Source of the DNA: a virus
Virus record (IMG/VR): IMGVR_UViG_3300042090_000643
Location: 1 to 55,440 of that record
Length of the DNA: 55,440 nucleotides
Direction: 5' to 3' (one strand)
Positions 1 to 55,440 of this stretch are shown here, one piece after another (position 1 is the stretch's first letter; each line of letters starts with the position of its first letter). The notes under the pieces were generated by a model that was not told the origin of the DNA, searched no databases, and saw only the letters and a program-made list of their open reading frames with translations. The position numbers were made by a program, and so were the translations under genes.

Positions 1-1679
1 GCGAACTGGTTATAGATGTATCGGAACTGTGGATGTGAAGACTGCCATGACGGACTATTTGCGATGCTGGTAGCAGCTGTCGACACCACATCCATCAGCG
101 CGTTGTTCATGCTGGTCGGATATGAGATTACGACTGGATAGTCCGCTGTCCCAACACCAAGAGTGTAGGTAGAAACCACTGTCATATCGACTGGAGTTGA
201 CTTGTAATCGAGGTCTGAGCCGGTGAACGAAGACACGTATGTGGAATCCTGACCCTGTTCAAACGTGGTAGTCCTGGGATAGCCAAGGATGGCTGCCTCG
301 ACATATGACAATTTCCAAGCGAGGTTACGAGTTGAATCAGCCTTCAAAATTGGAATCAAAGGAATCGTGGGAAGATCGTTGATTCCAAGTGCGTTCAAAT
401 TGTTCCAAGGAATTGGTGTGCTTGTCAGAATGTCAACTGAAGGCTGGATATACTGATCGTAGATAGCCTGGTAGTTGGCAATCCACTGACCGCCGCGTCC
501 TTGAGTCATCACCTGTCGATTGAGATTGAGCTCATAGAGCCATGCTGATGTCAGGTAGGGATCAAAGTTACTGTCTACCAAAGAATCCAGATTGACATTG
601 AGCCTAAGAGCCATCTTCAAAGCGTTCATGTCTGCCAATGTGGGAGCAACTCCCACTGGAAGAACCAAGGATCTGAGAGCCGGGGCAATACTCACGATGT
701 TTTTCTGATAAATATCTGGTGGCATCAAGTAATTGCTGACAATAGTGACAGGATCTGGTACGCTCCCCAGCATCTGATTGAACGGATCGAATGTTGAGTT
801 GAATATGGGAGTATCCGTGACAGTTGACAAAACCGGATCAGAAGCTGGAACTGTGGGCAGGAGAACCAAACCGTCTAGAGGAGGAATATAGACCGGAGTG
901 GCTCCAATAGCTGAGCTTGGAATGGCCGTGGCAATGCTGGTCGGAATGTTGCTGAAAATGTTCAAATTTGCAGGAGTAATATTGCACTGAGAGAACGAGA
1001 AGTTGAAGGAGAGGTTGGGTTTGGCCATCAACTGGTTCAAAGCAGTTCCAAATCCATTGAAGCGCCATATTGTGTCTCCGACGATGAAGGGAATCGAAGG
1101 GAGTTTAGGAAGACCCCAGTTACAGATGTTTGCCAGCAGAGACGACAACATATTGAGGCAAGCCTGGATCATTCCCAAGACGTTCTTCTCAATCATCACC
1201 AAAGTAGTGAGATCCTTCTCTAGAGCAGTGACGAGACCAGATATTTCTCCCATCACTTTCTGAACTTCCTTCATGAACTTGATACAGTCGACGATATACT
1301 TTGGTTTCCGAGCAGCAGTAGGGAGTTGACCATCCGTTCCGAGAGTGGTCATGTGCATCAGATGAAGTATCCTGGCATCAAGCTGTTTCTTCTTCTCCTG
1401 AATCCAAACCATGGAATCCCCAATGCTGTTTTCCAGGAGGCGACCTTGTTCCAAGGATTTGGTGTAGTATTCGTTGACTTTGTGACTGTTGAGAACATTA
1501 AGCCGATTGATTCCTCCCTTGGCTTGGATGTACCAGTTCTCTTGACCAGGATTGCCTGCTGCATTGATGCTACCGGCTGGCCCTGAATTGATAAGAGCCG
1601 CACCTGCGTTGACGAGGCTGGAGAGTCTCCCTGTCGCAGTGGTGATGGCTTGAACAATCGGATTTGTGATGCTTCCCAT
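1..1679 (-). CDS. baseplate-associated structural protein, C-terminus cut by window edge
   Basis: Only the first 559 codons are visible; the reading frame is still open at base 1. The ATG at 1679 has an AGAGG ribosome site a few bases upstream on the minus strand. The first ~200 residues are Lys/Glu/Leu-rich and look helical. The remainder is rich in Pro, Thr, Ser and Asn, in a pattern typical of beta-rich virion proteins. I recognise no enzyme motif and no family. It is the last gene of a minus-strand run going from tape measure through lysozyme, hub and spike, which suggests a baseplate or tail-tip part. That role rests on context only. Confidence 0.7.
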   Translation of the reverse strand, partial: MGSITNPIVQAITTATGRLSSLVNAGAALINSGPAGSINAAGNPGQENWYIQAKGGINRLNVLNSHKVNEYYTKSLEQGRLLENSIGDSMVWIQEKKKQLDARILHLMHMTTLGTDGQLPTAARKPKYIVDCIKFMKEVQKVMGEISGLVTALEKDLTTLVMIEKNVLGMIQACLNMLSSLLANICNWGLPKLPSIPFIVGDTIWRFNGFGTALNQLMAKPNLSFNFSFSQCNITPANLNIFSNIPTSIATAIPSSAIGATPVYIPPLDGLVLLPTVPASDPVLSTVTDTPIFNSTFDPFNQMLGSVPDPVTIVSNYLMPPDIYQKNIVSIAPALRSLVLPVGVAPTLADMNALKMALRLNVNLDSLVDSNFDPYLTSAWLYELNLNRQVMTQGRGGQWIANYQAIYDQYIQPSVDILTSTPIPWNNLNALGINDLPTIPLIPILKADSTRNLAWKLSYVEAAILGYPRTTTFEQGQDSTYVSSFTGSDLDYKSTPVDMTVVSTYTLGVGTADYPVVISYPTSMNNALMDVVSTAATSIANSPSWQSSHPQFRYIYNQF

Positions 1680-1720
1680 ATTAAAGTACCTCTAGGCAAA
1701 TTGCTTACCCTGAAACTTCT

Positions 1721-4018
1721 TCATGGAATCTGATTCAGAGAGTTTTCATCACTCTGATAAAGACCCTGGTTGTGGATAACATCCACAGATTCAGTGGTAT
1801 GCCTCACCATAGCCTTCTCCGTAATGTTCTGGGCAGCGATGATATAATCAGTCTTGACATTATGGCGATGTGTAGTGGATTCCCATACTGTATCGCCGGT
1901 CACCAGCATGTGGAAGTTCCCCTTTATCGTCCAATCCACGTCACCAGTTATCTCCATCCGGAGACCCTTCTGCTGATTGTTAGGTCCGATTACCAATTCA
2001 GCCCCACCATCCAAGGTGGCTGTCACTGAACGACCTTGATTATCCTTGCCAAACCAGCCTGCCAGTCCTCCAGCAAGATCCATCAGCAGAGATTGATTGG
2101 TGTCGGGGTTGGCTCCTATTCTCAATAGAACATCACGAACGGTGTGAAAGTCGATTGAAAGGCCATGACGATCCATGCTCGTGGAAATAGGAGAACCACT
2201 CCAGTTGTAGGGGAGCATCTTGACGATGGGAGCACCGGCCTGAGTTAGATCATGGAAGGAGTACTTTGTGTCTCCGGATCCATAGGTAGGACGACCGCTC
2301 GTCTTGCTATCCTGGCGTGATGGATCCCCAGGAGCCACTTCGTGAATTCCAGGACCGTCACTGTATCCGTTCATCAGATGCTTGCGCAAGACTCCAGGAT
2401 TTCTGGCTCCAAATCTGATGATGGTGCCGCCGTCCATGGCAGCCCGAAGCGAGACATTCTCCATCGCAGTCTTGTTGGTAAGGCTCCCAGCATCCCCAAG
2501 TCCTGTCTTCGGATGAGTCCAATACTGAAGTGTACGAGCGAGAGAAGCATCGTTCTGACCGCGATTCTGAGTGAAGACTGTCCGGCGAACATTGGGAAGT
2601 GAAGTGTCATCAGCACCAAATCGAAAAACTGTCTGGCCCAGGGCTGTCAGATCGATGGAGTCTTCCTGATCACGGTTCTTCCCCACGACCATCTTCAAAC
2701 TTCCAACCAGGTGACCTTCGACTGAACGACCTGCACCAAGAGGATTCTCATAGGATCCACCGTCGTAGAGGATGTTCTCCTTGGGGATGGTGGATCCGAT
2801 CTCGAAACTCATAGATCCTTCTTTGGTTACATCCCAACGAGTAGTGTTGTACTCATGAGGAAAGCGAACAGCAAGGGCTGAGGCCGCGAGCCGGGTCTCG
2901 GAGTGATCGTTGCTGGCTGTAACCACGTTGTATCCGGAGGCTACATCATTCGAGAATCGATCCTTGAAGAGATATGGCTTGAGAACCTGTCCATAATTGG
3001 CTTTGTCGAACTGGTTGTAACCAACCAGTGTACCGGCCACCTTCTCCACGATGTAGCCACGACGACGAGGAGTTGGACCATCACTCGTGGTGGGACCGAC
3101 GGGCTTGGCATTAACGTCTGTGGGGTGATCCCATGTCTGATTGATGGCTATTGCCTGGTCATCATTGGAGACATTGCCATTCTGAACAATCTTGGTTCTT
3201 TCCCAGAGATTGGCAGTAGTCCCCAGAATCTGGTCCATGAGACTCGTGTTGAGAACCTCGATGGGAACCGGATAGTCCAGAGCGAACTCCTGAACCATCT
3301 CACGAGCTTCCACCAAGGGAGTGATATCCTGAGATCCACTCGTGTATCGGCTGGCGAGTTTGCTGTTTGGTTGGAGATAGACGATGTTCTCCGACGATCC
3401 ATCTGGGAGAATGCGAGGAGATACCGTTGCCGCGCCTGGGCGACTCACCGGACCAGTCACGTGAAGGCCACTGTCAGTGTATCTCACAAGGGCTGATGTC
3501 GATTGTGACCAAGTTCGACTGTGTGGATCTAACTTGTCCCTGCTCAGGTCTGCAGTGGTTTTGTCCCAGCCTCCATCAGTTTTCTCGGTATATCCACCAC
3601 TCGTGTTGACCGTCTTCTGGCCAGGATAGGCTTTGCGATAGAGAGAACGAGTCCTGGTGGAGTATCCAGGGACCTCTTGAGGACCTCTCGTAGCAACAGC
3701 ATTCACTCCCTGCAGGGTGTCAGAAACCACATAGGCGATGATAGCAATTCTGACCACTCCCTTGGTGTATGTGATGTTTGCACACATGCACTTGGTTCCA
3801 ATTTCAGGGAGATTCACGTCTGTTGATGTCGTCGAGGATGAGTTCGCCGGAAAGATGTTCACTTCCTGGTAGACTGCTCCGTTGCGTTCATCCTTGAGAG
3901 AACACGTGATCCTCTCGTGATCAACTGACATGACTCTTGCTGTAAAGATCTGAAATTCGTCCTGCGCCTGAGTTGTCTCAAGTGAACCGACAGGATAGGT
4001 TGTGAAGAATTCAGGCAT
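1721..4018 (-). CDS. baseplate spike-like protein with N-terminal OB-type region
   Basis: 765 residues; ATG at 4018 behind a TAGGAG site. Residues ~20-100 (FQIFTARVMSV, then short alternating strands ending in VRIAIIAYVV) read like the OB fold at the base of phage spike proteins such as gp5 or gpV. The middle is long and Gly/Asp/Thr-rich. The last ~100 residues hold short repeated strands (LDGGAELVIG, ITGDVDWTIKG, MLVTGDTVWES) typical of a beta-helix needle. The gene directly follows the hub gene (8-base gap), as expected for a spike that sits on the hub and is pushed through the outer membrane. No lysozyme domain is visible here; the muralytic activity appears to be on the gene ending at 7845. 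Confidence 0.7.
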   Translation of the reverse strand: MPEFFTTYPVGSLETTQAQDEFQIFTARVMSVDHERITCSLKDERNGAVYQEVNIFPANSSSTTSTDVNLPEIGTKCMCANITYTKGVVRIAIIAYVVSDTLQGVNAVATRGPQEVPGYSTRTRSLYRKAYPGQKTVNTSGGYTEKTDGGWDKTTADLSRDKLDPHSRTWSQSTSALVRYTDSGLHVTGPVSRPGAATVSPRILPDGSSENIVYLQPNSKLASRYTSGSQDITPLVEAREMVQEFALDYPVPIEVLNTSLMDQILGTTANLWERTKIVQNGNVSNDDQAIAINQTWDHPTDVNAKPVGPTTSDGPTPRRRGYIVEKVAGTLVGYNQFDKANYGQVLKPYLFKDRFSNDVASGYNVVTASNDHSETRLAASALAVRFPHEYNTTRWDVTKEGSMSFEIGSTIPKENILYDGGSYENPLGAGRSVEGHLVGSLKMVVGKNRDQEDSIDLTALGQTVFRFGADDTSLPNVRRTVFTQNRGQNDASLARTLQYWTHPKTGLGDAGSLTNKTAMENVSLRAAMDGGTIIRFGARNPGVLRKHLMNGYSDGPGIHEVAPGDPSRQDSKTSGRPTYGSGDTKYSFHDLTQAGAPIVKMLPYNWSGSPISTSMDRHGLSIDFHTVRDVLLRIGANPDTNQSLLMDLAGGLAGWFGKDNQGRSVTATLDGGAELVIGPNNQQKGLRMEITGDVDWTIKGNFHMLVTGDTVWESTTHRHNVKTDYIIAAQNITEKAMVRHTTESVDVIHNQGLYQSDENSLNQIP

Positions 4019-4025
4019 CGATCTC

Positions 4026-6692
4026 CTATGACGTGAAGCTCTTGAATCCCGCGTTCAGTTGTTTCAGATCAGCAGATATCGAGGATCCAGTAACCTGTGT
4101 AGTTGAATTCCCAATTTGTGACAGAACCTTGACCAAGTTGGAATTGGTGGGTAATCCACTGACCATCAGTTGAGCCTTGGCATTAATGGATGTCTCCAGG
4201 TCTGATACTAGACTCTGTTGCTGTTTTGTGGATTGATCAGCCGCCGTGGTGGCATCGGTGTAAGTGAGTTCAAAAATGGAGTCATCATTCACCAATGCAG
4301 CTAGTGTGGAGACAGCGGATTGCATGTTGTCTCCTGCGCTCGAGTTAGGAGGAGTTCCAATTCCTGAGAACAAGAAGGACTGAACTGCGTTTAGAGTACC
4401 AGTTCCGTCTGAAGCAGGTTCCGGCGATACATTGAATCCTTGGCAACACTCGTACAGAGCAGTGCACAGACCCGTGTATCTTCCCCAAGGAAACGGAGCA
4501 ATGACTTCGTAGCCAGTGCTGTCTGTGTACGGGATTATAGAGGGAGTTCCACCTGCTGTTCCACCAGAATTTGCAGCAGTGGACGGCGTGCCTATCACCC
4601 CTGTTAGGAGAGTGATGTATGCTCCATCTGCAGGCATTTTCTTGTCGAACGATGTGTCCATCTGAACACGATAGTTCTTGCCAGGAGTGTCATAAGGCAA
4701 CCCCATCCAATTCCTGAGTTGAGTTGCTTTGTAGGCTTGCAATCTGGCTTGATCATCAGAAAGATTCACGACATGATTGTTATCTAGAGCCACTGTATTG
4801 ATTGACGATGGATTTCCGGAAAGAAATACTTCGTGATCTTGACTCACTTTACTGGCTGCATCTACCAACTGCTGAGCCGGGGCCTGATTCGAATTTGCCG
4901 CGATGGTCGTCATCTTGTGAACCAGGTTTGGCTGTGCTGAGTAGTATGTTGTGGGTCCGGTCGCTCCATCTCCGTTCTGTGAATTCTGCACAGTTGAAGC
5001 TGGATACATCGGTCTCTTCCTGATCGCATCCAAAGTGATTGTGGTGGTGGCAGTTCCTCCGTACTGATAGCTGTGCTGAATGCTCTTCACATAACCGTAC
5101 ATGTCCTTGTGAGGCAAAAACACAGGGAATCCCAGTTTCAATTCAGGACGAAGAGGAATAGTGCAAGTGTAGTTCCTCCATGCCTTGTTGGCCTTCTGAA
5201 GTTCCCAGCAAGCGATTGCGAAGAGCAGTGTCGTATCATCGTAGTGAGCCCATCCACAGAGCCGGGGAGGTTGCTCACGAAGTCCAAATCTCGACAGTTT
5301 TGCCAGGTCAACAAACTCACCTGCAGGCTTGATGCCGCCCGCAATATCGACGAAAGCCTGAGAAGGTTCAAGACTCCCCTGGACTATCATGCGAGTTGCA
5401 ACCACTCCAGCCTCATCTTCAATTTCAGATTCGTTGGTGATCTCTGAGAGGTAGATCACGAACGGATTGTTAGAGTTGGTCAGACTGGAAATGAACGTCG
5501 AAGATCCCGCTGGAGGAGCGATCTTAGCCTCGTTAGGAAGGTAGAGTTGAGTACAATCTAGGTTGTACATAGGAGGCTTGATGATCACGGCTCCATTGAC
5601 GTCCTGGTATCCCTCAAAACCGATCATGTTGATGAGATAACGGAGTCTGTCTAGTCGTGACGTGATTCTTCCATTGGACATCTCAATGTGTCCTATTGCC
5701 ATCTCTGGAAGATGCTCACGAATTTTGTCCAAGTAGATGTTGTTGTCAACTTGAGTTTTCTCCGCCACTGTTGAAAACATTGTGTGACCCAGTGCCTGCT
5801 CTGTGAGTTCAGTGCTCGGAGGAATACGAATCAGAGTTGGAGACTTCGGGTTGGGTGCTTGAAGTCCGAACACATGGACATCTCGATCAAGATTAGTGAG
5901 TATCGCTTGCCATTTCGATATGTATCCAGCGTTGATGGCATCTGCCCAAGGAGACACATCGGGGTTGGTGACTCCTATCTGACCATTCGCATTGGCACCC
6001 TGAGAAAAGTTGTAATTTGAGGTGGGAGATTGAAATCCTTGCTGAAGATCGATATCCCGGAAGGTGGCTCCAATCATCTCGTAAGGACTCAGGTTAGCAT
6101 ATTTTGTGTTCATCACTTCAGCACCTGAAGCAACGGTAGACTGCACCGGGGCAGCCAACTCTATGTGCATCAGTTGCAAGAAGTACAAAATTCCAATTCC
6201 CTGAATCGTGATGTCGAGAGTCTTGCCGTTGTCAGTGTGGGAAACCGACTTGATCAATCCTTTGAAGACTCTGTGATAGAGTGAGTTGCCATTGGGAGAA
6301 AGCCAGTACCCTTTGGCAAACACGACAAGCTCATCCATAGTCTTCAGAAGATTGTTGCCTCCGATAGTCTGGTATAGGTACTTCTGAGCATTTGGTACAC
6401 TGAGATTGATTGAGCACTGAGGCACTAGCTGATCAGTGTCATATCCTGCACTGAACCCAACGACGTGATCGTTGAAATGTACAAGAGCATAGGGAGCCGT
6501 ACTTCCATCCTGAGGATGAACATATCCGTTCTCAAGATATGAAGCTCCGTCAATCATCACCACCAGATCTGGAGCGGTCTTGACTATTTCACGCTCTTGG
6601 ACAGTCTGGATTATGTTGCGGATCGTCCCTGGTCCGGTAGCACTCACTTCAACGGTCTCAACTGGATGTGGAAGAACAGGATTACTTGACAT
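4026..6692 (-). CDS. baseplate hub protein, gp27/gpD-like
   Basis: 888 residues; start chosen at the ATG behind a strong GGAGGG site. Residues ~40-200 (LVVMIDG, an ISLSVPNAQ-like strand, DELVVFAKGYW, then a GLIKSVSHTDNGKTLDITIQG segment) follow the two-barrel hub pattern of T4 gp27 and P2 gpD, in which a region of the form 'K-G-x-I-x-S-V-x-H-x-D' closes the first barrel. A similar barrel recurs near residues 520-560 (LRPELKLGFPVFL, YVKSIQHSYQYGGTATTTITL). The C-terminal third is Ser/Thr/Asn-rich and unassigned. The start overlaps the previous gene by 11 bases, so translation is probably coupled. It should form the trimeric hub between tail tube and spike. Confidence 0.72.
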   Translation of the reverse strand: MSSNPVLPHPVETVEVSATGPGTIRNIIQTVQEREIVKTAPDLVVMIDGASYLENGYVHPQDGSTAPYALVHFNDHVVGFSAGYDTDQLVPQCSINLSVPNAQKYLYQTIGGNNLLKTMDELVVFAKGYWLSPNGNSLYHRVFKGLIKSVSHTDNGKTLDITIQGIGILYFLQLMHIELAAPVQSTVASGAEVMNTKYANLSPYEMIGATFRDIDLQQGFQSPTSNYNFSQGANANGQIGVTNPDVSPWADAINAGYISKWQAILTNLDRDVHVFGLQAPNPKSPTLIRIPPSTELTEQALGHTMFSTVAEKTQVDNNIYLDKIREHLPEMAIGHIEMSNGRITSRLDRLRYLINMIGFEGYQDVNGAVIIKPPMYNLDCTQLYLPNEAKIAPPAGSSTFISSLTNSNNPFVIYLSEITNESEIEDEAGVVATRMIVQGSLEPSQAFVDIAGGIKPAGEFVDLAKLSRFGLREQPPRLCGWAHYDDTTLLFAIACWELQKANKAWRNYTCTIPLRPELKLGFPVFLPHKDMYGYVKSIQHSYQYGGTATTTITLDAIRKRPMYPASTVQNSQNGDGATGPTTYYSAQPNLVHKMTTIAANSNQAPAQQLVDAASKVSQDHEVFLSGNPSSINTVALDNNHVVNLSDDQARLQAYKATQLRNWMGLPYDTPGKNYRVQMDTSFDKKMPADGAYITLLTGVIGTPSTAANSGGTAGGTPSIIPYTDSTGYEVIAPFPWGRYTGLCTALYECCQGFNVSPEPASDGTGTLNAVQSFLFSGIGTPPNSSAGDNMQSAVSTLAALVNDDSIFELTYTDATTAADQSTKQQQSLVSDLETSINAKAQLMVSGLPTNSNLVKVLSQIGNSTTQVTGSSISADLKQLNAGFKSFTS

Positions 6693-7848
6693 TTATCCCT
6701 CCTTCCTGGACAGGAAATGCAGTCGAAACGATTGGTAGATACGAAAACGCGGATGAAACAACTGGAGTGACACCAGAGTATGACACTGCCGGTCCCAAAC
6801 TTCCTCCACCTCCTCCTCCATTCCAAAAAGTGGGATCTGGATTCAACAGATCGCTACAATCAGTGGAGGCAGCGGTCAGACTGGGAGTCACTACTGGAGC
6901 AGTTTGCTGCTGTGCTGCTACAACCAAAGCAGGCGAGTTCGAAACTTGTGCTGCCGATGGTATCGGAACTGGTTGACCATTAAGCCAGGTATTCGTGTAG
7001 ATGTTAGTGAGAAGAGAAGTAGAAGCACCCGAATCCACATCAGCGTCTGCCAGAGTAGTGCTCTGTCCGGAAGGATTTGCCACAGTAGCAAATGCACTGT
7101 AGGAATGACCGCGCTGGATGTTGCATGCTCCTGCGTTTCTATATGGCGAATCTAAGCGATACCTTTCCTTCCAAGCTGTGAACGAGATGTTGAAGTCAGC
7201 CAAGAAAGGGCTGTCTACATTCTGAGAAACATTCAGTTTGTCAAACATTCCAGACCAGATGGTCTCTCCACAAAAGATCTCCACATCCTCATGCATCTTG
7301 ATTCTGCGCTTGGTAAGAGCCGTGGGAATCGCCTGTCCTGTCGATGTTCCTCCAACTGCCGGAGTCTCTCCTTCGAACCAGTATCCGTTGTTGTCAAAGA
7401 GAGACTGAAGTTCCAGCAAATTCTGGTAAGATTCAGTGAACTCCTTGAACATGTCAGTGGTTCCCAATGTGAAGTACTGCCCAGCAGTCTTACCTGAGAA
7501 ACTCACCTCTACAAATCCCTCTCCCCAAACTCCGAACTTCCAACCATCACGAGTCATCAACTGAGTGTCTTGAGTCTGGTGAGAAACCCTCACTGTGTGA
7601 GGATTGATCAAGAATCGGAAGTAGGCTGGATTGGTGGGATCCGGACTGCCACTTGAAGTGACTCCACGATGAGGAATTCTGAACACGATGTAATCCGTGT
7701 ACGGTTTTAGAGCAGCGATGATTTGGTAATCGCTTGGAGTTGACGCAACAGGATTCCCCTGAGCAGGATTGATCACCTGAGCATTATATGCAGGAATGAC
7801 CTGTCTCTCGGAACGGATTGGTAGAGAAAGGGCTGCTGAGAGTGTCAT
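6682..7848 (-). CDS. tail/baseplate protein
   Basis: 388 residues; its ATG shares a 4-base ATGA overlap with the stop of the lysozyme-baseplate gene, a sign of coupled translation. The conserved-looking part is residues ~70-240: FLINPHTVRVSHQTQDTQ, KFGVWGEGFVEVSFSGKT, then EIFCGETIWSGMFDKLNVSQ. A motif of this kind (INP..V..S.., GWKFG.WG....V.FSG.T) recurs in tail proteins located between lysozyme and hub genes. The same kind of region seems to occur in the C-terminal half of the neighbouring lysozyme-baseplate protein, so the two may be distant paralogues. The C-terminal ~100 residues are low-complexity with a Gly-rich stretch near residue 345. Exact role (hub adaptor or distal tail protein) not resolved. 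Confidence 0.6.
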   Translation of the reverse strand: MTLSAALSLPIRSERQVIPAYNAQVINPAQGNPVASTPSDYQIIAALKPYTDYIVFRIPHRGVTSSGSPDPTNPAYFRFLINPHTVRVSHQTQDTQLMTRDGWKFGVWGEGFVEVSFSGKTAGQYFTLGTTDMFKEFTESYQNLLELQSLFDNNGYWFEGETPAVGGTSTGQAIPTALTKRRIKMHEDVEIFCGETIWSGMFDKLNVSQNVDSPFLADFNISFTAWKERYRLDSPYRNAGACNIQRGHSYSAFATVANPSGQSTTLADADVDSGASTSLLTNIYTNTWLNGQPVPIPSAAQVSNSPALVVAAQQQTAPVVTPSLTAASTDCSDLLNPDPTFWNGGGGGGSLGPAVSYSGVTPVVSSAFSYLPIVSTAFPVQEGGINVK

Positions 7849-9323
7849 GATTTGCTCACCGATCCTGGAAGCGAGAGAGTCTGCAAAGGAACATAGGAAA
7901 TTGTTGTTGTAACAGGAGTGGACACAGGTTGAAGGTTTGCTGTGGTGTACATCGGGATATAGTTCAAAGTCAGAGTCTTCTCAACCTGGAACACGAATCT
8001 GAACTTCCAGTAGAACGGACGTTCTGCTTCCATTTCGTATTCCAGCGACTTGAAGTATCCCAAGTACATTGAATTGCGGAACTTCATGATGACTTGGCCT
8101 CGAGCCATGACATCGTTGGTACGAGCGTTCATCTGGTAGTTTGACAATCCAGTTTGAGGAGAAAAGGCGTCCACTCCAACCGGATTGGTTGCTCCAGTAC
8201 CAGAACCAGTAGTGGAATTTCTGAACCACACAACTCCATTGGCCTTGAACAGTGCTAGAAGCTCCATGAAGGCATCTCTGGCAGCAATTCTCAGGTCGTT
8301 GCTGGTCATGCTATAATCCACGTTGCTCTCTTGTTTACTGGAATTCGAGAAAGCACTGATGATCTGACGCTGAAGCTGAGAACTGATGTTTGAGACGCTA
8401 AGAAAACTCGTGATGCCCAGAGCATTCATGAATGCGCCGGTGTTAGCTTCTCCCGAGATCAAGTCGGCTTCCTGTCCCCACATCGTGATATGCATTCCTG
8501 TGCGGGACAGACCTTTGTTAACAACGTGACCGGCCTGAACTTCAAAGCTGGCGACCGAAGCATTTAGTTGAATCGAGATTGTACCAGAGGTGTTTCCAGC
8601 CTTGGTGTTTGAAAGCATCTTTTGGTTGGGAAGCATGACCTCGAAGGTGACCGGGGCTGGAACTTGCTTGAGCCAGGGATTTTCTGTGTATCCCTTCATC
8701 AGCCACCAAGGATTTGCATCCAGTCCCTCTGTTATGACATAAGAAGGATAGAGATCAGCAGTGTCAGTGATGGGTTGTCCAGTAACCGGAAGAGCTTCAA
8801 CCGCCGCGCCTGAAACTCCTGGAAGGAGAGGACCATTAGCTGTAGAAGAAGAGGGTGGTCCCACTTGTGGATACCCAGGCATCCCAGCGTTGGTCATGAT
8901 CTTGTTGACATAGGCTGAAGGATCGTTTTTAACAAATCCTCCATAAGCCGGGAGACCTGCTGCTGTTTGTGCTGCGCTCCATCCGTCTTGACCTGGTGTC
9001 TGGCCTGGATTGGCATTTTGAATATCCTTGCTGAGAATGGAGGCACCGGCCTGCATGTTGGCTTGCCAGTCATTGGAAACTTGATCGTATGTCAGTGGAG
9101 GAGAAACACTGTTTTGCATTACCTGCATCAGTCCCACAGCGCCGGAAGTCGAGGTTGCTGGCGCAACTGGGACATTGAGAAGAGGATTTCCAGATGAATC
9201 AAACTGCTTGTAACTGGATTCACTCTGAATCACAGACATGATCACACTCGCAGGAATTCCATACTGCTGGCTTAGAGCCTGAGCCTCTGCCGCGATCTGT
9301 GCTTGTGTTGGGTTGGTGCTCAT
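7845..9323 (-). CDS. baseplate protein with N-terminal SLT lytic transglycosylase domain
   Basis: 492 residues. Residues ~8-140 are a transglycosylase SLT domain: IPASVIMSVIQSESSY carries the catalytic Glu in the usual E-S-S/N-Y setting, followed by GAVGLMQVM (the GLMQ motif) and a late PAYGGFVK with the usual Y-N/G-x-G/G character. It would cut the glycan backbone of peptidoglycan during DNA entry. From residue ~200 a structural region follows (TISIQLNASVASFEVQAGHVV, LSRTGMHITMWGQE, KSLEYEMEAERPFYWKFRFVFQVE), so the enzyme is built into a baseplate part. Start is the ATG behind TAGGAG. Located directly after the tape measure gene. Confidence 0.75.
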   Translation of the reverse strand: MSTNPTQAQIAAEAQALSQQYGIPASVIMSVIQSESSYKQFDSSGNPLLNVPVAPATSTSGAVGLMQVMQNSVSPPLTYDQVSNDWQANMQAGASILSKDIQNANPGQTPGQDGWSAAQTAAGLPAYGGFVKNDPSAYVNKIMTNAGMPGYPQVGPPSSSTANGPLLPGVSGAAVEALPVTGQPITDTADLYPSYVITEGLDANPWWLMKGYTENPWLKQVPAPVTFEVMLPNQKMLSNTKAGNTSGTISIQLNASVASFEVQAGHVVNKGLSRTGMHITMWGQEADLISGEANTGAFMNALGITSFLSVSNISSQLQRQIISAFSNSSKQESNVDYSMTSNDLRIAARDAFMELLALFKANGVVWFRNSTTGSGTGATNPVGVDAFSPQTGLSNYQMNARTNDVMARGQVIMKFRNSMYLGYFKSLEYEMEAERPFYWKFRFVFQVEKTLTLNYIPMYTTANLQPVSTPVTTTISYVPLQTLSLPGSVSKS

Positions 9324-9331
9324 TCAATCTC

Positions 9332-12300
9332 CTACCTTGTATACAAACCATCAGAATTGACATGCCAAGAGGTGCTCTTTGGATCTTTGCCTGGAACTGC
9401 AGGAACAACTGGCTTTGGAGCGGAAACAACCTCGCTCTTTCCGGTCACTAAGGCAGGGTGACTACCAAGGAACTGATTCCAGTTTGCAGCATTGTTGTTG
9501 ATGAGAGTTACATAGACAACTGATTTGCCACTTGAATCAGTTCCATAGTTGTACTTGCCATGATCACCACCCCAAGCATCAGCACCAAAAAGTCCTCCCT
9601 TCTTTCCAGCTGCTCTATCAAGATACAAGGCCAACTTCGATTCTCCACCTTCTTTTGCCATCAAATCCTCAGTAGGAATTGCTAGCTGGCCAGCATGTTT
9701 ATCGGTGCCCATTGCTAATCCCTGGGAGAGATTCATGACCGGCAGCATTTCCGATTCGTCTTCTTCCAGTTTTCCTGTATATGGCTTGTTAGTTGCTGGA
9801 TTGATGCCACCGCTAACTACGGTGTTTAGATACTCATTAGCCATCTCACTGTACTTTTCATCCTGTTCTTTCTTGAAAGCTAGAGGGCCAAAATCATGAG
9901 CAGATTTGGTAACTCCTTCTCCATAAACATAGCCAAAAGCAGAAGGACTGTTTGTTGACTGATAGTTACTTCCCATTCTCTCAGCTTGATTGAGATCAGC
10001 CGTTGTCTCTCTTGTTAGTCTTCCGGTAGCATTGGTTGCTAATTCAGTTCTGATGCTAGAGATCATCTGACGAAATTTTTCCTTCTCTTCTGGTTTGTAC
10101 TTTCCGCTTGTATCGTCAATGGCATTTTGCAAGTTTTGCATGTCCTTTGCTACGTTTTGATATGCAGCATTGTATGATGTCCTCTCACCTCCACTGGCTT
10201 GTGTACCGTGCCAAGGTAGAGCATCTAGGATGTCATTCACTGGCTTCACAATCAGCATGAACAAGTGCTCGAAAGCATCAGCGAAGATGTCTGCTGAACT
10301 CTTGGTTGCTACATTCAAATCTCGCGCCGCGTTGTCTGCGTCTATTTTCTCCTGTAGGGTTATGGACTGCTGCTGAGATTTCAGAACCTCAGTACCAATT
10401 TCGGCACTTTTTGTGAGAAGATCCTCTAGTTTACCTGGTTGAGTTTCGGCCATCCTTGACATTGCCTTAGCACCACCAGGTACCACATTCGCATACCTCG
10501 CAATGAGTTCCGCCTTCTCTGCTGGAGTAGTGGTCTTGTTCCGGAGCTTATCCACCACGCCACCCGCTGCTATCTGACGGGCTTCTATCATTGCTTCAAA
10601 GTTCTCGCTCTTACCTCCTCCAAAGGCTTCAAACAATCCACCAGATAACGGACTTTGGATTGCCTTCTTGATATTGCCACCAAATGGCTTCAAAGTCTTT
10701 TCCAGTGCCTGATTCTGTTGCCACACTTGTGTGCCTATGTCCGAACCCAGCATGTTGTTTACGGAGGCCATTTGAACAGCATTTATTTTTCCAGCAGCGA
10801 ACTCTCTAGCAGCATCGGATCGGTACTTGTTGGTGATAGCCTCTCTAATCTGGCCACCAATTCCAGTCTTGGCTCCTTCATCACCCTGGGCTCTTGCTAG
10901 CTCTGGCAATAATCCTCGAAGTTCTTCCGCTGACATGCCAGCCAAATTCTCCTTAGTGTATCCTTTCATCCTTCCTGATAAGTGAGCCTCCTGAATGGAC
11001 TTAGCTATACCACCAGCCAGTTCCTCCTGTCTGTTTTGAGTGATCTCTCTATAATCTGCCTTTTCTCCTTGAGTTGCTGTACCAAATAGAAATGAAGATA
11101 CCGGGAGCTCCTTCTTCGCTCCACCGCCCGTTATTGCTTCAAAGTAGTCCTTGATATCCTGTGCCGTTGTTCCGCCCGTTCTGCCCAGAGTGCGAATGAT
11201 GTTCACGGACTCCGTGAATGATTTGTTCATACGGCCAAGGCCACTGGTCACATCATCGATGATGCTCACATACTTGATTGTGGTCATGCCAGCAGCTTTG
11301 GCGTCTTTGTTCAATGTGAGGAAAAAGTCATTGGTAGCAGTCAAAGACTGACCATAGGTTTGTATCAACTTCACAGCCTGAGCAGTACCAGCCGCCGTAT
11401 CGTAACCAGCAAGACGAGCAGTAGTGTAAGCTGTGTGCTGGATAGCTCCATAAGTTCCTGGCCCCCACTGTTTAGTATCCGAACCAGGTTGAGCATACTT
11501 GCCCGCATACATACCTTCACCCTGCTGAAGCTCTGATAATCCCATACCACTGGCAGCCATCGCTTGAGCGACTTCCATGTTCTTTTTGTAGGTGATGCCC
11601 ATAGTGTTGTAAAATCCTCCACCAGTTGCAGGCATCAGATTGGCTTGCACTCTTGACAAATTTTGAAACACTCCAGGAGATTTGGCGCCGGGGGCAAATA
11701 TTCCGGCAGTACCGAGGTTCTTCTCGATTCCCTGATTGATCTCAATTTGCTTGTCGAAGGCTGTTCTCACTAGGCTAAGAAGAGCGAGACCTTCTCCAAC
11801 ACCGGGAATAGCCATCGCTCCGGCTCCCATTCCCATCCCCTTTTCTGCTAGACCCATTCCCCAAGCACCGACTCCTCGAAGTGCGGATCCTTCTCCCTTC
11901 TCCATCATTCCCAGGATAGCTTTGGTTCCAAATCCCAAGGTTCCCTTTCCAGCCTTAGCATTGGCCAGTCTTCCCAGAGCATAGGATTCAATTCCTCCTC
12001 CTCCCATCTGCCTGGCTGTCGCTTTGGTGTCTAGTTTTTCCCAAAATTCAGGAGTCCTTCCCTTCTTGGAAAATGCTTTCCAGTCGACCTCTCCACTTGG
12101 TTTTCTGTTGATGAATCCGCCAAATCCTCGTACCTTTCCCATCTTTTCTTCAAAAGCCTCCTTGCTCAAGGCTGTGTGATGGGCTGTATTGGCCTTCAAA
12201 TTGGCAGCAAGTTGTCCCATTCTTACAGCGCGGTCTCTGTAACCGGGCTTCATGTAGAAGCCAGCCTGAGAAAAGGCAGCGCGCATGTTGTCTCTTCTGG

Positions 12301-12937
12301 CATTCAGGCCAGTGCTGTTGATGCTTTTATACTGTATTCCAATGGTCTTTATGGTGCGGAGCATGTTGTCCAAACCAACCTGAAATGGCTTCAGATGACT
12401 TGGATTTGTCAGATCTATGGCTCCAGCGCTGGCATCTTGAAACCCTTTCTTCAGATGAGCAAGCTGACGGGTGACATTTTCGAGTTCTCTGCCATGCATC
12501 TTCCCACTTCTAACGAGCGTTTCGTGGGCTGTTATCAGCTGCTTTAGATCTTGAAGCCTCTTGTGTCCACCGCGATTGGTGTCGTTGAGATTCTTGTTGA
12601 ATTCCTTGGTTTTCTTCACCAAGACATCGTAGTGATCTACGGTCTCCTCGATGTCATCAACACCGTCCTTCAATCCAGTCTGGACCTTCTTGTACTGGTC
12701 AACAACCTCTCTCAAAGTCTTTGGGATCTCTTCCAAAGCCACTTTCATTTTCCCAGACAACTCAACCATCAAGATCTGGGCATCTGTGATGTTGTTCATC
12801 CCCTTCAGAATGCTGGATAGATCCGGAGCTCCTGTGTTTATTGAGCCACGAGGATCTCCAGTTCCAGAAGCACTAGCAGACGCAGCTGTTGCTGGACCAG
12901 GATCACCAATATTGCCGCCAACTGGAGGAGATGCCAT
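9332..12937 (-). CDS. tail tape measure protein
   Basis: 1201 residues, the longest gene of the tail module. It begins with a Gly/Ala/Pro/Ser-rich stretch, then long helical, coiled-coil-like regions (residues ~50-330), a Gly/Ala/Met-rich hydrophobic segment near residues 365-400 (AGAMAIPGVGEGLALLSLV) and a second long helical region, ending in a short beta-rich tail. This is the usual make-up of a tape measure protein: it sets tail length and is ejected with the DNA. Start is an ATG behind AAGGAAAAG, two bases after the stop of the preceding gene. Neighbours fit: small tail-assembly genes upstream, lysozyme-baseplate gene downstream. Confidence 0.85.
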   Translation of the reverse strand: MASPPVGGNIGDPGPATAASASASGTGDPRGSINTGAPDLSSILKGMNNITDAQILMVELSGKMKVALEEIPKTLREVVDQYKKVQTGLKDGVDDIEETVDHYDVLVKKTKEFNKNLNDTNRGGHKRLQDLKQLITAHETLVRSGKMHGRELENVTRQLAHLKKGFQDASAGAIDLTNPSHLKPFQVGLDNMLRTIKTIGIQYKSINSTGLNARRDNMRAAFSQAGFYMKPGYRDRAVRMGQLAANLKANTAHHTALSKEAFEEKMGKVRGFGGFINRKPSGEVDWKAFSKKGRTPEFWEKLDTKATARQMGGGGIESYALGRLANAKAGKGTLGFGTKAILGMMEKGEGSALRGVGAWGMGLAEKGMGMGAGAMAIPGVGEGLALLSLVRTAFDKQIEINQGIEKNLGTAGIFAPGAKSPGVFQNLSRVQANLMPATGGGFYNTMGITYKKNMEVAQAMAASGMGLSELQQGEGMYAGKYAQPGSDTKQWGPGTYGAIQHTAYTTARLAGYDTAAGTAQAVKLIQTYGQSLTATNDFFLTLNKDAKAAGMTTIKYVSIIDDVTSGLGRMNKSFTESVNIIRTLGRTGGTTAQDIKDYFEAITGGGAKKELPVSSFLFGTATQGEKADYREITQNRQEELAGGIAKSIQEAHLSGRMKGYTKENLAGMSAEELRGLLPELARAQGDEGAKTGIGGQIREAITNKYRSDAAREFAAGKINAVQMASVNNMLGSDIGTQVWQQNQALEKTLKPFGGNIKKAIQSPLSGGLFEAFGGGKSENFEAMIEARQIAAGGVVDKLRNKTTTPAEKAELIARYANVVPGGAKAMSRMAETQPGKLEDLLTKSAEIGTEVLKSQQQSITLQEKIDADNAARDLNVATKSSADIFADAFEHLFMLIVKPVNDILDALPWHGTQASGGERTSYNAAYQNVAKDMQNLQNAIDDTSGKYKPEEKEKFRQMISSIRTELATNATGRLTRETTADLNQAERMGSNYQSTNSPSAFGYVYGEGVTKSAHDFGPLAFKKEQDEKYSEMANEYLNTVVSGGINPATNKPYTGKLEEDESEMLPVMNLSQGLAMGTDKHAGQLAIPTEDLMAKEGGESKLALYLDRAAGKKGGLFGADAWGGDHGKYNYGTDSSGKSVVYVTLINNNAANWNQFLGSHPALVTGKSEVVSAPKPVVPAVPGKDPKSTSWHVNSDGLYTR

Positions 12938-12939
12938 AG

Positions 12940-13584
12940 TTACTTTTCCTTTGTCTTAGGAGGAGTTTGAGGTTCAGGCTCCGAATCCTTGGGCACATCT
13001 ACTTCAGGATCGTACATTTCAGAAATCTGCTGCCGGATATTGTCGGCGGTCGCCTGCTCGATTTCTTCCTGTGCATGCTCCATGAATCTCTTCTCGTATT
13101 CCGTCATGATGGCGCTGTCGGGGAATTGCTCATACAGCCGGTCGGTAATGCGCTGAGCATGGACCATGAGCACTTTCCACAGAACACCCACCAATTCCTG
13201 ACCCCAGCCCATCAAGAGGTTCCGGAGGACAACTTGGATGTCCTTCTGAACTCCTTCCTTGTCCGTGGGATCCACAACCATCCGCTGTGTGGAAGTCAGA
13301 TTGCGAATGTCGATGCCATTGATCCAAGAGATCGACCGAGACAAGATCTCGCACTTGATGTGCTGAACCCAGGCGTATCCCTTGTACTCCTCCACTGCGA
13401 AAAGAGAGTTCATCTCTTCTTCAGTTGGAAGGTTGGCGATCCTGAGACGGAGTTCTTTGGGACCGACCTTGACAGTGAGGATCTCTTCGAAGTCCTCAAT
13501 ACCAAATCCACGCAGAGAGGCGATCACTTCATCAATCGATAGAACTGCCTCAGCAATTCCTTCCTCCATCACTTCCTTTTTCAT
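12940..13584 (-). CDS. tail assembly protein next to tape measure, possible chaperone
   Basis: 214 residues, acidic and largely helical, with a charged Pro/Lys/Glu C-terminal tail. ATG at 13584 follows a GAGGGA site. The N-terminal part (EILTVKVGPKELRLRIANLPTEEE) and a central segment (LRNLLMGWGQELVGVLWKVL) are the only distinctive stretches. It ends two bases before the tape measure start. Small helical proteins here usually chaperone the tape measure; I saw no slippery heptamer that would make a longer frameshift product. The chaperone role is inferred from position and size. Confidence 0.55.
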   Translation of the reverse strand: MKKEVMEEGIAEAVLSIDEVIASLRGFGIEDFEEILTVKVGPKELRLRIANLPTEEEMNSLFAVEEYKGYAWVQHIKCEILSRSISWINGIDIRNLTSTQRMVVDPTDKEGVQKDIQVVLRNLLMGWGQELVGVLWKVLMVHAQRITDRLYEQFPDSAIMTEYEKRFMEHAQEEIEQATADNIRQQISEMYDPEVDVPKDSEPEPQTPPKTKEK

Positions 13585-13628
13585 ACATCCCTCACTAAAC
13601 CATGTCAGAGTTGATAAATCGGAATTCG

Positions 13629-14699
13629 TTAACGATTCTGATCGAACCGGCGGATCCTCTCCTGAGGAGTTTGAGATTCATAGGGCACGATCGGGTTGAG
13701 GACCTTGCGATTCTTCTTGAGTTCCTGCTCCTGGTGCCGAACTTCAGCATCAGACAAGATGACTGGCATTGAGTCTTCCCAAACCGGCTCGTCCTTGTGA
13801 TACTTGCGCACCAAATCTTCGATGCGATCCTTCTCCTTCTCTGCCGCTTCACGTTGCTGTTTCTCGAAGGCCGCCATGAGTTGTTCGTGTTTGTCAAAGC
13901 TGTCGATGCCATGCATCTCTTTCATGAGTTCTTCAATGGAATCACCACCTCCATGAGCCCAACCATCCTCTTTGTACTCACGCACCGGCTTCACAATCTT
14001 CTGCCAAGGCTCTTGTAAGTCTGGACGAAGGCTCTGAGACGCCCGTCTGAGCTCTTCCGAAAGATGAGTTGTAGCTCTGCTACCCACAAAAGCTCGAGTG
14101 ATCATCAAAGCATTGAGATTGCTTTCGATCTTGATCTTGTTCTCCTCCCGATAGGTGCAAAGGGTTGCCCAAATGTTGGCATGATCAGGAGGAGCCAGGA
14201 TCTTCATGACGCCTCCATTGGGAAGTTGAATCATCTTATCCGAGTAGGAGGACAGCGTTGTGCCTCTAGAATGCCACAGTTTCTCGCTGGAGAGAGTGGT
14301 AGAGTAGGCACTCATGTAGGGATAGACTGAGAGTTCGTACTCTTGCATCCTGGCGAGCAAGCGAGCTAACGAACGAATCTCAATGGACGTCATCTCCTCG
14401 ATCTGAGCTCGTGTGAATGAGGTTCCAAGCAGTAGGACTTCCGTGAGAAATTCCAATGGATCAGAGAGCCAGCGATGTAGAATTCGCCTCTCACTTAGAT
14501 GAACTCCACGAACCCATCCAATCTGCTTGTCGTTCACTCGAAGAGGACGAATTCGAGCGCCACATTCTAGAATCTCCTCGCAAGCTCGACTTACCTGAGT
14601 CTTGACCTTGTCCACGATTTCAAGAGGAACCTGCTGGAAGACTCCTGCATTCAGGAGCTTCATCGCTTCGACGCCAGAAGTGATTCTCTTATTAGGCAA
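13629..14699 (-). CDS. hypothetical protein of the tail module
   Basis: 356 residues. The start is a TTG at 14699, chosen because it sits behind a very good AGAGGAG site; the next ATG is 12 codons later with no such site. It overlaps the end of the preceding gene by 8 bases. Helical throughout, with a Lys/Glu-rich coiled-coil stretch near residues 275-330 (EKQQREAAEKEKDRIEDLV) and a basic tail. No domain recognised. Being between two small tail-assembly genes it is probably a tail morphogenesis factor. Confidence 0.6.
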   Translation of the reverse strand: MPNKRITSGVEAMKLLNAGVFQQVPLEIVDKVKTQVSRACEEILECGARIRPLRVNDKQIGWVRGVHLSERRILHRWLSDPLEFLTEVLLLGTSFTRAQIEEMTSIEIRSLARLLARMQEYELSVYPYMSAYSTTLSSEKLWHSRGTTLSSYSDKMIQLPNGGVMKILAPPDHANIWATLCTYREENKIKIESNLNALMITRAFVGSRATTHLSEELRRASQSLRPDLQEPWQKIVKPVREYKEDGWAHGGGDSIEELMKEMHGIDSFDKHEQLMAAFEKQQREAAEKEKDRIEDLVRKYHKDEPVWEDSMPVILSDAEVRHQEQELKKNRKVLNPIVPYESQTPQERIRRFDQNR

Positions 14700-15138
14700 G
14701 GGTCTTCTCCTCTAGCTTGACAGCACCCTTGAATCCTCCCTTGCCATCACGAGCTTCTTTGAGGATGTTAGCCTCGACCTCGTCTAACTTGGACTCCACT
14801 TTGAGAGTTTTGGCAGCCTCCTCCCGGGCCTGTTGCTCTTGATAGGAGCGCGGCGAGGGAGCCTGGTAGAGATTCAGCGTGGTGAATTCCCGGTTATTGG
14901 GGAGTCCACCCTTGTACATCACGAAGACGCGATTCAGGATCGGAACTGGGAGAGCCTCGATGACTCGATAGGCTTCTTCGTAGGAAGTCACTGCTAGACC
15001 AGAGATCTCGTGGAGTGCCGAAGACAGGAGTACTCTTCGAGCATCCTTGCCTTCGAACTTGATGGCATGCTCCTCTCGCCAAGCAAGTTGCCGGAATGTG
15101 AATTTGTACTTGAGCAGCTTGACTTCAACTGTGTTCAT
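14692..15138 (-). CDS. putative tail assembly chaperone
   Basis: 148 residues from the ATG at 15138, which has a GAGG site just upstream; an upstream TTG in frame at 15201 has none, so the shorter form is preferred. The N-terminus (VKLLKYKFTFRQLAWREEHAI) and the following ALHEISGL and LPVPILNRVFVMYKGG segments resemble a type of small protein found two or three genes before phage tape measures and often called a tail assembly chaperone. The C-terminal third is Lys/Glu-rich. Overlaps the next gene by 8 bases. Family assignment is moderate; role is inferred. Confidence 0.55.
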   Translation of the reverse strand: MNTVEVKLLKYKFTFRQLAWREEHAIKFEGKDARRVLLSSALHEISGLAVTSYEEAYRVIEALPVPILNRVFVMYKGGLPNNREFTTLNLYQAPSPRSYQEQQAREEAAKTLKVESKLDEVEANILKEARDGKGGFKGAVKLEEKTLA

Positions 15139-15175
15139 ATACCTCGTGGGGAGATCCGTCAATTCGGACTCACTA

Positions 15176-15832
15176 TCACAGTCCTGTGTTGTACAAGTCA
15201 ATCATCAGATTGTCGCCATCTTCGGTGATTCTGCGACCTACATACAGATCCATGCCTAGATATTCTGCGACCGTCAGGTTGGTGGCAATAAACATGGGAC
15301 AAGTCTTGGCATAGGCAATCCGAACAAAAGTGTTCAGGCACTCTTGTCTACGAGGAGGATTGTCGGTTACCTTGTCGAACTCATCAAGAAAGAGATGAAC
15401 CGGGAGCGATAGAGTGTTCATGTAGTCAAGATTGAGAGCAGGAGGATTACTCCAATTTGCCATCTGTTCAGACCAATGGCCGATATCAACCCAGTACGGA
15501 CTATATCCGTGACCCGTGTGATCGACTCTGAACAAAGCCTGTTTGACAGCAATTCTCAGGAAGATAGCAGCCAGTAGAGTGGTCTTACCTGTTGCCGGAG
15601 GCCCAAATAGGATCACTCCCTTGTCAATTGTGGGACCACTGGTCCAGTCATTGACCAATTTGACAACTTCTGACCACCGTTCATCAGAGACCTTGATCTT
15701 CGGATGTTTAGGTATGATGGAATTGAACGATACACCCCGATGTCGTTCAGGAATCTTCGTCAGAATATCCGTCACTATGCGACGTTTCTCGACTTTCCTA
15801 AGCTCGAGTTGCTCAGTGGATGTTATAGTCAT
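15176..15832 (-). CDS. AAA+ ATPase, DnaC-like helicase loader
   Basis: 218 residues. Walker A is GPPATGKT (residues ~76-83), Walker B is HLFLDEFDK (~133-141), and an IATN sensor-1 motif follows near residue 170. Size, single AAA+ module and lack of a zinc finger match DnaC/IstB-type loaders that bring a replicative helicase to the origin. It overlaps the upstream initiator gene by 20 bases, so the two are translationally coupled, an arrangement like lambda O-P. A DnaB-like helicase is encoded at 32905-34386. Confidence 0.75.
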   Translation of the reverse strand: MTITSTEQLELRKVEKRRIVTDILTKIPERHRGVSFNSIIPKHPKIKVSDERWSEVVKLVNDWTSGPTIDKGVILFGPPATGKTTLLAAIFLRIAVKQALFRVDHTGHGYSPYWVDIGHWSEQMANWSNPPALNLDYMNTLSLPVHLFLDEFDKVTDNPPRRQECLNTFVRIAYAKTCPMFIATNLTVAEYLGMDLYVGRRITEDGDNLMIDLYNTGL

Positions 15833-16967
15833 TGATGTTTCCTTTCAGAGTTTGGTGGAACTTCTTCTTGGGATCCTTCTTCTGGTATTGAGACTTCTTC
15901 TCTTGCTCCTGCTTGTGCTTGATGATCTTGTCAAACTGCTTGATGAGATCCTCTTCAGTTACAATCCAGCACCAGTAGTGATCATGATCCTCGTTAAGAT
16001 CCCACTCCCATTTGCAGAGGTCATGAACAAACTCCGCAGAATACTTGCCGATCTTCTTGGCGTATGTAGCAGGATCAAAATCCCCCTGAGTTGCTTGATA
16101 CTCGGAAGTCTTCTTGCCCTCAACCTTAGCAACTGGAGGCCTTGACTTGGCTCTGGCTTTCTTGGCTTCGTCATCCTTCCAAACGCGGTATCCGTCTTTC
16201 CAATCAGCCGGAAGAGGATTCCAGAAACTAGGATGAGGCAAATTGCGGGAATCCATAGGGATCTTGTACGCGCCAAAATCGAAGTCCGGAGGACAAGGAC
16301 CGACGCCAAACACAACCGGAGACAAAACTCCACTCTCACTGGACAAAGAAGAGGATAAAACGAGAGAATCAACTGGAGAAGTGGAAGAATTGAGTTTTGA
16401 GGAGTGATTCTCTTCCTCTTCCTCTTCTTCTTTCTCTTTCTCTTCTGCACCGATCAGAACTGGTTCTATGGTAGTTACCTCGAGGGTCGTGGGCCGACTA
16501 TGGGCTAACTGTGGGCGCACTATGGGCGCACTATGGGCTAACTGTGGGCGCACTATGGGCCGACTATGGGCTAACTGTGGGCCGAACTGAATTTCTTCTT
16601 CCGGCACAATGTCATCTAAGATTGTTTCATCACCCGTTTCCGAGTACATGATGAACACGAGTCCGAGGTCCCACAACACCTTGATTGTAGGATTGAGATT
16701 TTCGCGATCTCCCTTTTTTGAGGACAACTGGTGAGCCAGGTATTTGATATCATGCGGCGGATTTTTACCAGTCTTACCACGCAATCTTCGCAGGGCATCA
16801 TAGACGTATCTCTGAGAATAACTCAGCTGCGTGTATTCGTAGTCAGATTCCTTGTCGGTGTAATCCTTGATCCAAGGGCTGGGAGTATTTCTGACTTGTC
16901 CTTTGCTGTCACACTGGTACTTGTCCCAGTTCTTGATAGCAATGTACTGCTTTCGTGGAGTTGACAT
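15813..16967 (-). CDS. replication initiator (replisome organiser) with iterons inside the gene
   Basis: 384 residues. The ATG at 16967 lies behind AGGATGG; an upstream ATG in frame at 17048 lacks a site. Residues 1-120 (PRKQYIAIKNWDKYQ, YEYTQLSYSQRYVYDALRR, LWDLGLVFI) have the look of the winged-helix N-terminal domain of phage replication initiators. Then comes an 11-residue tandem repeat (PQLAHSRPIVR type), a run of Glu/Lys, and a C-terminal domain with many Trp/Tyr/His (residues ~270-350) and a Lys-rich end. The repeat is the translation of nine 11-bp direct repeats. Initiators that bind repeats inside their own gene are known from lambda O. It leads the leftward operon and overlaps the loader gene. 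Confidence 0.7.
   Translation of the reverse strand: MSTPRKQYIAIKNWDKYQCDSKGQVRNTPSPWIKDYTDKESDYEYTQLSYSQRYVYDALRRLRGKTGKNPPHDIKYLAHQLSSKKGDRENLNPTIKVLWDLGLVFIMYSETGDETILDDIVPEEEIQFGPQLAHSRPIVRPQLAHSAPIVRPQLAHSRPTTLEVTTIEPVLIGAEEKEKEEEEEEENHSSKLNSSTSPVDSLVLSSSLSSESGVLSPVVFGVGPCPPDFDFGAYKIPMDSRNLPHPSFWNPLPADWKDGYRVWKDDEAKKARAKSRPPVAKVEGKKTSEYQATQGDFDPATYAKKIGKYSAEFVHDLCKWEWDLNEDHDHYWCWIVTEEDLIKQFDKIIKHKQEQEKKSQYQKKDPKKKFHQTLKGNINDYNIH
16490..16588. repeat. nine tandem 11-bp iterons, candidate replication origin
   Basis: Nine uninterrupted copies of an 11-base unit of consensus TGGGCNNACTR (plus strand), with variable bases CG, TA or GC in the middle. The unit is about one helical turn long and not a multiple of three, so three units make one 11-residue protein repeat. 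A purine/pyrimidine-skewed tract lies beside it at ~16405-16450. It sits in the middle of the initiator gene. Confidence 0.75.
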
Positions 16968-17152
16968 ACTTATCCATCCTACCAGTGAGACCAGCGTTTG
17001 GCGATGCTTTCGCCGCATGAAGAAATACGCACCCGAGTGAGTAACCATCTTGGTAATCGGTAACTTGTAACCAATCTTTCATAGGCTGAGTATTGAATCA
17101 TCACGTACGATTTCTGACCCTCGAAATCCCCCATACCCAAGGACACAATAGC

Positions 17153-20100
17153 ATGAAGGTAAAGCGAATTTTCACCAAGGCCGGACAGTCGCCTTTAGAG
17201 GGCATCAGCTTCATACGGAGATGCTCCAACATCGTGAGACCAGACAATTCTGTGGTTTTTGAGAACGACAATGTCATCGTGCCAGAATCCTGGTCTCAGA
17301 CTGCCTTGGATATCCTTGCCCAGAAGTATTTCCGCCGGCAAGGAGTGAATCACAACCACCCCAACTCCCTCTACAACAGCAAGTACTCCACCGAGTGGGC
17401 TTCCAAGTTGGACCATCCGGATGGAATCACTTACGAAACTGATGTGAGACAGACTGCTCATCGAATCGTGGGTTGCTGGACTGGGTGGGGAGAGGAATAC
17501 GGATACTTCTCTTCAGAGAAAGACGCCCAAGCCTACTACGACGAGATGCTCTACATGGTGGTGATGCAGTACGTTGCTCCCAATTCCCCTCAGTGGTTCA
17601 ATACCGGCTTGTACTGGGCATACGGAATTGAGGGAGATCCACAGGGTCACTACTATGTCGACGACGGCACCAAAGAGTTGACCGTGAGCGATTCTGCGTA
17701 CAAGCGTCCTCAGCCTCATGCCTGCTTCATTCAGGGAGTGAAAGACGACCTCGTCAATCCTGGAGGAATCTTCGACCTGTTCCATCGCGAGGCTCGCTTG
17801 TTCAAGTATGGCTCCGGAACAGGATCCAACTTCTCTGCCCTGCGTGGATATGGAGAACCTTTGAGTGGCGGCGGAAAGAGCTCAGGTCTCATGTCTTGGT
17901 TGAAGGTGGGAGACGTCGGAGCCGGAGGAGTGAAGTCTGGAGGAACCACCCGCAGAGCAGCCAAGATGGTTGTTCTCAATGTGGACCATCCCGATGTAGA
18001 GGCCTTCATCAACTGGAAGGTGAATGAAGAGCGCAAGGTTGTTGCAATGGCTGCTGGCAGTCAACTCCTTCGCACCATCTGGGGAGAGATGCTGGAGGCT
18101 TATAACACCTTCACTTCCAAAGATTTGGCTTTGAAGGCAAATCCGAAAGAGAACAAGGAGCTTGCCAAAGTCATCAGCCATGCCAGAAAAATGGGAGTGC
18201 CTGGAGCATTTCTAGGGCAGTGTCTGACTCGTTTGTCTGAATCTGACTTCACTGACGATCTTCCTCTGTACGATCTGAACTGGGAGGGAGAGGCATACCA
18301 GACAGTCTCAGGCATGAATGCCAACAACACAATTCGTGTCACAGATGAATTCATGCATGCTGTCAAAAAGGACAGGGACTGGAATTTGACCTTCCGCACC
18401 ACCGGGGAAGTGGCCAAGACTCTTAAGGCCAAGAAGTTGTTTGATCAGATCAACCGGGCCTCTTTCCTTTGTGCCGATCCTGGGATCCAGTTCGACACGA
18501 CCATCAATGACTGGCACACTTGTCTGAATTCCGGAAGAATCAATGCCAGCAATCCATGCTGTGTTACTGGGGAGACTTTGGTGGCTGTAGCAGATGGTCG
18601 TACAGCGGTTCCTATTAGAGATTTGGTAGGAACAGAAGTGCCTGTGTTTACCAGGAATCACAGGACGCAAAAGACTTCAATAGAATTGATGTGGAATATT
18701 GGAGTTAAAAGAACTAATGCTCCCATTTTCTGCGTTACGTTTGACGATGGAAGTAGCCTACGTGTTACTGACGACGAACTTATGATGCTGCGGGATGGTT
18801 CATACCGAAAGGTTATAGACCTACAACCTGGTGATTCTCTTATGCCTTTTCACTCTTCCATAATCCAAAATGGAAAAGGAGCCACGCGTCGTAGAAATGT
18901 GTGGGGAGGTACTCGTTGGGCTCAGCAGTATCGTTTAATTAACGATTTCTTTTTTGGTCAAGCGCCGGAAGGTTATCACATTCATCACTCTGATTTTGAT
19001 GCTCTGAATGATAATCCACAAAATTTCAAGCTATTGTCTGCGAAGGATCATGCAGCTTTGCATAGGGAATCAATGCTTGGTGACAATAATCCAGCCCGTC
19101 GTTTAATGAATGATGAATGGCGTGCCAACATTTCAAAATCAATCACTGGTGAACTTAACCCTATGTTTGGAAAACAGCACAGTGAAGTTTCCAAACAGAA
19201 TATGAGTAATTCTGCAGTTTCTAGATGGGAAGACCACCAACAACACGAACAGTTGAGTAGATCTATAAGAGAAACACAAACAAAAATGCGATCAGAGGGT
19301 AGGCATATTGGTCGTACAGTAACTGCTGAACGATTTGAGCGTTGCTGCCCTATATGCCGTGGTAATTTCATCACCATTTTGGAGGATCAGATTTGCTGTG
19401 GTACTGAATGTCAGAGATCTCCACTTGGTAAACAAATGTTTGGAGAACGTCACTCGAAGCGTTTAATCGAGGGTATGATTGCTGAGGTTGCTCGAACTTT
19501 TCAAGATAATGGAGTTTCTTTTTCTCTAGAAAATTGGGAAGAACTACGAGATGTAGCAAAGCAACTTGGAGTGAAGAAATTTCCCACAAAAGACACTATT
19601 GTTCGTTGGTACCCCACTGATGAGTTACTACAAGAGGCCGTGGTCAACTTCAACCATACGGTTGTTTCGGTAGAGTTCTGTGGTAATGAAGACGTCTACG
19701 ATGGTACGGTAGACAATACCCACAACTTTGCTGTTTTCACTTCGTCAAAACCGTCTTGTGTGAATGGTCACGACAATTTTTCTGGTGTATTCATACACAA
19801 CAGCGAGTATATGTTCCTGGATGACACTGCCTGCAATCTGGCTTCCTCAAATCTCGTGAAGTTCTTGGAAGACGGGGAATTCAACATTGAGGCTTTCCGT
19901 CATTGCTGCCGTTTGACAACCATCGCTCTGGAGATTTCTGTAACGATGGCCCAGTTCCCAGGACCCTCGATTGCTGAGTTGTCGTACAAGTTCCGCACCC
20001 TGGGCTTGGGATACGCGAACCTTGGCGCCATGCTCATGCAGCTGGGCTTTCCTTATGACAGTGAGACCGGCAGAAACTGGGCTGCGGCCATCACTGCCAT

Positions 20101-21547
20101 CATGACAGGTGAATCGTACCTGACATCCTCAGATTTGGCTCAGAAGTTGGGAGTGTTTCCTGGCTATGATGAAAATCGAGAGGTTGTCTTGAAAGTGATG
20201 TGCAACCATCGTTCGGCTGCTTACAATGGAGAGCTTGGATACGATGGGCTTTCAACTACTCCTGTGGGTCTGAAACTTCTCTATCGTGGACCAAGAAAGC
20301 TGGTCACTCAGGCTCGTGATATCTGGGACAAGGTAGTGTCTCAGGTTGAGGAATTTGGGTTGAGGAATGCGCAGAGCACCTGCTTGGCTCCGACAGGGAC
20401 CATCGGGCTGGTGATGGATTGCGACACGACGGGAGCGGAACCTGACTATGCTCTGGTGAAGTTCAAGAAATTGGCCGGTGGAGGATACTTCAAGATAGTC
20501 AATCAGTCTGTCCCTCCGGCCTTGAAGAACTTGGGGTACACGGACGAACAAGTGGTTGAAATCCTCAAGCACATCGAGAACGAGAAGACCATCGAAGGGG
20601 CACCGGCCTTGAAGAATGCACACTTGGCCGTGTTCGATTGTGCCAACAAGTGTGGCGAAAATGGCACTCGTTTCATCTCTCCACGTGCTCATGTGGAGAT
20701 GATGGCAGCTGTTCAACCCTTCATTTCAGGAGCTATCAGCAAGACTGTAAATCTCCCGGCCAACTCTACTCAACAAGATTTCAATGACATTCATCTACTG
20801 GCGTGGGAACTTGGCATCAAAGCAGTGGCTCTGTATCGTGACGGATCCAAGATGTCGCAGGCTCTAGCCACAAACATGCAGCTGCTGGAGGGCCTGGATG
20901 AGAAGGAAGTTGAAGTGCTCACCAGCGGTGCCAACAACGACACAAAAGCTGCTGTCTTGGCAGAAGCATTAGCTCGAGGATTTCGCAAGCGTCTACCATA
21001 CCGTCGCCATGGATTTGTACAGAAGGCCAAAATTGGCGATCATTCCCTCTATCTGCACACCGGGGAGTACGAGGATGGCAGGTTGGGAGAGGTCTTCATC
21101 GATGTCAGTCGCGAGGGAGCAACCTTGCGTTCTCTCCTCAACTGCTTTGCTATCGCCATCAGTCTGGGATTGCAGTACGGCGTTCCGCTCGAGGAGTTTG
21201 TGGATGCGTTCACCTTCACCAAGTTTGAACCCTCTGGATTTGTTCAGGGTTCCAGCTACGTCAAGAACGCCACTTCTCTGATGGATTATGTCTTCCGTGA
21301 GTTGGCAATCACCTATCTGGATCGTTACGACCTTGCCCACATCAAACCTGAGGACAAGGAAAAGGTGAAATCATTGGGGCTGTTAGTGGACAAAGAAACA
21401 CGTTTGCCAACCGTATCAGAGGCCAGTGAAGCCAAGCGCAGTGGTTTCACCGGGAACTCCTGTGGTGCTTGCGGATCTATGCACATGGTGAGATCCGGAA
21501 CCTGTGAAAAGTGCAACGATTGCGGACAAACAACTGGATGCAGTTAG
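17153..21547 (+). CDS. nrdJ: adenosylcobalamin-dependent (class II) ribonucleotide reductase with intein
   Basis: 1464 residues, about 1050 after removal of a 414-residue intein. Start is the ATG behind AAGGA, not the in-frame ATG at 17093. Class II features: an N-terminal VKRIFTKAGQSP region, the N-x-C-x-E radical motif (NPC, intein, SEYM; radical Cys is residue 469), a PTGTIGLVMDCDTTGAEPD loop, a TSCPD-like domain near residues 1280-1380 and a Cys-rich tail (CGACGSMHMV, CEKCNDCG, CS) that re-reduces the active site. It makes deoxynucleotides from ribonucleotides using vitamin B12 and needs no oxygen. A MazG-like gene follows. It is the first gene of the rightward side and faces the replication initiator operon. 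Confidence 0.92.
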   Translation: MKVKRIFTKAGQSPLEGISFIRRCSNIVRPDNSVVFENDNVIVPESWSQTALDILAQKYFRRQGVNHNHPNSLYNSKYSTEWASKLDHPDGITYETDVRQTAHRIVGCWTGWGEEYGYFSSEKDAQAYYDEMLYMVVMQYVAPNSPQWFNTGLYWAYGIEGDPQGHYYVDDGTKELTVSDSAYKRPQPHACFIQGVKDDLVNPGGIFDLFHREARLFKYGSGTGSNFSALRGYGEPLSGGGKSSGLMSWLKVGDVGAGGVKSGGTTRRAAKMVVLNVDHPDVEAFINWKVNEERKVVAMAAGSQLLRTIWGEMLEAYNTFTSKDLALKANPKENKELAKVISHARKMGVPGAFLGQCLTRLSESDFTDDLPLYDLNWEGEAYQTVSGMNANNTIRVTDEFMHAVKKDRDWNLTFRTTGEVAKTLKAKKLFDQINRASFLCADPGIQFDTTINDWHTCLNSGRINASNPCCVTGETLVAVADGRTAVPIRDLVGTEVPVFTRNHRTQKTSIELMWNIGVKRTNAPIFCVTFDDGSSLRVTDDELMMLRDGSYRKVIDLQPGDSLMPFHSSIIQNGKGATRRRNVWGGTRWAQQYRLINDFFFGQAPEGYHIHHSDFDALNDNPQNFKLLSAKDHAALHRESMLGDNNPARRLMNDEWRANISKSITGELNPMFGKQHSEVSKQNMSNSAVSRWEDHQQHEQLSRSIRETQTKMRSEGRHIGRTVTAERFERCCPICRGNFITILEDQICCGTECQRSPLGKQMFGERHSKRLIEGMIAEVARTFQDNGVSFSLENWEELRDVAKQLGVKKFPTKDTIVRWYPTDELLQEAVVNFNHTVVSVEFCGNEDVYDGTVDNTHNFAVFTSSKPSCVNGHDNFSGVFIHNSEYMFLDDTACNLASSNLVKFLEDGEFNIEAFRHCCRLTTIALEISVTMAQFPGPSIAELSYKFRTLGLGYANLGAMLMQLGFPYDSETGRNWAAAITAIMTGESYLTSSDLAQKLGVFPGYDENREVVLKVMCNHRSAAYNGELGYDGLSTTPVGLKLLYRGPRKLVTQARDIWDKVVSQVEEFGLRNAQSTCLAPTGTIGLVMDCDTTGAEPDYALVKFKKLAGGGYFKIVNQSVPPALKNLGYTDEQVVEILKHIENEKTIEGAPALKNAHLAVFDCANKCGENGTRFISPRAHVEMMAAVQPFISGAISKTVNLPANSTQQDFNDIHLLAWELGIKAVALYRDGSKMSQALATNMQLLEGLDEKEVEVLTSGANNDTKAAVLAEALARGFRKRLPYRRHGFVQKAKIGDHSLYLHTGEYEDGRLGEVFIDVSREGATLRSLLNCFAIAISLGLQYGVPLEEFVDAFTFTKFEPSGFVQGSSYVKNATSLMDYVFRELAITYLDRYDLAHIKPEDKEKVKSLGLLVDKETRLPTVSEASEAKRSGFTGNSCGACGSMHMVRSGTCEKCNDCGQTTGCS
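18560..19801 (+). mobile_element. intein with HNH homing endonuclease in the RNR gene
   Basis: 414 residues, from Cys470 to Asn883 of the precursor, with Ser884 as the +1 residue. The N-terminal block CVTGETLVAVADG and the C-terminal block ending FSGVFIHN followed by Ser are classic splice junctions. A block B-like segment (RVTDDELMMLRDG) is present but has Asp-Asp-Glu where T-x-x-H is usual. An HNH nuclease occupies the middle (HIHHSDFDALNDNPQNF, later DHAALH), then NUMOD3-like NPMFGKQHSE and a zinc-type CCPIC/CCGTEC pair. The DNA is clearly more AT-rich and uses more AGA codons than the flanking extein. Confidence 0.92.
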
Positions 21548-21555
21548 AGGTCACT

Positions 21556-21852
21556 ATGGAATTCTCCAACGAACTCGAACCAGCTGAACTTGAACGTCTA
21601 GCTCTCCTGTCTGAAGAGATGGGAGAGGCCCAGCAAGTCATCGGAAAGATTATTCGCCATGGCTATGAAAGCTGGGATCCAACAGGTAAGGTGCAAGGTA
21701 CGAATCGAGAGCAGCTGGTTCGAGAAATCGGGGATGTGACACTGGCTATTTCTCTGCTCTATCAGGCTGAAGACATCTCTCATGATGATGTGGACAGACG
21801 AGTGTTGGAGAAGAGTGAGAAGGTCAAGCAATACCTTCACCATCAAGCCTGA
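21556..21852 (+). CDS. MazG-like nucleotide pyrophosphohydrolase
   Basis: 98 residues from an ATG behind AGAGG. ERLALLSEEMGEAQQ (EExxE) and LVREIGDV (ExxD) are the metal-binding motifs of the all-alpha NTP pyrophosphohydrolases. Single-domain phage members hydrolyse NTPs or dNTPs, or possibly alarmones. It starts 8 bases after the ribonucleotide reductase stop, so it belongs to the same transcript and fits nucleotide-pool control. Confidence 0.8.
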   Translation: MEFSNELEPAELERLALLSEEMGEAQQVIGKIIRHGYESWDPTGKVQGTNREQLVREIGDVTLAISLLYQAEDISHDDVDRRVLEKSEKVKQYLHHQA

Positions 21853-21882
21853 CTTTGAGTCTCTTGTACAGGGAGAGATACG

Positions 21883-22266
21883 ATGTCGAAACTTACTCTT
21901 GCGATAATCTGCACAGTCCTGGCTTTTGGGATTGGTGGATTCGGTATCTACAAGTCGGTCGTGGAACACAAAGCTGTCACTGCTTTGAAGCAGGAAGAGC
22001 AGAAGGTGAAGATCGTTGTCCCGGCAGCACCCCATCCAGTTTTCAAGTCACACAACAAGTCTCTTGCTCCCTTTGAGGAGGAGAAGTCTGTAGCTCCTCC
22101 AGAGGTCAAGAAAGAGGTTCCAGATCCCATTCCGGGAAAAATTACTCAGCATCTTGACCAGGCTACGATCGGGAACTATTTTACAGGTATTGGTCTGTTG
22201 ATCCAGGCTCTGGGACTGTTCTTTGCCAATCGTCATCAGCACAGTAAAAGAGCCACGTCTCGCTAA
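21883..22266 (+). CDS. small membrane protein with two hydrophobic segments
   Basis: 127 residues; ATG behind GGGAGAG. Hydrophobic segment 1 spans residues ~4-24 (LAIICTVLAFGIGGFGIY), segment 2 residues ~92-112 (YFTGIGLLIQALGLFF). Between them is a Lys/Glu/Pro-rich linker of some 65 residues. No family recognised. Two segments joined by a charged linker could be a holin or an inner-membrane accessory, but no lysis enzyme is next to it, so I leave the function open. Confidence 0.65.
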   Translation: MSKLTLAIICTVLAFGIGGFGIYKSVVEHKAVTALKQEEQKVKIVVPAAPHPVFKSHNKSLAPFEEEKSVAPPEVKKEVPDPIPGKITQHLDQATIGNYFTGIGLLIQALGLFFANRHQHSKRATSR

Positions 22267-22293
22267 CCGATCCGCCTTTCATTCCAGTAGAGA
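22265..22293 (+). promoter_or_regulatory. bipartite promoter-like motif P1
   Basis: AACCGATCCG, 13 bases, TAGAGA. One of six copies of the same motif in the window. It overlaps the TAA stop of the preceding gene and ends only five bases before the next ATG, so if it is the promoter of that gene the transcript would be nearly leaderless. Confidence 0.5.
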
Positions 22294-22298
22294 GAGGT

Positions 22299-23228
22299 AT
22301 GACGAGCACTCCAAAAATCAACGCAATCCTGGAAACGGCCAAGGTTCCGAGCTACATCACGATTGATAGATTCGAAGCAGCCAAAGCGATCTTCGAAGCG
22401 GGTCTGGCCGACAAACACATCTGGAATGTTGATTACGAGAACGCCAAGTCTACCATCTCCAACGTCTGGGACAAAGTTGAAGAGATTCTTTCTGACCCTC
22501 TCCGCGACTTCTACTATCCTTGCGGTGGTAGCGAACTCTTCCGCACCTGGTCTGACACCGATCCTCGTCACAATCTGGGAATATCGGCTTTCTCGAATAC
22601 ACCTGGATTCCTGAAACGGATGAAGGCTGTCAAGAACGCTCCGGAACTGGTTGAGTACATCGCCACGCTGACCGAAGCCGCGATGCTCGCCGAACTGGTG
22701 AAGTCCACCAAGTCCTTCATCGAAAAGGGTCGCAAGCCGGCAATCAATCCGACCGTGATCGATCTCACGAATACTGGTACCTGCCCGGTATGCGGTGGTC
22801 TTTACAAGACAAACGCCAGCCGCAAGATGGTTCACCACGGTTTCGAGATCTCCGGTGGCACCGGCCACTACTACGGTTGCCGCGTTGGCAGCTGCCCTGG
22901 CGTCGGATACCTGCCGTACGAACTGGGCACAGAAGGTTGCGAAGCCTACAAAATCACTTTGAACAGGAAGCGCGACGAACTCATTCAGAGCATCCTGGAC
23001 CTTCACAATCAGGTTGCTGACGAACAGACCGAAATCGTTCGCGTGAAGGGCAACAACGAAATCCGCAAGTATGCTCGTGGCACGACCCGGTACGAACACA
23101 TCCGGACCAGCGCAATTTCCAGGTGCACTTACGAGCAGAGACAGGTCGAATCCAGTATTGAGATGATGGACGAACTGATCGCCAAGTGGACGTTGAAACA
23201 ACTGCCTCATGGCGAGAAGCGGGTCTAA
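22299..23228 (+). CDS. hypothetical zinc-binding protein
   Basis: 309 residues. The first half is helical. Residues ~160-210 contain a zinc-ribbon-like pair, TCPVCGGLY and YYGCRVGSCPGVGY, with two His between (MVHHGF). The C-terminal ~80 residues are Arg/Glu-rich and coiled-coil-like. GC-rich codons and CGN arginine, unlike the mobile genes nearby. The ATG is preceded by AGAGAGG. It closes with an intrinsic terminator 25 bases downstream. I do not recognise the family; nucleic-acid binding is only a guess. Confidence 0.7.
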   Translation: MTSTPKINAILETAKVPSYITIDRFEAAKAIFEAGLADKHIWNVDYENAKSTISNVWDKVEEILSDPLRDFYYPCGGSELFRTWSDTDPRHNLGISAFSNTPGFLKRMKAVKNAPELVEYIATLTEAAMLAELVKSTKSFIEKGRKPAINPTVIDLTNTGTCPVCGGLYKTNASRKMVHHGFEISGGTGHYYGCRVGSCPGVGYLPYELGTEGCEAYKITLNRKRDELIQSILDLHNQVADEQTEIVRVKGNNEIRKYARGTTRYEHIRTSAISRCTYEQRQVESSIEMMDELIAKWTLKQLPHGEKRV

Positions 23229-23252
23229 TTCCTGAACAATTTTGCGGGTTAA

Positions 23253-23299
23253 AGGGGTGTAAGATACTCTGTGGAGGAGGATCTTACACCCCTCTTTTT
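23253..23299 (+). terminator. intrinsic terminator after zinc protein gene
   Basis: A perfect 13-bp stem (AGGGGTGTAAGAT pairing with ATCTTACACCCCT), a 15-base loop and CTTTTT. It lies between the zinc protein gene and the small membrane protein gene. Confidence 0.85.
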
Positions 23300-23308
23300 G
23301 ATTTCCAA

Positions 23309-23328
23309 AACCCCTACCAGTGGGGGTT
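23309..23328 (+). promoter_or_regulatory. hairpin over a ribosome binding site
   Basis: AACCCC and GGGGTT pair around an eight-base loop just upstream of the ATG at 23332. The purine arm holds the only Shine-Dalgarno-like bases, so the hairpin could hide the site. Confidence 0.35.
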
Positions 23329-23331
23329 CCT

Positions 23332-23577
23332 ATGACGACAATTCCAGTTCAATGGCTTTTGGTCTTCTACGTGGCAAATCAGGTCGCCTCAGCTTTGATT
23401 CAGTCGCTGCCTGTGCCGACCACGGCATCGAGTGGTTGGTATGTATTCATCTACAAGTTTATGAATTTGCTGATTGCAGATTTCAAGAGCTTCACTGCCA
23501 ACCTGCCTCCTCCGGGAATCGCAGTTGGTGTCAAGGCTCCGGAAAGACCAGCTTTGGGTAGTGGACCTGCTGCCTAA
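23332..23577 (+). CDS. small membrane protein
   Basis: 81 residues. A hydrophobic N-terminal segment (WLLVFYVANQVASALI, residues ~7-22) is followed by a second, shorter aromatic/hydrophobic region (GWYVFIYKFMNLLIADF, ~33-50) and a Pro/Gly/Ala-rich tail. An in-frame GTG lies upstream, but the ATG at 23332 is better placed. Isolated between an intrinsic terminator and the tRNA-operon promoter motif, so probably a single-gene unit with a hairpin over its ribosome site. Holin-like size, but function unknown. Confidence 0.6.
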   Translation: MTTIPVQWLLVFYVANQVASALIQSLPVPTTASSGWYVFIYKFMNLLIADFKSFTANLPPPGIAVGVKAPERPALGSGPAA

Positions 23578-23604
23578 CCGTTCCTGAAACTGGTTGCGTA
23601 GAGT
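23576..23604 (+). promoter_or_regulatory. bipartite promoter-like motif P6, upstream of tRNA cluster 1 leader
   Basis: AACCGTTCCT, 13 bases, TAGAGT: eight of ten bases of the conserved box and the same spacing as the other copies. It overlaps the TAA stop of the preceding gene. It would give the leader peptide and tRNA cluster 1 a 5' region of about 260 bases. Confidence 0.5.
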
Positions 23605-23866
23605 GTATCAGGCGATAGGATAGCGCAGGACGACCAGAGCGGTCTGAAATTCGAAGACGGTAGGCATGGAAACGTGCCGGAAGATCGAACAGAAGCGCAG
23701 GACGACCAGAGCGGGTCGCCAACCAATTGAAATGCGTGTAGTGGTGATGGTCACATCTGGTCACCAGTGTCTGGGCTATCATCCTCCTACACGCGCGAAA
23801 TCTTTTTGCTTGTAGGCAAAAATAGTGGTTTACGGAGAGCAATTCCGTAGTATTATGGAGATTGTC
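23605..23866 (+). ncRNA. structured 5' region of the tRNA operon
   Basis: No gene is seen here. It has a 21-bp perfect direct repeat (23622-23642 and 23694-23714), a hairpin GGCATG-GAAA-CGTGCC with a GNRA tetraloop near 23664-23679, a long hairpin closed by GCGTGTAG/CTACACGC (23734-23794) followed by a T-run, a TTTTTGC/GCAAAAA hairpin, and TACGGA/TCCGTA at 23831-23849 just before the leader's ribosome site. Whether this is one folded RNA or several regulatory hairpins cannot be settled by eye. Confidence 0.45.
23622..23714. repeat. 21-bp direct repeat pair
   Basis: Two identical 21-bp copies (AGCGCAGGACGACCAGAG followed by CGG), starting at 23622 and 23694, 72 bp apart, in the non-coding region before tRNA cluster 1. 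Confidence 0.9.
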
Positions 23867-23971
23867 ATGAAGAGCATGGTTGAATTCGTCGGAGCAGTTG
23901 CAACGGTCGTCGCCGCTGAAGCAGCGGAGGGCGTGGATACCGGGCATCTGTCCTTGGTGCGAATCAGCTAA
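23867..23971 (+). CDS. leader peptide rich in GNN codons, upstream of tRNA cluster 1
   Basis: 34 codons, ATG behind GGAG (spacing six), stop TAA at 23969. Codons 5-26 hold 19 GNN codons out of 22: six Val, six Ala, three Glu, three Gly, one Asp; the other three are Phe, Thr, Thr. These are the five amino acids of the ten tRNAs that follow. The codons just after the run (CTG TCC TTG G, 23948-23957) form the 5' arm of a hairpin competing with the intrinsic terminator before the first tRNA. Both features match leader peptides of amino-acid biosynthetic operons such as trp and his. The peptide itself probably has no function. It could instead be an ordinary small Ala/Val-rich protein, but the downstream alternative hairpins make that less likely. 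Confidence 0.65.
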   Translation: MKSMVEFVGAVATVVAAEAAEGVDTGHLSLVRIS

Positions 23972-23999
23972 ACTTCAGCGAGATTCAAGCCAAGGACAG
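23948..23999 (+). promoter_or_regulatory. antiterminator hairpin of the tRNA operon attenuator
   Basis: CTGTCCTTGG (23948-23957) pairs perfectly with CCAAGGACAG (23990-23999). Inside this, GAATC (23961-23965) pairs with GATTC (23982-23986) and GCT (23967-23969) with AGC (23977-23979). The 3' arm uses eight of the ten bases of the 5' arm of the terminator, so the two structures exclude each other. Confidence 0.75.
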
Positions 24000-24025
24000 C
24001 CCAAGCGGCTGTCCTTTTCGTTTTT
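23992..24025 (+). terminator. intrinsic terminator directly before tRNA-Val
   Basis: AAGGACAGCC (23992-24001), loop CAAGC, GGCTGTCCTT (24007-24016), then TTCGTTTTT. The last T touches the first base of tRNA-Val. Normal formation would silence the tRNA genes, so it only makes sense as a controlled attenuator. Confidence 0.85.
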
Positions 24026-24101
24026 GCGGAATTAACTCAGTTGGTAGAGTGCTGCCCTTACAAGACAGATGTCACTGGTTCGAGCCCAGTATTCCGCACC
24101 A
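24026..24101 (+). tRNA. tRNA-Val(TAC)
   Basis: Acceptor GCGGAAT/ATTCCGC, discriminator A, encoded CCA. Anticodon loop CTTACAA gives TAC (codon GTA). One C-A mismatch in the anticodon stem. First tRNA of cluster 1, starting one base after the attenuator terminator. Confidence 0.93.
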
Positions 24102-24137
24102 ATTTGAACTATTGGATTCTTTGTAGAGGAATAGTCT

Positions 24138-24815
24138 ATGGAGGATTCAAGTTGTGAAACTTGTTTGGCGATTCATCTAGGAACCTATGGATCAGGAAGA
24201 TTCTGTTCTAGCAAGTGTGCTAGAGGATTCTCAACCAAAGCTAAACGGAAAGAGATTAACAAAACAGTTTCAGAGAAATTGAGGGGCACAAAGCAACCTC
24301 CAGGAAAGGAACGAAGCAAACTTCAGCAAGAGGTAACAAGAGTTCTCACTTCCGATATACGACAAAAGGCACTTGAGTATAGAAAACAATGTCGAGAAAT
24401 CGGAGCCTCAAGAGTTAGCAACTTTGACCTATTTGTTGTGGGTTGTATGCTTTACTGGGGAGAAGGGACAAAAAACAGAAGTGAATTCATTTTTTCAAAT
24501 TCAGATCCTCAAATGATCTCCTTGTACTTGAGATTTTTAAGAGAAAGTATGAAGATTCAGGATTCTGAAATTGAGTTAGAGGTTAGAGGTTATTTGAATT
24601 GCAGCAAATCTCCTCAGGAGGTTGAAGAATTTTGGAGTTCTTTGTCTGGAATCTCCGTAGTTGGTACCTATGAGCTAGGGACAGAAAGAAAGAGGGATAA
24701 ACTTCTTTACGGAACAGCCCATGTTTTTGTGAAAAGGGGTCAGAAGTATGTTCAGCAAGTATATGGAGCTATCGAAAAGATAGCAGGTATCAAGGATTCA
24801 AGAAAGTGGACGTGA
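24138..24815 (+). CDS. homing-endonuclease-like mobile gene (LAGLIDADG-type, with zinc finger)
   Basis: 225 residues; ATG behind GTAGAGGAA. The N-terminus is a zinc finger (CETC, then GSGRFCSSKC, then ARGFSTKAKR) of the type attached to phage homing enzymes. Residues ~100-140 (FVVGCMLYWGEGTKNRSEFIFSNSD) look like a degenerate LAGLIDADG helix followed by the usual strand. AT-rich, with many AGA and AAA codons unlike the surrounding genes. It sits between tRNA-Val and tRNA-Gly, which marks the tRNA array as the insertion target. Catalytic competence is unknown; the family assignment is moderate. Confidence 0.6.
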   Translation: MEDSSCETCLAIHLGTYGSGRFCSSKCARGFSTKAKRKEINKTVSEKLRGTKQPPGKERSKLQQEVTRVLTSDIRQKALEYRKQCREIGASRVSNFDLFVVGCMLYWGEGTKNRSEFIFSNSDPQMISLYLRFLRESMKIQDSEIELEVRGYLNCSKSPQEVEEFWSSLSGISVVGTYELGTERKRDKLLYGTAHVFVKRGQKYVQQVYGAIEKIAGIKDSRKWT

Positions 24816-24913
24816 GTCGATGAGTCACTTTTCTCGCTCCACCATTAGCCCACTCGCTGGGTGGTCTAATGGGGGCGCATATGGTGGTTCGATCTGAACT
24901 CATTCACGTCAAT

Positions 24914-24989
24914 GCGGGAGTAGCTCAGTTGGTAGAGCGCGACCTTGCCAAGGTCGAAGTCGCCGGTCCGAGTCCGGTCTTCCGCTCCA
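24914..24989 (+). tRNA. tRNA-Gly(GCC)
   Basis: Acceptor GCGGGAG/CTTCCGC with one G-T pair, discriminator T, encoded CCA. Anticodon stem CGACC/GGTCG, loop TTGCCAA gives GCC (codons GGC/GGT). A strong hairpin, CCATTAG pairing with CTAATGG, lies upstream near 24843-24873. Confidence 0.94.
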
Positions 24990-25043
24990 AGATTTTGAGA
25001 TTTGATTGACTGACTTCACGAATCTAGACAGAGGGGATAGATC

Positions 25044-25268
25044 ATGAATTCAGAAAATCACGAGATCAGAGAAATCCTAGAGGTACTTGTTGAAATCAGG
25101 AAGCAAGTCACTCATGGATTCGCAAAACTTGAAGCGCAGGTTGCAGAGATTCAGACGCAGTCTGCTCAAGAGTTCACGGAGGTTCACAAGGACCTCAATC
25201 TTCTGAGAACACGGTTGGTAGTTCCGGCTCTCATCAAGATCAAAGAGGTTCACAGTAAGATCGCATGA
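25044..25268 (+). CDS. small coiled-coil protein inside tRNA cluster
   Basis: 74 residues; ATG behind AGAGGGG. Heptad-like pattern of hydrophobic and charged residues over nearly the whole length (IREILEVLVEIRKQV, LEAQVAEIQTQ, LNLLRTRLVV). The TGA stop is immediately followed by the first base of tRNA-Gly(TCC), so transcript processing must release the tRNA from the end of the message. No family recognised. Confidence 0.65.
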   Translation: MNSENHEIREILEVLVEIRKQVTHGFAKLEAQVAEIQTQSAQEFTEVHKDLNLLRTRLVVPALIKIKEVHSKIA

Positions 25269-25343
25269 GCGGGTGTAACTCAGTGGTAGAGTGTCAGCCT
25301 TCCAAGCTGTTCGTCAGGGGTTCGAATCCCCTCATCCGCTCCA
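25269..25343 (+). tRNA. tRNA-Gly(TCC)
   Basis: Acceptor GCGGGTG/CATCCGC with one G-T pair, discriminator T, encoded CCA. Loop CTTCCAA gives TCC (codon GGA, and GGG by wobble). Starts at the base after the stop codon of the coiled-coil gene. Confidence 0.93.
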
Positions 25344-25360
25344 AAGTTTTGTGGTAATGT

Positions 25361-25435
25361 TGGCGGTTATTTCAGTGGTAGAAGACTTCCTTGACACGGA
25401 AGGAGTCGCTGGTTCAAATCCAGTACCGCCAACCA
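25361..25435 (+). tRNA. tRNA-Val(GAC)
   Basis: Acceptor TGGCGGT/ACCGCCA, discriminator A, encoded CCA. Anticodon stem CTTCC/GGAAG, loop TTGACAC gives GAC (codons GTC/GTT). Confidence 0.93.
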
Positions 25436-25448
25436 GGTTTTACAATGC

Positions 25449-25525
25449 GGGGTCGTAGCTCAGCTGGTCAGAGTGCTTGCCTGTCACGCAAGAAGTCGCG
25501 AGTTCAAGTCTCGTCGGCCCCGCCA
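25449..25525 (+). tRNA. tRNA-Asp(GTC)
   Basis: Acceptor GGGGTCG/CGGCCCC, discriminator G, encoded CCA. Anticodon stem CTTGC/GCAAG, loop CTGTCAC gives GTC (codons GAC/GAT). Confidence 0.94.
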
Positions 25526-25537
25526 ACTTTTTGATAT

Positions 25538-25626
25538 GCGGGCTTCCGCAAGGAAGCATGTCTGGTTATCTGTTCCTGCAGGATGGAGCCAGTTCATGAA
25601 ACAGGGAAACCTGGAAACCCGCTCCA
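25538..25626 (+). ncRNA. tRNA-like branched RNA with GNRA loops, candidate
   Basis: Closed by GCGGG (25538-25542) and CCCGC (25618-25622), then T and CCA, the same 3' end as the tRNA-Gly genes. Three arms follow inside: CTTCC-GCAA-GGAAG (5 bp, GNRA loop), CTGG...CCAG (25562-25565/25589-25592) with a small TCC-TGCA-GGA top, and CAGG-GAAA-CCTG (GNRA loop). No TTCRA loop and no anticodon loop can be placed, so it is not a normal tRNA. It may be a decayed tRNA, a tRNA mimic or chance. Confidence 0.35.
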
Positions 25627-25722
25627 AGATTGAGTATGGAGAGAACCATGAAGGAACATTTGGATGCCGATTTGAATAGCGTACACAAGAGGCTTGCGGC
25701 ACAGTGGTATCTTCGTGATAGT

Positions 25723-25798
25723 GGGGGTGTAGCTCAGTTGGGAGAGCGCGACGCTGGCAGCGTTGAGGTCGCAGGTTCGAACCCTGTCATCTCCACCA
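25723..25798 (+). tRNA. tRNA-Ala(GGC)
   Basis: Acceptor GGGGGTG/CATCTCC with two G-T pairs, discriminator A, encoded CCA. Loop CTGGCAG gives GGC (codons GCC/GCT). Very similar in acceptor and D arm to the two Ala tRNAs downstream, suggesting local duplication. Confidence 0.94.
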
Positions 25799-25904
25799 AG
25801 ACTTCAAGGCAGTATGAACCAGAGGGACGAGATCAGAGCTTGGCTCGACTCGACGCCTCTCATGCTGATGAATTTATCCGTCAGGCGCTGTTGTCTGACA
25901 TCGT

Positions 25905-25980
25905 GGGGGCATAGCTCAGTTGGGAGAGCGCCTGCTTTGCAAGCAAGAGGTCGGGGGTTCGATCCCCTCTGTCTCCACCA
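25905..25980 (+). tRNA. tRNA-Ala(TGC)
   Basis: Acceptor GGGGGCA/TGTCTCC with two G-T pairs, discriminator A, encoded CCA. Loop TTTGCAA gives TGC (codon GCA). Anticodon stem has one C-A mismatch. Confidence 0.94.
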
Positions 25981-26000
25981 AAGTTTTGTAGCAGTTTTTC

Positions 26001-26076
26001 GGGGGTATAGCTCAGTTGGGAGAGCGCCGCACTCGCACTGCGGAGGCCACTGGTTCGACTCCAGTTATCTCCACCA
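26001..26076 (+). tRNA. tRNA-Ala(CGC)
   Basis: Acceptor GGGGGTA/TATCTCC, discriminator A, encoded CCA. Anticodon stem CCGCA/TGCGG, loop CTCGCAC gives CGC (codon GCG). Confidence 0.94.
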
Positions 26077-26085
26077 AGTTTTTAT

Positions 26086-26159
26086 GGCGTGTTCGTCTAG
26101 TGGTCAAGGACATCTGCCTTTCACGCAGGGAATCATGGGTTCAAATCCCATACACGCTA
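26086..26159 (+). tRNA. tRNA-Glu(TTC)
   Basis: Acceptor GGCGTGT/ACACGCT (first pair G-T), discriminator A; unlike the other tRNAs of the cluster the next bases are CAT, so CCA is not encoded. D arm TCGTCTAG and loop CTTTCAC (anticodon TTC, codon GAA) are typical Glu features. Confidence 0.9.
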
Positions 26160-26202
26160 CATTCGTGACTTCCTAGTTCATAGTAGAGGACTAGGAGGGT
26201 TC

Positions 26203-26853
26203 ATGACATACACAGTCTACAAGACTGTTAATCAGGTGAATGGCAAGTTCTACATCGGGGTTCACAAAACCAACAACCCGATGGATGAATACTTGGGAAG
26301 TGGAACCGTCATCCAGCTAGCCATTCAGAAGTATGGTGTGTTGAGTTTTGTTAAGGAAATCCTCTTCAAGTATGAAACTCAAGAAGAGGCCTGGGTCAAG
26401 GAAAACGAGTTGGTTGAACTCCACAGGGCAGACCCTCTTTGCTACAATCTGAGGAAGGGAGGTTCTGGTGGTTATGACTACATAAACTCCATAGGAAGAA
26501 ACACAGTTGGAGTTTCCAAGGGTGGGATTGCTGCCAAATTGAAAAGATCAAACGATCCCAAAGTGATGACTAGATTCAAACAAGTCACACATCAAGGTCG
26601 AAAGCAAAGTCAGGCATTTCAAAGTCACTGTGCTAAGAGATCTGAATTGGGAGCAGTTAAGTGGAGAGGGCAACATCACTCTATAGAGAGTAGAAGCCTG
26701 ATGAGTAGCCAAACAGCAGGGTCTAGAAACTCTCAATTTGGCACTTGTTGGATCAGCCTGAGAGGAGTTGAAAGAAAGATTAAAGTGGAGCATCTACCCG
26801 ACTATCTAAAACTTGGATGGTTGAAAGGTAGAAAATACGACCCTGTCCTCTAG
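26203..26853 (+). CDS. GIY-YIG homing endonuclease
   Basis: 216 residues; ATG behind AGGAGGG. GIY-YIG signature: YTVYKTVNQVNGKFYIGVHK at residues 2-22 (Tyr...YIG), then a LGSG segment and E50s-region helix, catalytic Glu probably in KENELVELH. The C-terminal half is a Lys/Arg/Ser-rich DNA-binding region with NUMOD3-like KGGIAAK and NSQFGTCW pieces. AT-rich relative to its neighbours. It lies between tRNA-Glu(TTC) and tRNA-Glu(CTC), and its last five codons lie inside the latter gene. Confidence 0.85.
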   Translation: MTYTVYKTVNQVNGKFYIGVHKTNNPMDEYLGSGTVIQLAIQKYGVLSFVKEILFKYETQEEAWVKENELVELHRADPLCYNLRKGGSGGYDYINSIGRNTVGVSKGGIAAKLKRSNDPKVMTRFKQVTHQGRKQSQAFQSHCAKRSELGAVKWRGQHHSIESRSLMSSQTAGSRNSQFGTCWISLRGVERKIKVEHLPDYLKLGWLKGRKYDPVL

Positions 26854-26915
26854 ATGGCCTAGGAGACTGGCCTCTCAAGCCGGGAACGTGGGTTCAAATC
26901 CCATCAGGGTCGCCA
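26839..26915 (+). tRNA. tRNA-Glu(CTC)
   Basis: Acceptor GACCCTG/CAGGGTC, discriminator G, encoded CCA. D arm TCCTCTAG, anticodon stem CTGGC/GCCGG, loop CTCTCAA gives CTC (codon GAG). The stop codon TAG of the GIY-YIG gene falls in its D arm at 26851-26853. Last tRNA of cluster 1. Confidence 0.92.
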
Positions 26916-27060
26916 AAACTCTTATCGCAAACGATTTCTCCTGTAATTCTCTTCCCTTATCACACATATCCCAGCAAAATCTAGCATACCAACACTGATC
27001 ACACTTGGCAAGGTGTGCATTGTACCGAGCCATGTCGTCGAGTATGATGATTTCGGCCAT
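26875..27060 (-). CDS. possible small Cys-rich protein on the minus strand
   Basis: 61 codons. The first ~50 residues look protein-like (AEIIILDDMARYNAHL, then CDQCWYARFCWDMC with four Cys, then a Lys/Arg/Glu helix). The last ~12 codons are the complement of tRNA-Glu(CTC), and no convincing ribosome site precedes the ATG. It opposes all its neighbours. I keep it because the Cys pattern looks like a real small zinc-type protein, but it may be spurious. Confidence 0.3.
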   Translation of the reverse strand: MAEIIILDDMARYNAHLAKCDQCWYARFCWDMCDKGRELQEKSFAIRVLATLMGFEPTFPA

Positions 27061-27096
27061 ATACAGAGACTACAGTACTCTTCTTAGAGGACAGAC

Positions 27097-27459
27097 ATGA
27101 AATACATCGCCACATATTACTTGGATGGTGAATTTGCTGGAACTTGGGAGTTCATATCGACAAGCGACAGCAATGCCCAAGTGTCTGCCTCCAAACAGTC
27201 GAAACCTGGAGAGACTTTCACTGTCGTCACAGCCGGTTTCAGATTCCGTTCAAAATTGCTCAAGAAGGCATATGGGTACGACACGACGGGAATTGTTCAA
27301 GAGGAGAATCAGACCAATCAGCGCGACACTAACAAGCAGCGCGAGAAGGTTGAAGACTCTCCGAATCCGGCCAACATCGCAGTGGATGGCGAGGCTTTGG
27401 CGGAGTTCCCTGAGCTTAAAAATCGACCAAATAGATTGCCAACCCGCAATCTCTTCTGA
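27097..27459 (+). CDS. hypothetical protein
   Basis: 120 residues; ATG behind TTAGAGGACAG. The N-terminal half is beta-like (MKYIATYYLDGEFAGTWEFIS, ETFTVVTAGFRFRSK). The C-terminal half is a charged, Asn/Gln-rich, probably disordered tail. No domain recognised. It starts the rightward replication region and is followed 22 bases later by another unknown gene. Confidence 0.6.
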   Translation: MKYIATYYLDGEFAGTWEFISTSDSNAQVSASKQSKPGETFTVVTAGFRFRSKLLKKAYGYDTTGIVQEENQTNQRDTNKQREKVEDSPNPANIAVDGEALAEFPELKNRPNRLPTRNLF

Positions 27460-27481
27460 GTGATGAAAAGTAATAGATACC

Positions 27482-28117
27482 ATGTCCAATGTGACCGTTG
27501 AAAGCCTTGGAGTTCAGAACTTCTACGAGGTTCGCGATTCCCTGCTCGAACAAGGCAAGAAATTCGACGAGAAAAGTCTAGCTCTGGTTCAGTACGATCA
27601 ACTGGTGAACTGTGCTTTGGGGATTGCAGACTCTACGGTCTGTTCTCTACAGAAGGTCAGGGAAGAGAAGCGACGCCGGAGAGCTAGATTTCTGAGCTTG
27701 GATGCCAAGTCTCTAGAGAATTGCCTGGACTACCTCCATATTCACCAGATGGAGGAAGACATCAGGTACCATCTTGCTATGCGGGATGCTCCCAGATGGG
27801 AGGATCTCTCGTACAGGGTTCGCTCTTGGGCCAAGCTCACCTGTCTGATAAATCATGTGGACTTTCCGCTCCCGAGATTGACTGAGGTGCAAGAACTAAT
27901 CGGCCTTACAACTCTCCCAGAGACTGTCTCTAACAACTACATCCAGCGTATCAAGATTATGGCATCCAGTCCCGAGAACCTGGTGGCCTTTCGATTCCAA
28001 CTCAACAAACTTGCTGATGATCTAACCCTCTCGTTTGCAGAGTCAGATAGCAAGATGATTGAAAAACATCTGATCTCGGATTTCTCCTGTACGAGTGACT
28101 GTTTTCGAGTAATCTGA
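27482..28117 (+). CDS. hypothetical helical protein
   Basis: 211 residues, helical and charged, with a basic patch near residue 63 (EEKRRRRARF) and a mid-region LHIHQMEEDIRYHLAM. No catalytic motif seen. The gene ends at 28117 and promoter-like motif P2 follows at once, so it is the last gene of a two-gene unit with 27097-27459. Confidence 0.6.
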   Translation: MSNVTVESLGVQNFYEVRDSLLEQGKKFDEKSLALVQYDQLVNCALGIADSTVCSLQKVREEKRRRRARFLSLDAKSLENCLDYLHIHQMEEDIRYHLAMRDAPRWEDLSYRVRSWAKLTCLINHVDFPLPRLTEVQELIGLTTLPETVSNNYIQRIKIMASSPENLVAFRFQLNKLADDLTLSFAESDSKMIEKHLISDFSCTSDCFRVI

Positions 28118-28118
28118 T

Positions 28119-28147
28119 AACCGATCCGAGTTCTCGTACAGTAGAAT
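28119..28147 (+). promoter_or_regulatory. bipartite promoter-like motif P2
   Basis: AACCGATCCG, 13 bases, TAGAAT. Just after the stop of the preceding gene and 15 bases before the helicase ATG, with a GTGGAGGG ribosome site in between. Confidence 0.55.
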
Positions 28148-28162
28148 GAACGTGGAGGGAAG

Positions 28163-29902
28163 ATGGCAACTGACCTGGTGCAACTGAATCCTACAGTGAA
28201 GAACCTTGCCTGGCTTAATTCGCCAGTCATCAGGGATCACTTTCCGTTTCCAGGGATTCGACCTGCTCAGGATGTGGCACTCGATGAAATTACTCGTGCC
28301 TATGCTGAACACAAGAAGTTCGTCATCATCGAGGCTCCGACCGGCTCTGGTAAATCTGGCATTGCAATGGCCGCCGCGTCCTGGGCTAAGACTCTCCAAG
28401 TCGATCACCCGCTGACTCAGCCAGGTGCTTACATCCTTTCTCCACAAAAGACCTTGACCGCTCAGTACATGAAGGATTTCGAGATCAATGGTCTGCTGGA
28501 ACTCAAAGGCAAAGCGAATTACTGGTGCACAACGCACGATACTGATTGTGACTCTGCGGCGATCATCAACAACGCCAGCAAAGAGGGTGACAATCGATCC
28601 TGCTGCATGGACTGCCCCTACAAGATCGCCAAGAAGCGTTTCATCGACAACCCCATTGGTGTAACGAATTTCGCCTTCTATCTGAACGAAACCCAATATG
28701 CTGGCCAGCTCAAGAATCGCAAGATGCTGATCCTTGACGAAGGTCATAACACCGAGTCTCAGGTTCTGGGTTTCGCTGACACGGTCATCTCTCGTTACAA
28801 GACTGAAGAGTTGGGACTGGGTCGCATCCCGACGTTCAAGCCTGGTGAGAATCTCAAGTGCAAGAAGTGGTTGTCGGAAACTTTCATTCCCACCGCTCAA
28901 CAGCACATGACTGATCTCACCAATCAGATTGAGATGGCTCGCATCGATTCAGACATTTCCTATCTCGAAGGTGGCAAGAATCGCGAAGACTTGATGAAGC
29001 TGATCAAGAAGCTCGATAGCTGGGACAAGTTCATTTGCCGGCTGAATCGGTTCATGGCTTCTGACGACATGCTGAACTGGCTTTGTTTCACAACCGAAGA
29101 GAACAAGAGGAGCGGAACCAAGGAAGAGTTGCTCATCAAGCCTCTGACTGCCACGATGTTCGCCGATGAGATTCTGTTCGACAAGGCAGAGATGGTGGTC
29201 ATCATGAGCGCGACCATCCTCGATTTCAACTTCTTCATGCGCAACCTGGGCATCAACCCAGCTGACGCAATCTGTGTTCGAATCGACAGTGACTTTCCTG
29301 TCGAGAATCGTCCGGTGTATTTCCAGAAGATTGGTAGCATGGCGGCTCGAGTTGACAAGGAAACTGGCATGCGGATGCGGGAACTCACCATGCCCAAGAT
29401 GGTACTCTTCGTGGAGAAGTTACTCGACAAGTACTCCGGCAAGAAGGGAATCATCCACACCAACAGTTACGAATTTGCCAAACAGGTGATCACTCACTTG
29501 CGTTCCACTCGCCACGGATACCGGATCGTGACTCATACGAGCGATACTGGTAGCCGTGAGGCCGCTGTCCTTGAGCATGCTGAGCGTGAAGATGACACGG
29601 TGCTGATCTCTCCGTCTAGTACAGAAGGATTAGATCTGAATGAGGATCTGGGTAGATTCTGCATTATCGTGAAGACACCTTACGCCTTTATGGATGAATA
29701 TGTTACCGCTAGAATGAAGAGAGATGCCGATTGGTACACCTACAACACACTACTGACTGTAGTTCAAGCCACGGGAAGAGTAGTCCGTTCAAATTCAGAC
29801 AAAGCTCACTGCTGGATTCTTGACTCCGACTTTGAAGCTCTATTTCGTCGTGGAGGACACATGCTCCCCAACTGGTGGACTAATGCTTTGATATTTCGGT
29901 AG
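28163..29902 (+). CDS. XPD/DinG-like superfamily 2 helicase
   Basis: 579 residues; ATG behind GGAGGG. Walker A APTGSGKS (~residues 59-66), a DEAH-type box LDEGHN at ~191-196, motif with MSATI (~350), and a C-terminal QATGRVVRS motif VI. Between Walker A and the DEGH box are Cys122, a second Cys about eight residues on, and a CCMDCP group, the spacing of the iron-sulphur domain of XPD/DinG helicases, which unwind DNA 5' to 3'. From about 29600 the codon usage changes (AGA replaces CGN), and the last 63 bases overlap a convergent GIY-YIG gene. Confidence 0.82.
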   Translation: MATDLVQLNPTVKNLAWLNSPVIRDHFPFPGIRPAQDVALDEITRAYAEHKKFVIIEAPTGSGKSGIAMAAASWAKTLQVDHPLTQPGAYILSPQKTLTAQYMKDFEINGLLELKGKANYWCTTHDTDCDSAAIINNASKEGDNRSCCMDCPYKIAKKRFIDNPIGVTNFAFYLNETQYAGQLKNRKMLILDEGHNTESQVLGFADTVISRYKTEELGLGRIPTFKPGENLKCKKWLSETFIPTAQQHMTDLTNQIEMARIDSDISYLEGGKNREDLMKLIKKLDSWDKFICRLNRFMASDDMLNWLCFTTEENKRSGTKEELLIKPLTATMFADEILFDKAEMVVIMSATILDFNFFMRNLGINPADAICVRIDSDFPVENRPVYFQKIGSMAARVDKETGMRMRELTMPKMVLFVEKLLDKYSGKKGIIHTNSYEFAKQVITHLRSTRHGYRIVTHTSDTGSREAAVLEHAEREDDTVLISPSSTEGLDLNEDLGRFCIIVKTPYAFMDEYVTARMKRDADWYTYNTLLTVVQATGRVVRSNSDKAHCWILDSDFEALFRRGGHMLPNWWTNALIFR

Positions 29903-30610
29903 AAATCCAGTTTCTCCCTTTCTTCTACCTAGTCTCCATCCACTATGGATATATCCATTTACCTCTGAAAGAGGAACATTTTTGCTTTCGTTTGTGGTAT
30001 CATTAGTGATCCACTTATTACCTCTTCCGGAAGTTCCATTCTTGGCTCGTGTTTGATGAATATCAAGCGCGACCTCGTGTCTATTCCTTATCCAGTTATG
30101 GTGAGTTCCAGTGGTCTTATCAGATAGTAGTTTCCTACTATTTTCACTGTGAGTTTTTCCGAAGAATCCGTTGTCTTCACCCTTGTTCTTACCAAAGAAA
30201 TTGTTGTTACTTCCACTGCTTCTTGAACTCAGTGCTTTCTTTCGATTAGGTGAGTTAGCCCAGATTTTGCGTTGGGCTATTCTCATATTGTTACGAGCAT
30301 CCGGGCTGAATACGATGCTTTCTCCTCCGAGTGTGGAATTATACCCACTGGGGCTTAACGTATTGAATTTTATGATAAAGCGGGTTTCTAGCTCAGCTAG
30401 TTCTTCTGGATCGTTCGTTTCGACTACAGTTTCAAAAATAAAGGCGTCTACTCCCCATTTTCGGATGGCTCTGTGAAGACATCGAGAACTGTCTTTAGAA
30501 GAGAAGGCATCACTCACATGTTCTTTCCAACGATGTTCTTTGTTTGGATGGGTATTCTTTCCGATGTATGATTTGCCAGTGAATCTGTTGGTTAGTTTGT
30601 ATACATTCAT
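29840..30610 (-). CDS. GIY-YIG homing endonuclease with NUMOD3 motifs
   Basis: 256 residues. MNVYKLTNRFTGKSYIGKNTHP is the GIY-YIG core; WGVDAFIFETV and ELETRFI (catalytic Glu) follow. NUMOD3 repeats occur near residues 135-165 (NNNFFGKNKGEDNGFFGK). The C-terminus has a beta-type DNA-contact region (NKWITNDTTNES, GWRLGRRK). AT-rich. On the minus strand, with its 3' end overlapping the end of the helicase gene by 63 bases. A GGAAGGAG site lies about 12 bases before the ATG. Confidence 0.88.
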   Translation of the reverse strand: MNVYKLTNRFTGKSYIGKNTHPNKEHRWKEHVSDAFSSKDSSRCLHRAIRKWGVDAFIFETVVETNDPEELAELETRFIIKFNTLSPSGYNSTLGGESIVFSPDARNNMRIAQRKIWANSPNRKKALSSRSSGSNNNFFGKNKGEDNGFFGKTHSENSRKLLSDKTTGTHHNWIRNRHEVALDIHQTRAKNGTSGRGNKWITNDTTNESKNVPLSEVNGYIHSGWRLGRRKGETGFLPKYQSISPPVGEHVSSTTK

Positions 30611-30701
30611 TGGTGTTAGTTACTCCTTCCATGAAGGGGTTGAAATTGCGGAAATTTGATCTAATTACCTAATTCAAATATCAGATTAGTAGAGGGTTGA
30701 C

Positions 30702-31331
30702 ATGAAAAGCAAACTCTTGAAGAAATCCGCCGCACCTCAGTTTCCTCCTATCCCTCCTGAGGAAGCCCGGAAATGGTTACTAGAGCAAGGCTTCACCGAG
30801 CGCCAGGTGGATTATTCTGAGGTTCGCTCGAATTTCGGCACCGGCAAGAAGTGGAAGGGTATTGTCCGTGAGTACCTTAAGAGTCAGCACGAGATCTATC
30901 TCAATCTCGATACGGGTGCCTGGGACTATCACAACAACAAATCTGGCTTCGGAGATGATGGCATCCGCTGTCGCGACCTCATCTCCAAGGTTAAGAACGT
31001 CCTCCGGGTCAAGAAGGATCCTTTCCGTCCTGATAATCTTCCACAGATCGAGTTGGGAAGAAGTGAAGAAGCAGTCAAAGGTGATTATCGCGGATACTTC
31101 GACAAGAAGTACCCGTATCCCAACGACATGGACACCTACACCATCTTCACTACCTTCAAGGATCCAGATACTGGAGAAGATGACGAGGATATGAGTGAAG
31201 AGATCGACGTTGTAGCCAAGAACGAGAAGCACGCCAGAGCCATTGCAAATGCAGCCATCAAAGAAGACTACATGCCAGGAGTGACCATCGGTAAGGTTGT
31301 GTGGCATCCTCGTGGAGTCATGTTCATGTGA
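30702..31331 (+). CDS. hypothetical protein
   Basis: 209 residues, ATG behind TAGAGGG. N-terminal helical region (PPEEARKWLLEQGFTERQV), a basic FGTGKKWKGIVREYLK segment, then an acidic middle (DTGEDDEDMSEEID) and a C-terminal KVVWHPRGVMFM. No known motif seen. Placed before a zinc-ribbon protein and the DnaB-like helicase, so a replication accessory is possible, not shown. Confidence 0.6.
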   Translation: MKSKLLKKSAAPQFPPIPPEEARKWLLEQGFTERQVDYSEVRSNFGTGKKWKGIVREYLKSQHEIYLNLDTGAWDYHNNKSGFGDDGIRCRDLISKVKNVLRVKKDPFRPDNLPQIELGRSEEAVKGDYRGYFDKKYPYPNDMDTYTIFTTFKDPDTGEDDEDMSEEIDVVAKNEKHARAIANAAIKEDYMPGVTIGKVVWHPRGVMFM

Positions 31332-31342
31332 TCGGAGTCACT

Positions 31343-32851
31343 ATGCCGTTGAAGCCAATCTTTCCTGAGGGTTCACTGATTGAGGAACCTTGTCCTCTAT
31401 GCGGCCACAAGCCGGTCTACATCGAGAAGCCGGAAGCTGAGGCTCCACATAAGTATTACTGCCATGGATGCAATCGTGGCTTCGATGAGTTGAAGAAGAC
31501 CGCTGGGATTTTTGGACCTTCCAGGCCCAAGCGTGATGACAGTGTCATCCCCAAGATGAATCCGTCGACGGTCAATGCTCTCCGTGGATTGGCCATGGAT
31601 GATCAGATCGATTTTCGTGATTCCGATGGAAAGACGTGGAAAGCCACTAGAGGTGCAAGCAACTTCACCTTTGTCTGTCCGTCAATCAGCATTTGGAGTT
31701 CACTTCCGATAATGGCCATCATGGGAGGAGGAACTCCTACTCCCCGACAGAGCGTCTATGCCAAGAAGAAGTTCGTCCTGGTAGCTGGCTGGCGTGACGA
31801 AATGGAACGTGAATACGACCAAAAGGAGAAAGACCTTCCTCCAGAACCAGAGATCCGTAAGGTTCCTATGCAGGAGTTCTTTGAACACGAACGGAGGAGA
31901 GAAGAAACGGGTCAGCCTTCGAAGTATCGAGTTCTTCACGAAGGCCGGTCTTCGATGATGATCCCAGAAAACACAACAAAAGAGGAAGAGAAGCAGCTGG
32001 TTGAGTATCTCCGCTCAATGAACAAGATGCGGAGATCTGCCACCAAGAAGAAGTTCGTTTTGATTGCCGGCTGGCGTGATGACATGGATCGAGAGTTCGA
32101 TCGCAAGGAGACGGAGGCCATTGGGGAAAGTCCCAAGGGTGCAGTTCCACCTGAGTTTTCTGAGAAGGGCAAGCCTGAGATCAGAAAAGTTCCCCTGCAG
32201 GAGTTCTTCGATCAAGAGCGCAAAAGAGAAGAAGATGGTCTGCCTCCTACGAAGTATCGCAAGACTCTTCACGAAGGTCCATCTTCAGTCATGATTCCTG
32301 AGGGAATGACCGAAGAGCAGGAACAGCAGCTGCTGGAACATATCCGGGAAATGAACAAGGAACAGAAGCGCAAGGATGAGGAGTATCACCAGAAGTCCAA
32401 ACAGTGGCGCGGTCCCTATCCTCCTGAGGCCAGAGAGGACGAAGATTTCTATTCTGGCGAAAAGGAATCTAGCGCGAAGCATCCTCTGCTGAAGAGGAAG
32501 GCCGCTGTCGAGTCTCTCGAGGAAATCGCGCAGAGGTATCCCAGGAGCATCGGTCTAGCCAAGTCATCGGATCCAGGAGATTACGGCTCCTACAGTGACC
32601 TGCAGAGACAGAGGAATCCCCGGCTCCAGCTGGAGAAGAAGATCGTGTACGAAGTTCTGACCACCAATGGGCCTGATGTAGCCTGGGACCGTCTTGGAAG
32701 GGTCGTTCCCACCGTCCGTAAGGCAGTGGGTGGTGACATCCTTGCTGCTTACGAAAAGAGCAGGAGCAATATCTACAAAGCACTGGACAAGATGGGAATG
32801 TTCGGCACCAAGTCCGACAGCCTTCGCCATGAAGGCGACCGTTACTACTAG
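31343..32851 (+). CDS. zinc-ribbon protein with internal duplication
   Basis: 502 residues from the ATG behind GGAG; an in-frame start at 31301 overlaps the previous gene and lacks a site. N-terminal zinc ribbon CPLCGHKP...YYCHGCNRGF. Two ~90-100-residue repeats follow, each running KKKFVLxAGWRDxMxRE, then PEIRKVPxQEFF, then LHEGxSSxMIPE, then a Gln/Glu helix ending in MNK. The C-terminus is helical and basic. A zinc ribbon just before a DnaB-like helicase recalls phage primases, but I see no TOPRIM or primase catalytic motifs, so the function stays open. Confidence 0.6.
   Translation: MPLKPIFPEGSLIEEPCPLCGHKPVYIEKPEAEAPHKYYCHGCNRGFDELKKTAGIFGPSRPKRDDSVIPKMNPSTVNALRGLAMDDQIDFRDSDGKTWKATRGASNFTFVCPSISIWSSLPIMAIMGGGTPTPRQSVYAKKKFVLVAGWRDEMEREYDQKEKDLPPEPEIRKVPMQEFFEHERRREETGQPSKYRVLHEGRSSMMIPENTTKEEEKQLVEYLRSMNKMRRSATKKKFVLIAGWRDDMDREFDRKETEAIGESPKGAVPPEFSEKGKPEIRKVPLQEFFDQERKREEDGLPPTKYRKTLHEGPSSVMIPEGMTEEQEQQLLEHIREMNKEQKRKDEEYHQKSKQWRGPYPPEAREDEDFYSGEKESSAKHPLLKRKAAVESLEEIAQRYPRSIGLAKSSDPGDYGSYSDLQRQRNPRLQLEKKIVYEVLTTNGPDVAWDRLGRVVPTVRKAVGGDILAAYEKSRSNIYKALDKMGMFGTKSDSLRHEGDRYY
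31763..32360 (+). repeat. intragenic tandem duplication
   Basis: Copy A about 31763-32029, copy B about 32045-32360. They are diverged at DNA level but clearly the same at protein level (AGWRDEMEREYD versus AGWRDDMDREFD; IRKVPMQEFFEHERRREE versus IRKVPLQEFFDQERKREE). Copy B carries an extra ~17 residues. Confidence 0.8.
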
Positions 32852-32904
32852 CAAAACTCACCTGCCAAGTATTGGAGAAGGCGAGCCAAAGGTGCTCGAC
32901 TTCT

Positions 32905-34386
32905 ATGGCAGATACGGTCAATTTTTGGAATTTATTCCACTCTCTACTGCGTAAGGACTCCTCCCCAGAGGAATCCGATCGTGTGAAAGCAAACCTTCGC
33001 TGGGTCTCGGATAACATGGTCCAGATTCGGGATGTTTGTATGCCCGAGTACGAGCTCCCTCTGATGAGCTTGATCTGGAACTTTTGGACTGCCCACCGAG
33101 AAGCTCCCTCTTACAAGATGATCGAGGACATTGTCCTCAAGCAGGACAAGAGCGAGGGTCTGCAAGAAGCTCTGTCCAATTATCAGGATATGAAGTCCGC
33201 CTCTGAACTGAGGAGATTCGATGCTCAGGATCTCTATCAGGTTCTGCGAGACAAGACCGATGAGTATGAGAACTGGAAGCTCAATGCGGTCATCGAAACT
33301 ACCAAGAAGATCGCCAATGGGGCGATTGAGGAACCCAAGACCAAGAAGAGATTAGCTGGAAACAAAGATGCTCTAGTGTATCTGCTGGGGCAACTTCAGA
33401 AGGGTATCCTGACATCTCAGCAGAAGAGTGTGGGCGGAAGTCTCAGGACAATTTCCAGTGAACTTCGTGACGATTACAACCTAGCCAAGCGAGAGAACTT
33501 GAAAGGTTCTCTAACCATGAAGACGGGCATCACTGCGATCGACCAGACTATTGGTGGATTCAAGCGTGGCAACTTCTGGGGAGTTCTAGGATACGCTGGT
33601 CAGCGTAAATCTTCCTTGTGTCGCACCATTGCCTATAACGTAGCGAATCAGGGATTTCAGGTGATGCACATCCCGCTGGAGCAATCTTGTGAAGAAGAGC
33701 GCAACATCTATGCTGTGATTCACAGTCATCACAAGAAGTTCGAACATTTCAACATCAAGATCTCCATCAATGACCTCGAGGATGGCAATCTTACTGCAGC
33801 ACAAGAGGACTTCCTCTTCAATGAGGTCGTGCCAGATCTCCCAGAGAATATCATCATTCGTCAACCCAGTGAGAGTACTCTGGAAGGGGTTCAGGCCCAG
33901 GTTGAGCTTCAGCAACAGATTGCACCGGTGGATCTACTGCTCATCGACTACTTCACTCTCCTCGATACTTCGTACTCCAAGGGCCAAGACCGCCAGGTCA
34001 TGAACGGTCTCATCAAGAATGCCAAATCGTGGTGCCTCAACTTCGGAAACAAGCGCAAGATCTGTCTGCTGACTCCGGTTCAGGGCAATAGAGATGGATA
34101 CACTGATGCTCAAAAGCATGAAGGAAAATGGGAGATGGAGGGAGTCTACGAGTATTCCGAATTCGACAAGTCGCTTGATGGTTGTATGTTTACGTTTTCG
34201 GATTCAGACTTAGAAGCCCAACAGAAGATCAAGCTGGGCACCTGCAAGAATCGGCGGCGGAGCAATGTTCCTCCATTCATGATTTCGGTTTCTTCGGACT
34301 CTGGTCTCGTGGATGCTGGTACTGCAGTCTCCACCGATATGCTGGACAAGACTCTCAATGAAGTGATCGACCCTTATCTGTTATGA
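32905..34386 (+). CDS. DnaB-like replicative helicase (RecA-fold ATPase)
   Basis: 493 residues from the ATG at 32905; an in-frame TTG at 32872 is possible. The C-terminal half is a RecA-type ATPase: TGITAIDQTIGGFKRGNF precedes Walker A GYAGQRKSS (~residues 229-237), HIPLEQS motif 1a with the catalytic-type Glu, then Walker B VDLLLIDYF (~350) and a LTPVQGNRDG motif 3. The N-terminal ~170 residues are helical like the DnaB N-terminal domain. It should unwind the fork and be loaded by the AAA+ protein at 15176-15832. Confidence 0.78.
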   Translation: MADTVNFWNLFHSLLRKDSSPEESDRVKANLRWVSDNMVQIRDVCMPEYELPLMSLIWNFWTAHREAPSYKMIEDIVLKQDKSEGLQEALSNYQDMKSASELRRFDAQDLYQVLRDKTDEYENWKLNAVIETTKKIANGAIEEPKTKKRLAGNKDALVYLLGQLQKGILTSQQKSVGGSLRTISSELRDDYNLAKRENLKGSLTMKTGITAIDQTIGGFKRGNFWGVLGYAGQRKSSLCRTIAYNVANQGFQVMHIPLEQSCEEERNIYAVIHSHHKKFEHFNIKISINDLEDGNLTAAQEDFLFNEVVPDLPENIIIRQPSESTLEGVQAQVELQQQIAPVDLLLIDYFTLLDTSYSKGQDRQVMNGLIKNAKSWCLNFGNKRKICLLTPVQGNRDGYTDAQKHEGKWEMEGVYEYSEFDKSLDGCMFTFSDSDLEAQQKIKLGTCKNRRRSNVPPFMISVSSDSGLVDAGTAVSTDMLDKTLNEVIDPYLL

Positions 34387-34688
34387 GAAGAGTCAAGAAC
34401 ATCATTTGGCCAACCGGCTCCGAACTGACAACCATTTGGCGAATTCTCCAAGTGGCCATCCCTCTTGACGAACCTCTCAGGGGAGAGTGGAGGTTTTCGG
34501 CTGCCGGTGCGCCAAATTACAGAATCACAGGTTCCACTCGTGAAGTGACTTGGACAGTCGACGTTTACAACGGATTCTATTTCTGCGTCAAGGTGGGGAG
34601 TCTTCCTGCAGATGTATGTGAACAGATCCGACCGATGGTGAATTTGGTTTGTCGTATGCTGAGGGTTCCTCCCAGGAAGAGATCATGA
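34383..34688 (+). CDS. hypothetical protein
   Basis: 101 residues. Starts inside the stop of the helicase gene (ATGA overlap) and ends in the same way on the next start, so it is translationally coupled at both ends. Beta-rich look (GEWRFSAAGAPNYRITG, REVTWTVDVYNGFYFCVKVG) with a basic tail. No family recognised. Confidence 0.6.
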   Translation: MRRVKNIIWPTGSELTTIWRILQVAIPLDEPLRGEWRFSAAGAPNYRITGSTREVTWTVDVYNGFYFCVKVGSLPADVCEQIRPMVNLVCRMLRVPPRKRS

Positions 34689-35410
34689 AAAAGAAAGAAT
34701 TGGTTCCGCCGCCGAAGGTTCTGGTGGTCATCCGGAGTTTGGATGACCTTTCTCGAGTTCTACACACTCAAAAGATGATCGCTGCCAAGGCCAAGAAAGA
34801 ATTTGCTTCCATTGACAGCAGCAATCTTGATCTCAACAAGCCGAACGAGAACCGTCTCTTTGAATACATCAGACAGGAGAAGGAACTTCTCGAAAAGTGG
34901 TCATTGATGCCTACTCTGACCGAGTTCAACCAGGCTGTTTCTCAAGTCAGTGAGGATGGCAAATGGGGTGGAACATTCGGAGTGGCCGTGCTTGTGCAGG
35001 ATATAGTGCTCGAGCAAGTATACAATCAGCAGAAAAGACTGAAGCCTCTTCTCCGGAAGATCCTCATGGTCATGTTGAATCATCTCGAGAAGGAGGATAC
35101 CAATCGAGGTGCTTTGGATCAGGTACTCGCCAAGATCAAGTTCACAGTGACGGCTGACAAGCAAGGCAGGAAAGTCAACAGGGCAGAGACCGAGGATATT
35201 GTCAGAAAGATGATGGGTCAGATGGTGGACACTTTCCTTGCAGTCGGATGTGCCTTTGGTTTGTTCGAAAACGAAGGTTTCGAATTCAAGACGACTCCCT
35301 GTGGTGCTCGTGTGTACTGGCACATGGTAGACATTCAGAAGTTCATTGAAATTCTGTCAGACTCACATCGTGCATTTCAAAAGGAGAGGCCGAAACTGGC
35401 TCTTGTGTAA
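34685..35410 (+). CDS. hypothetical protein
   Basis: 241 residues from the ATG that overlaps the previous stop (ATGA), behind AGGAAGAG. Mostly helical with long charged helices (residues ~35-75 and ~115-160). A Gly/Phe-rich segment and FETTPCGARVYW-like stretch occur near the end. No motif recognised. It closes the helicase operon; motif P3 begins on its stop codon. Confidence 0.6.
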   Translation: MKKKELVPPPKVLVVIRSLDDLSRVLHTQKMIAAKAKKEFASIDSSNLDLNKPNENRLFEYIRQEKELLEKWSLMPTLTEFNQAVSQVSEDGKWGGTFGVAVLVQDIVLEQVYNQQKRLKPLLRKILMVMLNHLEKEDTNRGALDQVLAKIKFTVTADKQGRKVNRAETEDIVRKMMGQMVDTFLAVGCAFGLFENEGFEFKTTPCGARVYWHMVDIQKFIEILSDSHRAFQKERPKLALV

Positions 35411-35437
35411 CCGATCCGCCTTCCAGAGTGGTAGATA
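35409..35437 (+). promoter_or_regulatory. bipartite promoter-like motif P3
   Basis: AACCGATCCG, 13 bases, TAGATA, starting within the TAA stop of the preceding gene and ending 18 bases before the next ATG. The ribosome site TTGGAGGG lies downstream of it, as expected for a true promoter. Confidence 0.55.
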
Positions 35438-35455
35438 CTCTTGGAGGGATACATC

Positions 35456-36481
35456 ATGGGACAGTTTAGTTGGCTTGGAGAAGCAGCGGCGTTCTTACTG
35501 GCACCGTTAAAGCTGGCTTTCTACGCGCTGAAGGTTCTTGGCGTGCTGGCAATGGGTGTGGTCCTCTTCACTATTGTTGGGGTGATGTGGTTGACCAATC
35601 CGGAGAAGGAACATGCCCAACACGTAAGTTACATGATGGATCACATCGTTGATTCTCGGCATAGTGCCGGAACTCCTCTAGGAAATGTACCTCTCATCTA
35701 TATAATAGATGGATCTCAGTCTTCAAACGGAGATACCTCCATTGGGACTGTTTTAGTGAATGTGAAGATCTACGGAAAGACTGAGGAGAAGATTGAATGG
35801 CCTCATCAGGCTCTTTCTTTCTGTGGACAAGGCGATAAGTTTTTGTCTCACACTATGCAGAACGACTACTGGGATCACTGGTACGAGCGTAAGACTGGCT
35901 GGTTGTATCAGCGGTATGTTGAAGGCTCACTAAACATCTATGTATTGAAGTACGTCGTCACTCAGTTGAAATCCGACAAACCTGTCGTTATCGGCAGCGA
36001 CTTCATTGATAATTGTCCCAATTCTTCACTGGAAAACAATCCTCCTCAGTCTTGGTCTGGTTGGAATCTTGGAGATACCAGGTATGCTGTTCCTGATTCA
36101 AATACTTCCGGGGAGAGTATGATTCCTCGCTTTGACGTGATGTGGCATCTTGAAGGGCCATACGATCCTCATCAGGATTGGCCAGTCATCACAGGTTACT
36201 GCCTTGCTGGACGATGTGGCAAGAATTCACCTGATTTCCTTCTTACCATCGATCGCTGGAACGATATCCTAGCTCCGGAGCCAAAGTACACTTCCGGACA
36301 GCAGGAAGCTATCGATGCTTTCAAGGCGACGAGAACTGAGGAGTTCTGGGAGAAGTATGCTGAGGCCAACGGACTTGACCCTCATTCAGTGGACAAGTAC
36401 TGGGAGGAGACTCAGAAGGCTATCAAAGCAACGGTTCACTTGAAGAAGGTTTCTTCTGAGGAGTTAGACAAGGATTACTAA
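35456..36481 (+). CDS. membrane-anchored hypothetical protein
   Basis: 341 residues; the ATG at 35456 follows TTGGAGGG, better than an in-frame start at 35441. A hydrophobic anchor covers residues ~13-48 (AAFLLAPLKLAFYALKVLGVLAMGVVLFTIVGVMW in pieces), then a large soluble domain rich in Trp, Tyr, Asn and Pro with several Cys (SFCGQG, DNCPN, GYCLAGRCG). An inside/outside orientation cannot be settled. No enzyme motif recognised. Preceded by motif P3, so probably separately promoted. Confidence 0.6.
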   Translation: MGQFSWLGEAAAFLLAPLKLAFYALKVLGVLAMGVVLFTIVGVMWLTNPEKEHAQHVSYMMDHIVDSRHSAGTPLGNVPLIYIIDGSQSSNGDTSIGTVLVNVKIYGKTEEKIEWPHQALSFCGQGDKFLSHTMQNDYWDHWYERKTGWLYQRYVEGSLNIYVLKYVVTQLKSDKPVVIGSDFIDNCPNSSLENNPPQSWSGWNLGDTRYAVPDSNTSGESMIPRFDVMWHLEGPYDPHQDWPVITGYCLAGRCGKNSPDFLLTIDRWNDILAPEPKYTSGQQEAIDAFKATRTEEFWEKYAEANGLDPHSVDKYWEETQKAIKATVHLKKVSSEELDKDY

Positions 36482-36501
36482 TCACCCAGTAATAGAGACG
36501 A

Positions 36502-37428
36502 ATGAAACAGAGAATTGCCGTCGTCTTAGATTGGGACCATACATGTTCACCAATGTACATGGAGGGTCCCATCTTTACTCATTATGGCATCCCCGAACGA
36601 GCCTTCTGGGAAGAAGTACACCGCCGCGCTCATGAAGACACCAAGTACCTGAACACCCGCGTCTTCGTCGAGCACGAGTATCTCAACTATCTTGTGGAAT
36701 GTGCCTGTAATGGGACGATGAAGGATCTCGACAATCCTCGTTTGACAGAGATTGGCTGTAAGATACCCACCTTCCCTGGCCTTGACACGATCATCAAGAA
36801 GCTCGATGAACTTGGCGCCGAAGTCCACATTGTGACCTCTGGCATCCGGGCCATGCTCCTTGAGCACCCGTCCATCAAGCCTATCGTGCAGGACAAGAAC
36901 ATCCAAGGAGCGGAGTTCCTTGACTATACCTGGGAGACAGGTCTCGACGGCAAGCCTCAGCGAGTTCCACAGGGTCATATCGTTTCTGTAGCCAAGACCT
37001 TGCTCCCCTCTGACAAGGTCAGAGTGCTCGAAGAGATCGCCAAGGGCTGTGCTGAATTCTTCTACGACGCTTGTGTCCCTTTGCCTCCGGACCAGTATCT
37101 CATTCCATACAAGAACATGATCTATGTTGGTGATGGAGTCAGTGACGTCTATGCCTTCGAACAGGTTCGCAAGTATGGCGGGTTCGCGGTCGGAGTGTAT
37201 GCCAACGCCAAGGGTTTCAAGCAGATGGAGATCATCCGGAAGGATGGGTTCCTGGACATCTTGGGAATGGCTGACTATCGAGAGGAAGCCACTGTTGGAA
37301 GCTGGATTATCAACAAAGTGCTGGCAATCAAGGCTCGCATCGCGACTGAAGAAGTTGAGATCGAAGACAAGCGGATCGCAGAGGTCCGTACTCATGCTCC
37401 TGAGTATTTGCATCCATGGTCAAAGTAA
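36502..37428 (+). CDS. HAD-superfamily phosphatase
   Basis: 308 residues. Motif I VVLDWDHTCS (D-x-D nucleophile pair), motif II HIVTSG (Thr/Ser), motif III Lys probably in the DGKPQRVPQGH to VSVAKTL region, motif IV IYVGDGVSDVYAF. The large cap insert between motifs I and II is helical. HAD enzymes act on phosphorylated sugars, nucleotides or proteins; the substrate cannot be read from sequence. It overlaps the next gene by 13 bases. Confidence 0.8.
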   Translation: MKQRIAVVLDWDHTCSPMYMEGPIFTHYGIPERAFWEEVHRRAHEDTKYLNTRVFVEHEYLNYLVECACNGTMKDLDNPRLTEIGCKIPTFPGLDTIIKKLDELGAEVHIVTSGIRAMLLEHPSIKPIVQDKNIQGAEFLDYTWETGLDGKPQRVPQGHIVSVAKTLLPSDKVRVLEEIAKGCAEFFYDACVPLPPDQYLIPYKNMIYVGDGVSDVYAFEQVRKYGGFAVGVYANAKGFKQMEIIRKDGFLDILGMADYREEATVGSWIINKVLAIKARIATEEVEIEDKRIAEVRTHAPEYLHPWSK

Positions 37429-38183
37429 AGAACAACACCGCCACTGAGTTCCCTCAGGTTCCTCTCCTGATCAGCAAGAAGTCGAGGTCCAAGAACAACA
37501 TCTTGGTCGGGTTCGACAGAGCGCAGATCCGGTTCGCTGAACAACTCTTGGATTTGGTGTGCCAGGATAGAGAAATTGTCAAGGATGATGACTTGCTGGG
37601 AAAGGATGAGAATCTCCTCCTGCGAGTCACATCTTCGAACTGCATTGATCTGAGTCCTGATGTCAAGAAGAAAACTGGCATCTGGTCCATTCAACCCTTA
37701 GAGAGTGGATCAGCAGGAATGAATGCTCTCGTGAGGGTGGCATCTGAGATCCTTGGTGAAGAAAAGCCAGTAAAAGAGAAGTTAGAAGCAGTTAGTCGTG
37801 AGGTATGCCGTGAATCGGAAATTGTAGACATACGCGGAGCACTGTGGGAGGCTGTGTGGCAGCTAACTGGTGATGTACCTCTGAAGAGTGCTCCCCTATG
37901 GCCAGCACCCTGGGAAAGTAATCACTGGATTCCAGCGGAAGTAGAACCATCCTATCGATTGAATGTATTGTATCGTGACTTGGTTGGCTACGTCTTTGCC
38001 CATGAGAACGATTTCCCGGCTGCTCGTAAGTTCGGCATCAGTCAAACGAGATTTAATAGATTACGCCAGATATCGCTTGACCTGGGGAGAGTGGACCAAT
38101 CGATTAGATGTTTATCAAAATGGCGTGTTCGAAAATCCAGTGCTTTCGTGTGTGCCCTTCAAATTTCTAAGATATGGAACTAA
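37416..38183 (+). CDS. hypothetical protein with C-terminal HTH-like region
   Basis: 255 residues, beginning inside the HAD gene. Residues ~180-235 (LNVLYRDLVGYVFAHEND, FPAARKFGISQTRFNRLRQISLDLGRV) look like a helix-turn-helix DNA-binding unit. The N-terminal half has no recognisable motif. A regulator or DNA-binding accessory is possible. The 3' half is more AT-rich than the 5' half. Confidence 0.55.
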   Translation: MVKVKNNTATEFPQVPLLISKKSRSKNNILVGFDRAQIRFAEQLLDLVCQDREIVKDDDLLGKDENLLLRVTSSNCIDLSPDVKKKTGIWSIQPLESGSAGMNALVRVASEILGEEKPVKEKLEAVSREVCRESEIVDIRGALWEAVWQLTGDVPLKSAPLWPAPWESNHWIPAEVEPSYRLNVLYRDLVGYVFAHENDFPAARKFGISQTRFNRLRQISLDLGRVDQSIRCLSKWRVRKSSAFVCALQISKIWN

Positions 38184-38261
38184 CAAAATCCACCATTTCC
38201 CAGTATTCAGAATCATCAATCTTCAGGGATTACTCTCTGACAGAGAAAGGTGATTCAACCA

Positions 38262-38579
38262 ATGGCAAAACTTCCGATGGAAGGGCCGGAGCAGATCGTC
38301 GCTGCCGTGCAAACTGCGCTGGGACTTACCGAGAAGAAGGAAGCTGAGAAGATTACCAAGGCAGTCTTCGACAGCGTCTACCAGATCGTGAGTTCACATA
38401 TTGACCAGGATGGCTACACCCTTCGCGTTCCGAGTCTCGGAAAGCTGATCGTGAAGCACAACTTGGGCAAGCTCCGCAAGAACCCATTCCGCAACGGTGA
38501 ACTTACTCAGACCAGCACCAAGCGCAAGGTGAAGTTCACCACGCTGGGTGACCTGCGTAAGCTGGAAGTAGTCAAGTAG
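38262..38579 (+). CDS. HU/IHF-like DNA-binding protein
   Basis: 105 residues from the ATG at 38262 (an in-frame GTG lies 12 bases earlier). The helix-helix N-terminus (EKKEAEKITKAVFDSVYQIVSSH) and the strand region (YTLRVPSLGKLIVKHNLGKLRKNP, RKVKFTTLGDLRKLE) follow the HU fold, with the arm region around KLRKNPFRNGE. HU proteins bend DNA during replication, packaging or regulation. Its position before the ssDNA-binding-like gene suits replication. Confidence 0.75.
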   Translation: MAKLPMEGPEQIVAAVQTALGLTEKKEAEKITKAVFDSVYQIVSSHIDQDGYTLRVPSLGKLIVKHNLGKLRKNPFRNGELTQTSTKRKVKFTTLGDLRKLEVVK

Positions 38580-38661
38580 TTATCTGCCGGCTAGAGCCTA
38601 GTAACAGTATTAAATACCCAGCGTCTACGACGCAATCCAAACTAACACTGGAGATAACAAC

Positions 38662-39534
38662 GTGGCAAAATTCACTGAAATTGACGACGAACTCGACGCT
38701 GCTGTAACCGCAAAGAAGACGACTGAACCGGAAGTCAAGAAGGCTGAAGAGCCTGAAACCAAGAAGACCGCAGAGCCTGAGAAGAAGACGACTGCTGCCT
38801 CAGGAGCCGACGAGGGCGATGACGACGAGCCTGTAATCAAGGGCAAGAAGTCCGCCGCCGCCGCGACTGATGACAGCATCGCCGATGAACTGGAATGGGG
38901 AGATGAAAAGACCATGTCCCGTTCTGGTGGCCTGGATCGCCTCCGTCCTGAGAAGGGCAAGGCTGTCCGCTTCGCCATCATCCCCTGGCTCAAGCCTCTG
39001 AGAGCACTCACTCATTTCATCGACAAGAAGGGCACGTTCCGTTGCCTGGCGACTGAAGATGAACCTGGCCTCTGCTGCAAGAAGTTGGCAGAAGACGGTC
39101 AGTTGACGATTGCTGCTCTGGTACTTCACTACACCAATGCTCCTTCCAAGGATGGCAAGTATCGCAAGGATGAACACGGCAGAGTTCCTCCCATTGAATG
39201 GGCAATTGAATACGTTCAGCTGGGACAGACCAACTACCGCGACATCAGCGAACTGGCTCCCGAAGGTAAGGTTGTGACTGACCTCGATATCGTGATGACC
39301 CACAAGGACAGCGGTATCGGATACAAGTTCGTCATGGCCACCGACAACGCTCGCTGGCGCCAGAACGAAGCACTCGTCGCCGAAGTCAAGGAGGCTTGTG
39401 CCAAGTTCATGGACCGCAAGAAGTTGAATTCCAAGCTGGGCAAGAAGGTATCACTGGCAGAGATGAAGATCGTTCTTCAGTCTCTGGTGGCCGGTGCCGA
39501 AGACCAGTCCCTGGATGACGTGGAAGAGCTCTAA
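38662..39534 (+). CDS. probable single-stranded DNA-binding protein
   Basis: 290 residues with a GTG start behind TGGAGA. The first ~85 residues are a Lys/Glu/Ala-rich low-complexity region. A beta-rich core follows (GKAVRFAIIPWLKPLRALTHF, GTFRCLATEDEPGLCCKKL, ALVLHYTN), then WAIEYVQLGQTNYRDI and a charged C-terminus ending DDVEEL. The order basic core - acidic tail, abundance-type GC-rich codons, and neighbours (HU, exonuclease, RuvC, RecA) suggest the phage gp32-like protein. No diagnostic motif seen, so family assignment is inferred. Confidence 0.55.
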   Translation: MAKFTEIDDELDAAVTAKKTTEPEVKKAEEPETKKTAEPEKKTTAASGADEGDDDEPVIKGKKSAAAATDDSIADELEWGDEKTMSRSGGLDRLRPEKGKAVRFAIIPWLKPLRALTHFIDKKGTFRCLATEDEPGLCCKKLAEDGQLTIAALVLHYTNAPSKDGKYRKDEHGRVPPIEWAIEYVQLGQTNYRDISELAPEGKVVTDLDIVMTHKDSGIGYKFVMATDNARWRQNEALVAEVKEACAKFMDRKKLNSKLGKKVSLAEMKIVLQSLVAGAEDQSLDDVEEL

Positions 39535-39541
39535 CCAAGAG

Positions 39542-39577
39542 GAGAAAAGGGAGGGGGCAACCCCTCCTATTCTCTTT
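39542..39577 (+). terminator. terminator-like hairpin after the ssDNA-binding-like gene
   Basis: GGAGGGG (39550-39556), a GCAA tetraloop and CCCCTCC (39561-39567), extended by GAGAA/TTCTC. A TTT follows but no long T-run, so it may attenuate or stabilise rather than fully terminate. Confidence 0.6.
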
Positions 39578-39596
39578 GATTCACTGAGGCAAGTGA

Positions 39597-40343
39597 TTGA
39601 TCATTCTCGGATTAGATTTCGAAACCTCAGGAATGGAGCCTGAACTTCACTCCATCACTGAAGTTGGCGCAGTTCTTTGGAGTACTGAACTACATGCTCC
39701 TCTCAAATCCATAGGGTATCTGGTCAATCCTATCAACCCTGTCTGGGACGAGGCCTGTCAGAACATCACAGGCATCACGCCACAACTGTGTGAACAGCAG
39801 GGATACACATCTGAAAATGGATTGAAGCAACTCCTTCGCTGGTACAATCAAGCGGAGGCAGTCTGTGCTCATAACGGCAACAGATTTGACAAGTTCTTCC
39901 TCAACAAGTGGTGCAAGAAGCACGACCTTGAGATCGAAGACAAGGTCTGGATCGATACCATGACCGATCTCAAGATGCCTCGCAAGGCGGCCAAGAAGCT
40001 GACCTACATGGCAGCCGAACATGGATTCCTCAATCCGTTTCCACACAGAGCTCTGTTCGATGTCATGACGATGCTCGTGATCCTGGATCGCTATCCACTG
40101 GACGAGGTTATGAGAATGGCTCGCTCTCCGATGCTGACGATCGAGGCCATAGTGTCCTACGAAAACAGGGAACTGGCCAAGACCGGCGGATTCTACTGGA
40201 AGAGCGAAGGTAAGAAGTGGCTCAAGGACATCAAGGAGTGTGAACTGGAAGAAGAGCAGCAGGAGGCACTCAAGTTGGGATTCACTGCCCAGCCGTTTCC
40301 TCTGGTCAAGCCATTCACACCAAACAGGGGGGAGCAGCAATGA
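39597..40343 (+). CDS. DnaQ-like 3'-5' exonuclease
   Basis: 248 residues, apparently with a TTG start at 39597 because no ATG precedes the catalytic motif. Exo I GLDFETSG (D-x-E), Exo II AHNGNRFDKFFL (Asp), Exo III HRALFDVM (His...Asp) make a complete DEDDh set. The C-terminal ~80 residues, Lys/Glu/Trp-rich, are an extra. Likely proofreading or end-trimming in recombination. Four-base overlap with the RuvC-like gene. Confidence 0.82.
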   Translation: MIILGLDFETSGMEPELHSITEVGAVLWSTELHAPLKSIGYLVNPINPVWDEACQNITGITPQLCEQQGYTSENGLKQLLRWYNQAEAVCAHNGNRFDKFFLNKWCKKHDLEIEDKVWIDTMTDLKMPRKAAKKLTYMAAEHGFLNPFPHRALFDVMTMLVILDRYPLDEVMRMARSPMLTIEAIVSYENRELAKTGGFYWKSEGKKWLKDIKECELEEEQQEALKLGFTAQPFPLVKPFTPNRGEQQ

Positions 40344-40861
40344 AGAAGGTCTATCTAGGAATTGATCCCGGGCAAACTGGAGCCATAGCTTGCATCACGG
40401 TGGTGGACAGTGCTGTAACCTCCGTGGAATTCTATGACCCTGCCATGTTCCAGGTGAAGAGCGGAACCAAGAACAAATCCGAGTACAACGAAATCGACAT
40501 GGCAAGGGCATTGAAAGCCTTTGCAGACTCCGCAGATGAGGCCACCTGCGTATTAGAGAAGGTGTCGGCGATGCCTGGTCAGGGTGTCACTTCCATGTTC
40601 AACTTTGGCATGGGATTTGGCCTGTGGAGAGGCATGCTTTCGGCTTATCACATTCCCTATTCTCTCGTGCATCCGGCCACTTGGAAGGCCAAGATCATGA
40701 AGGATATGCCCAAGGAGAAAGAAGCTGCTGTACAGAGAGCAGTCCAACTTTATCCGGACAGTGCCAGTGAACTATGTCATGAGTATCGTGGCAGAACTAT
40801 CGGGCATCTAGGAAGGGCTGATGCGCTTCTGCTTGCACACTATGCTCTGACAAACCAGTAA
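40340..40861 (+). CDS. RuvC-like Holliday-junction resolvase
   Basis: 173 residues. YLGIDPGQTGAIA carries the first catalytic Asp, LEKVSAMPGQGVTSMF the Glu, and HLGRADALLLAHYA the closing His/Asp pair, in RuvC order and spacing. It cuts four-way junctions, needed to resolve recombination intermediates before packaging. Coupled to the exonuclease by an ATGA overlap and followed by the RecA-like gene 12 bases later. Confidence 0.88.
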   Translation: MKKVYLGIDPGQTGAIACITVVDSAVTSVEFYDPAMFQVKSGTKNKSEYNEIDMARALKAFADSADEATCVLEKVSAMPGQGVTSMFNFGMGFGLWRGMLSAYHIPYSLVHPATWKAKIMKDMPKEKEAAVQRAVQLYPDSASELCHEYRGRTIGHLGRADALLLAHYALTNQ

Positions 40862-40873
40862 ATCGAGGAGATT

Positions 40874-42154
40874 ATGGCCGCGCCAACCGTCAAGAAATCT
40901 GCAGGAAGCAGCATCAACACCCGCGTCTTCACCATTCAGGATCGTCGTGAACAGTTCCTCAAGTATAAGGCCCAGTCCAAGGGAGACTGGCGTGTCCTTG
41001 AAGAGAACGTTGACGAGACCTTCGTTCCGTTCGGCTTCCTGACTATGGACCAGGTCTTGGGCTGGAGAGGGGTTTGTCACGGTGGTCGTGTAATTCACAT
41101 CCATGGCAATGAAGGAGCCGGCAAGTCTACTCTCACTCTGGGGATCATTGCCAACTATCAACGTCAGACCGGCGAGCCTGCTGCAGCGTTCGACTTCGAG
41201 CGCACCACCAACAGCAAGTATGCCAGGGTCATGGGCATTGACGAGAGCATGGTCTTCATCAAGAAGCCTGACAGCATCGAGCAGAGTGCCAAGGATGTCA
41301 TCGACCTGATGAATGCCGGCTGCCGCTTCTTCGTGTTTGACTCCATTCCTCGCATGAAGTCCAAGGTCGACGAAAAGGACATTCAGTCGGGTGCCGCATT
41401 CAAGGCAACCGTGGGTAAACACGCCAAGGCCATTCAAGACTTCTACGACGTTCTTCTGCCTCACGCTGCCGAGCATGATTGCATCTTCATCATGATCAAC
41501 CAGCAGAGAGCACGCATCGAGGACGGAAACGACGCCAAGTGGGCACAGAAGTACCCATCGTTCACCAACCTCCCCTACACTCTCCCCGGCGGAATGGCGA
41601 ATCGCTACAACACTTCGTACATGCTAGAACTGAAGACCGTGAAGGCATTCCGAGCCGGTGGATTCGCTGACGATCCGTTCATCATCGAGCCAGGTGACAA
41701 CAAGGGACCCTTTGCTGTCACTCAGATTCGTGCTCGCTCATTGAAGAACAAGGTGACCGGCGGAGGTTTCCGCGAGGGAACTCTCTGGCTCAGAACTGGT
41801 CTTGGAGTGGACGAGAACATCTCTGTTCGTCAGTTGGGACGTCGCTACAAGTTCATCGACTACATCGGTCGCACCTACTTCGTCGGCAAGAACCCTGACG
41901 AGGCCATCATCAAGTATGCATCCAAGGACGCGGCGATCCAGGATCTGGTCATCAATCAGAATCCGGAGATTCTGGGTGAACTTCGCAAGCTCTTGGTGAA
42001 TACAGTCGACTCCACTGAGTTCGAGTGTGAGGTTGATTCCGCTTTGGCTACCTATGTCAAGGGTGAGGAAGCAGCCTTCGATGATGACGAGGTCTTCGTC
42101 AACAAGAAGTTTGAAGTTGAAGACGTCAAGGATGGGGATGTAGAGACCTTCTGA
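40874..42154 (+). CDS. RecA/UvsX-like recombinase
   Basis: 426 residues; ATG behind CGAGGAG. Walker A GNEGAGKST (~78-86), AAAFDFERT with the catalytic Glu, Walker B RFFVFDSI (~152-159) and INQQRAR (L2/Q194-like signal). A C-terminal region with beta-rich and acidic parts (ending DVETF) replaces the RecA C-terminal domain, like UvsX. It forms filaments for strand exchange. Ends with a one-base overlap on the next gene. Confidence 0.88.
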   Translation: MAAPTVKKSAGSSINTRVFTIQDRREQFLKYKAQSKGDWRVLEENVDETFVPFGFLTMDQVLGWRGVCHGGRVIHIHGNEGAGKSTLTLGIIANYQRQTGEPAAAFDFERTTNSKYARVMGIDESMVFIKKPDSIEQSAKDVIDLMNAGCRFFVFDSIPRMKSKVDEKDIQSGAAFKATVGKHAKAIQDFYDVLLPHAAEHDCIFIMINQQRARIEDGNDAKWAQKYPSFTNLPYTLPGGMANRYNTSYMLELKTVKAFRAGGFADDPFIIEPGDNKGPFAVTQIRARSLKNKVTGGGFREGTLWLRTGLGVDENISVRQLGRRYKFIDYIGRTYFVGKNPDEAIIKYASKDAAIQDLVINQNPEILGELRKLLVNTVDSTEFECEVDSALATYVKGEEAAFDDDEVFVNKKFEVEDVKDGDVETF

Positions 42155-43359
42155 TGAAACTGTCTGCCAAGAACTTCCAACCATGGGAAGAGTTTTCACT
42201 GGCCCTAGGAAAACTGACCGTCCTGGTTGGCGACAGTGACACCGGCAAGAGTGCTGCTGTTCGTGCTCTGCAAGGTCTAATTCGGAATGAGATCGAAGCA
42301 GATCAGATCCGGGTGGGAGAAGAAGATACCGAAGTGACCCTCGAAATTGGGGGTCACAAAATCACTATCAAACGATCCGTCGGCGACAGCAACAAGTACC
42401 TCATCGATGGCAAGCTCCTCAAGCGTGGAGCACTCGAGATCCCCGATGAAGTCAAAGCTCTGAACATGGGGATCATCGAAATCGGTGACACAAAGCTAGA
42501 TCCCATCTTTTCGAATCAACACGATTCGAAGTTCATGCTTCAGGATGTTGGGCCAACTCAAATGAACGCCATCCTTGGGGCCTTCTCGTCGACTGAGAAG
42601 CTCGAGATGGGGAAGCGCGAGACTAACACCAGGATCCAGCAGAAAGGCTCAGAAGCGAAGTCCATTGCTACTGAGATCAATGAGGCGGAGACTCGTAAGC
42701 ACAAGCTGACCGAGATTCAGACCAATGTCACTCCGATCATGGAAGGTCTGGTTCTGCTAGAGAGCGAAGCCAAGGGATTTGAGACCTTGAACTTCTTGTA
42801 TCAAGAATCCGCTGTAAGTTTGGATAAGTTCAATTCACTTCGCCAACTAATCTCCAACATAACTGCTCCACCATTGGACGAGGTCGTCAACTTACAGTCC
42901 TTGATAACTTGGCTGGAAAAGAGTGCTATCATCAAGAAGCGCGACACGCTGCTTGGTCAGGCAATTACCCGGTTATCGACAGTCAGGGATATGTGGAGCG
43001 AGTTACTCGCCTTGTATCGCATGATTGCCCAGTTAGACAGTACAGCAGTCCTACTTAGAAGCAAGAAAGCCTCTGGAGAGCATATCTCCGATGCTGTAGA
43101 TAGCGTCATTTCCAACACTGATAACGGGTTGGAAGAAATCAAGGACATCAGAGCCTTGGTTGGGTATCTAAGACAAGCCGCTTCACTTATGTCCTCAGTG
43201 GGTAGTTGTCAGCAGCGCCTGCAGTCAGCAATCAATGTCCTTGAAGAAAACGAAGAGGAAGAAGCTGAACTCAGGAAAACCATTGAGGAAGAGCGCAGGT
43301 TGAAAGATTCAGTCACCTGCCCCAAGTGTGGCGCCAGTTTCTGTATCCACGAGGTCTAG
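42154..43359 (+). CDS. Rad50/SbcC-like half-SMC ATPase ending in a zinc hook
   Basis: 401 residues. N-terminal ABC-type head with Walker A VGDSDTGKSA (~27-36) and a Q-loop region (NQHDSKFML ~127). Then ~230 residues of coiled coil, ending at SVTCPKCGASFCIHEV, a CxxC zinc hook at the very C-terminus. The returning coil, the LSGG signature and Walker B of a full Rad50 are absent. The next gene is another coiled-coil protein, and the SbcD-like nuclease is at 45543. A complex of separate parts is likely. Confidence 0.75.
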   Translation: MKLSAKNFQPWEEFSLALGKLTVLVGDSDTGKSAAVRALQGLIRNEIEADQIRVGEEDTEVTLEIGGHKITIKRSVGDSNKYLIDGKLLKRGALEIPDEVKALNMGIIEIGDTKLDPIFSNQHDSKFMLQDVGPTQMNAILGAFSSTEKLEMGKRETNTRIQQKGSEAKSIATEINEAETRKHKLTEIQTNVTPIMEGLVLLESEAKGFETLNFLYQESAVSLDKFNSLRQLISNITAPPLDEVVNLQSLITWLEKSAIIKKRDTLLGQAITRLSTVRDMWSELLALYRMIAQLDSTAVLLRSKKASGEHISDAVDSVISNTDNGLEEIKDIRALVGYLRQAASLMSSVGSCQQRLQSAINVLEENEEEEAELRKTIEEERRLKDSVTCPKCGASFCIHEV

Positions 43360-43360
43360 A

Positions 43361-43645
43361 ATGCCCGATACCCAAACTCTCCTGCGCGATGTCCAAAACC
43401 GACAGAAGGTCCTACTTGGCAAGAAGGATCAACTGATTCGCGAGGCCGGAATCGAAGAGCAGAAACTCTCCGAAGCTCTGAACAAGTTGCGCGAATACGG
43501 CGTGGCCGATCCCGAAGACATGAGTGCCGACGAGATGCAGGCCAAGGCCACTGAGCTCGAACAGTCGCTGGCTGCCAAGCTGGTCGAAATCACCGAGGAA
43601 ATCTCCAAAGGAGAAGCTCTCCTAAGAGAGTATGAGGGAGTATGA
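43361..43645 (+). CDS. small coiled-coil protein after the half-SMC
   Basis: 94 residues, ATG one base after the zinc-hook gene stop. Almost entirely coiled coil, with charged heptads (LLRDVQNRQKVLLGKKDQL, LEQSLAAKLVEITEEI). GC-rich. Could pair with the hook gene product as the missing returning coil, though too short to hold Walker B or a signature motif. Four-base overlap with the deaminase gene. Confidence 0.6.
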   Translation: MPDTQTLLRDVQNRQKVLLGKKDQLIREAGIEEQKLSEALNKLREYGVADPEDMSADEMQAKATELEQSLAAKLVEITEEISKGEALLREYEGV

Positions 43646-44235
43646 AATTCACTCAAAGATTGTATGTTCCGTTCAACTCGTACAAGGTGAGGCTAGAACT
43701 TGATCCAGGACATCGCATAGCCTACTATGCCCGGTCCTTTGACTGGATTGATGCTGAACCTCATGAGATCAGCCCAAATATCCCACAATTTGACGAGCAG
43801 TCAGTCGCAGGTATCTTCGATCGCATCGATGAAGTTGCCGAGACGGCTGAATGTGAACGTCGAAAGATGGGTTGTGTTGTGACTGACCGGAACCTGGCAA
43901 TTCTCAGCTGGGGAGCCAACGTGAAACCGGAGGGTCTGAAGGGTGACTGCCGGAAGATTGGTTGCATCCCAGCGGTCACTTGCCGGCTCACTGTTCATGC
44001 TGAAGTGTCTGCGCTTACTCAGATGAATGAATTGCCTTTCAACTCCTCTTTCAGACAGGATGGCCTGGTTTTGTTCAACACTGCGGTCCCTTGCTTGGAC
44101 TGCATGAAGATCTGCCGGGTCAACAATGTTGCTGTCATCGTGTACAAAGACGAGCGTGATCAGCCTGAATACGATCGGCCAATCATGTCGTCGATTACCC
44201 TCAACAGTGGCATCCTGTTTGTAAAAGTGAGTTGA
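43642..44235 (+). CDS. dCMP/cytidine deaminase-like zinc enzyme
   Basis: 197 residues. TVHAEVSAL is the H-A-E zinc/proton-shuttle motif; VPCLDCMKIC is the P-C-x-x-C motif. Both sit in the second half as in phage dCMP deaminases, preceded by RRKMGCVVTDRNLAILSWGAN, the usual first strands. It would make dUMP from dCMP for dTMP synthesis. The first ~70 residues are not part of the core. Confidence 0.82.
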   Translation: MKFTQRLYVPFNSYKVRLELDPGHRIAYYARSFDWIDAEPHEISPNIPQFDEQSVAGIFDRIDEVAETAECERRKMGCVVTDRNLAILSWGANVKPEGLKGDCRKIGCIPAVTCRLTVHAEVSALTQMNELPFNSSFRQDGLVLFNTAVPCLDCMKICRVNNVAVIVYKDERDQPEYDRPIMSSITLNSGILFVKVS

Positions 44236-44266
44236 CCTCATAGTGTTCACGAGATTACACTGTAGG

Positions 44267-44298
44267 CCACGTACCAGTGTAGCAGTACACTTTCGTGG
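44267..44298 (+). promoter_or_regulatory. two-part hairpin just before a ribosome site
   Basis: CCACG/CGTGG (44267-44271/44294-44298) encloses AGTGTA-GCAG-TACACT (44276-44291). The AGGAG site begins two bases after it and the gene at 44316 follows. It could be an operator or a translation-control hairpin. Confidence 0.45.
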
Positions 44299-44315
44299 CA
44301 GGAGACACAAACACT

Positions 44316-44711
44316 ATGGAAACCAGCAACCCTAACCCTCAGCTTGGTCATGCAGTAATCTATCATGACCCGGTCGGCACTCCTCACGATGCTCTTGTGA
44401 CCGCTGTTTGGAGTCCCACTTACATCAATGTTGTCTTCGTATCGGGAGATGACACCAAGCAGGATCCGTATGGACGTCAGATCGAAAGATCAACTTCGAC
44501 GCGATTGGTGAAATCAGCGTACAGGAGGCTATGGATGCCATTGAGCGTAGCATCTAGGGTCCTGTTGCTGTTCGCTGGACACGCGCTGTGCGATTACCCA
44601 TTGCAGGGAGACTTTCTCGCTCGCGGGAAGAATCATTGCAATCCAATCCCCATTTCAACCAGCTCCTCCGAATCTGCTGTGTCAGTTTCGATGCAAGGAT
44701 TGGGACCATGA
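44316..44711 (+). pseudogene. chimeric small gene, partly decayed
   Basis: 131 codons from the ATG behind GGCAGGAG. Residues 1-~60 (GHAVIYHDPVGTPHDALVTAV, VVFVSGDD, DPYGRQIE) look like one small phage protein. After residue ~75 the sequence changes to LLLFAGHALCDYPLQGDFLARGKNH, the hallmark start of DUF3307-type membrane proteins, then turns to Ser-rich nonsense. The rest of that membrane protein is missing and the DNA downstream is broken by a 14-bp tandem duplication. Probably two genes joined and truncated when the GIY-YIG element next to them arrived. Confidence 0.55.
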
Positions 44712-44744
44712 TAAGGTAGGTTACTCAAGAGATTTCTTTATCTT

Positions 44745-44772
44745 CCATCGCGTCTCTGCCATCGCGTCTCTG
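44745..44772. repeat. 14-bp tandem duplication
   Basis: CCATCGCGTCTCTG occurs twice head to tail. Not a multiple of three, so it would shift the frame of any gene that once ran through here. Lies in the decayed stretch between the chimeric gene and the GIY-YIG gene. Confidence 0.9.
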
Positions 44773-44858
44773 GCGTGGAATGGATGCCTACCGAAGGAAT
44801 TGTACGGGTTGATGCCGCCAATCTTGAATGGAAATTGACTGGAATAGCACATGTTGTT

Positions 44859-45548
44859 TTAGACAAGTTGAGCAGTTGAGTGTGATCTTCTTTTGTGCCA
44901 ATTCAAGTGAGTACTCTCTATGCTACGTTCACAAATTGAACAAACTACATATTCAGTTACTCTAGAAGCGTTGTGCTTTCGCATATTTTCTAAGGCAGCC
45001 TGGGGCATACGTCCTTTGAGAGCTTGACTTATTTTTGTGTTGGCATCTTCTGAATTCTTGAGCCCAGTATGAGCTAACCGCTGTTTGTCTCTTGTAACTT
45101 GACTGACAGGGGTCTTTCTTCTCACTTCCCAACTTTTCTTTATGTTTGCCTTCCATTCATCCTTGTTCACAAATTTCTTTTTCATACCAGTTCTTACCCT
45201 AGACAATTTAGCCAGGGTTTCCGGAGATGCTTTCCTTCCTTTCATTGGAGATGAGGAAATCGGACATAGGTTGAACCCAATCTCCCTGTTGCAGCAATCA
45301 GTCTTATCAATCCACCACTGCTCTAGATTGAGAAGTTCCTCTTCAGAAGCCTCTTCCAAAACTTCAAATTTGAATGACGATTCTCCATACGTATTCCAAG
45401 AGTTTTGAAGACGCGGATTTGAATGACAGTTCTGACGAAGTTCAGTGAGATGATCATGCCAGCGGTAACGTACATTTTTCGAACTGCCAATGTAGAATTT
45501 CCCATTCACAGTATTGACTATTCGGTACACAGCGGAGGTTACATGCAT
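44859..45548 (-). CDS. GIY-YIG homing endonuclease
   Basis: 229 residues. AVYRIVNTVNGKFYIGSSKN is the GIY-YIG core, WHDHLTELR the second motif and LNLEQWWIDKTD holds the catalytic Glu. Residues ~100-175 carry NUMOD/IENR-like DNA-contact segments, and the C-terminus has a zinc finger (VCSICERS...HLNWHKRRSH). AT-rich. It is on the minus strand and its ATG shares the palindrome ATGCAT with the start of the SbcD-like gene on the plus strand. Confidence 0.9.
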   Translation of the reverse strand: MHVTSAVYRIVNTVNGKFYIGSSKNVRYRWHDHLTELRQNCHSNPRLQNSWNTYGESSFKFEVLEEASEEELLNLEQWWIDKTDCCNREIGFNLCPISSSPMKGRKASPETLAKLSRVRTGMKKKFVNKDEWKANIKKSWEVRRKTPVSQVTRDKQRLAHTGLKNSEDANTKISQALKGRMPQAALENMRKHNASRVTEYVVCSICERSIESTHLNWHKRRSHSTAQLV

Positions 45549-46598
45549 ATTGATCTTGGCTCCTATACTAGAAATCCTGTAGTCATAAAACTAGAACATG
45601 ACAAGGTGAACTTTGTATTTTCAACGGATCAGCACTTGTCTTCTATTCCTCCTGGTAGGAGAGCAGATGACTATCAAGAGGCTATTCTTGGAAAGATGAG
45701 ATTCCAATCTGATCTAGCTCATAAACTCAAAGGAGTGTGTCTTGGAGGAGGAGATGTCTTCCATCATAAGAAGCCTAGAGCCCAGGGCAATTCTCTAGGT
45801 CTTATTGAAGCTACTGCTAAGTTGCTAAAATCATTCCCTCTGAGTAAGATGTTTGGAGCGGTAGGCAACCATGATTTGAGTTGGGATTCCAGTGATTCTC
45901 TTCCTCATCAGCCTCTTGGAATTCTCATTGCTTCTGGATTGTATCATGATTTGACTAGGGTGCCAGTGATCTTCACAAACAAAGAAGAAAGTGTTTGTGT
46001 GTTGGTGGAAAGTTTTCCGTATATGAGTGAAGCAGATCTTCTAGCAACTCTCAGAATCAATCCGAGTAGACCTGGAGGAGTAGACTATCGAGTTGGGATA
46101 CTTCACGCTTATGGACACCCTAAGCCTGACGAAGCTACCTTTGGTACATCAGGGATTCCATACAACCCGATTGGATATTCACAATTGGAGGATCTAGACT
46201 ACGACTTTGTATGTTGGGGACATGACCATAGTAGAAAAGAAACTGTTACAGTGGGAAATGCAACACATGTACATTTGGGTTCTTTAGCAAGGGCGGCTCT
46301 CAATATGGATGAGGTGGATCGCCCGGTATCTTTGGCTCTACTCTCCTTCTCTGAAAAGGGCATGGCTTACAAGGAACTTCCTATCCCTGTGAAACCACTT
46401 GAAGTTATCTTCACGATGGCCGACAAGGGAATGGAAAAGGTAGGCAATAAAACAGGCGAAATGTCTGCCTTCTTTTCAGTTATGGATGATGCTGTTGAAG
46501 GTATTACTTCTAGTGATCCAAAGCAAGTCCTGAAAGAACTTTGTCCTCCTGAAGAACCAAAACTCTATGATCGGGCAGTAGAAGTGTGTGAACTATGA
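45543..46598 (+). CDS. SbcD/gp47-like metallophosphoesterase nuclease
   Basis: 351 residues from the ATG behind GCGGAGG. VNFVFSTDQHL (D-x-H), GGGDVFHH (G-D), GAVGNHD (GNHD), a lone His in GILHAYGH, and VCWGHDHS (GHxH) are all in place for two-metal nuclease activity. It should act with the Rad50-like gene at 42154 on DNA ends. The codon style (AGA, GGA, TTG, AT-ending) differs from the partner gene and resembles the mobile genes on both sides, so it may have moved in with them. Confidence 0.85.
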   Translation: MHIDLGSYTRNPVVIKLEHDKVNFVFSTDQHLSSIPPGRRADDYQEAILGKMRFQSDLAHKLKGVCLGGGDVFHHKKPRAQGNSLGLIEATAKLLKSFPLSKMFGAVGNHDLSWDSSDSLPHQPLGILIASGLYHDLTRVPVIFTNKEESVCVLVESFPYMSEADLLATLRINPSRPGGVDYRVGILHAYGHPKPDEATFGTSGIPYNPIGYSQLEDLDYDFVCWGHDHSRKETVTVGNATHVHLGSLARAALNMDEVDRPVSLALLSFSEKGMAYKELPIPVKPLEVIFTMADKGMEKVGNKTGEMSAFFSVMDDAVEGITSSDPKQVLKELCPPEEPKLYDRAVEVCEL

Positions 46599-46666
46599 CG
46601 CAGACTTTTGAAAAGTATGGTTGGTTGGGACAATTCTGGTGCAGAGTCGTTCATGGGGACATCTGA
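46595..46666 (+). CDS. first half of a split small protein
   Basis: 23 residues (MTQTFEKYGWLGQFWC then a short tail), beginning on the stop of the SbcD-like gene (ATGA). Its TGA overlaps the next ATG as TGATG. Joined in the shifted frame with the next reading frame it would give one small zinc-type protein; see that entry. Confidence 0.35.
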   Translation: MTQTFEKYGWLGQFWCRVVHGDI

Positions 46667-46770
46667 TGGTTAAGTTTGGCAGCGACAACAAGGATAATGA
46701 TGGGCACCCAAGAGCATGGTATATGTGTGCACGGTGTCTGAAATGTGAAATCCTTCATGAAATCAACTAA
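46666..46770 (+). CDS. small zinc-type protein, possibly second half of a split gene
   Basis: 34 residues: VKFGSDNKDNDGHPRAWYMC, then ARCLKCEI. The W-Y-M-C-x-R-C-L-K-C pattern looks like one half of a treble-clef or ribbon motif, of the sort seen in small phage proteins of 50-60 residues. The other half (GWLGQFWC) is in the preceding frame, with a -1 change needed between them. Either a frameshift mutation, reinitiation at TGATG, or a programmed shift. Confidence 0.4.
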   Translation: MVKFGSDNKDNDGHPRAWYMCARCLKCEILHEIN

Positions 46771-46817
46771 AAAGGAGTTGAGGACACATATATGATTGAT
46801 GACGCAACTCTAAGCAG

Positions 46818-47252
46818 ATGCAATTGAAGAATAAGAAGATGTACCCGAAATCGACAATTCCAGAACCAGTGTGGAAAAAGATTTTAGACTGCGCTAAGAA
46901 TAGAAAAATAAAAGTTGAACTTATCAAAGAAGAAGCATATGCTCTACTGCTAGACCAACATTGTCTATGTGCTTTATCCGGATTGGAAATCTCGTTACCA
47001 AGTGCTCCCTCAGATTCTAACAATTTCACAGCTTCACTGGATAGAATAGACCCTGATCTGGGTTACAAAATGGGCAATGTCCAATGGGTTCATAAAACAG
47101 TCAATCTAATGAAGAATGCTGTTCCTCAAGACATTTTTGTTAGCATGTGTCATCAAATAGCGAGCAACACGGTGATACCAATCACTGGGAGGAGGGAGCT
47201 ATGCAAGAAGTATATCAACGTGTGGCAAAGGCATTTGCAGAAGAAATCCTAA
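46818..47252 (+). CDS. HNH homing endonuclease-like protein
   Basis: 144 residues. CLCALSGLEIS, then FTASLDRIDPDLGYKMGNVQWVHKTVNLMK is the HNH-type core seen in phage free-standing homing enzymes, in which ASLDRID...GY..GNVQW is very typical. Very AT-rich, Lys- and Ile-rich. No good ribosome site precedes this ATG. The last 52 bases overlap the next gene, which has its own strong site, so the element sits directly on that gene's start. Confidence 0.75.
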   Translation: MQLKNKKMYPKSTIPEPVWKKILDCAKNRKIKVELIKEEAYALLLDQHCLCALSGLEISLPSAPSDSNNFTASLDRIDPDLGYKMGNVQWVHKTVNLMKNAVPQDIFVSMCHQIASNTVIPITGRRELCKKYINVWQRHLQKKS

Positions 47253-48133
47253 AGATGTTTGTCTCTGAAGAGTCATTGGAGAAGGCATTTCATCGAATTT
47301 TTTCCGTACTCCCATTCAGTCGTACGGATCATTGGGGAGCTGTTTTAGGAAGAAAATTAACCGATGTCTGGTTTGAAAAAGGGCCAGAAGTTCGTTCGGT
47401 CCAGACTCCCTACGATCAGGAACAGATCCTCGACCATCTCTATGGTCTGCTGGACTACAATCTGTTCACTCAAGTCTTGATGAACCTGCAGAAATACTTG
47501 GGATTTGCTTACAACACAGCCGAAGCGAAGAAGCAACTCGACAGCCTCGAGGCTTTCTACAAGGACAAGGAGAAGTCACCTTTCGTGTCCAAGGCCACCA
47601 TGGTCAAGAATGCTACCCGGTTCGATGACCTGCGTTACAACAACGATTTGTCAGCACTCAAGGCTCTCCGGATGATTGAGAAGTTCGGCATGGCGAATAG
47701 TTGGAGGGTGTCTCCCATTGGAAGCACTCCAGCCTTCGCGGACTCTCTCAATGTGAGCATGATCGGAGCCGGTGGAGACAAGTATCTCGTGACCATCCCC
47801 GGAGTCCGCGTCTACTTCATTTCGTGGCCGGCAACACCAGGTATCATCATTCCTCAGGAGGATGGCAGCTTCAAAACTCCTGGAATTGATTATCCATTCA
47901 TCAGCAAGAGCGGCGGCGAGATTCTGAACGAAGTTCTGTTCTCGCGCTGGGTCACCAGTCATGTCTATGGAGCGGTCCGGACTGCAAGTGTCAAGGTTCT
48001 GATCCCCAGGATGAAATCGGTTCAGATTGTCACCGACTTCTTCAACACGAATGATGAGTTCCACAATCTGACCTCGAGATTCACCAACTGTCCTTTCCTT
48101 ACGTTCTCCTGTGATGAACGACCACAGAATTAG
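47201..48133 (+). CDS. hypothetical protein
   Basis: 310 residues, ATG behind GGAGGGAG. Helical N-terminal half (residues 1-150), then a beta-rich, Gly/Pro-rich half (VTIPGVRVYFISWPATPGIIIP). The first ~50 codons are AT-rich like the HNH gene that overlaps them, the rest GC-rich, so the 5' end may have been co-converted. No motif recognised. Confidence 0.6.
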   Translation: MQEVYQRVAKAFAEEILKMFVSEESLEKAFHRIFSVLPFSRTDHWGAVLGRKLTDVWFEKGPEVRSVQTPYDQEQILDHLYGLLDYNLFTQVLMNLQKYLGFAYNTAEAKKQLDSLEAFYKDKEKSPFVSKATMVKNATRFDDLRYNNDLSALKALRMIEKFGMANSWRVSPIGSTPAFADSLNVSMIGAGGDKYLVTIPGVRVYFISWPATPGIIIPQEDGSFKTPGIDYPFISKSGGEILNEVLFSRWVTSHVYGAVRTASVKVLIPRMKSVQIVTDFFNTNDEFHNLTSRFTNCPFLTFSCDERPQN

Positions 48134-48175
48134 CTCTTCTTCATAGCGATCGCGTAGAGATCAGTGGAGGGAATC

Positions 48176-48394
48176 ATGGGAGTTGGCAAATATTCTCCTA
48201 CTGTCCACGATCACTATCAGAAGGACCAGAAGTGGTTCGAGAAGAATTGTGTGAATGTGGGAGACATCTACGATCGTGACGGTTTTGATTCCTATGGCTA
48301 CAATGCAGAAGGTTTTGACCGTGACGGACACGATGAGCGGTTCTACGCTGAAGAAGCTCTGAGAGACGAACTTGGAGAGGATTACGATAGCTGA
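48176..48394 (+). CDS. small acidic repeat protein
   Basis: 72 residues; ATG behind GTGGAGGG. A repeated unit of about eight residues, D-R-D-G-F/H-D-x-x-G-Y/F, runs through residues ~30-52 (YDRDGFDSYGYNAEGFDRDG). Acidic elsewhere. Such Gly/Asp/Tyr octads are found in short tandem-repeat proteins of unknown role; Ca-binding is possible but not shown. Confidence 0.6.
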   Translation: MGVGKYSPTVHDHYQKDQKWFEKNCVNVGDIYDRDGFDSYGYNAEGFDRDGHDERFYAEEALRDELGEDYDS

Positions 48395-48396
48395 CC

Positions 48397-48600
48397 ATGA
48401 AACGAATGATGAGGAAACGACCAATTCGAACTCTACGACAGGCTCTCGGGTACTGGTTTCCTCATCAGTTGACCTATACGCCTGTCGAGTTTGCCGGATT
48501 GCCAGGGATTCGTCACGCATATGCTTGGTTGTGGTGGAACTTCACTGGATCAAAGATAGGAGAGCTTCAAAGTGTCGTCAATCCTGATCCCCAGTTCTAA
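48397..48600 (+). CDS. small basic hypothetical protein
   Basis: 67 residues; starts three bases after the preceding stop, without a strong ribosome site, so probably coupled. Basic N-terminus (MKRMMRKRPIRTLRQ), aromatic middle (YWFPHQL, AYAWLWWNF). No family recognised. The 3' end overlaps the next gene by 29 bases. Confidence 0.45.
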   Translation: MKRMMRKRPIRTLRQALGYWFPHQLTYTPVEFAGLPGIRHAYAWLWWNFTGSKIGELQSVVNPDPQF

Positions 48601-49027
48601 GAATTGGACCACGTTTACTTCTACCGAACAGGAGCCTGACTGTGGCTACTTGGGCGGCATGGCTGTATGTGCAGAAGTAGACTTGGAGACTCCGGAACAA
48701 GTGGGAGTTTCCAATCCCATTTGGATAGTCTATGGTTGGAATGGAGCAGTGTACAAGTATGACATCGCTCGAGTAGAGGGTGTGTCCATCTATCAAACTT
48801 GCTACGATGCCGAGAAAGTTGAGAACGCTGTTTCTGCTCAACAAGCCATTGATGACGCCAACGAGTACCAAGGCGGCGAGGCTGATTGGATAAGCGACAC
48901 TGTGATCAGTTGTACGTCTTCCCTGAGTGGAATTGTAGAATCTGGAATTATCAAGGGTGTGACTCTCGACGACCATGAAGCTGCTCAGAAATTCTTGATA
49001 GAACGGGTGAAACTCCAATGGAAGTGA
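48572..49027 (+). CDS. hypothetical protein
   Basis: 151 residues with a GTG start behind GGAGAG. Contains GYLGGMAVCAEVDLETPEQVGV, a short WIVYGWNGAVYKYDI strand region and an acidic helix. No motif recognised. Overlaps the receiver-domain gene by 10 bases. Confidence 0.55.
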   Translation: MSSILIPSSKNWTTFTSTEQEPDCGYLGGMAVCAEVDLETPEQVGVSNPIWIVYGWNGAVYKYDIARVEGVSIYQTCYDAEKVENAVSAQQAIDDANEYQGGEADWISDTVISCTSSLSGIVESGIIKGVTLDDHEAAQKFLIERVKLQWK

Positions 49028-49410
49028 AAGACGTGAGAGTTCTTGTAGTGGATGATGACAAGGAGGTCCAGGAAGCTCTGTGTACCCTTATCATGGATCT
49101 GGGTTACTCTGCTGAAAACATCAAGACAACCTGGAATGGCGGTGCTGCAAGATCAGCTTGCCGCCGCGCATCAATAGATGGAGTTCCGTTTGATCTCGTG
49201 ATGAGCGATTATCAGATGCCCTATGTATCAGGAGTGGAGTTTCTGAACGAGATCCTGACCTGGGATGAATCCACAAAACCAAAGCACGTGATGATGATCT
49301 CTGGAATTTCTGAGAGTGAACTGCGTGGCAGCCTTCCAACAAGAGTGAAGATCCTCTCAAAAGCCAATTTGGCCAGTATTCGAGACCATATCCTGAGCCT
49401 GGAGTTCTGA
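49018..49410 (+). CDS. CheY-like response-regulator receiver protein
   Basis: 130 residues, a single receiver domain. VLVVDDDKEVQ has the acidic pair, LVMSDYQMPYVSG the phospho-acceptor Asp (D in SDYQMP), MMISGISE the Ser/Thr switch and KILSKAN the invariant Lys. No output domain follows. It lies within a phage operon between an unknown gene and a metallophosphoesterase, overlapping both by a few bases. A stand-alone receiver could take phosphate from a host histidine kinase, or act as a decoy. Confidence 0.82.
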   Translation: MEVKDVRVLVVDDDKEVQEALCTLIMDLGYSAENIKTTWNGGAARSACRRASIDGVPFDLVMSDYQMPYVSGVEFLNEILTWDESTKPKHVMMISGISESELRGSLPTRVKILSKANLASIRDHILSLEF

Positions 49411-50045
49411 TGCCGTACTATCCCCATGTGATCGAGTTCAAATACACTGGCGACCCCAAGTTCACTTCTGACAGACACATTGGACACAGAAAGATCATCA
49501 AGTATTGCCAGCGGCCATTTGCGGTGGATCGGGATAATCCCACCAAGGAAGAAGCGAGGGAGATGGATGACATCATCATCGCGAATCACAATTCGATCAT
49601 CAATCCTGGGGAGGATTACTTCGATCTTGGAGACTTTGCTTTCTGTACGACATACGACTATGCTCTGGAATGCCTACAACGCATGAACGGGAAGCCTCAC
49701 TTCGTGCGAGGCAATCATGACGGGATCATGGATGAGATCTACGCGAAGCATCCAGAGCTCTTCGCCAGCTATGATCGAGGATACAAGGAAATCGAAGTCA
49801 ATGGACAGGTCATCATCCTCTGTCACTACAAAATGCAAGAATGGTGGCATTCTATGCGTGGGACCTGGCACTTGTTCGGTCATACACATGGACTTCTGAG
49901 ACCAATTGAAAAGGCAATCGATGTGGGCGTAGACAACATGAATTTCTTCCCGGTGACATTCTCCGAGATCAGAGAATTCATGAGCACCCAGCCCATTGGC
50001 CACTATGCAAAGTTCGAAAAATATGATGGGGAGGATCGGGTTTGA
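49410..50045 (+). CDS. metallophosphoesterase
   Basis: 211 residues, ATG overlapping the previous stop (TGATG). SDRHIGH replaces the usual SDTHFGH, then LGDFAF, RGNHDG, ILCHYKM and FGHTHG. All metal ligands of a calcineurin-like phosphoesterase are present. Phage members of this size are usually annotated as phosphohydrolases acting on nucleotides or RNA ends; substrate not readable. Confidence 0.82.
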   Translation: MPYYPHVIEFKYTGDPKFTSDRHIGHRKIIKYCQRPFAVDRDNPTKEEAREMDDIIIANHNSIINPGEDYFDLGDFAFCTTYDYALECLQRMNGKPHFVRGNHDGIMDEIYAKHPELFASYDRGYKEIEVNGQVIILCHYKMQEWWHSMRGTWHLFGHTHGLLRPIEKAIDVGVDNMNFFPVTFSEIREFMSTQPIGHYAKFEKYDGEDRV

Positions 50046-50233
50046 AGCCGCAGCCGAGTATCGAATGCAAGCACTGTAAGGATGTTGGGTTTATCAGCAA
50101 CAGCAAGGGGACCATTCCCTGCCCGGATTGCAATCCTCCGGATGGTGAGGAAGAGAGAGAAAATGATGCCAGTCAAGCAGTACCCAGAGTCAATCCTGCT
50201 GCATCCATGCACTCCGGTGGACTTTCCGGCTGA
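50042..50233 (+). CDS. small zinc protein overlapping deformylase gene
   Basis: 63 residues with a TTG start behind GGGGAGG. One zinc pair set (CKHCKDVGF, CPDCNPPDG), like a half DnaJ-type zinc finger. The last ~24 codons overlap the deformylase gene in another frame and look less like protein, so the true functional part is the first ~40 residues. Confidence 0.5.
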   Translation: MKPQPSIECKHCKDVGFISNSKGTIPCPDCNPPDGEEERENDASQAVPRVNPAASMHSGGLSG

Positions 50234-50705
50234 CATCGAAGGCACGCTCGATATTCTACATTACATGAAACTGGTGGCATGTGATTACAATGCAGCTGGT
50301 TTAGCTGCCAATCAGGTGGGAGATACCCGGCGCATCCTTGTCTATCAGTCCAACAGTGGAATGCTACTGGGACTGGTCAATCCAGTCATCACTGCTCACT
50401 CTGAAGAGAAGGATGCCAAGCTGGAAGGATGTCTCAGCCTTCCGCAGATCAGGGTTTCAGTCCCTCGCTATCGGGAAATCACGATCACCGCAATTGGTGA
50501 GGATGACGATCCGGAAGTGAAGCTCATTCCATTCAGCCACACCTTCACTGGTGAAGAGGCTCGTCGCATTCAGCATGAGATCGATCATCTGAACGGAGTC
50601 CTGATCGTGGACTACCTGAAGAAGCTGGATCGTTCGATGCTGATGGACAAGTGGATGAAGAGGATGAAGCAGATCGGACGTAAGAATAGGAAATGGAATG
50701 AGTGA
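50163..50705 (+). CDS. def: peptide deformylase
   Basis: 180 residues. Motif 1 GLAANQVG, motif 2 EGCLSLP and motif 3 QHEIDHLNG, with the metal ligands Cys and two His, are all intact. The protein removes the formyl group from the N-terminal Met of new proteins. ATG at 50163 or 50166. Phage-encoded deformylases are known from marine phages, where they may favour late photosynthesis proteins; here there is no such context. Confidence 0.9.
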   Translation: MMPVKQYPESILLHPCTPVDFPADIEGTLDILHYMKLVACDYNAAGLAANQVGDTRRILVYQSNSGMLLGLVNPVITAHSEEKDAKLEGCLSLPQIRVSVPRYREITITAIGEDDDPEVKLIPFSHTFTGEEARRIQHEIDHLNGVLIVDYLKKLDRSMLMDKWMKRMKQIGRKNRKWNE

Positions 50706-50817
50706 TTGGACTCTCCGGAGAAGATTTGTGATGCTCATCGCAAGGATTCTGCACGTGAGACTCTACAGTCACTGGTCAGAAGTTCCTGATGAAGAAATTC
50801 CTTGGGATAAGGAATAG
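50698..50817 (+). CDS. small hypothetical protein
   Basis: 39 residues (MSDWTLRRRFVMLIARILHV, then a Trp/Glu-rich acidic end). Starts 8 bases before the deformylase stop. A basic/hydrophobic N-terminus with an amphipathic look. Too short for family assignment. Confidence 0.4.
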   Translation: MSDWTLRRRFVMLIARILHVRLYSHWSEVPDEEIPWDKE

Positions 50818-50823
50818 TTTGCT

Positions 50824-50852
50824 ACCCGATCCGAGTTCTCTGTCAGTAGAGA
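50824..50852 (+). promoter_or_regulatory. bipartite promoter-like motif P4
   Basis: ACCCGATCCG, 13 bases, TAGAGA, ending 19 bases before the ATG at 50872 with GAGGGAGGGAA in between. Confidence 0.55.
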
Positions 50853-50871
50853 ATGAGGGAGGGAATGACAA

Positions 50872-51166
50872 ATGGCAACTTTTAGCATCCAGAAATTCAC
50901 CAAGACCACGGAAGACGGACAAACGGTCCTTTGCGCCGAACTGAGCGATCTTCAAGGTGGCGGCAGCATTTTTCCAGCGGGTTTATCCTGATGCCTGCGA
51001 TGAGGGCCTGGTGATTGTTGGACGCAAAGAAGTGACTTTCGTAGTCGACAACGTGGTTCGCGATGAAGAAGGCGACCTGCTGGCATACGAACTGATTCCC
51101 ACTCGCGAAAGTCTTCGCACCGTTCCTGAGGCTCGCGGCATCAAGGTTACACTTTTCAACGACTGA
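50872..51166 (+). CDS. small protein gene with a frameshift in a T run
   Basis: Frame 1 runs from ATG 50872 to TGA 50991 (MATFSIQKFTKTTEDGQTVL, then AELSDLQGGGS). The natural continuation, FQRVYPDACDEGLVIV and so on to TGA 51166, is in the +1 frame. The change lies at a run of five T (50969-50973) followed by CC. Removing one T, or a +1 slip at TTT-C, joins both halves into a protein of about 97 residues that reads well throughout. Either a sequencing/mutational indel or a programmed shift. No function recognised. Promoter-like motif P4 precedes it. Confidence 0.6.
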
Positions 51167-51175
51167 GGAGAAGAC

Positions 51176-51337
51176 ATGAAATTCGTCTCCATTGAGCAGA
51201 TCGACGTCAGCTGCAAGCGTCCCAGCAAGGCTCGTCAATTCCGCAAGAAGTTCGCGGCCAAGGCCATGCGTCGTATGGGCAAACAGCTTCTCGAGGATGC
51301 TCCCACCAAGCTCCGTTTTCGTGGTTGGATGTCCTAG
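51176..51337 (+). CDS. small basic protein
   Basis: 53 residues, ATG behind GAGGAGAAG. Basic, with RPSKARQFRKKFAAKAMRR in the middle and a KLRFRGWMS end. Looks like a nucleic-acid-binding peptide, but no family is recognised. Follows the frameshifted gene by nine bases, probably the same transcript. Confidence 0.55.
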   Translation: MKFVSIEQIDVSCKRPSKARQFRKKFAAKAMRRMGKQLLEDAPTKLRFRGWMS

Positions 51338-51385
51338 GCAAAATTTCTTCCCGTCTTTCCAAAAATTGAGGTATCATCGATTTGT

Positions 51386-51414
51386 ACCCGGTTTTCGAAT
51401 CGGTGCCGTAGAGT
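51386..51414 (+). promoter_or_regulatory. bipartite promoter-like motif P5, upstream of tRNA cluster 2 leader
   Basis: ACCCGGTTTT, 13 bases, TAGAGT. The left box is degenerate, but the spacing and right box agree with the other five copies. Confidence 0.4.
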
Positions 51415-51420
51415 GAGATC

Positions 51421-51480
51421 ATGAGAATGCGACCAACATTTCGATTTCGACCGCAACCTGCAAGGCTCGCGGAGGGTTAA
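51421..51480 (+). CDS. possible leader peptide upstream of tRNA cluster 2
   Basis: 19 residues, MRMRPTFRFRPQPARLAEG. It holds three Pro codons (CCA, CCG, CCT), two Phe (TTT), one Gln (CAA) and five Arg. The tRNA cluster that follows encodes three tRNA-Pro, one tRNA-Phe and a decayed tRNA-Gln; no tRNA-Arg is seen. Short hairpins follow (TCTCC-TCG-GGAGA, and CTCCT pairing with AGGAG), without a clear T-run. An endonuclease gene on the other strand has been placed between this ORF and the tRNAs. Ribosome site weak. Confidence 0.35.
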   Translation: MRMRPTFRFRPQPARLAEG

Positions 51481-51538
51481 GTCCTAAAGACTCCTCTCCT
51501 CGGGAGACGCCAGTTGCTCTAGCAGGAGGGTGAGAGAT

Positions 51539-52054
51539 CTATTTCACCAAATCCAATACCTTGGCAACTTGCGTTTGTGTTCTAGCTTTCTGGTCTGGGG
51601 ATTTTACACCAAACCAAGGAAGACGCATCACGTGATAACCGGCTGAAATGAGTGCGTCGTCGCGAAATTTGTCCTTTTCCATACGATCTGGTAGGCAATG
51701 CTGAGAACCATCAATTTCCAGATCTAACCTGATTTCCGGGAAGTAGAAGTCTAGGAACAGACAATTACCATGGTTAGGAATGCCCAGGGTTGATTTGTTC
51801 ACTCGAAATTCTCTCACGAAGTTGAGGTTGTGCTGAGTGAGAACGTCGTCCCAGTACCTTTCTGCGAACGACATAACCAAACGAGGACGTGTACGCCATC
51901 CTCGATGAAGAGATTGCTTCATACGTTCAGAAACACTCGTTCTGTACTCTTCGTTAGTCCTGTAGAACTGAACTTTGCAAGCGACAGAGCAGAACTTTCT
52001 TCTAGAATATCTGGCCTCATACGGTTTTCGGCAAGTCGTACAGGTTTTGACCAT
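51539..52054 (-). CDS. EDxHD/Vsr-like homing endonuclease with zinc finger
   Basis: 171 residues from the ATG at 52054; longer forms would run into tRNA-Pro. Zinc finger CTTCRKPYEARYSRRKFCSVACK at the N-terminus in two pairs. The C-terminal half, LFLDFYFPEIRLDLEIDGSQH, then DKFRDDALISAGYHVMRLPW, is the Vsr/DUF559-type nuclease fold in which E/D-x-D and the following His/Asp bind metal. AT-rich. Convergent with the tRNA array. Free-standing enzymes of this kind occur in phages as homing endonucleases. Confidence 0.75.
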   Translation of the reverse strand: MVKTCTTCRKPYEARYSRRKFCSVACKVQFYRTNEEYRTSVSERMKQSLHRGWRTRPRLVMSFAERYWDDVLTQHNLNFVREFRVNKSTLGIPNHGNCLFLDFYFPEIRLDLEIDGSQHCLPDRMEKDKFRDDALISAGYHVMRLPWFGVKSPDQKARTQTQVAKVLDLVK

Positions 52055-52074
52055 GTGAATGAATACTGGTATGT

Positions 52075-52151
52075 CGGAGATTAGCGCAGCCTGGTAGCGC
52101 ACACCGTTCGGGACGGTGGGGTCATCAGTTCAAATCTGATATCTCCGACCA
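52075..52151 (+). tRNA. tRNA-Pro(CGG)
   Basis: Acceptor CGGAGAT/ATCTCCG, discriminator A, encoded CCA. Anticodon stem CACCG/CGGTG, loop TTCGGGA gives CGG (codon CCG). D arm GCGCAGCCTGG is typical of Pro. First tRNA of cluster 2. Confidence 0.94.
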
Positions 52152-52166
52152 ATTTTTGCTGTATGT

Positions 52167-52241
52167 GGACTCGTAGCTCAGTGGTAGAGCGCAACCCTGA
52201 AGAGGTTGGCGTCGGCGGTTCAATCCCGTTCGAGTCCACCA
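52167..52241 (+). tRNA. tRNA-Phe(GAA)
   Basis: Acceptor GGACTCG/CGAGTCC, discriminator A, encoded CCA. Anticodon stem CAACC/GGTTG, loop CTGAAGA gives GAA (codons TTC/TTT). Confidence 0.93.
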
Positions 52242-52261
52242 AAGTTTGAAGAGCGTAGTAA

Positions 52262-52329
52262 GCCGCACTAGGATGTGACTTGAAGAGCCAACCAGCCTCA
52301 AGTTGACAAGAGACAACATCGGACGCGGC
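52262..52329 (+). other. long imperfect hairpin between tRNA genes
   Basis: Nested pairs GCCGC/GCGGC, GATGT/ACATC and ACTTGA/TCAAGT enclose a 14-base loop. No T-run or tRNA signature. Possibly a processing or decay element, or a decayed tRNA. Confidence 0.35.
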
Positions 52330-52338
52330 ACAGTTTGT

Positions 52339-52415
52339 CGGGATATGGCTCAGCCTGGTAGAGCGCACCCTTGGGGTGGGTGAGGTCGCTGGTTCGAATC
52401 CAGTTATCCCGACCA
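52339..52415 (+). tRNA. tRNA-Pro(GGG)
   Basis: Acceptor CGGGATA/TATCCCG, discriminator A, encoded CCA. Anticodon stem CACCC/GGGTG, loop TTGGGGT gives GGG (codons CCC/CCT). Confidence 0.93.
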
Positions 52416-52514
52416 AAGTTTGCGATGGTGCAATAGAGCCTGAGATCTTGCCGACGGGTGAGAACAGAGGGCAGCAGGTAGAATGTCTGGACTTTGTGGC
52501 TATAGACGCATCGC

Positions 52515-52596
52515 CTGGGCAGGATTCCGTAAGCGGTCAGCACGCCGTCCATTGAGGACGGAAACGCCGGTCAAATCCGGCACGCAGAAAACCTTA
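52515..52596 (+). pseudogene. decayed tRNA-Gln(TTG)-like sequence
   Basis: D-loop AAGCGGTCA, anticodon-type hairpin CCGTC-CATTGAG-GACGG and T-type hairpin GCCGG-TCAAAT-CCGGC follow each other in tRNA order. The loop would read TTG but has A instead of T at position 33, the T loop is one base short, and no acceptor pairing is found. Resembles tRNA-Gln more than any other. Not a working tRNA as it stands. Confidence 0.45.
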
Positions 52597-52632
52597 TTGT
52601 AGATTATTGTAAGATGTTGTTGCTGTAAATGT

Positions 52633-52709
52633 CGGGGTGTAGCGCAGCCTGGTAGCGCATCTGCTTTGGGAGCAGAGGGTCGGGGGTTCAACTCCCTCCA
52701 CCCCGACCA
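52633..52709 (+). tRNA. tRNA-Pro(TGG)
   Basis: Acceptor CGGGGTG/CACCCCG, discriminator A, encoded CCA. Anticodon stem TCTGC/GCAGA, loop TTTGGGA gives TGG (codon CCA). With CGG and GGG it completes the Pro box. Confidence 0.94.
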
Positions 52710-53110
52710 AAATTACTTTCTAGCCACCTTTACTTTTCTGAATATTCAGCGTATCGATAGTCCAGAGGCAGCCCGGTGGGTTGCCCACAGTTTGCACACG
52801 AGCCGTTGGATTGGATTATCTACCTAACTGTGGCGGTCATTGACTGTCGTTCTCCTGAGTATTTCCATCTTTCGGGATGCTAGCTCAAGAGTACTTTTAC
52901 AGTGTCCAACAATTTTCCAGTTCGCTCTTCGTTCATGTGCAGAAAGTTTTGTACGAGCCGTTAGATTTGGGTTATCTTTGGTTCGACCCCAAACTGTCCG
53001 CAAGGATAGTTGCTCAGCCAGGAAACTGGAGGGAGCGTCGTTATCCCAGTCGCCTTTTCGTTCGTACAATTTCCATTATTCCACTTGTTCACTCGGAGAA
53101 GGAGGGGTGC
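52710..53110 (+). other. non-coding stretch after tRNA cluster 2
   Basis: About 400 bases without a credible gene. It contains an imperfect direct repeat built on ACGAGCCGTT (about 52798-52821 and 52953-52977, both running into TTATCT), a hairpin-like GGCAGCCC/GGGTTGCC near 52768-52787 and no clear terminator. It may hold promoters for the gene at 53169 or be remains of tRNA-type sequence. Confidence 0.5.
52798..52977. repeat. imperfect 25-bp direct repeat pair
   Basis: ACGAGCCGTTGGATTGGATT then ATCT, and ACGAGCCGTTAGATTTGGGT then TATCT, 155 bp apart. Each is preceded by TTTGCAC or TTTTGT. Could be a pair of promoters or protein-binding sites. Confidence 0.65.
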
Positions 53111-53143
53111 ATGGCAAAGCCTAAGATCGCTCATACCGCATAA
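53111..53143 (+). CDS. 10-codon leader ORF before a basic protein gene
   Basis: MAKPKIAHTA with a very strong ribosome site (GGAGGGG). The stop codon lies in the loop of the hairpin at 53128-53153, which touches the ribosome site of the next gene. Probably a regulatory upstream ORF; may also be nothing. Confidence 0.35.
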   Translation: MAKPKIAHTA

Positions 53144-53153
53144 GGTGTGAGCG
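53128..53153 (+). promoter_or_regulatory. hairpin between leader ORF and gene
   Basis: CGCTCATACC pairs with GGTGTGAGCG (one G-T pair), loop GCATAA. Its 3' arm abuts the GGGGAGAG ribosome site for the ATG at 53169, with no T-run, so it would act on translation, not termination. Confidence 0.5.
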
Positions 53154-53168
53154 GGGAGAGACAAGCCA

Positions 53169-53444
53169 ATGCACCCTACCAACCGTGCCGAACGGCGGCA
53201 TCAGCGCACCCGCATAATTGAGTTTCGCACCCACCGAGATCTAAACTCCTTCCATCGATATCGTGATGCCCCTGGAATCTTCGTTCCGGTATGGGGACGC
53301 TATGCCAAGTGGAATGGAGATTGTGGATCAACTATGTGCCACGCAGCCAAGTATTTCAAGGTCAAGGCGAAGCGCCGCAAGGCTCGCAAGTCTTCTTGGT
53401 CTCAGGCCCAATGTAGAGCGGGTGATCGCAAGGTCTACTGCTGA
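53169..53444 (+). CDS. small basic hypothetical protein
   Basis: 91 residues; ATG behind GGGGAGAG. Strongly basic with Arg/Lys clusters (NRAERRHQRTR, KVKAKRRKARKSS) and four Cys (GDCGSTMC, QCRAG, YC). Likely nucleic-acid-binding. No family recognised. Preceded by a leader ORF and hairpin. Confidence 0.6.
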   Translation: MHPTNRAERRHQRTRIIEFRTHRDLNSFHRYRDAPGIFVPVWGRYAKWNGDCGSTMCHAAKYFKVKAKRRKARKSSWSQAQCRAGDRKVYC

Positions 53445-53512
53445 TATTTCCGAGCAAAATCCAATTTCTCTTTCTTTCTATGAAGGCATACCCTCGATAG
53501 GAAGAATCCCAC

Positions 53513-55440
53513 ATGATATTCTCTTCATGGCTCCTGGTTGCGCGTCCGACTGAGCAGAAGATCCAATTGCTCAAGACTCAAGGTCTTACAGATCAGGAAA
53601 TCGAGTGGTGCATTGAGGCTGATCCAACCGAAAAGGACTATGTCCAGTGGATAGCCTCGATGTACAAGGGCAAGTCAATCACCAGAGGACAGCCCAACAC
53701 CAAGCTCATCAATCTCCCTGAGGACATCGAGAAGATCAACAAGCAGCTGGCGATCTTCAACAAACTTCGCCGGTCTCCCAAGTTCAAAGGTGAAAAGGAC
53801 ATATTCAAGTACACTCCGGCAACTCTCTATGATGCTGTGGGTGAAGGGGAATCAACTCTCGAGCAGGGAGAAGAAGCTCCTGTGGCTCCTGCTGAAGTTA
53901 CTTGGGATCAGATGTCTGAGGGTGCCAAAAGAGAGTGGATGGACGCGAACTTTGACAAGGTCAAAGATCAGATCCTGAGTGGCAAGAACTTCGCTGGCGC
54001 CGAACTCATTGTGGATGAATCCGGAGAGACGGCTGCTTCCTTTGAGCCTCATGAATTCAAGCCCAAATATGACGACACGATGACCTGCAGCGTCTGCCAG
54101 AAATTAAAGGATGGACACGATGATCCCTTCGTTCCTACAGAGGGCAGATACCAAATCATCAAGGTCACTGATCCTCGTGCTCTCTCGGCTCTGTCACAAG
54201 GAACCAACTGGTGCACCAAAAACGAGGGCACTGCCGCTCACTATCTCGAGAAGGGGCCAGATTATGTCTTCTTCTTGAATGGAGCGCAGTATGCTCAGTG
54301 GGATCCCAATGGTGGCAACTTCCTGAATCCCAAGGACTCACCCTTTGCGAAGGAAACTCCTTTGCGTGGATTCTCCTATGTGACTGATGCTCAGTGCAGA
54401 GCCTTCGTAGCGAAGCTCCAGAAGTGGTTCAAGACCAACAAGCAGCCGGTGCCTGAAACTCTGAAGCCATTTCTGACCGATCGTGCGAAGATCGAGAAAA
54501 CCATCGAGAGGAAGAAGGAAAAGGGAACTCTAACCCTTGCTCAGATGTTTGAGTTGAACAAGATTCCGTTCTCTCAGTACATGTTTCGCGAAGATGGCAA
54601 GACTCCACTCAGCAAGCCAGAAGGACAGAAGATTGTCCAGGATCTGGCAGATCAGTGGCTTCCCTCTGCCAAGTTCGCTGATGTGGTTTGGTTCATCAAG
54701 CAGCTGCAATGGGAGTCCAACTACCGTCGGAGTTCTTCTCAAAGTGCCAACTCTAAGGTGGCCGCCGCAGAGCCGTACCTGCTACAGAAGATGACCATGA
54801 ACGACCTGCAGGCGGTCCTCACCTATTACAAACAGAACTTCGTCAGCAACACCTATCTCAGAGTCAATGCTGAGAAGCCTTGGCCAGAGTTCGAAGAAGC
54901 AGCAATTGCCTTGCTGAAGCAGGGAGTGGCAACTCCGCCTCCGACTACCAAGGATTCATACGACACTGAGACTACCGGCATCGAGAAGGTCGGAAACAAG
55001 CTGGAGGCCTTCCTCAAGCAATACTACTACAGATGCTCGTCGCCTTGGCGCCAGGATCTTCATGACCTCGTTCTGGCTTGCTGTTCTACGAGATTCGGAG
55101 ATGTACTGACATTCAATGCTTTCAAGAATTACAAGGAGCGTGATGCTAGTCTTGAAGCAGCCATGATTGCAGTAAAAGATGACTACGACATGATGTATTA
55201 CTACGGAGGAACTTCAGGCGAGTTCGCGTTCAATAACACAAATTCCTATGGTTCCAAAGAGAGATGGACGTCTCCTCCTCACATTGCTCCCAAGCGGTGG
55301 CCTGAGCTCGAGCAACTGTTGCTCTCACTTCTGGCAGACGACAAGAATAATCGCATGCCAGAGATCATTAAGAAGTATGAGAAGCTGTGTGGTCAGAAAC
55401 TTGAAGGTGCTGATCTCACAGCGGTTGAGTACGGAAAGCT
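53513..55440 (+). CDS. large unknown protein, C-terminus cut by window edge
   Basis: 642 codons visible, still open at the right edge. ATG behind GGAAG. N-terminus KIQLLKTQGLTDQEIEWCIEADPTEKDYVQW looks like a small helical unit. A distinctive segment at residues ~225-265, LSQGTNWCTKNEGTAAHYL then DYVFFLNG, recalls the W-C-T...Y-L...Y motif of PcfJ-like and related phage proteins of unknown function, preceded by a TCSVCQK pair. The remainder is Lys/Gln-rich and helical. Function not assigned. Confidence 0.65.
   Translation, partial: MIFSSWLLVARPTEQKIQLLKTQGLTDQEIEWCIEADPTEKDYVQWIASMYKGKSITRGQPNTKLINLPEDIEKINKQLAIFNKLRRSPKFKGEKDIFKYTPATLYDAVGEGESTLEQGEEAPVAPAEVTWDQMSEGAKREWMDANFDKVKDQILSGKNFAGAELIVDESGETAASFEPHEFKPKYDDTMTCSVCQKLKDGHDDPFVPTEGRYQIIKVTDPRALSALSQGTNWCTKNEGTAAHYLEKGPDYVFFLNGAQYAQWDPNGGNFLNPKDSPFAKETPLRGFSYVTDAQCRAFVAKLQKWFKTNKQPVPETLKPFLTDRAKIEKTIERKKEKGTLTLAQMFELNKIPFSQYMFREDGKTPLSKPEGQKIVQDLADQWLPSAKFADVVWFIKQLQWESNYRRSSSQSANSKVAAAEPYLLQKMTMNDLQAVLTYYKQNFVSNTYLRVNAEKPWPEFEEAAIALLKQGVATPPPTTKDSYDTETTGIEKVGNKLEAFLKQYYYRCSSPWRQDLHDLVLACCSTRFGDVLTFNAFKNYKERDASLEAAMIAVKDDYDMMYYYGGTSGEFAFNNTNSYGSKERWTSPPHIAPKRWPELEQLLLSLLADDKNNRMPEIIKKYEKLCGQKLEGADLTAVEYGK

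Follow-up and report, generated by a model that had tools for sequence, protein, structure and literature searches.

What a short reading frame rich in GNN codons does immediately upstream of a phage tRNA operon in which every tRNA reads GNN codons is the question raised by a locus in a 55,440-base virus record (IMGVR_UViG_3300042090_000643), which was analysed over its whole length and is referred to below as the window. The window looks like DNA of a large tailed phage, its recognised proteins being helicases, a UvsX-like recombinase, and an exonuclease/SbcC-like protein. As the sequence-only reading of this DNA had claimed, a leader ORF of 34 codons plus stop (MKSMVEFVGAVATVVAAEAAEGVDTGHLSLVRIS; 23867–23971, plus strand) precedes operon 1 (Val/Ala/Gly/Asp/Glu) and contains a control region (codons 5–26, 23879–23944, plus strand) in which 19 of 22 codons are GNN (Val 6, Ala 6, Glu 3, Gly 3, Asp 1). 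On the same strand, arm 2 (CTGTCCTTGG; 23948–23957), the 5′ arm of the antiterminator, pairs perfectly over 10 bp with the 3′ arm, arm 3 (CCAAGGACAG; 23990–23999), and the fold adds stems of 5 bp and 3 bp. Arm 3 overlaps the 5′ arm of a 10-bp terminator (23992–24001), which pairs with arm 4 (24007–24016, plus strand) and is followed by a T-rich run that extends to 24025 and so reaches the first tRNA. Operon 1 (24026–26915, plus strand) comprises ten tRNA genes with ORFs in between, arranged in the order Val(TAC), Gly(GCC), Gly(TCC), Val(GAC), Asp(GTC), Ala(GGC), Ala(TGC), Ala(CGC), Glu(TTC), and Glu(CTC). The pairing, the shared arm, and the GNN-reading nature of all ten tRNAs had likewise been claimed before and were all found; in addition, each of the ten tRNAs reads at least one codon of the control region when wobble is allowed. 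The ribosome site, previously described as good, is present as GGAG at 23857–23860 but must be considered weaker. A promoter-like site (TTTACG-16-TATTAT, 9 of 12 matches; 23829–23856, plus strand) lies directly 5′ of the leader ORF, and its TATTAT −10 element at 23851–23856 would put the transcript start near 23863, possibly leaving only a very short 5′ UTR.

Attenuation is well known from textbooks, and its usual targets are genes for amino-acid biosynthesis, transport, or synthetases, although such targets are not part of the mechanism itself. The phage leaders share with attenuators of the trp, his, leu, thr, pheA, and pheST type (Yanofsky type) a short leader ORF that lies downstream of the promoter and ahead of the first structural gene, its control codons being cognate to the operon product; such an ORF was found in the window, and 46 leaders were found in 16 contigs. 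They also share the choice between pairing of arms 2:3 and arms 3:4, that is, a mutually exclusive antiterminator that follows the control codons and uses the 5′ arm of the terminator, as well as an intrinsic terminator before the first gene, a feature which is met by operon 1 of the window but not by the window's Pro/Phe operon. The usual targets are missing: in contrast to Yanofsky-type systems, the controlled genes here are tRNAs, themselves the molecules that are sensed. Further differences are that the phage leaders mostly cover 2–9 amino acids each, with codon choice at the level of isoacceptors, and that they occur in phages, where several class operons exist in parallel. T-box riboswitches resemble the phage leaders as well, being transcription attenuation systems that respond to tRNA charging. 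However, T-boxes bind uncharged tRNA directly and do not need translation, whereas the phage leaders control by the codons of an ORF. A T-box at the locus was rejected, as Rfam gave no T-box match that reached gathering score anywhere in the window and none within 23780–24026 even at E ≤ 10. Apart from tRNA, no Rfam family matched over the window, and no Rfam leader family matched in 23780–24026, where the only two matches were to non-leader families (E 6.9 and 7.4), far below gathering scores.

The reading favoured here, to which a probability of about 0.87 is given, is that each such tRNA operon of the phage clade is subject to ribosome-mediated transcription attenuation, in which a multi-amino-acid leader samples the operon's own tRNAs. 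RNA polymerase would start just 5′ of the leader, with a ribosome following. As long as the cognate charged tRNAs are all plentiful, the ribosome would reach the stop codon and cover arm 2, whereupon arms 3 and 4 would form the terminator and the tRNAs would not be made. Should any of the sampled tRNAs run short, the ribosome would stall within the control codons and leave arm 2 free to pair with arm 3, in which case no terminator would form and the tRNA operon would be transcribed. Such a shortage might be triggered by host tRNA cleavage or shut-off, by heavy late translation, or by starvation. Since the sensed molecules are the products of the operon, the circuit would constitute negative feedback on decoding capacity, divided by amino-acid class. 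The trp/his-type interpretation had already been put forward by the sequence-only reading and is supported by comparative tests, the basis being codon content, isoacceptor matching, the position of the control codons, alternative helices, and terminators as deduced from genome comparison. Leader translation, stalling, termination, read-through, the direction of control, and the trigger are all inferred, in the absence of expression, ribosome profiling, or termination data.

That the leader architecture of operon 1 is more than chance follows from two observations: its antiterminator duplex (−24.7 kcal/mol) is more stable than those of shuffled sequences (−14.8 ± 2.6 kcal/mol; z −3.9), and the architecture recurs, with other codon sets, in front of other tRNA operons. 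The 105-bp leader ORF itself is identical in two other contigs, where the first tRNA and its flanks differ. The nearest relative is a 187,058-base contig with a helicase 95% identical to that of the window; its GNN leader ORF is identical to the window's, while its first tRNA-Val and spacers differ. This contig carries four tRNA operons (Val/Ala/Gly/Asp/Glu; Leu/Tyr/Ser; Arg/Lys/Gln/His/Asn/Trp/Met; Pro/Phe), each with a leader of its own amino acids, exemplified by MRLLSLSSSPSLSSYYLSLPSGSVARWRGI for the Tyr-Leu(5)-Ser group and VKQIQTNSMRQHKQWQRNQHAIGGLDSGGSA for the Arg-Met-Trp-Gln-His-Asn-Lys group. The closest isolated phage by helicase (38% identity) is the Acidobacteriota phage Tunturi_5 of Tunturiibacter (PP885688.1; 308,711 bases). 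Its tRNAs form three groups that are partitioned differently from those of the window, which makes it an independent test of leader matching, and its three leaders differ to match: MKTLCLSSYCLSSSLSLSDGWDLRTGRDADMI precedes Leu-Cys-Leu-Leu-Tyr-Leu-Ser-Ser-Ser, MQHVSTFRFAVPATAGNPAGQQGTNACDTGGGKVVKW precedes a group with Gln, Gly, Thr, Pro, His, Ala, and Phe, and MKQILKQLGHDFDIRGKRGVVVDTWDITIRGERKWSDVRDMRVLRERPV precedes a group with Trp, Asp, Met, Lys, Val, Arg, Glu, Ile, and Gly. The first tRNA of the Gln/Gly/Thr/Pro/His/Ala/Phe group, to which ARAGORN assigned no identity, is read here as Asn (GTT). In the inspected stretch of the Tunturi_5 record, nothing is annotated where the leader lies.

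A single-protein search with the helicase returned near-identical contigs only; a helicase alignment search led to 80 viral loci, and for the nearest of these the tRNA groups were mapped and their sequences retrieved. Leaders were sought by terminator-first and upstream-ORF scans before tRNA groups. The checks proposed by the sequence-only reading came out in its favour: leader ORFs recur before the tRNA arrays of related phages, codon content persists although the peptides drift in sequence, and both helices are kept with compensatory changes. The scans found leaders for the Leu/Tyr, Pro/Met/Phe, and Val/Ala/Gly/Asp/Glu/Cys operons of the clade as well as for Ile/Thr/Gln, Gln/Thr/Cys, and Arg/Lys/His/Asn/Gln/Trp operons. 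Cys codons track the Cys tRNA across three operon contexts, and in G015, where the basic and Pro/Met/Phe classes are fused in one operon, the leader has R, K, P, F, W, M, N, Q, and H. Most class operons in the clade come with a cognate leader of their own; the design is therefore wider than had been seen at first and is not special to GNN codons. The same scans found no leader for some operons (e.g., G004 locus L137 and G015 locus L193), and the cases of G006 and of the Pro-only operon of G004 are weak. No convincing leader was obtained by the same scan in phages with one mixed array (G014, G017, G024, XacN1, and CM1), nor, taking distant relatives and other tRNA-rich phages together (G014, G017, G019–G022, G024, XacN1, and CM1), was a convincing cognate leader seen; the trait is therefore not general to tRNA-rich phages. 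In a BLASTN comparison of the locus with phages, mainly tRNA genes were matched among the matches listed, and a pattern built from the promoter region common to two operons gave no match. In addition, tRNA genes with a CTA anticodon (amber suppressor type) were noticed in several relatives (L166, L176, L179, L182, L185, and L194), and scans of their groups for leaders with in-frame TAG returned none that was convincing.

The spatial order within the leaders accords with that of an attenuator. Cognate codons make up 66% of codons before arm 2 compared with 26% from arm 2 onward, and arm 2 ends 4–33 nt before the stop codon, close enough in most leaders to be covered wholly or partly by a ribosome on that codon. 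Promoter matches of at least 9/12 occur upstream of 26% of leaders versus 4% of random pieces. Measured against shuffles, the antiterminator reaches a mean z of −2.7 over 33 leaders, 25 of which lie below −1.5. Arms 2 and 3 of the GNN class show T-A/C-G exchanges at two antiterminator positions, the arm 2 homologue covaries in eight phages, and in G012 a matched one-base insertion is present in arms 2 and 3, with arm 4 following suit. In folding models with a ribosome placed at the stop codon, the terminator is predicted to form in 33 of the 34 leaders that possess one with a U-run. If the ribosome is instead placed on the final control codon, as when stalled, and arm 4 has yet to be transcribed, arm 3 finds an upstream partner in 26/34. 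After arm 4 has appeared, only 15/34 have the antiterminator as their minimum-energy fold, and kinetics, that is, the race between polymerase and ribosome, must therefore decide, as in trp.

A U-run terminator is present in 34 of the 46 leaders; for the remaining 12, mainly of the Pro/Met/Phe class, none was found by the scan used. The window itself provides an example. Its second leader ORF (MRMRPTFRFRPQPARLAEG; 51421–51480, plus strand), which contains three Pro and two Phe codons among the 18 codons following the start, belongs to operon 2 (52075–52709, plus strand; tRNA Pro(CGG), Phe(GAA), Pro(GGG), and Pro(TGG)) and is also present in the nearest relative (L038). The scan found no U-run terminator at this leader, and its terminator is not canonical. 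Pro/Met/Phe leaders (e.g., window 51421–51560, L160, L177, and L184) keep their cognate codons without a U-run terminator, and those of several phages keep a C-rich alternative hairpin without a clear T-run; several leaders lacking the U-run retain alternative hairpins and may use another output. A search with the Pro/Met/Phe leader pattern matched seven viral contigs, and the pattern was absent from the bacterial genomes searched. These twelve leaders lend some substance to the notion that leaders sense cognate tRNAs by stalling while the output, at least in the Pro/Met/Phe class, is not intrinsic termination but, for example, Rho access, RNA stability, or tRNA processing. As an account of the system this is improbable, though not to be neglected, given the U-run terminators of the majority, their clean folding with the ribosome at the stop in the models, and the covariation of arms 2 and 3.

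Control might also be reversed, with slow decoding lowering tRNA output, e.g., to shut off the operon in starvation, and no measurement of the direction of control contradicts this. Yet the order control codons, arm 2, stop codon frees arm 2 on stalling, as in trp and his, where slow decoding of control codons leads to read-through (PMC1183508), and arm 2 is likewise left free in the modelled stalled state; reversed control is hence regarded as very unlikely.

Evidence that the leaders are read for their codons comes from matching leaders to operons in the pooled set of 46 leaders from 16 phage contigs. Summed over all operons, 193 of 196 cognate amino acids are found in the operon's own leader, whereas non-cognate amino acids are present in 346 of 724 cases; the mean cognate fraction is 0.50 in the own leader versus 0.12 for operons with disjoint sets, and each of the 20 amino acids is commoner in a leader when the respective tRNA belongs to its operon. 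The true pairing of leaders and operons is the best of all permutations in 10/10 multi-operon genomes with the chosen leaders. The leaders were first picked by a score that uses codon content; the test in which every ORF of the region competes agrees, the true pairing again ranking first in 10/10 genomes. The product of the permutation ranks, 2.4e-12, is not a probability because the relatedness of the genomes is uncorrected, and for the same reason the pooled statistics overstate independence. For amino acids with at least two isoacceptors in the operon, a strictly read codon occurs in the leader for 251 of 273 isoacceptors, compared with 201 ± 6 after random replacement of synonymous codons according to genome usage, and none of 1000 draws reaches the observed value. 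Taken alone, five genome sets give p of about 0.004, 0.06, 0.002, 0.005, and <0.0002; the effect is borderline in Tunturi_5 and not significant in the window (11/12 vs 9.4). That synonymous codon choice samples isoacceptors points to decoding rather than to the peptide. This bears on the possibility that the leader ORFs are ordinary small protein genes before tRNA arrays whose peptides have a job of their own: the identity at the DNA level of some leaders between the window and its nearest relatives would be compatible with such genes, but the peptide varies freely from phage to phage and from one type of operon to another, with a composition that follows the tRNAs downstream, even in synonymous codons, which leaves this explanation with slightly less credit than reversed control. 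Mere compositional accident, i.e., GNN-rich short ORFs being common in coding-like sequence because any real reading frame has frequent GNN codons, can be dismissed for practical purposes, as leaders rich in Thr/Gln/Ile, Leu/Ser/Tyr, Pro/Met/Phe, or Arg/Lys/His/Trp match their own tRNAs and the within-genome permutations contradict chance composition.

Several further elements were noted in and around the tRNA arrays. The window contains ORFs between or beside tRNAs at 24138–24815, 26203–26853, and 51539–52102, the last of which matches DUF559; their position suggests homing-endonuclease-like insertions. An HNH endonuclease lies inside one tRNA operon of Tunturi_5. Upstream of the GNN promoter, at 23618–23720, lie two copies of GCGCAGGACGACCAGAGCGG about 75 bases apart; the stretch containing them is 91% conserved in the relative and may represent a structured RNA or a protein site. 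A 170-base stretch between two Pro tRNAs (52430–52600) is nearly identical in L038 and has no Rfam match. Candidate circularly permuted tRNA genes were encountered within or beside arrays (L039 3597–3691, L036 2006–2097, L191 6854–6943, and also L189 7465–7569), in which the anticodon/T arm and 3′ acceptor, often with CCA, come first and the 5′ acceptor and D arm follow a few bases later. ARAGORN accepts these candidates when rejoined in canonical order and not in native order, L039 most often as tRNA-Asp GTC; as rejoining tried hundreds of junctions, identities other than that of L039 are not settled. The L036 and L039 elements are flanked by inverted repeats (GCACGA/TCGTGC type), and no phage permuted tRNA stood out in a limited literature search. 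Two tandem elements of the window (52786–53085) both start with CGAGCCGTTRGATT and are flanked by inverted repeats (TTGTACGAGCC...CGTTCGTACAA for the second element). They resemble the permuted-tRNA elements seen in the relative; ARAGORN gave no match to the second after rejoining. In Tunturi_5, a tRNA splicing ligase gene (gp296; L051 9848–11029) resides inside the second tRNA operon with a tRNA nucleotidyltransferase gene nearby, and the two enzymes could serve split or permuted tRNAs.

Phage tRNAs have been proposed as an answer to host tRNA cleavage or depletion in infection (PMC10264068, PMC11555353). The arrays described here resemble those defence-countering arrays in that phage-borne tRNAs are able to replace host tRNAs; unlike the present work on leaders, the two studies treat which tRNAs escape or overcome nucleases, and the words "attenuation" and "leader" are absent from the text of PMC10264068. 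Tunturi_5 carries three operons of the leader-controlled type, and its paper, in the passages on tRNAs, reports 43 tRNA genes and processing enzymes without describing leaders (PMC11924767). Likewise, the tRNA passages of a large survey of bacterial attenuators contain no tRNA operon with a leader of its own codons (PMC2965389). The earlier statement that no tRNA operon under this kind of control had been described stands as far as the open-licence full texts searched go: no prior account of attenuation or leaders of tRNA genes was found in them, nor a described case in which attenuation controls tRNA genes via the codons those tRNAs read. What is new, as far as found, is the tRNA target, the multi-amino-acid leaders with isoacceptor resolution, and the system-wide partition in phages; the mechanism is classical.

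A group of very large soil phages appears to control each of its tRNA clusters by a "test message" written in the codons of its own tRNAs, which would make the leaders natural sensors of tRNA shortage. It is an evenly balanced question whether the whole amounts to a surveillance circuit, in which a near-whole tRNA repertoire is held in class operons, the leaders poll nearly every isoacceptor, and loss of a single host tRNA, e.g., to an anticodon nuclease, would switch on the operon supplying its replacement, a counter-defence that would be both induced and class-specific. As Tunturi_5 is isolated and its host cultured, the prediction is directly testable. The leaders suggest a reason for the grouping of tRNAs by amino-acid class in this clade, and they offer a testable answer to the question of why some phages carry near-complete tRNA sets and when they use them, namely that these would be used on demand, when decoding fails.
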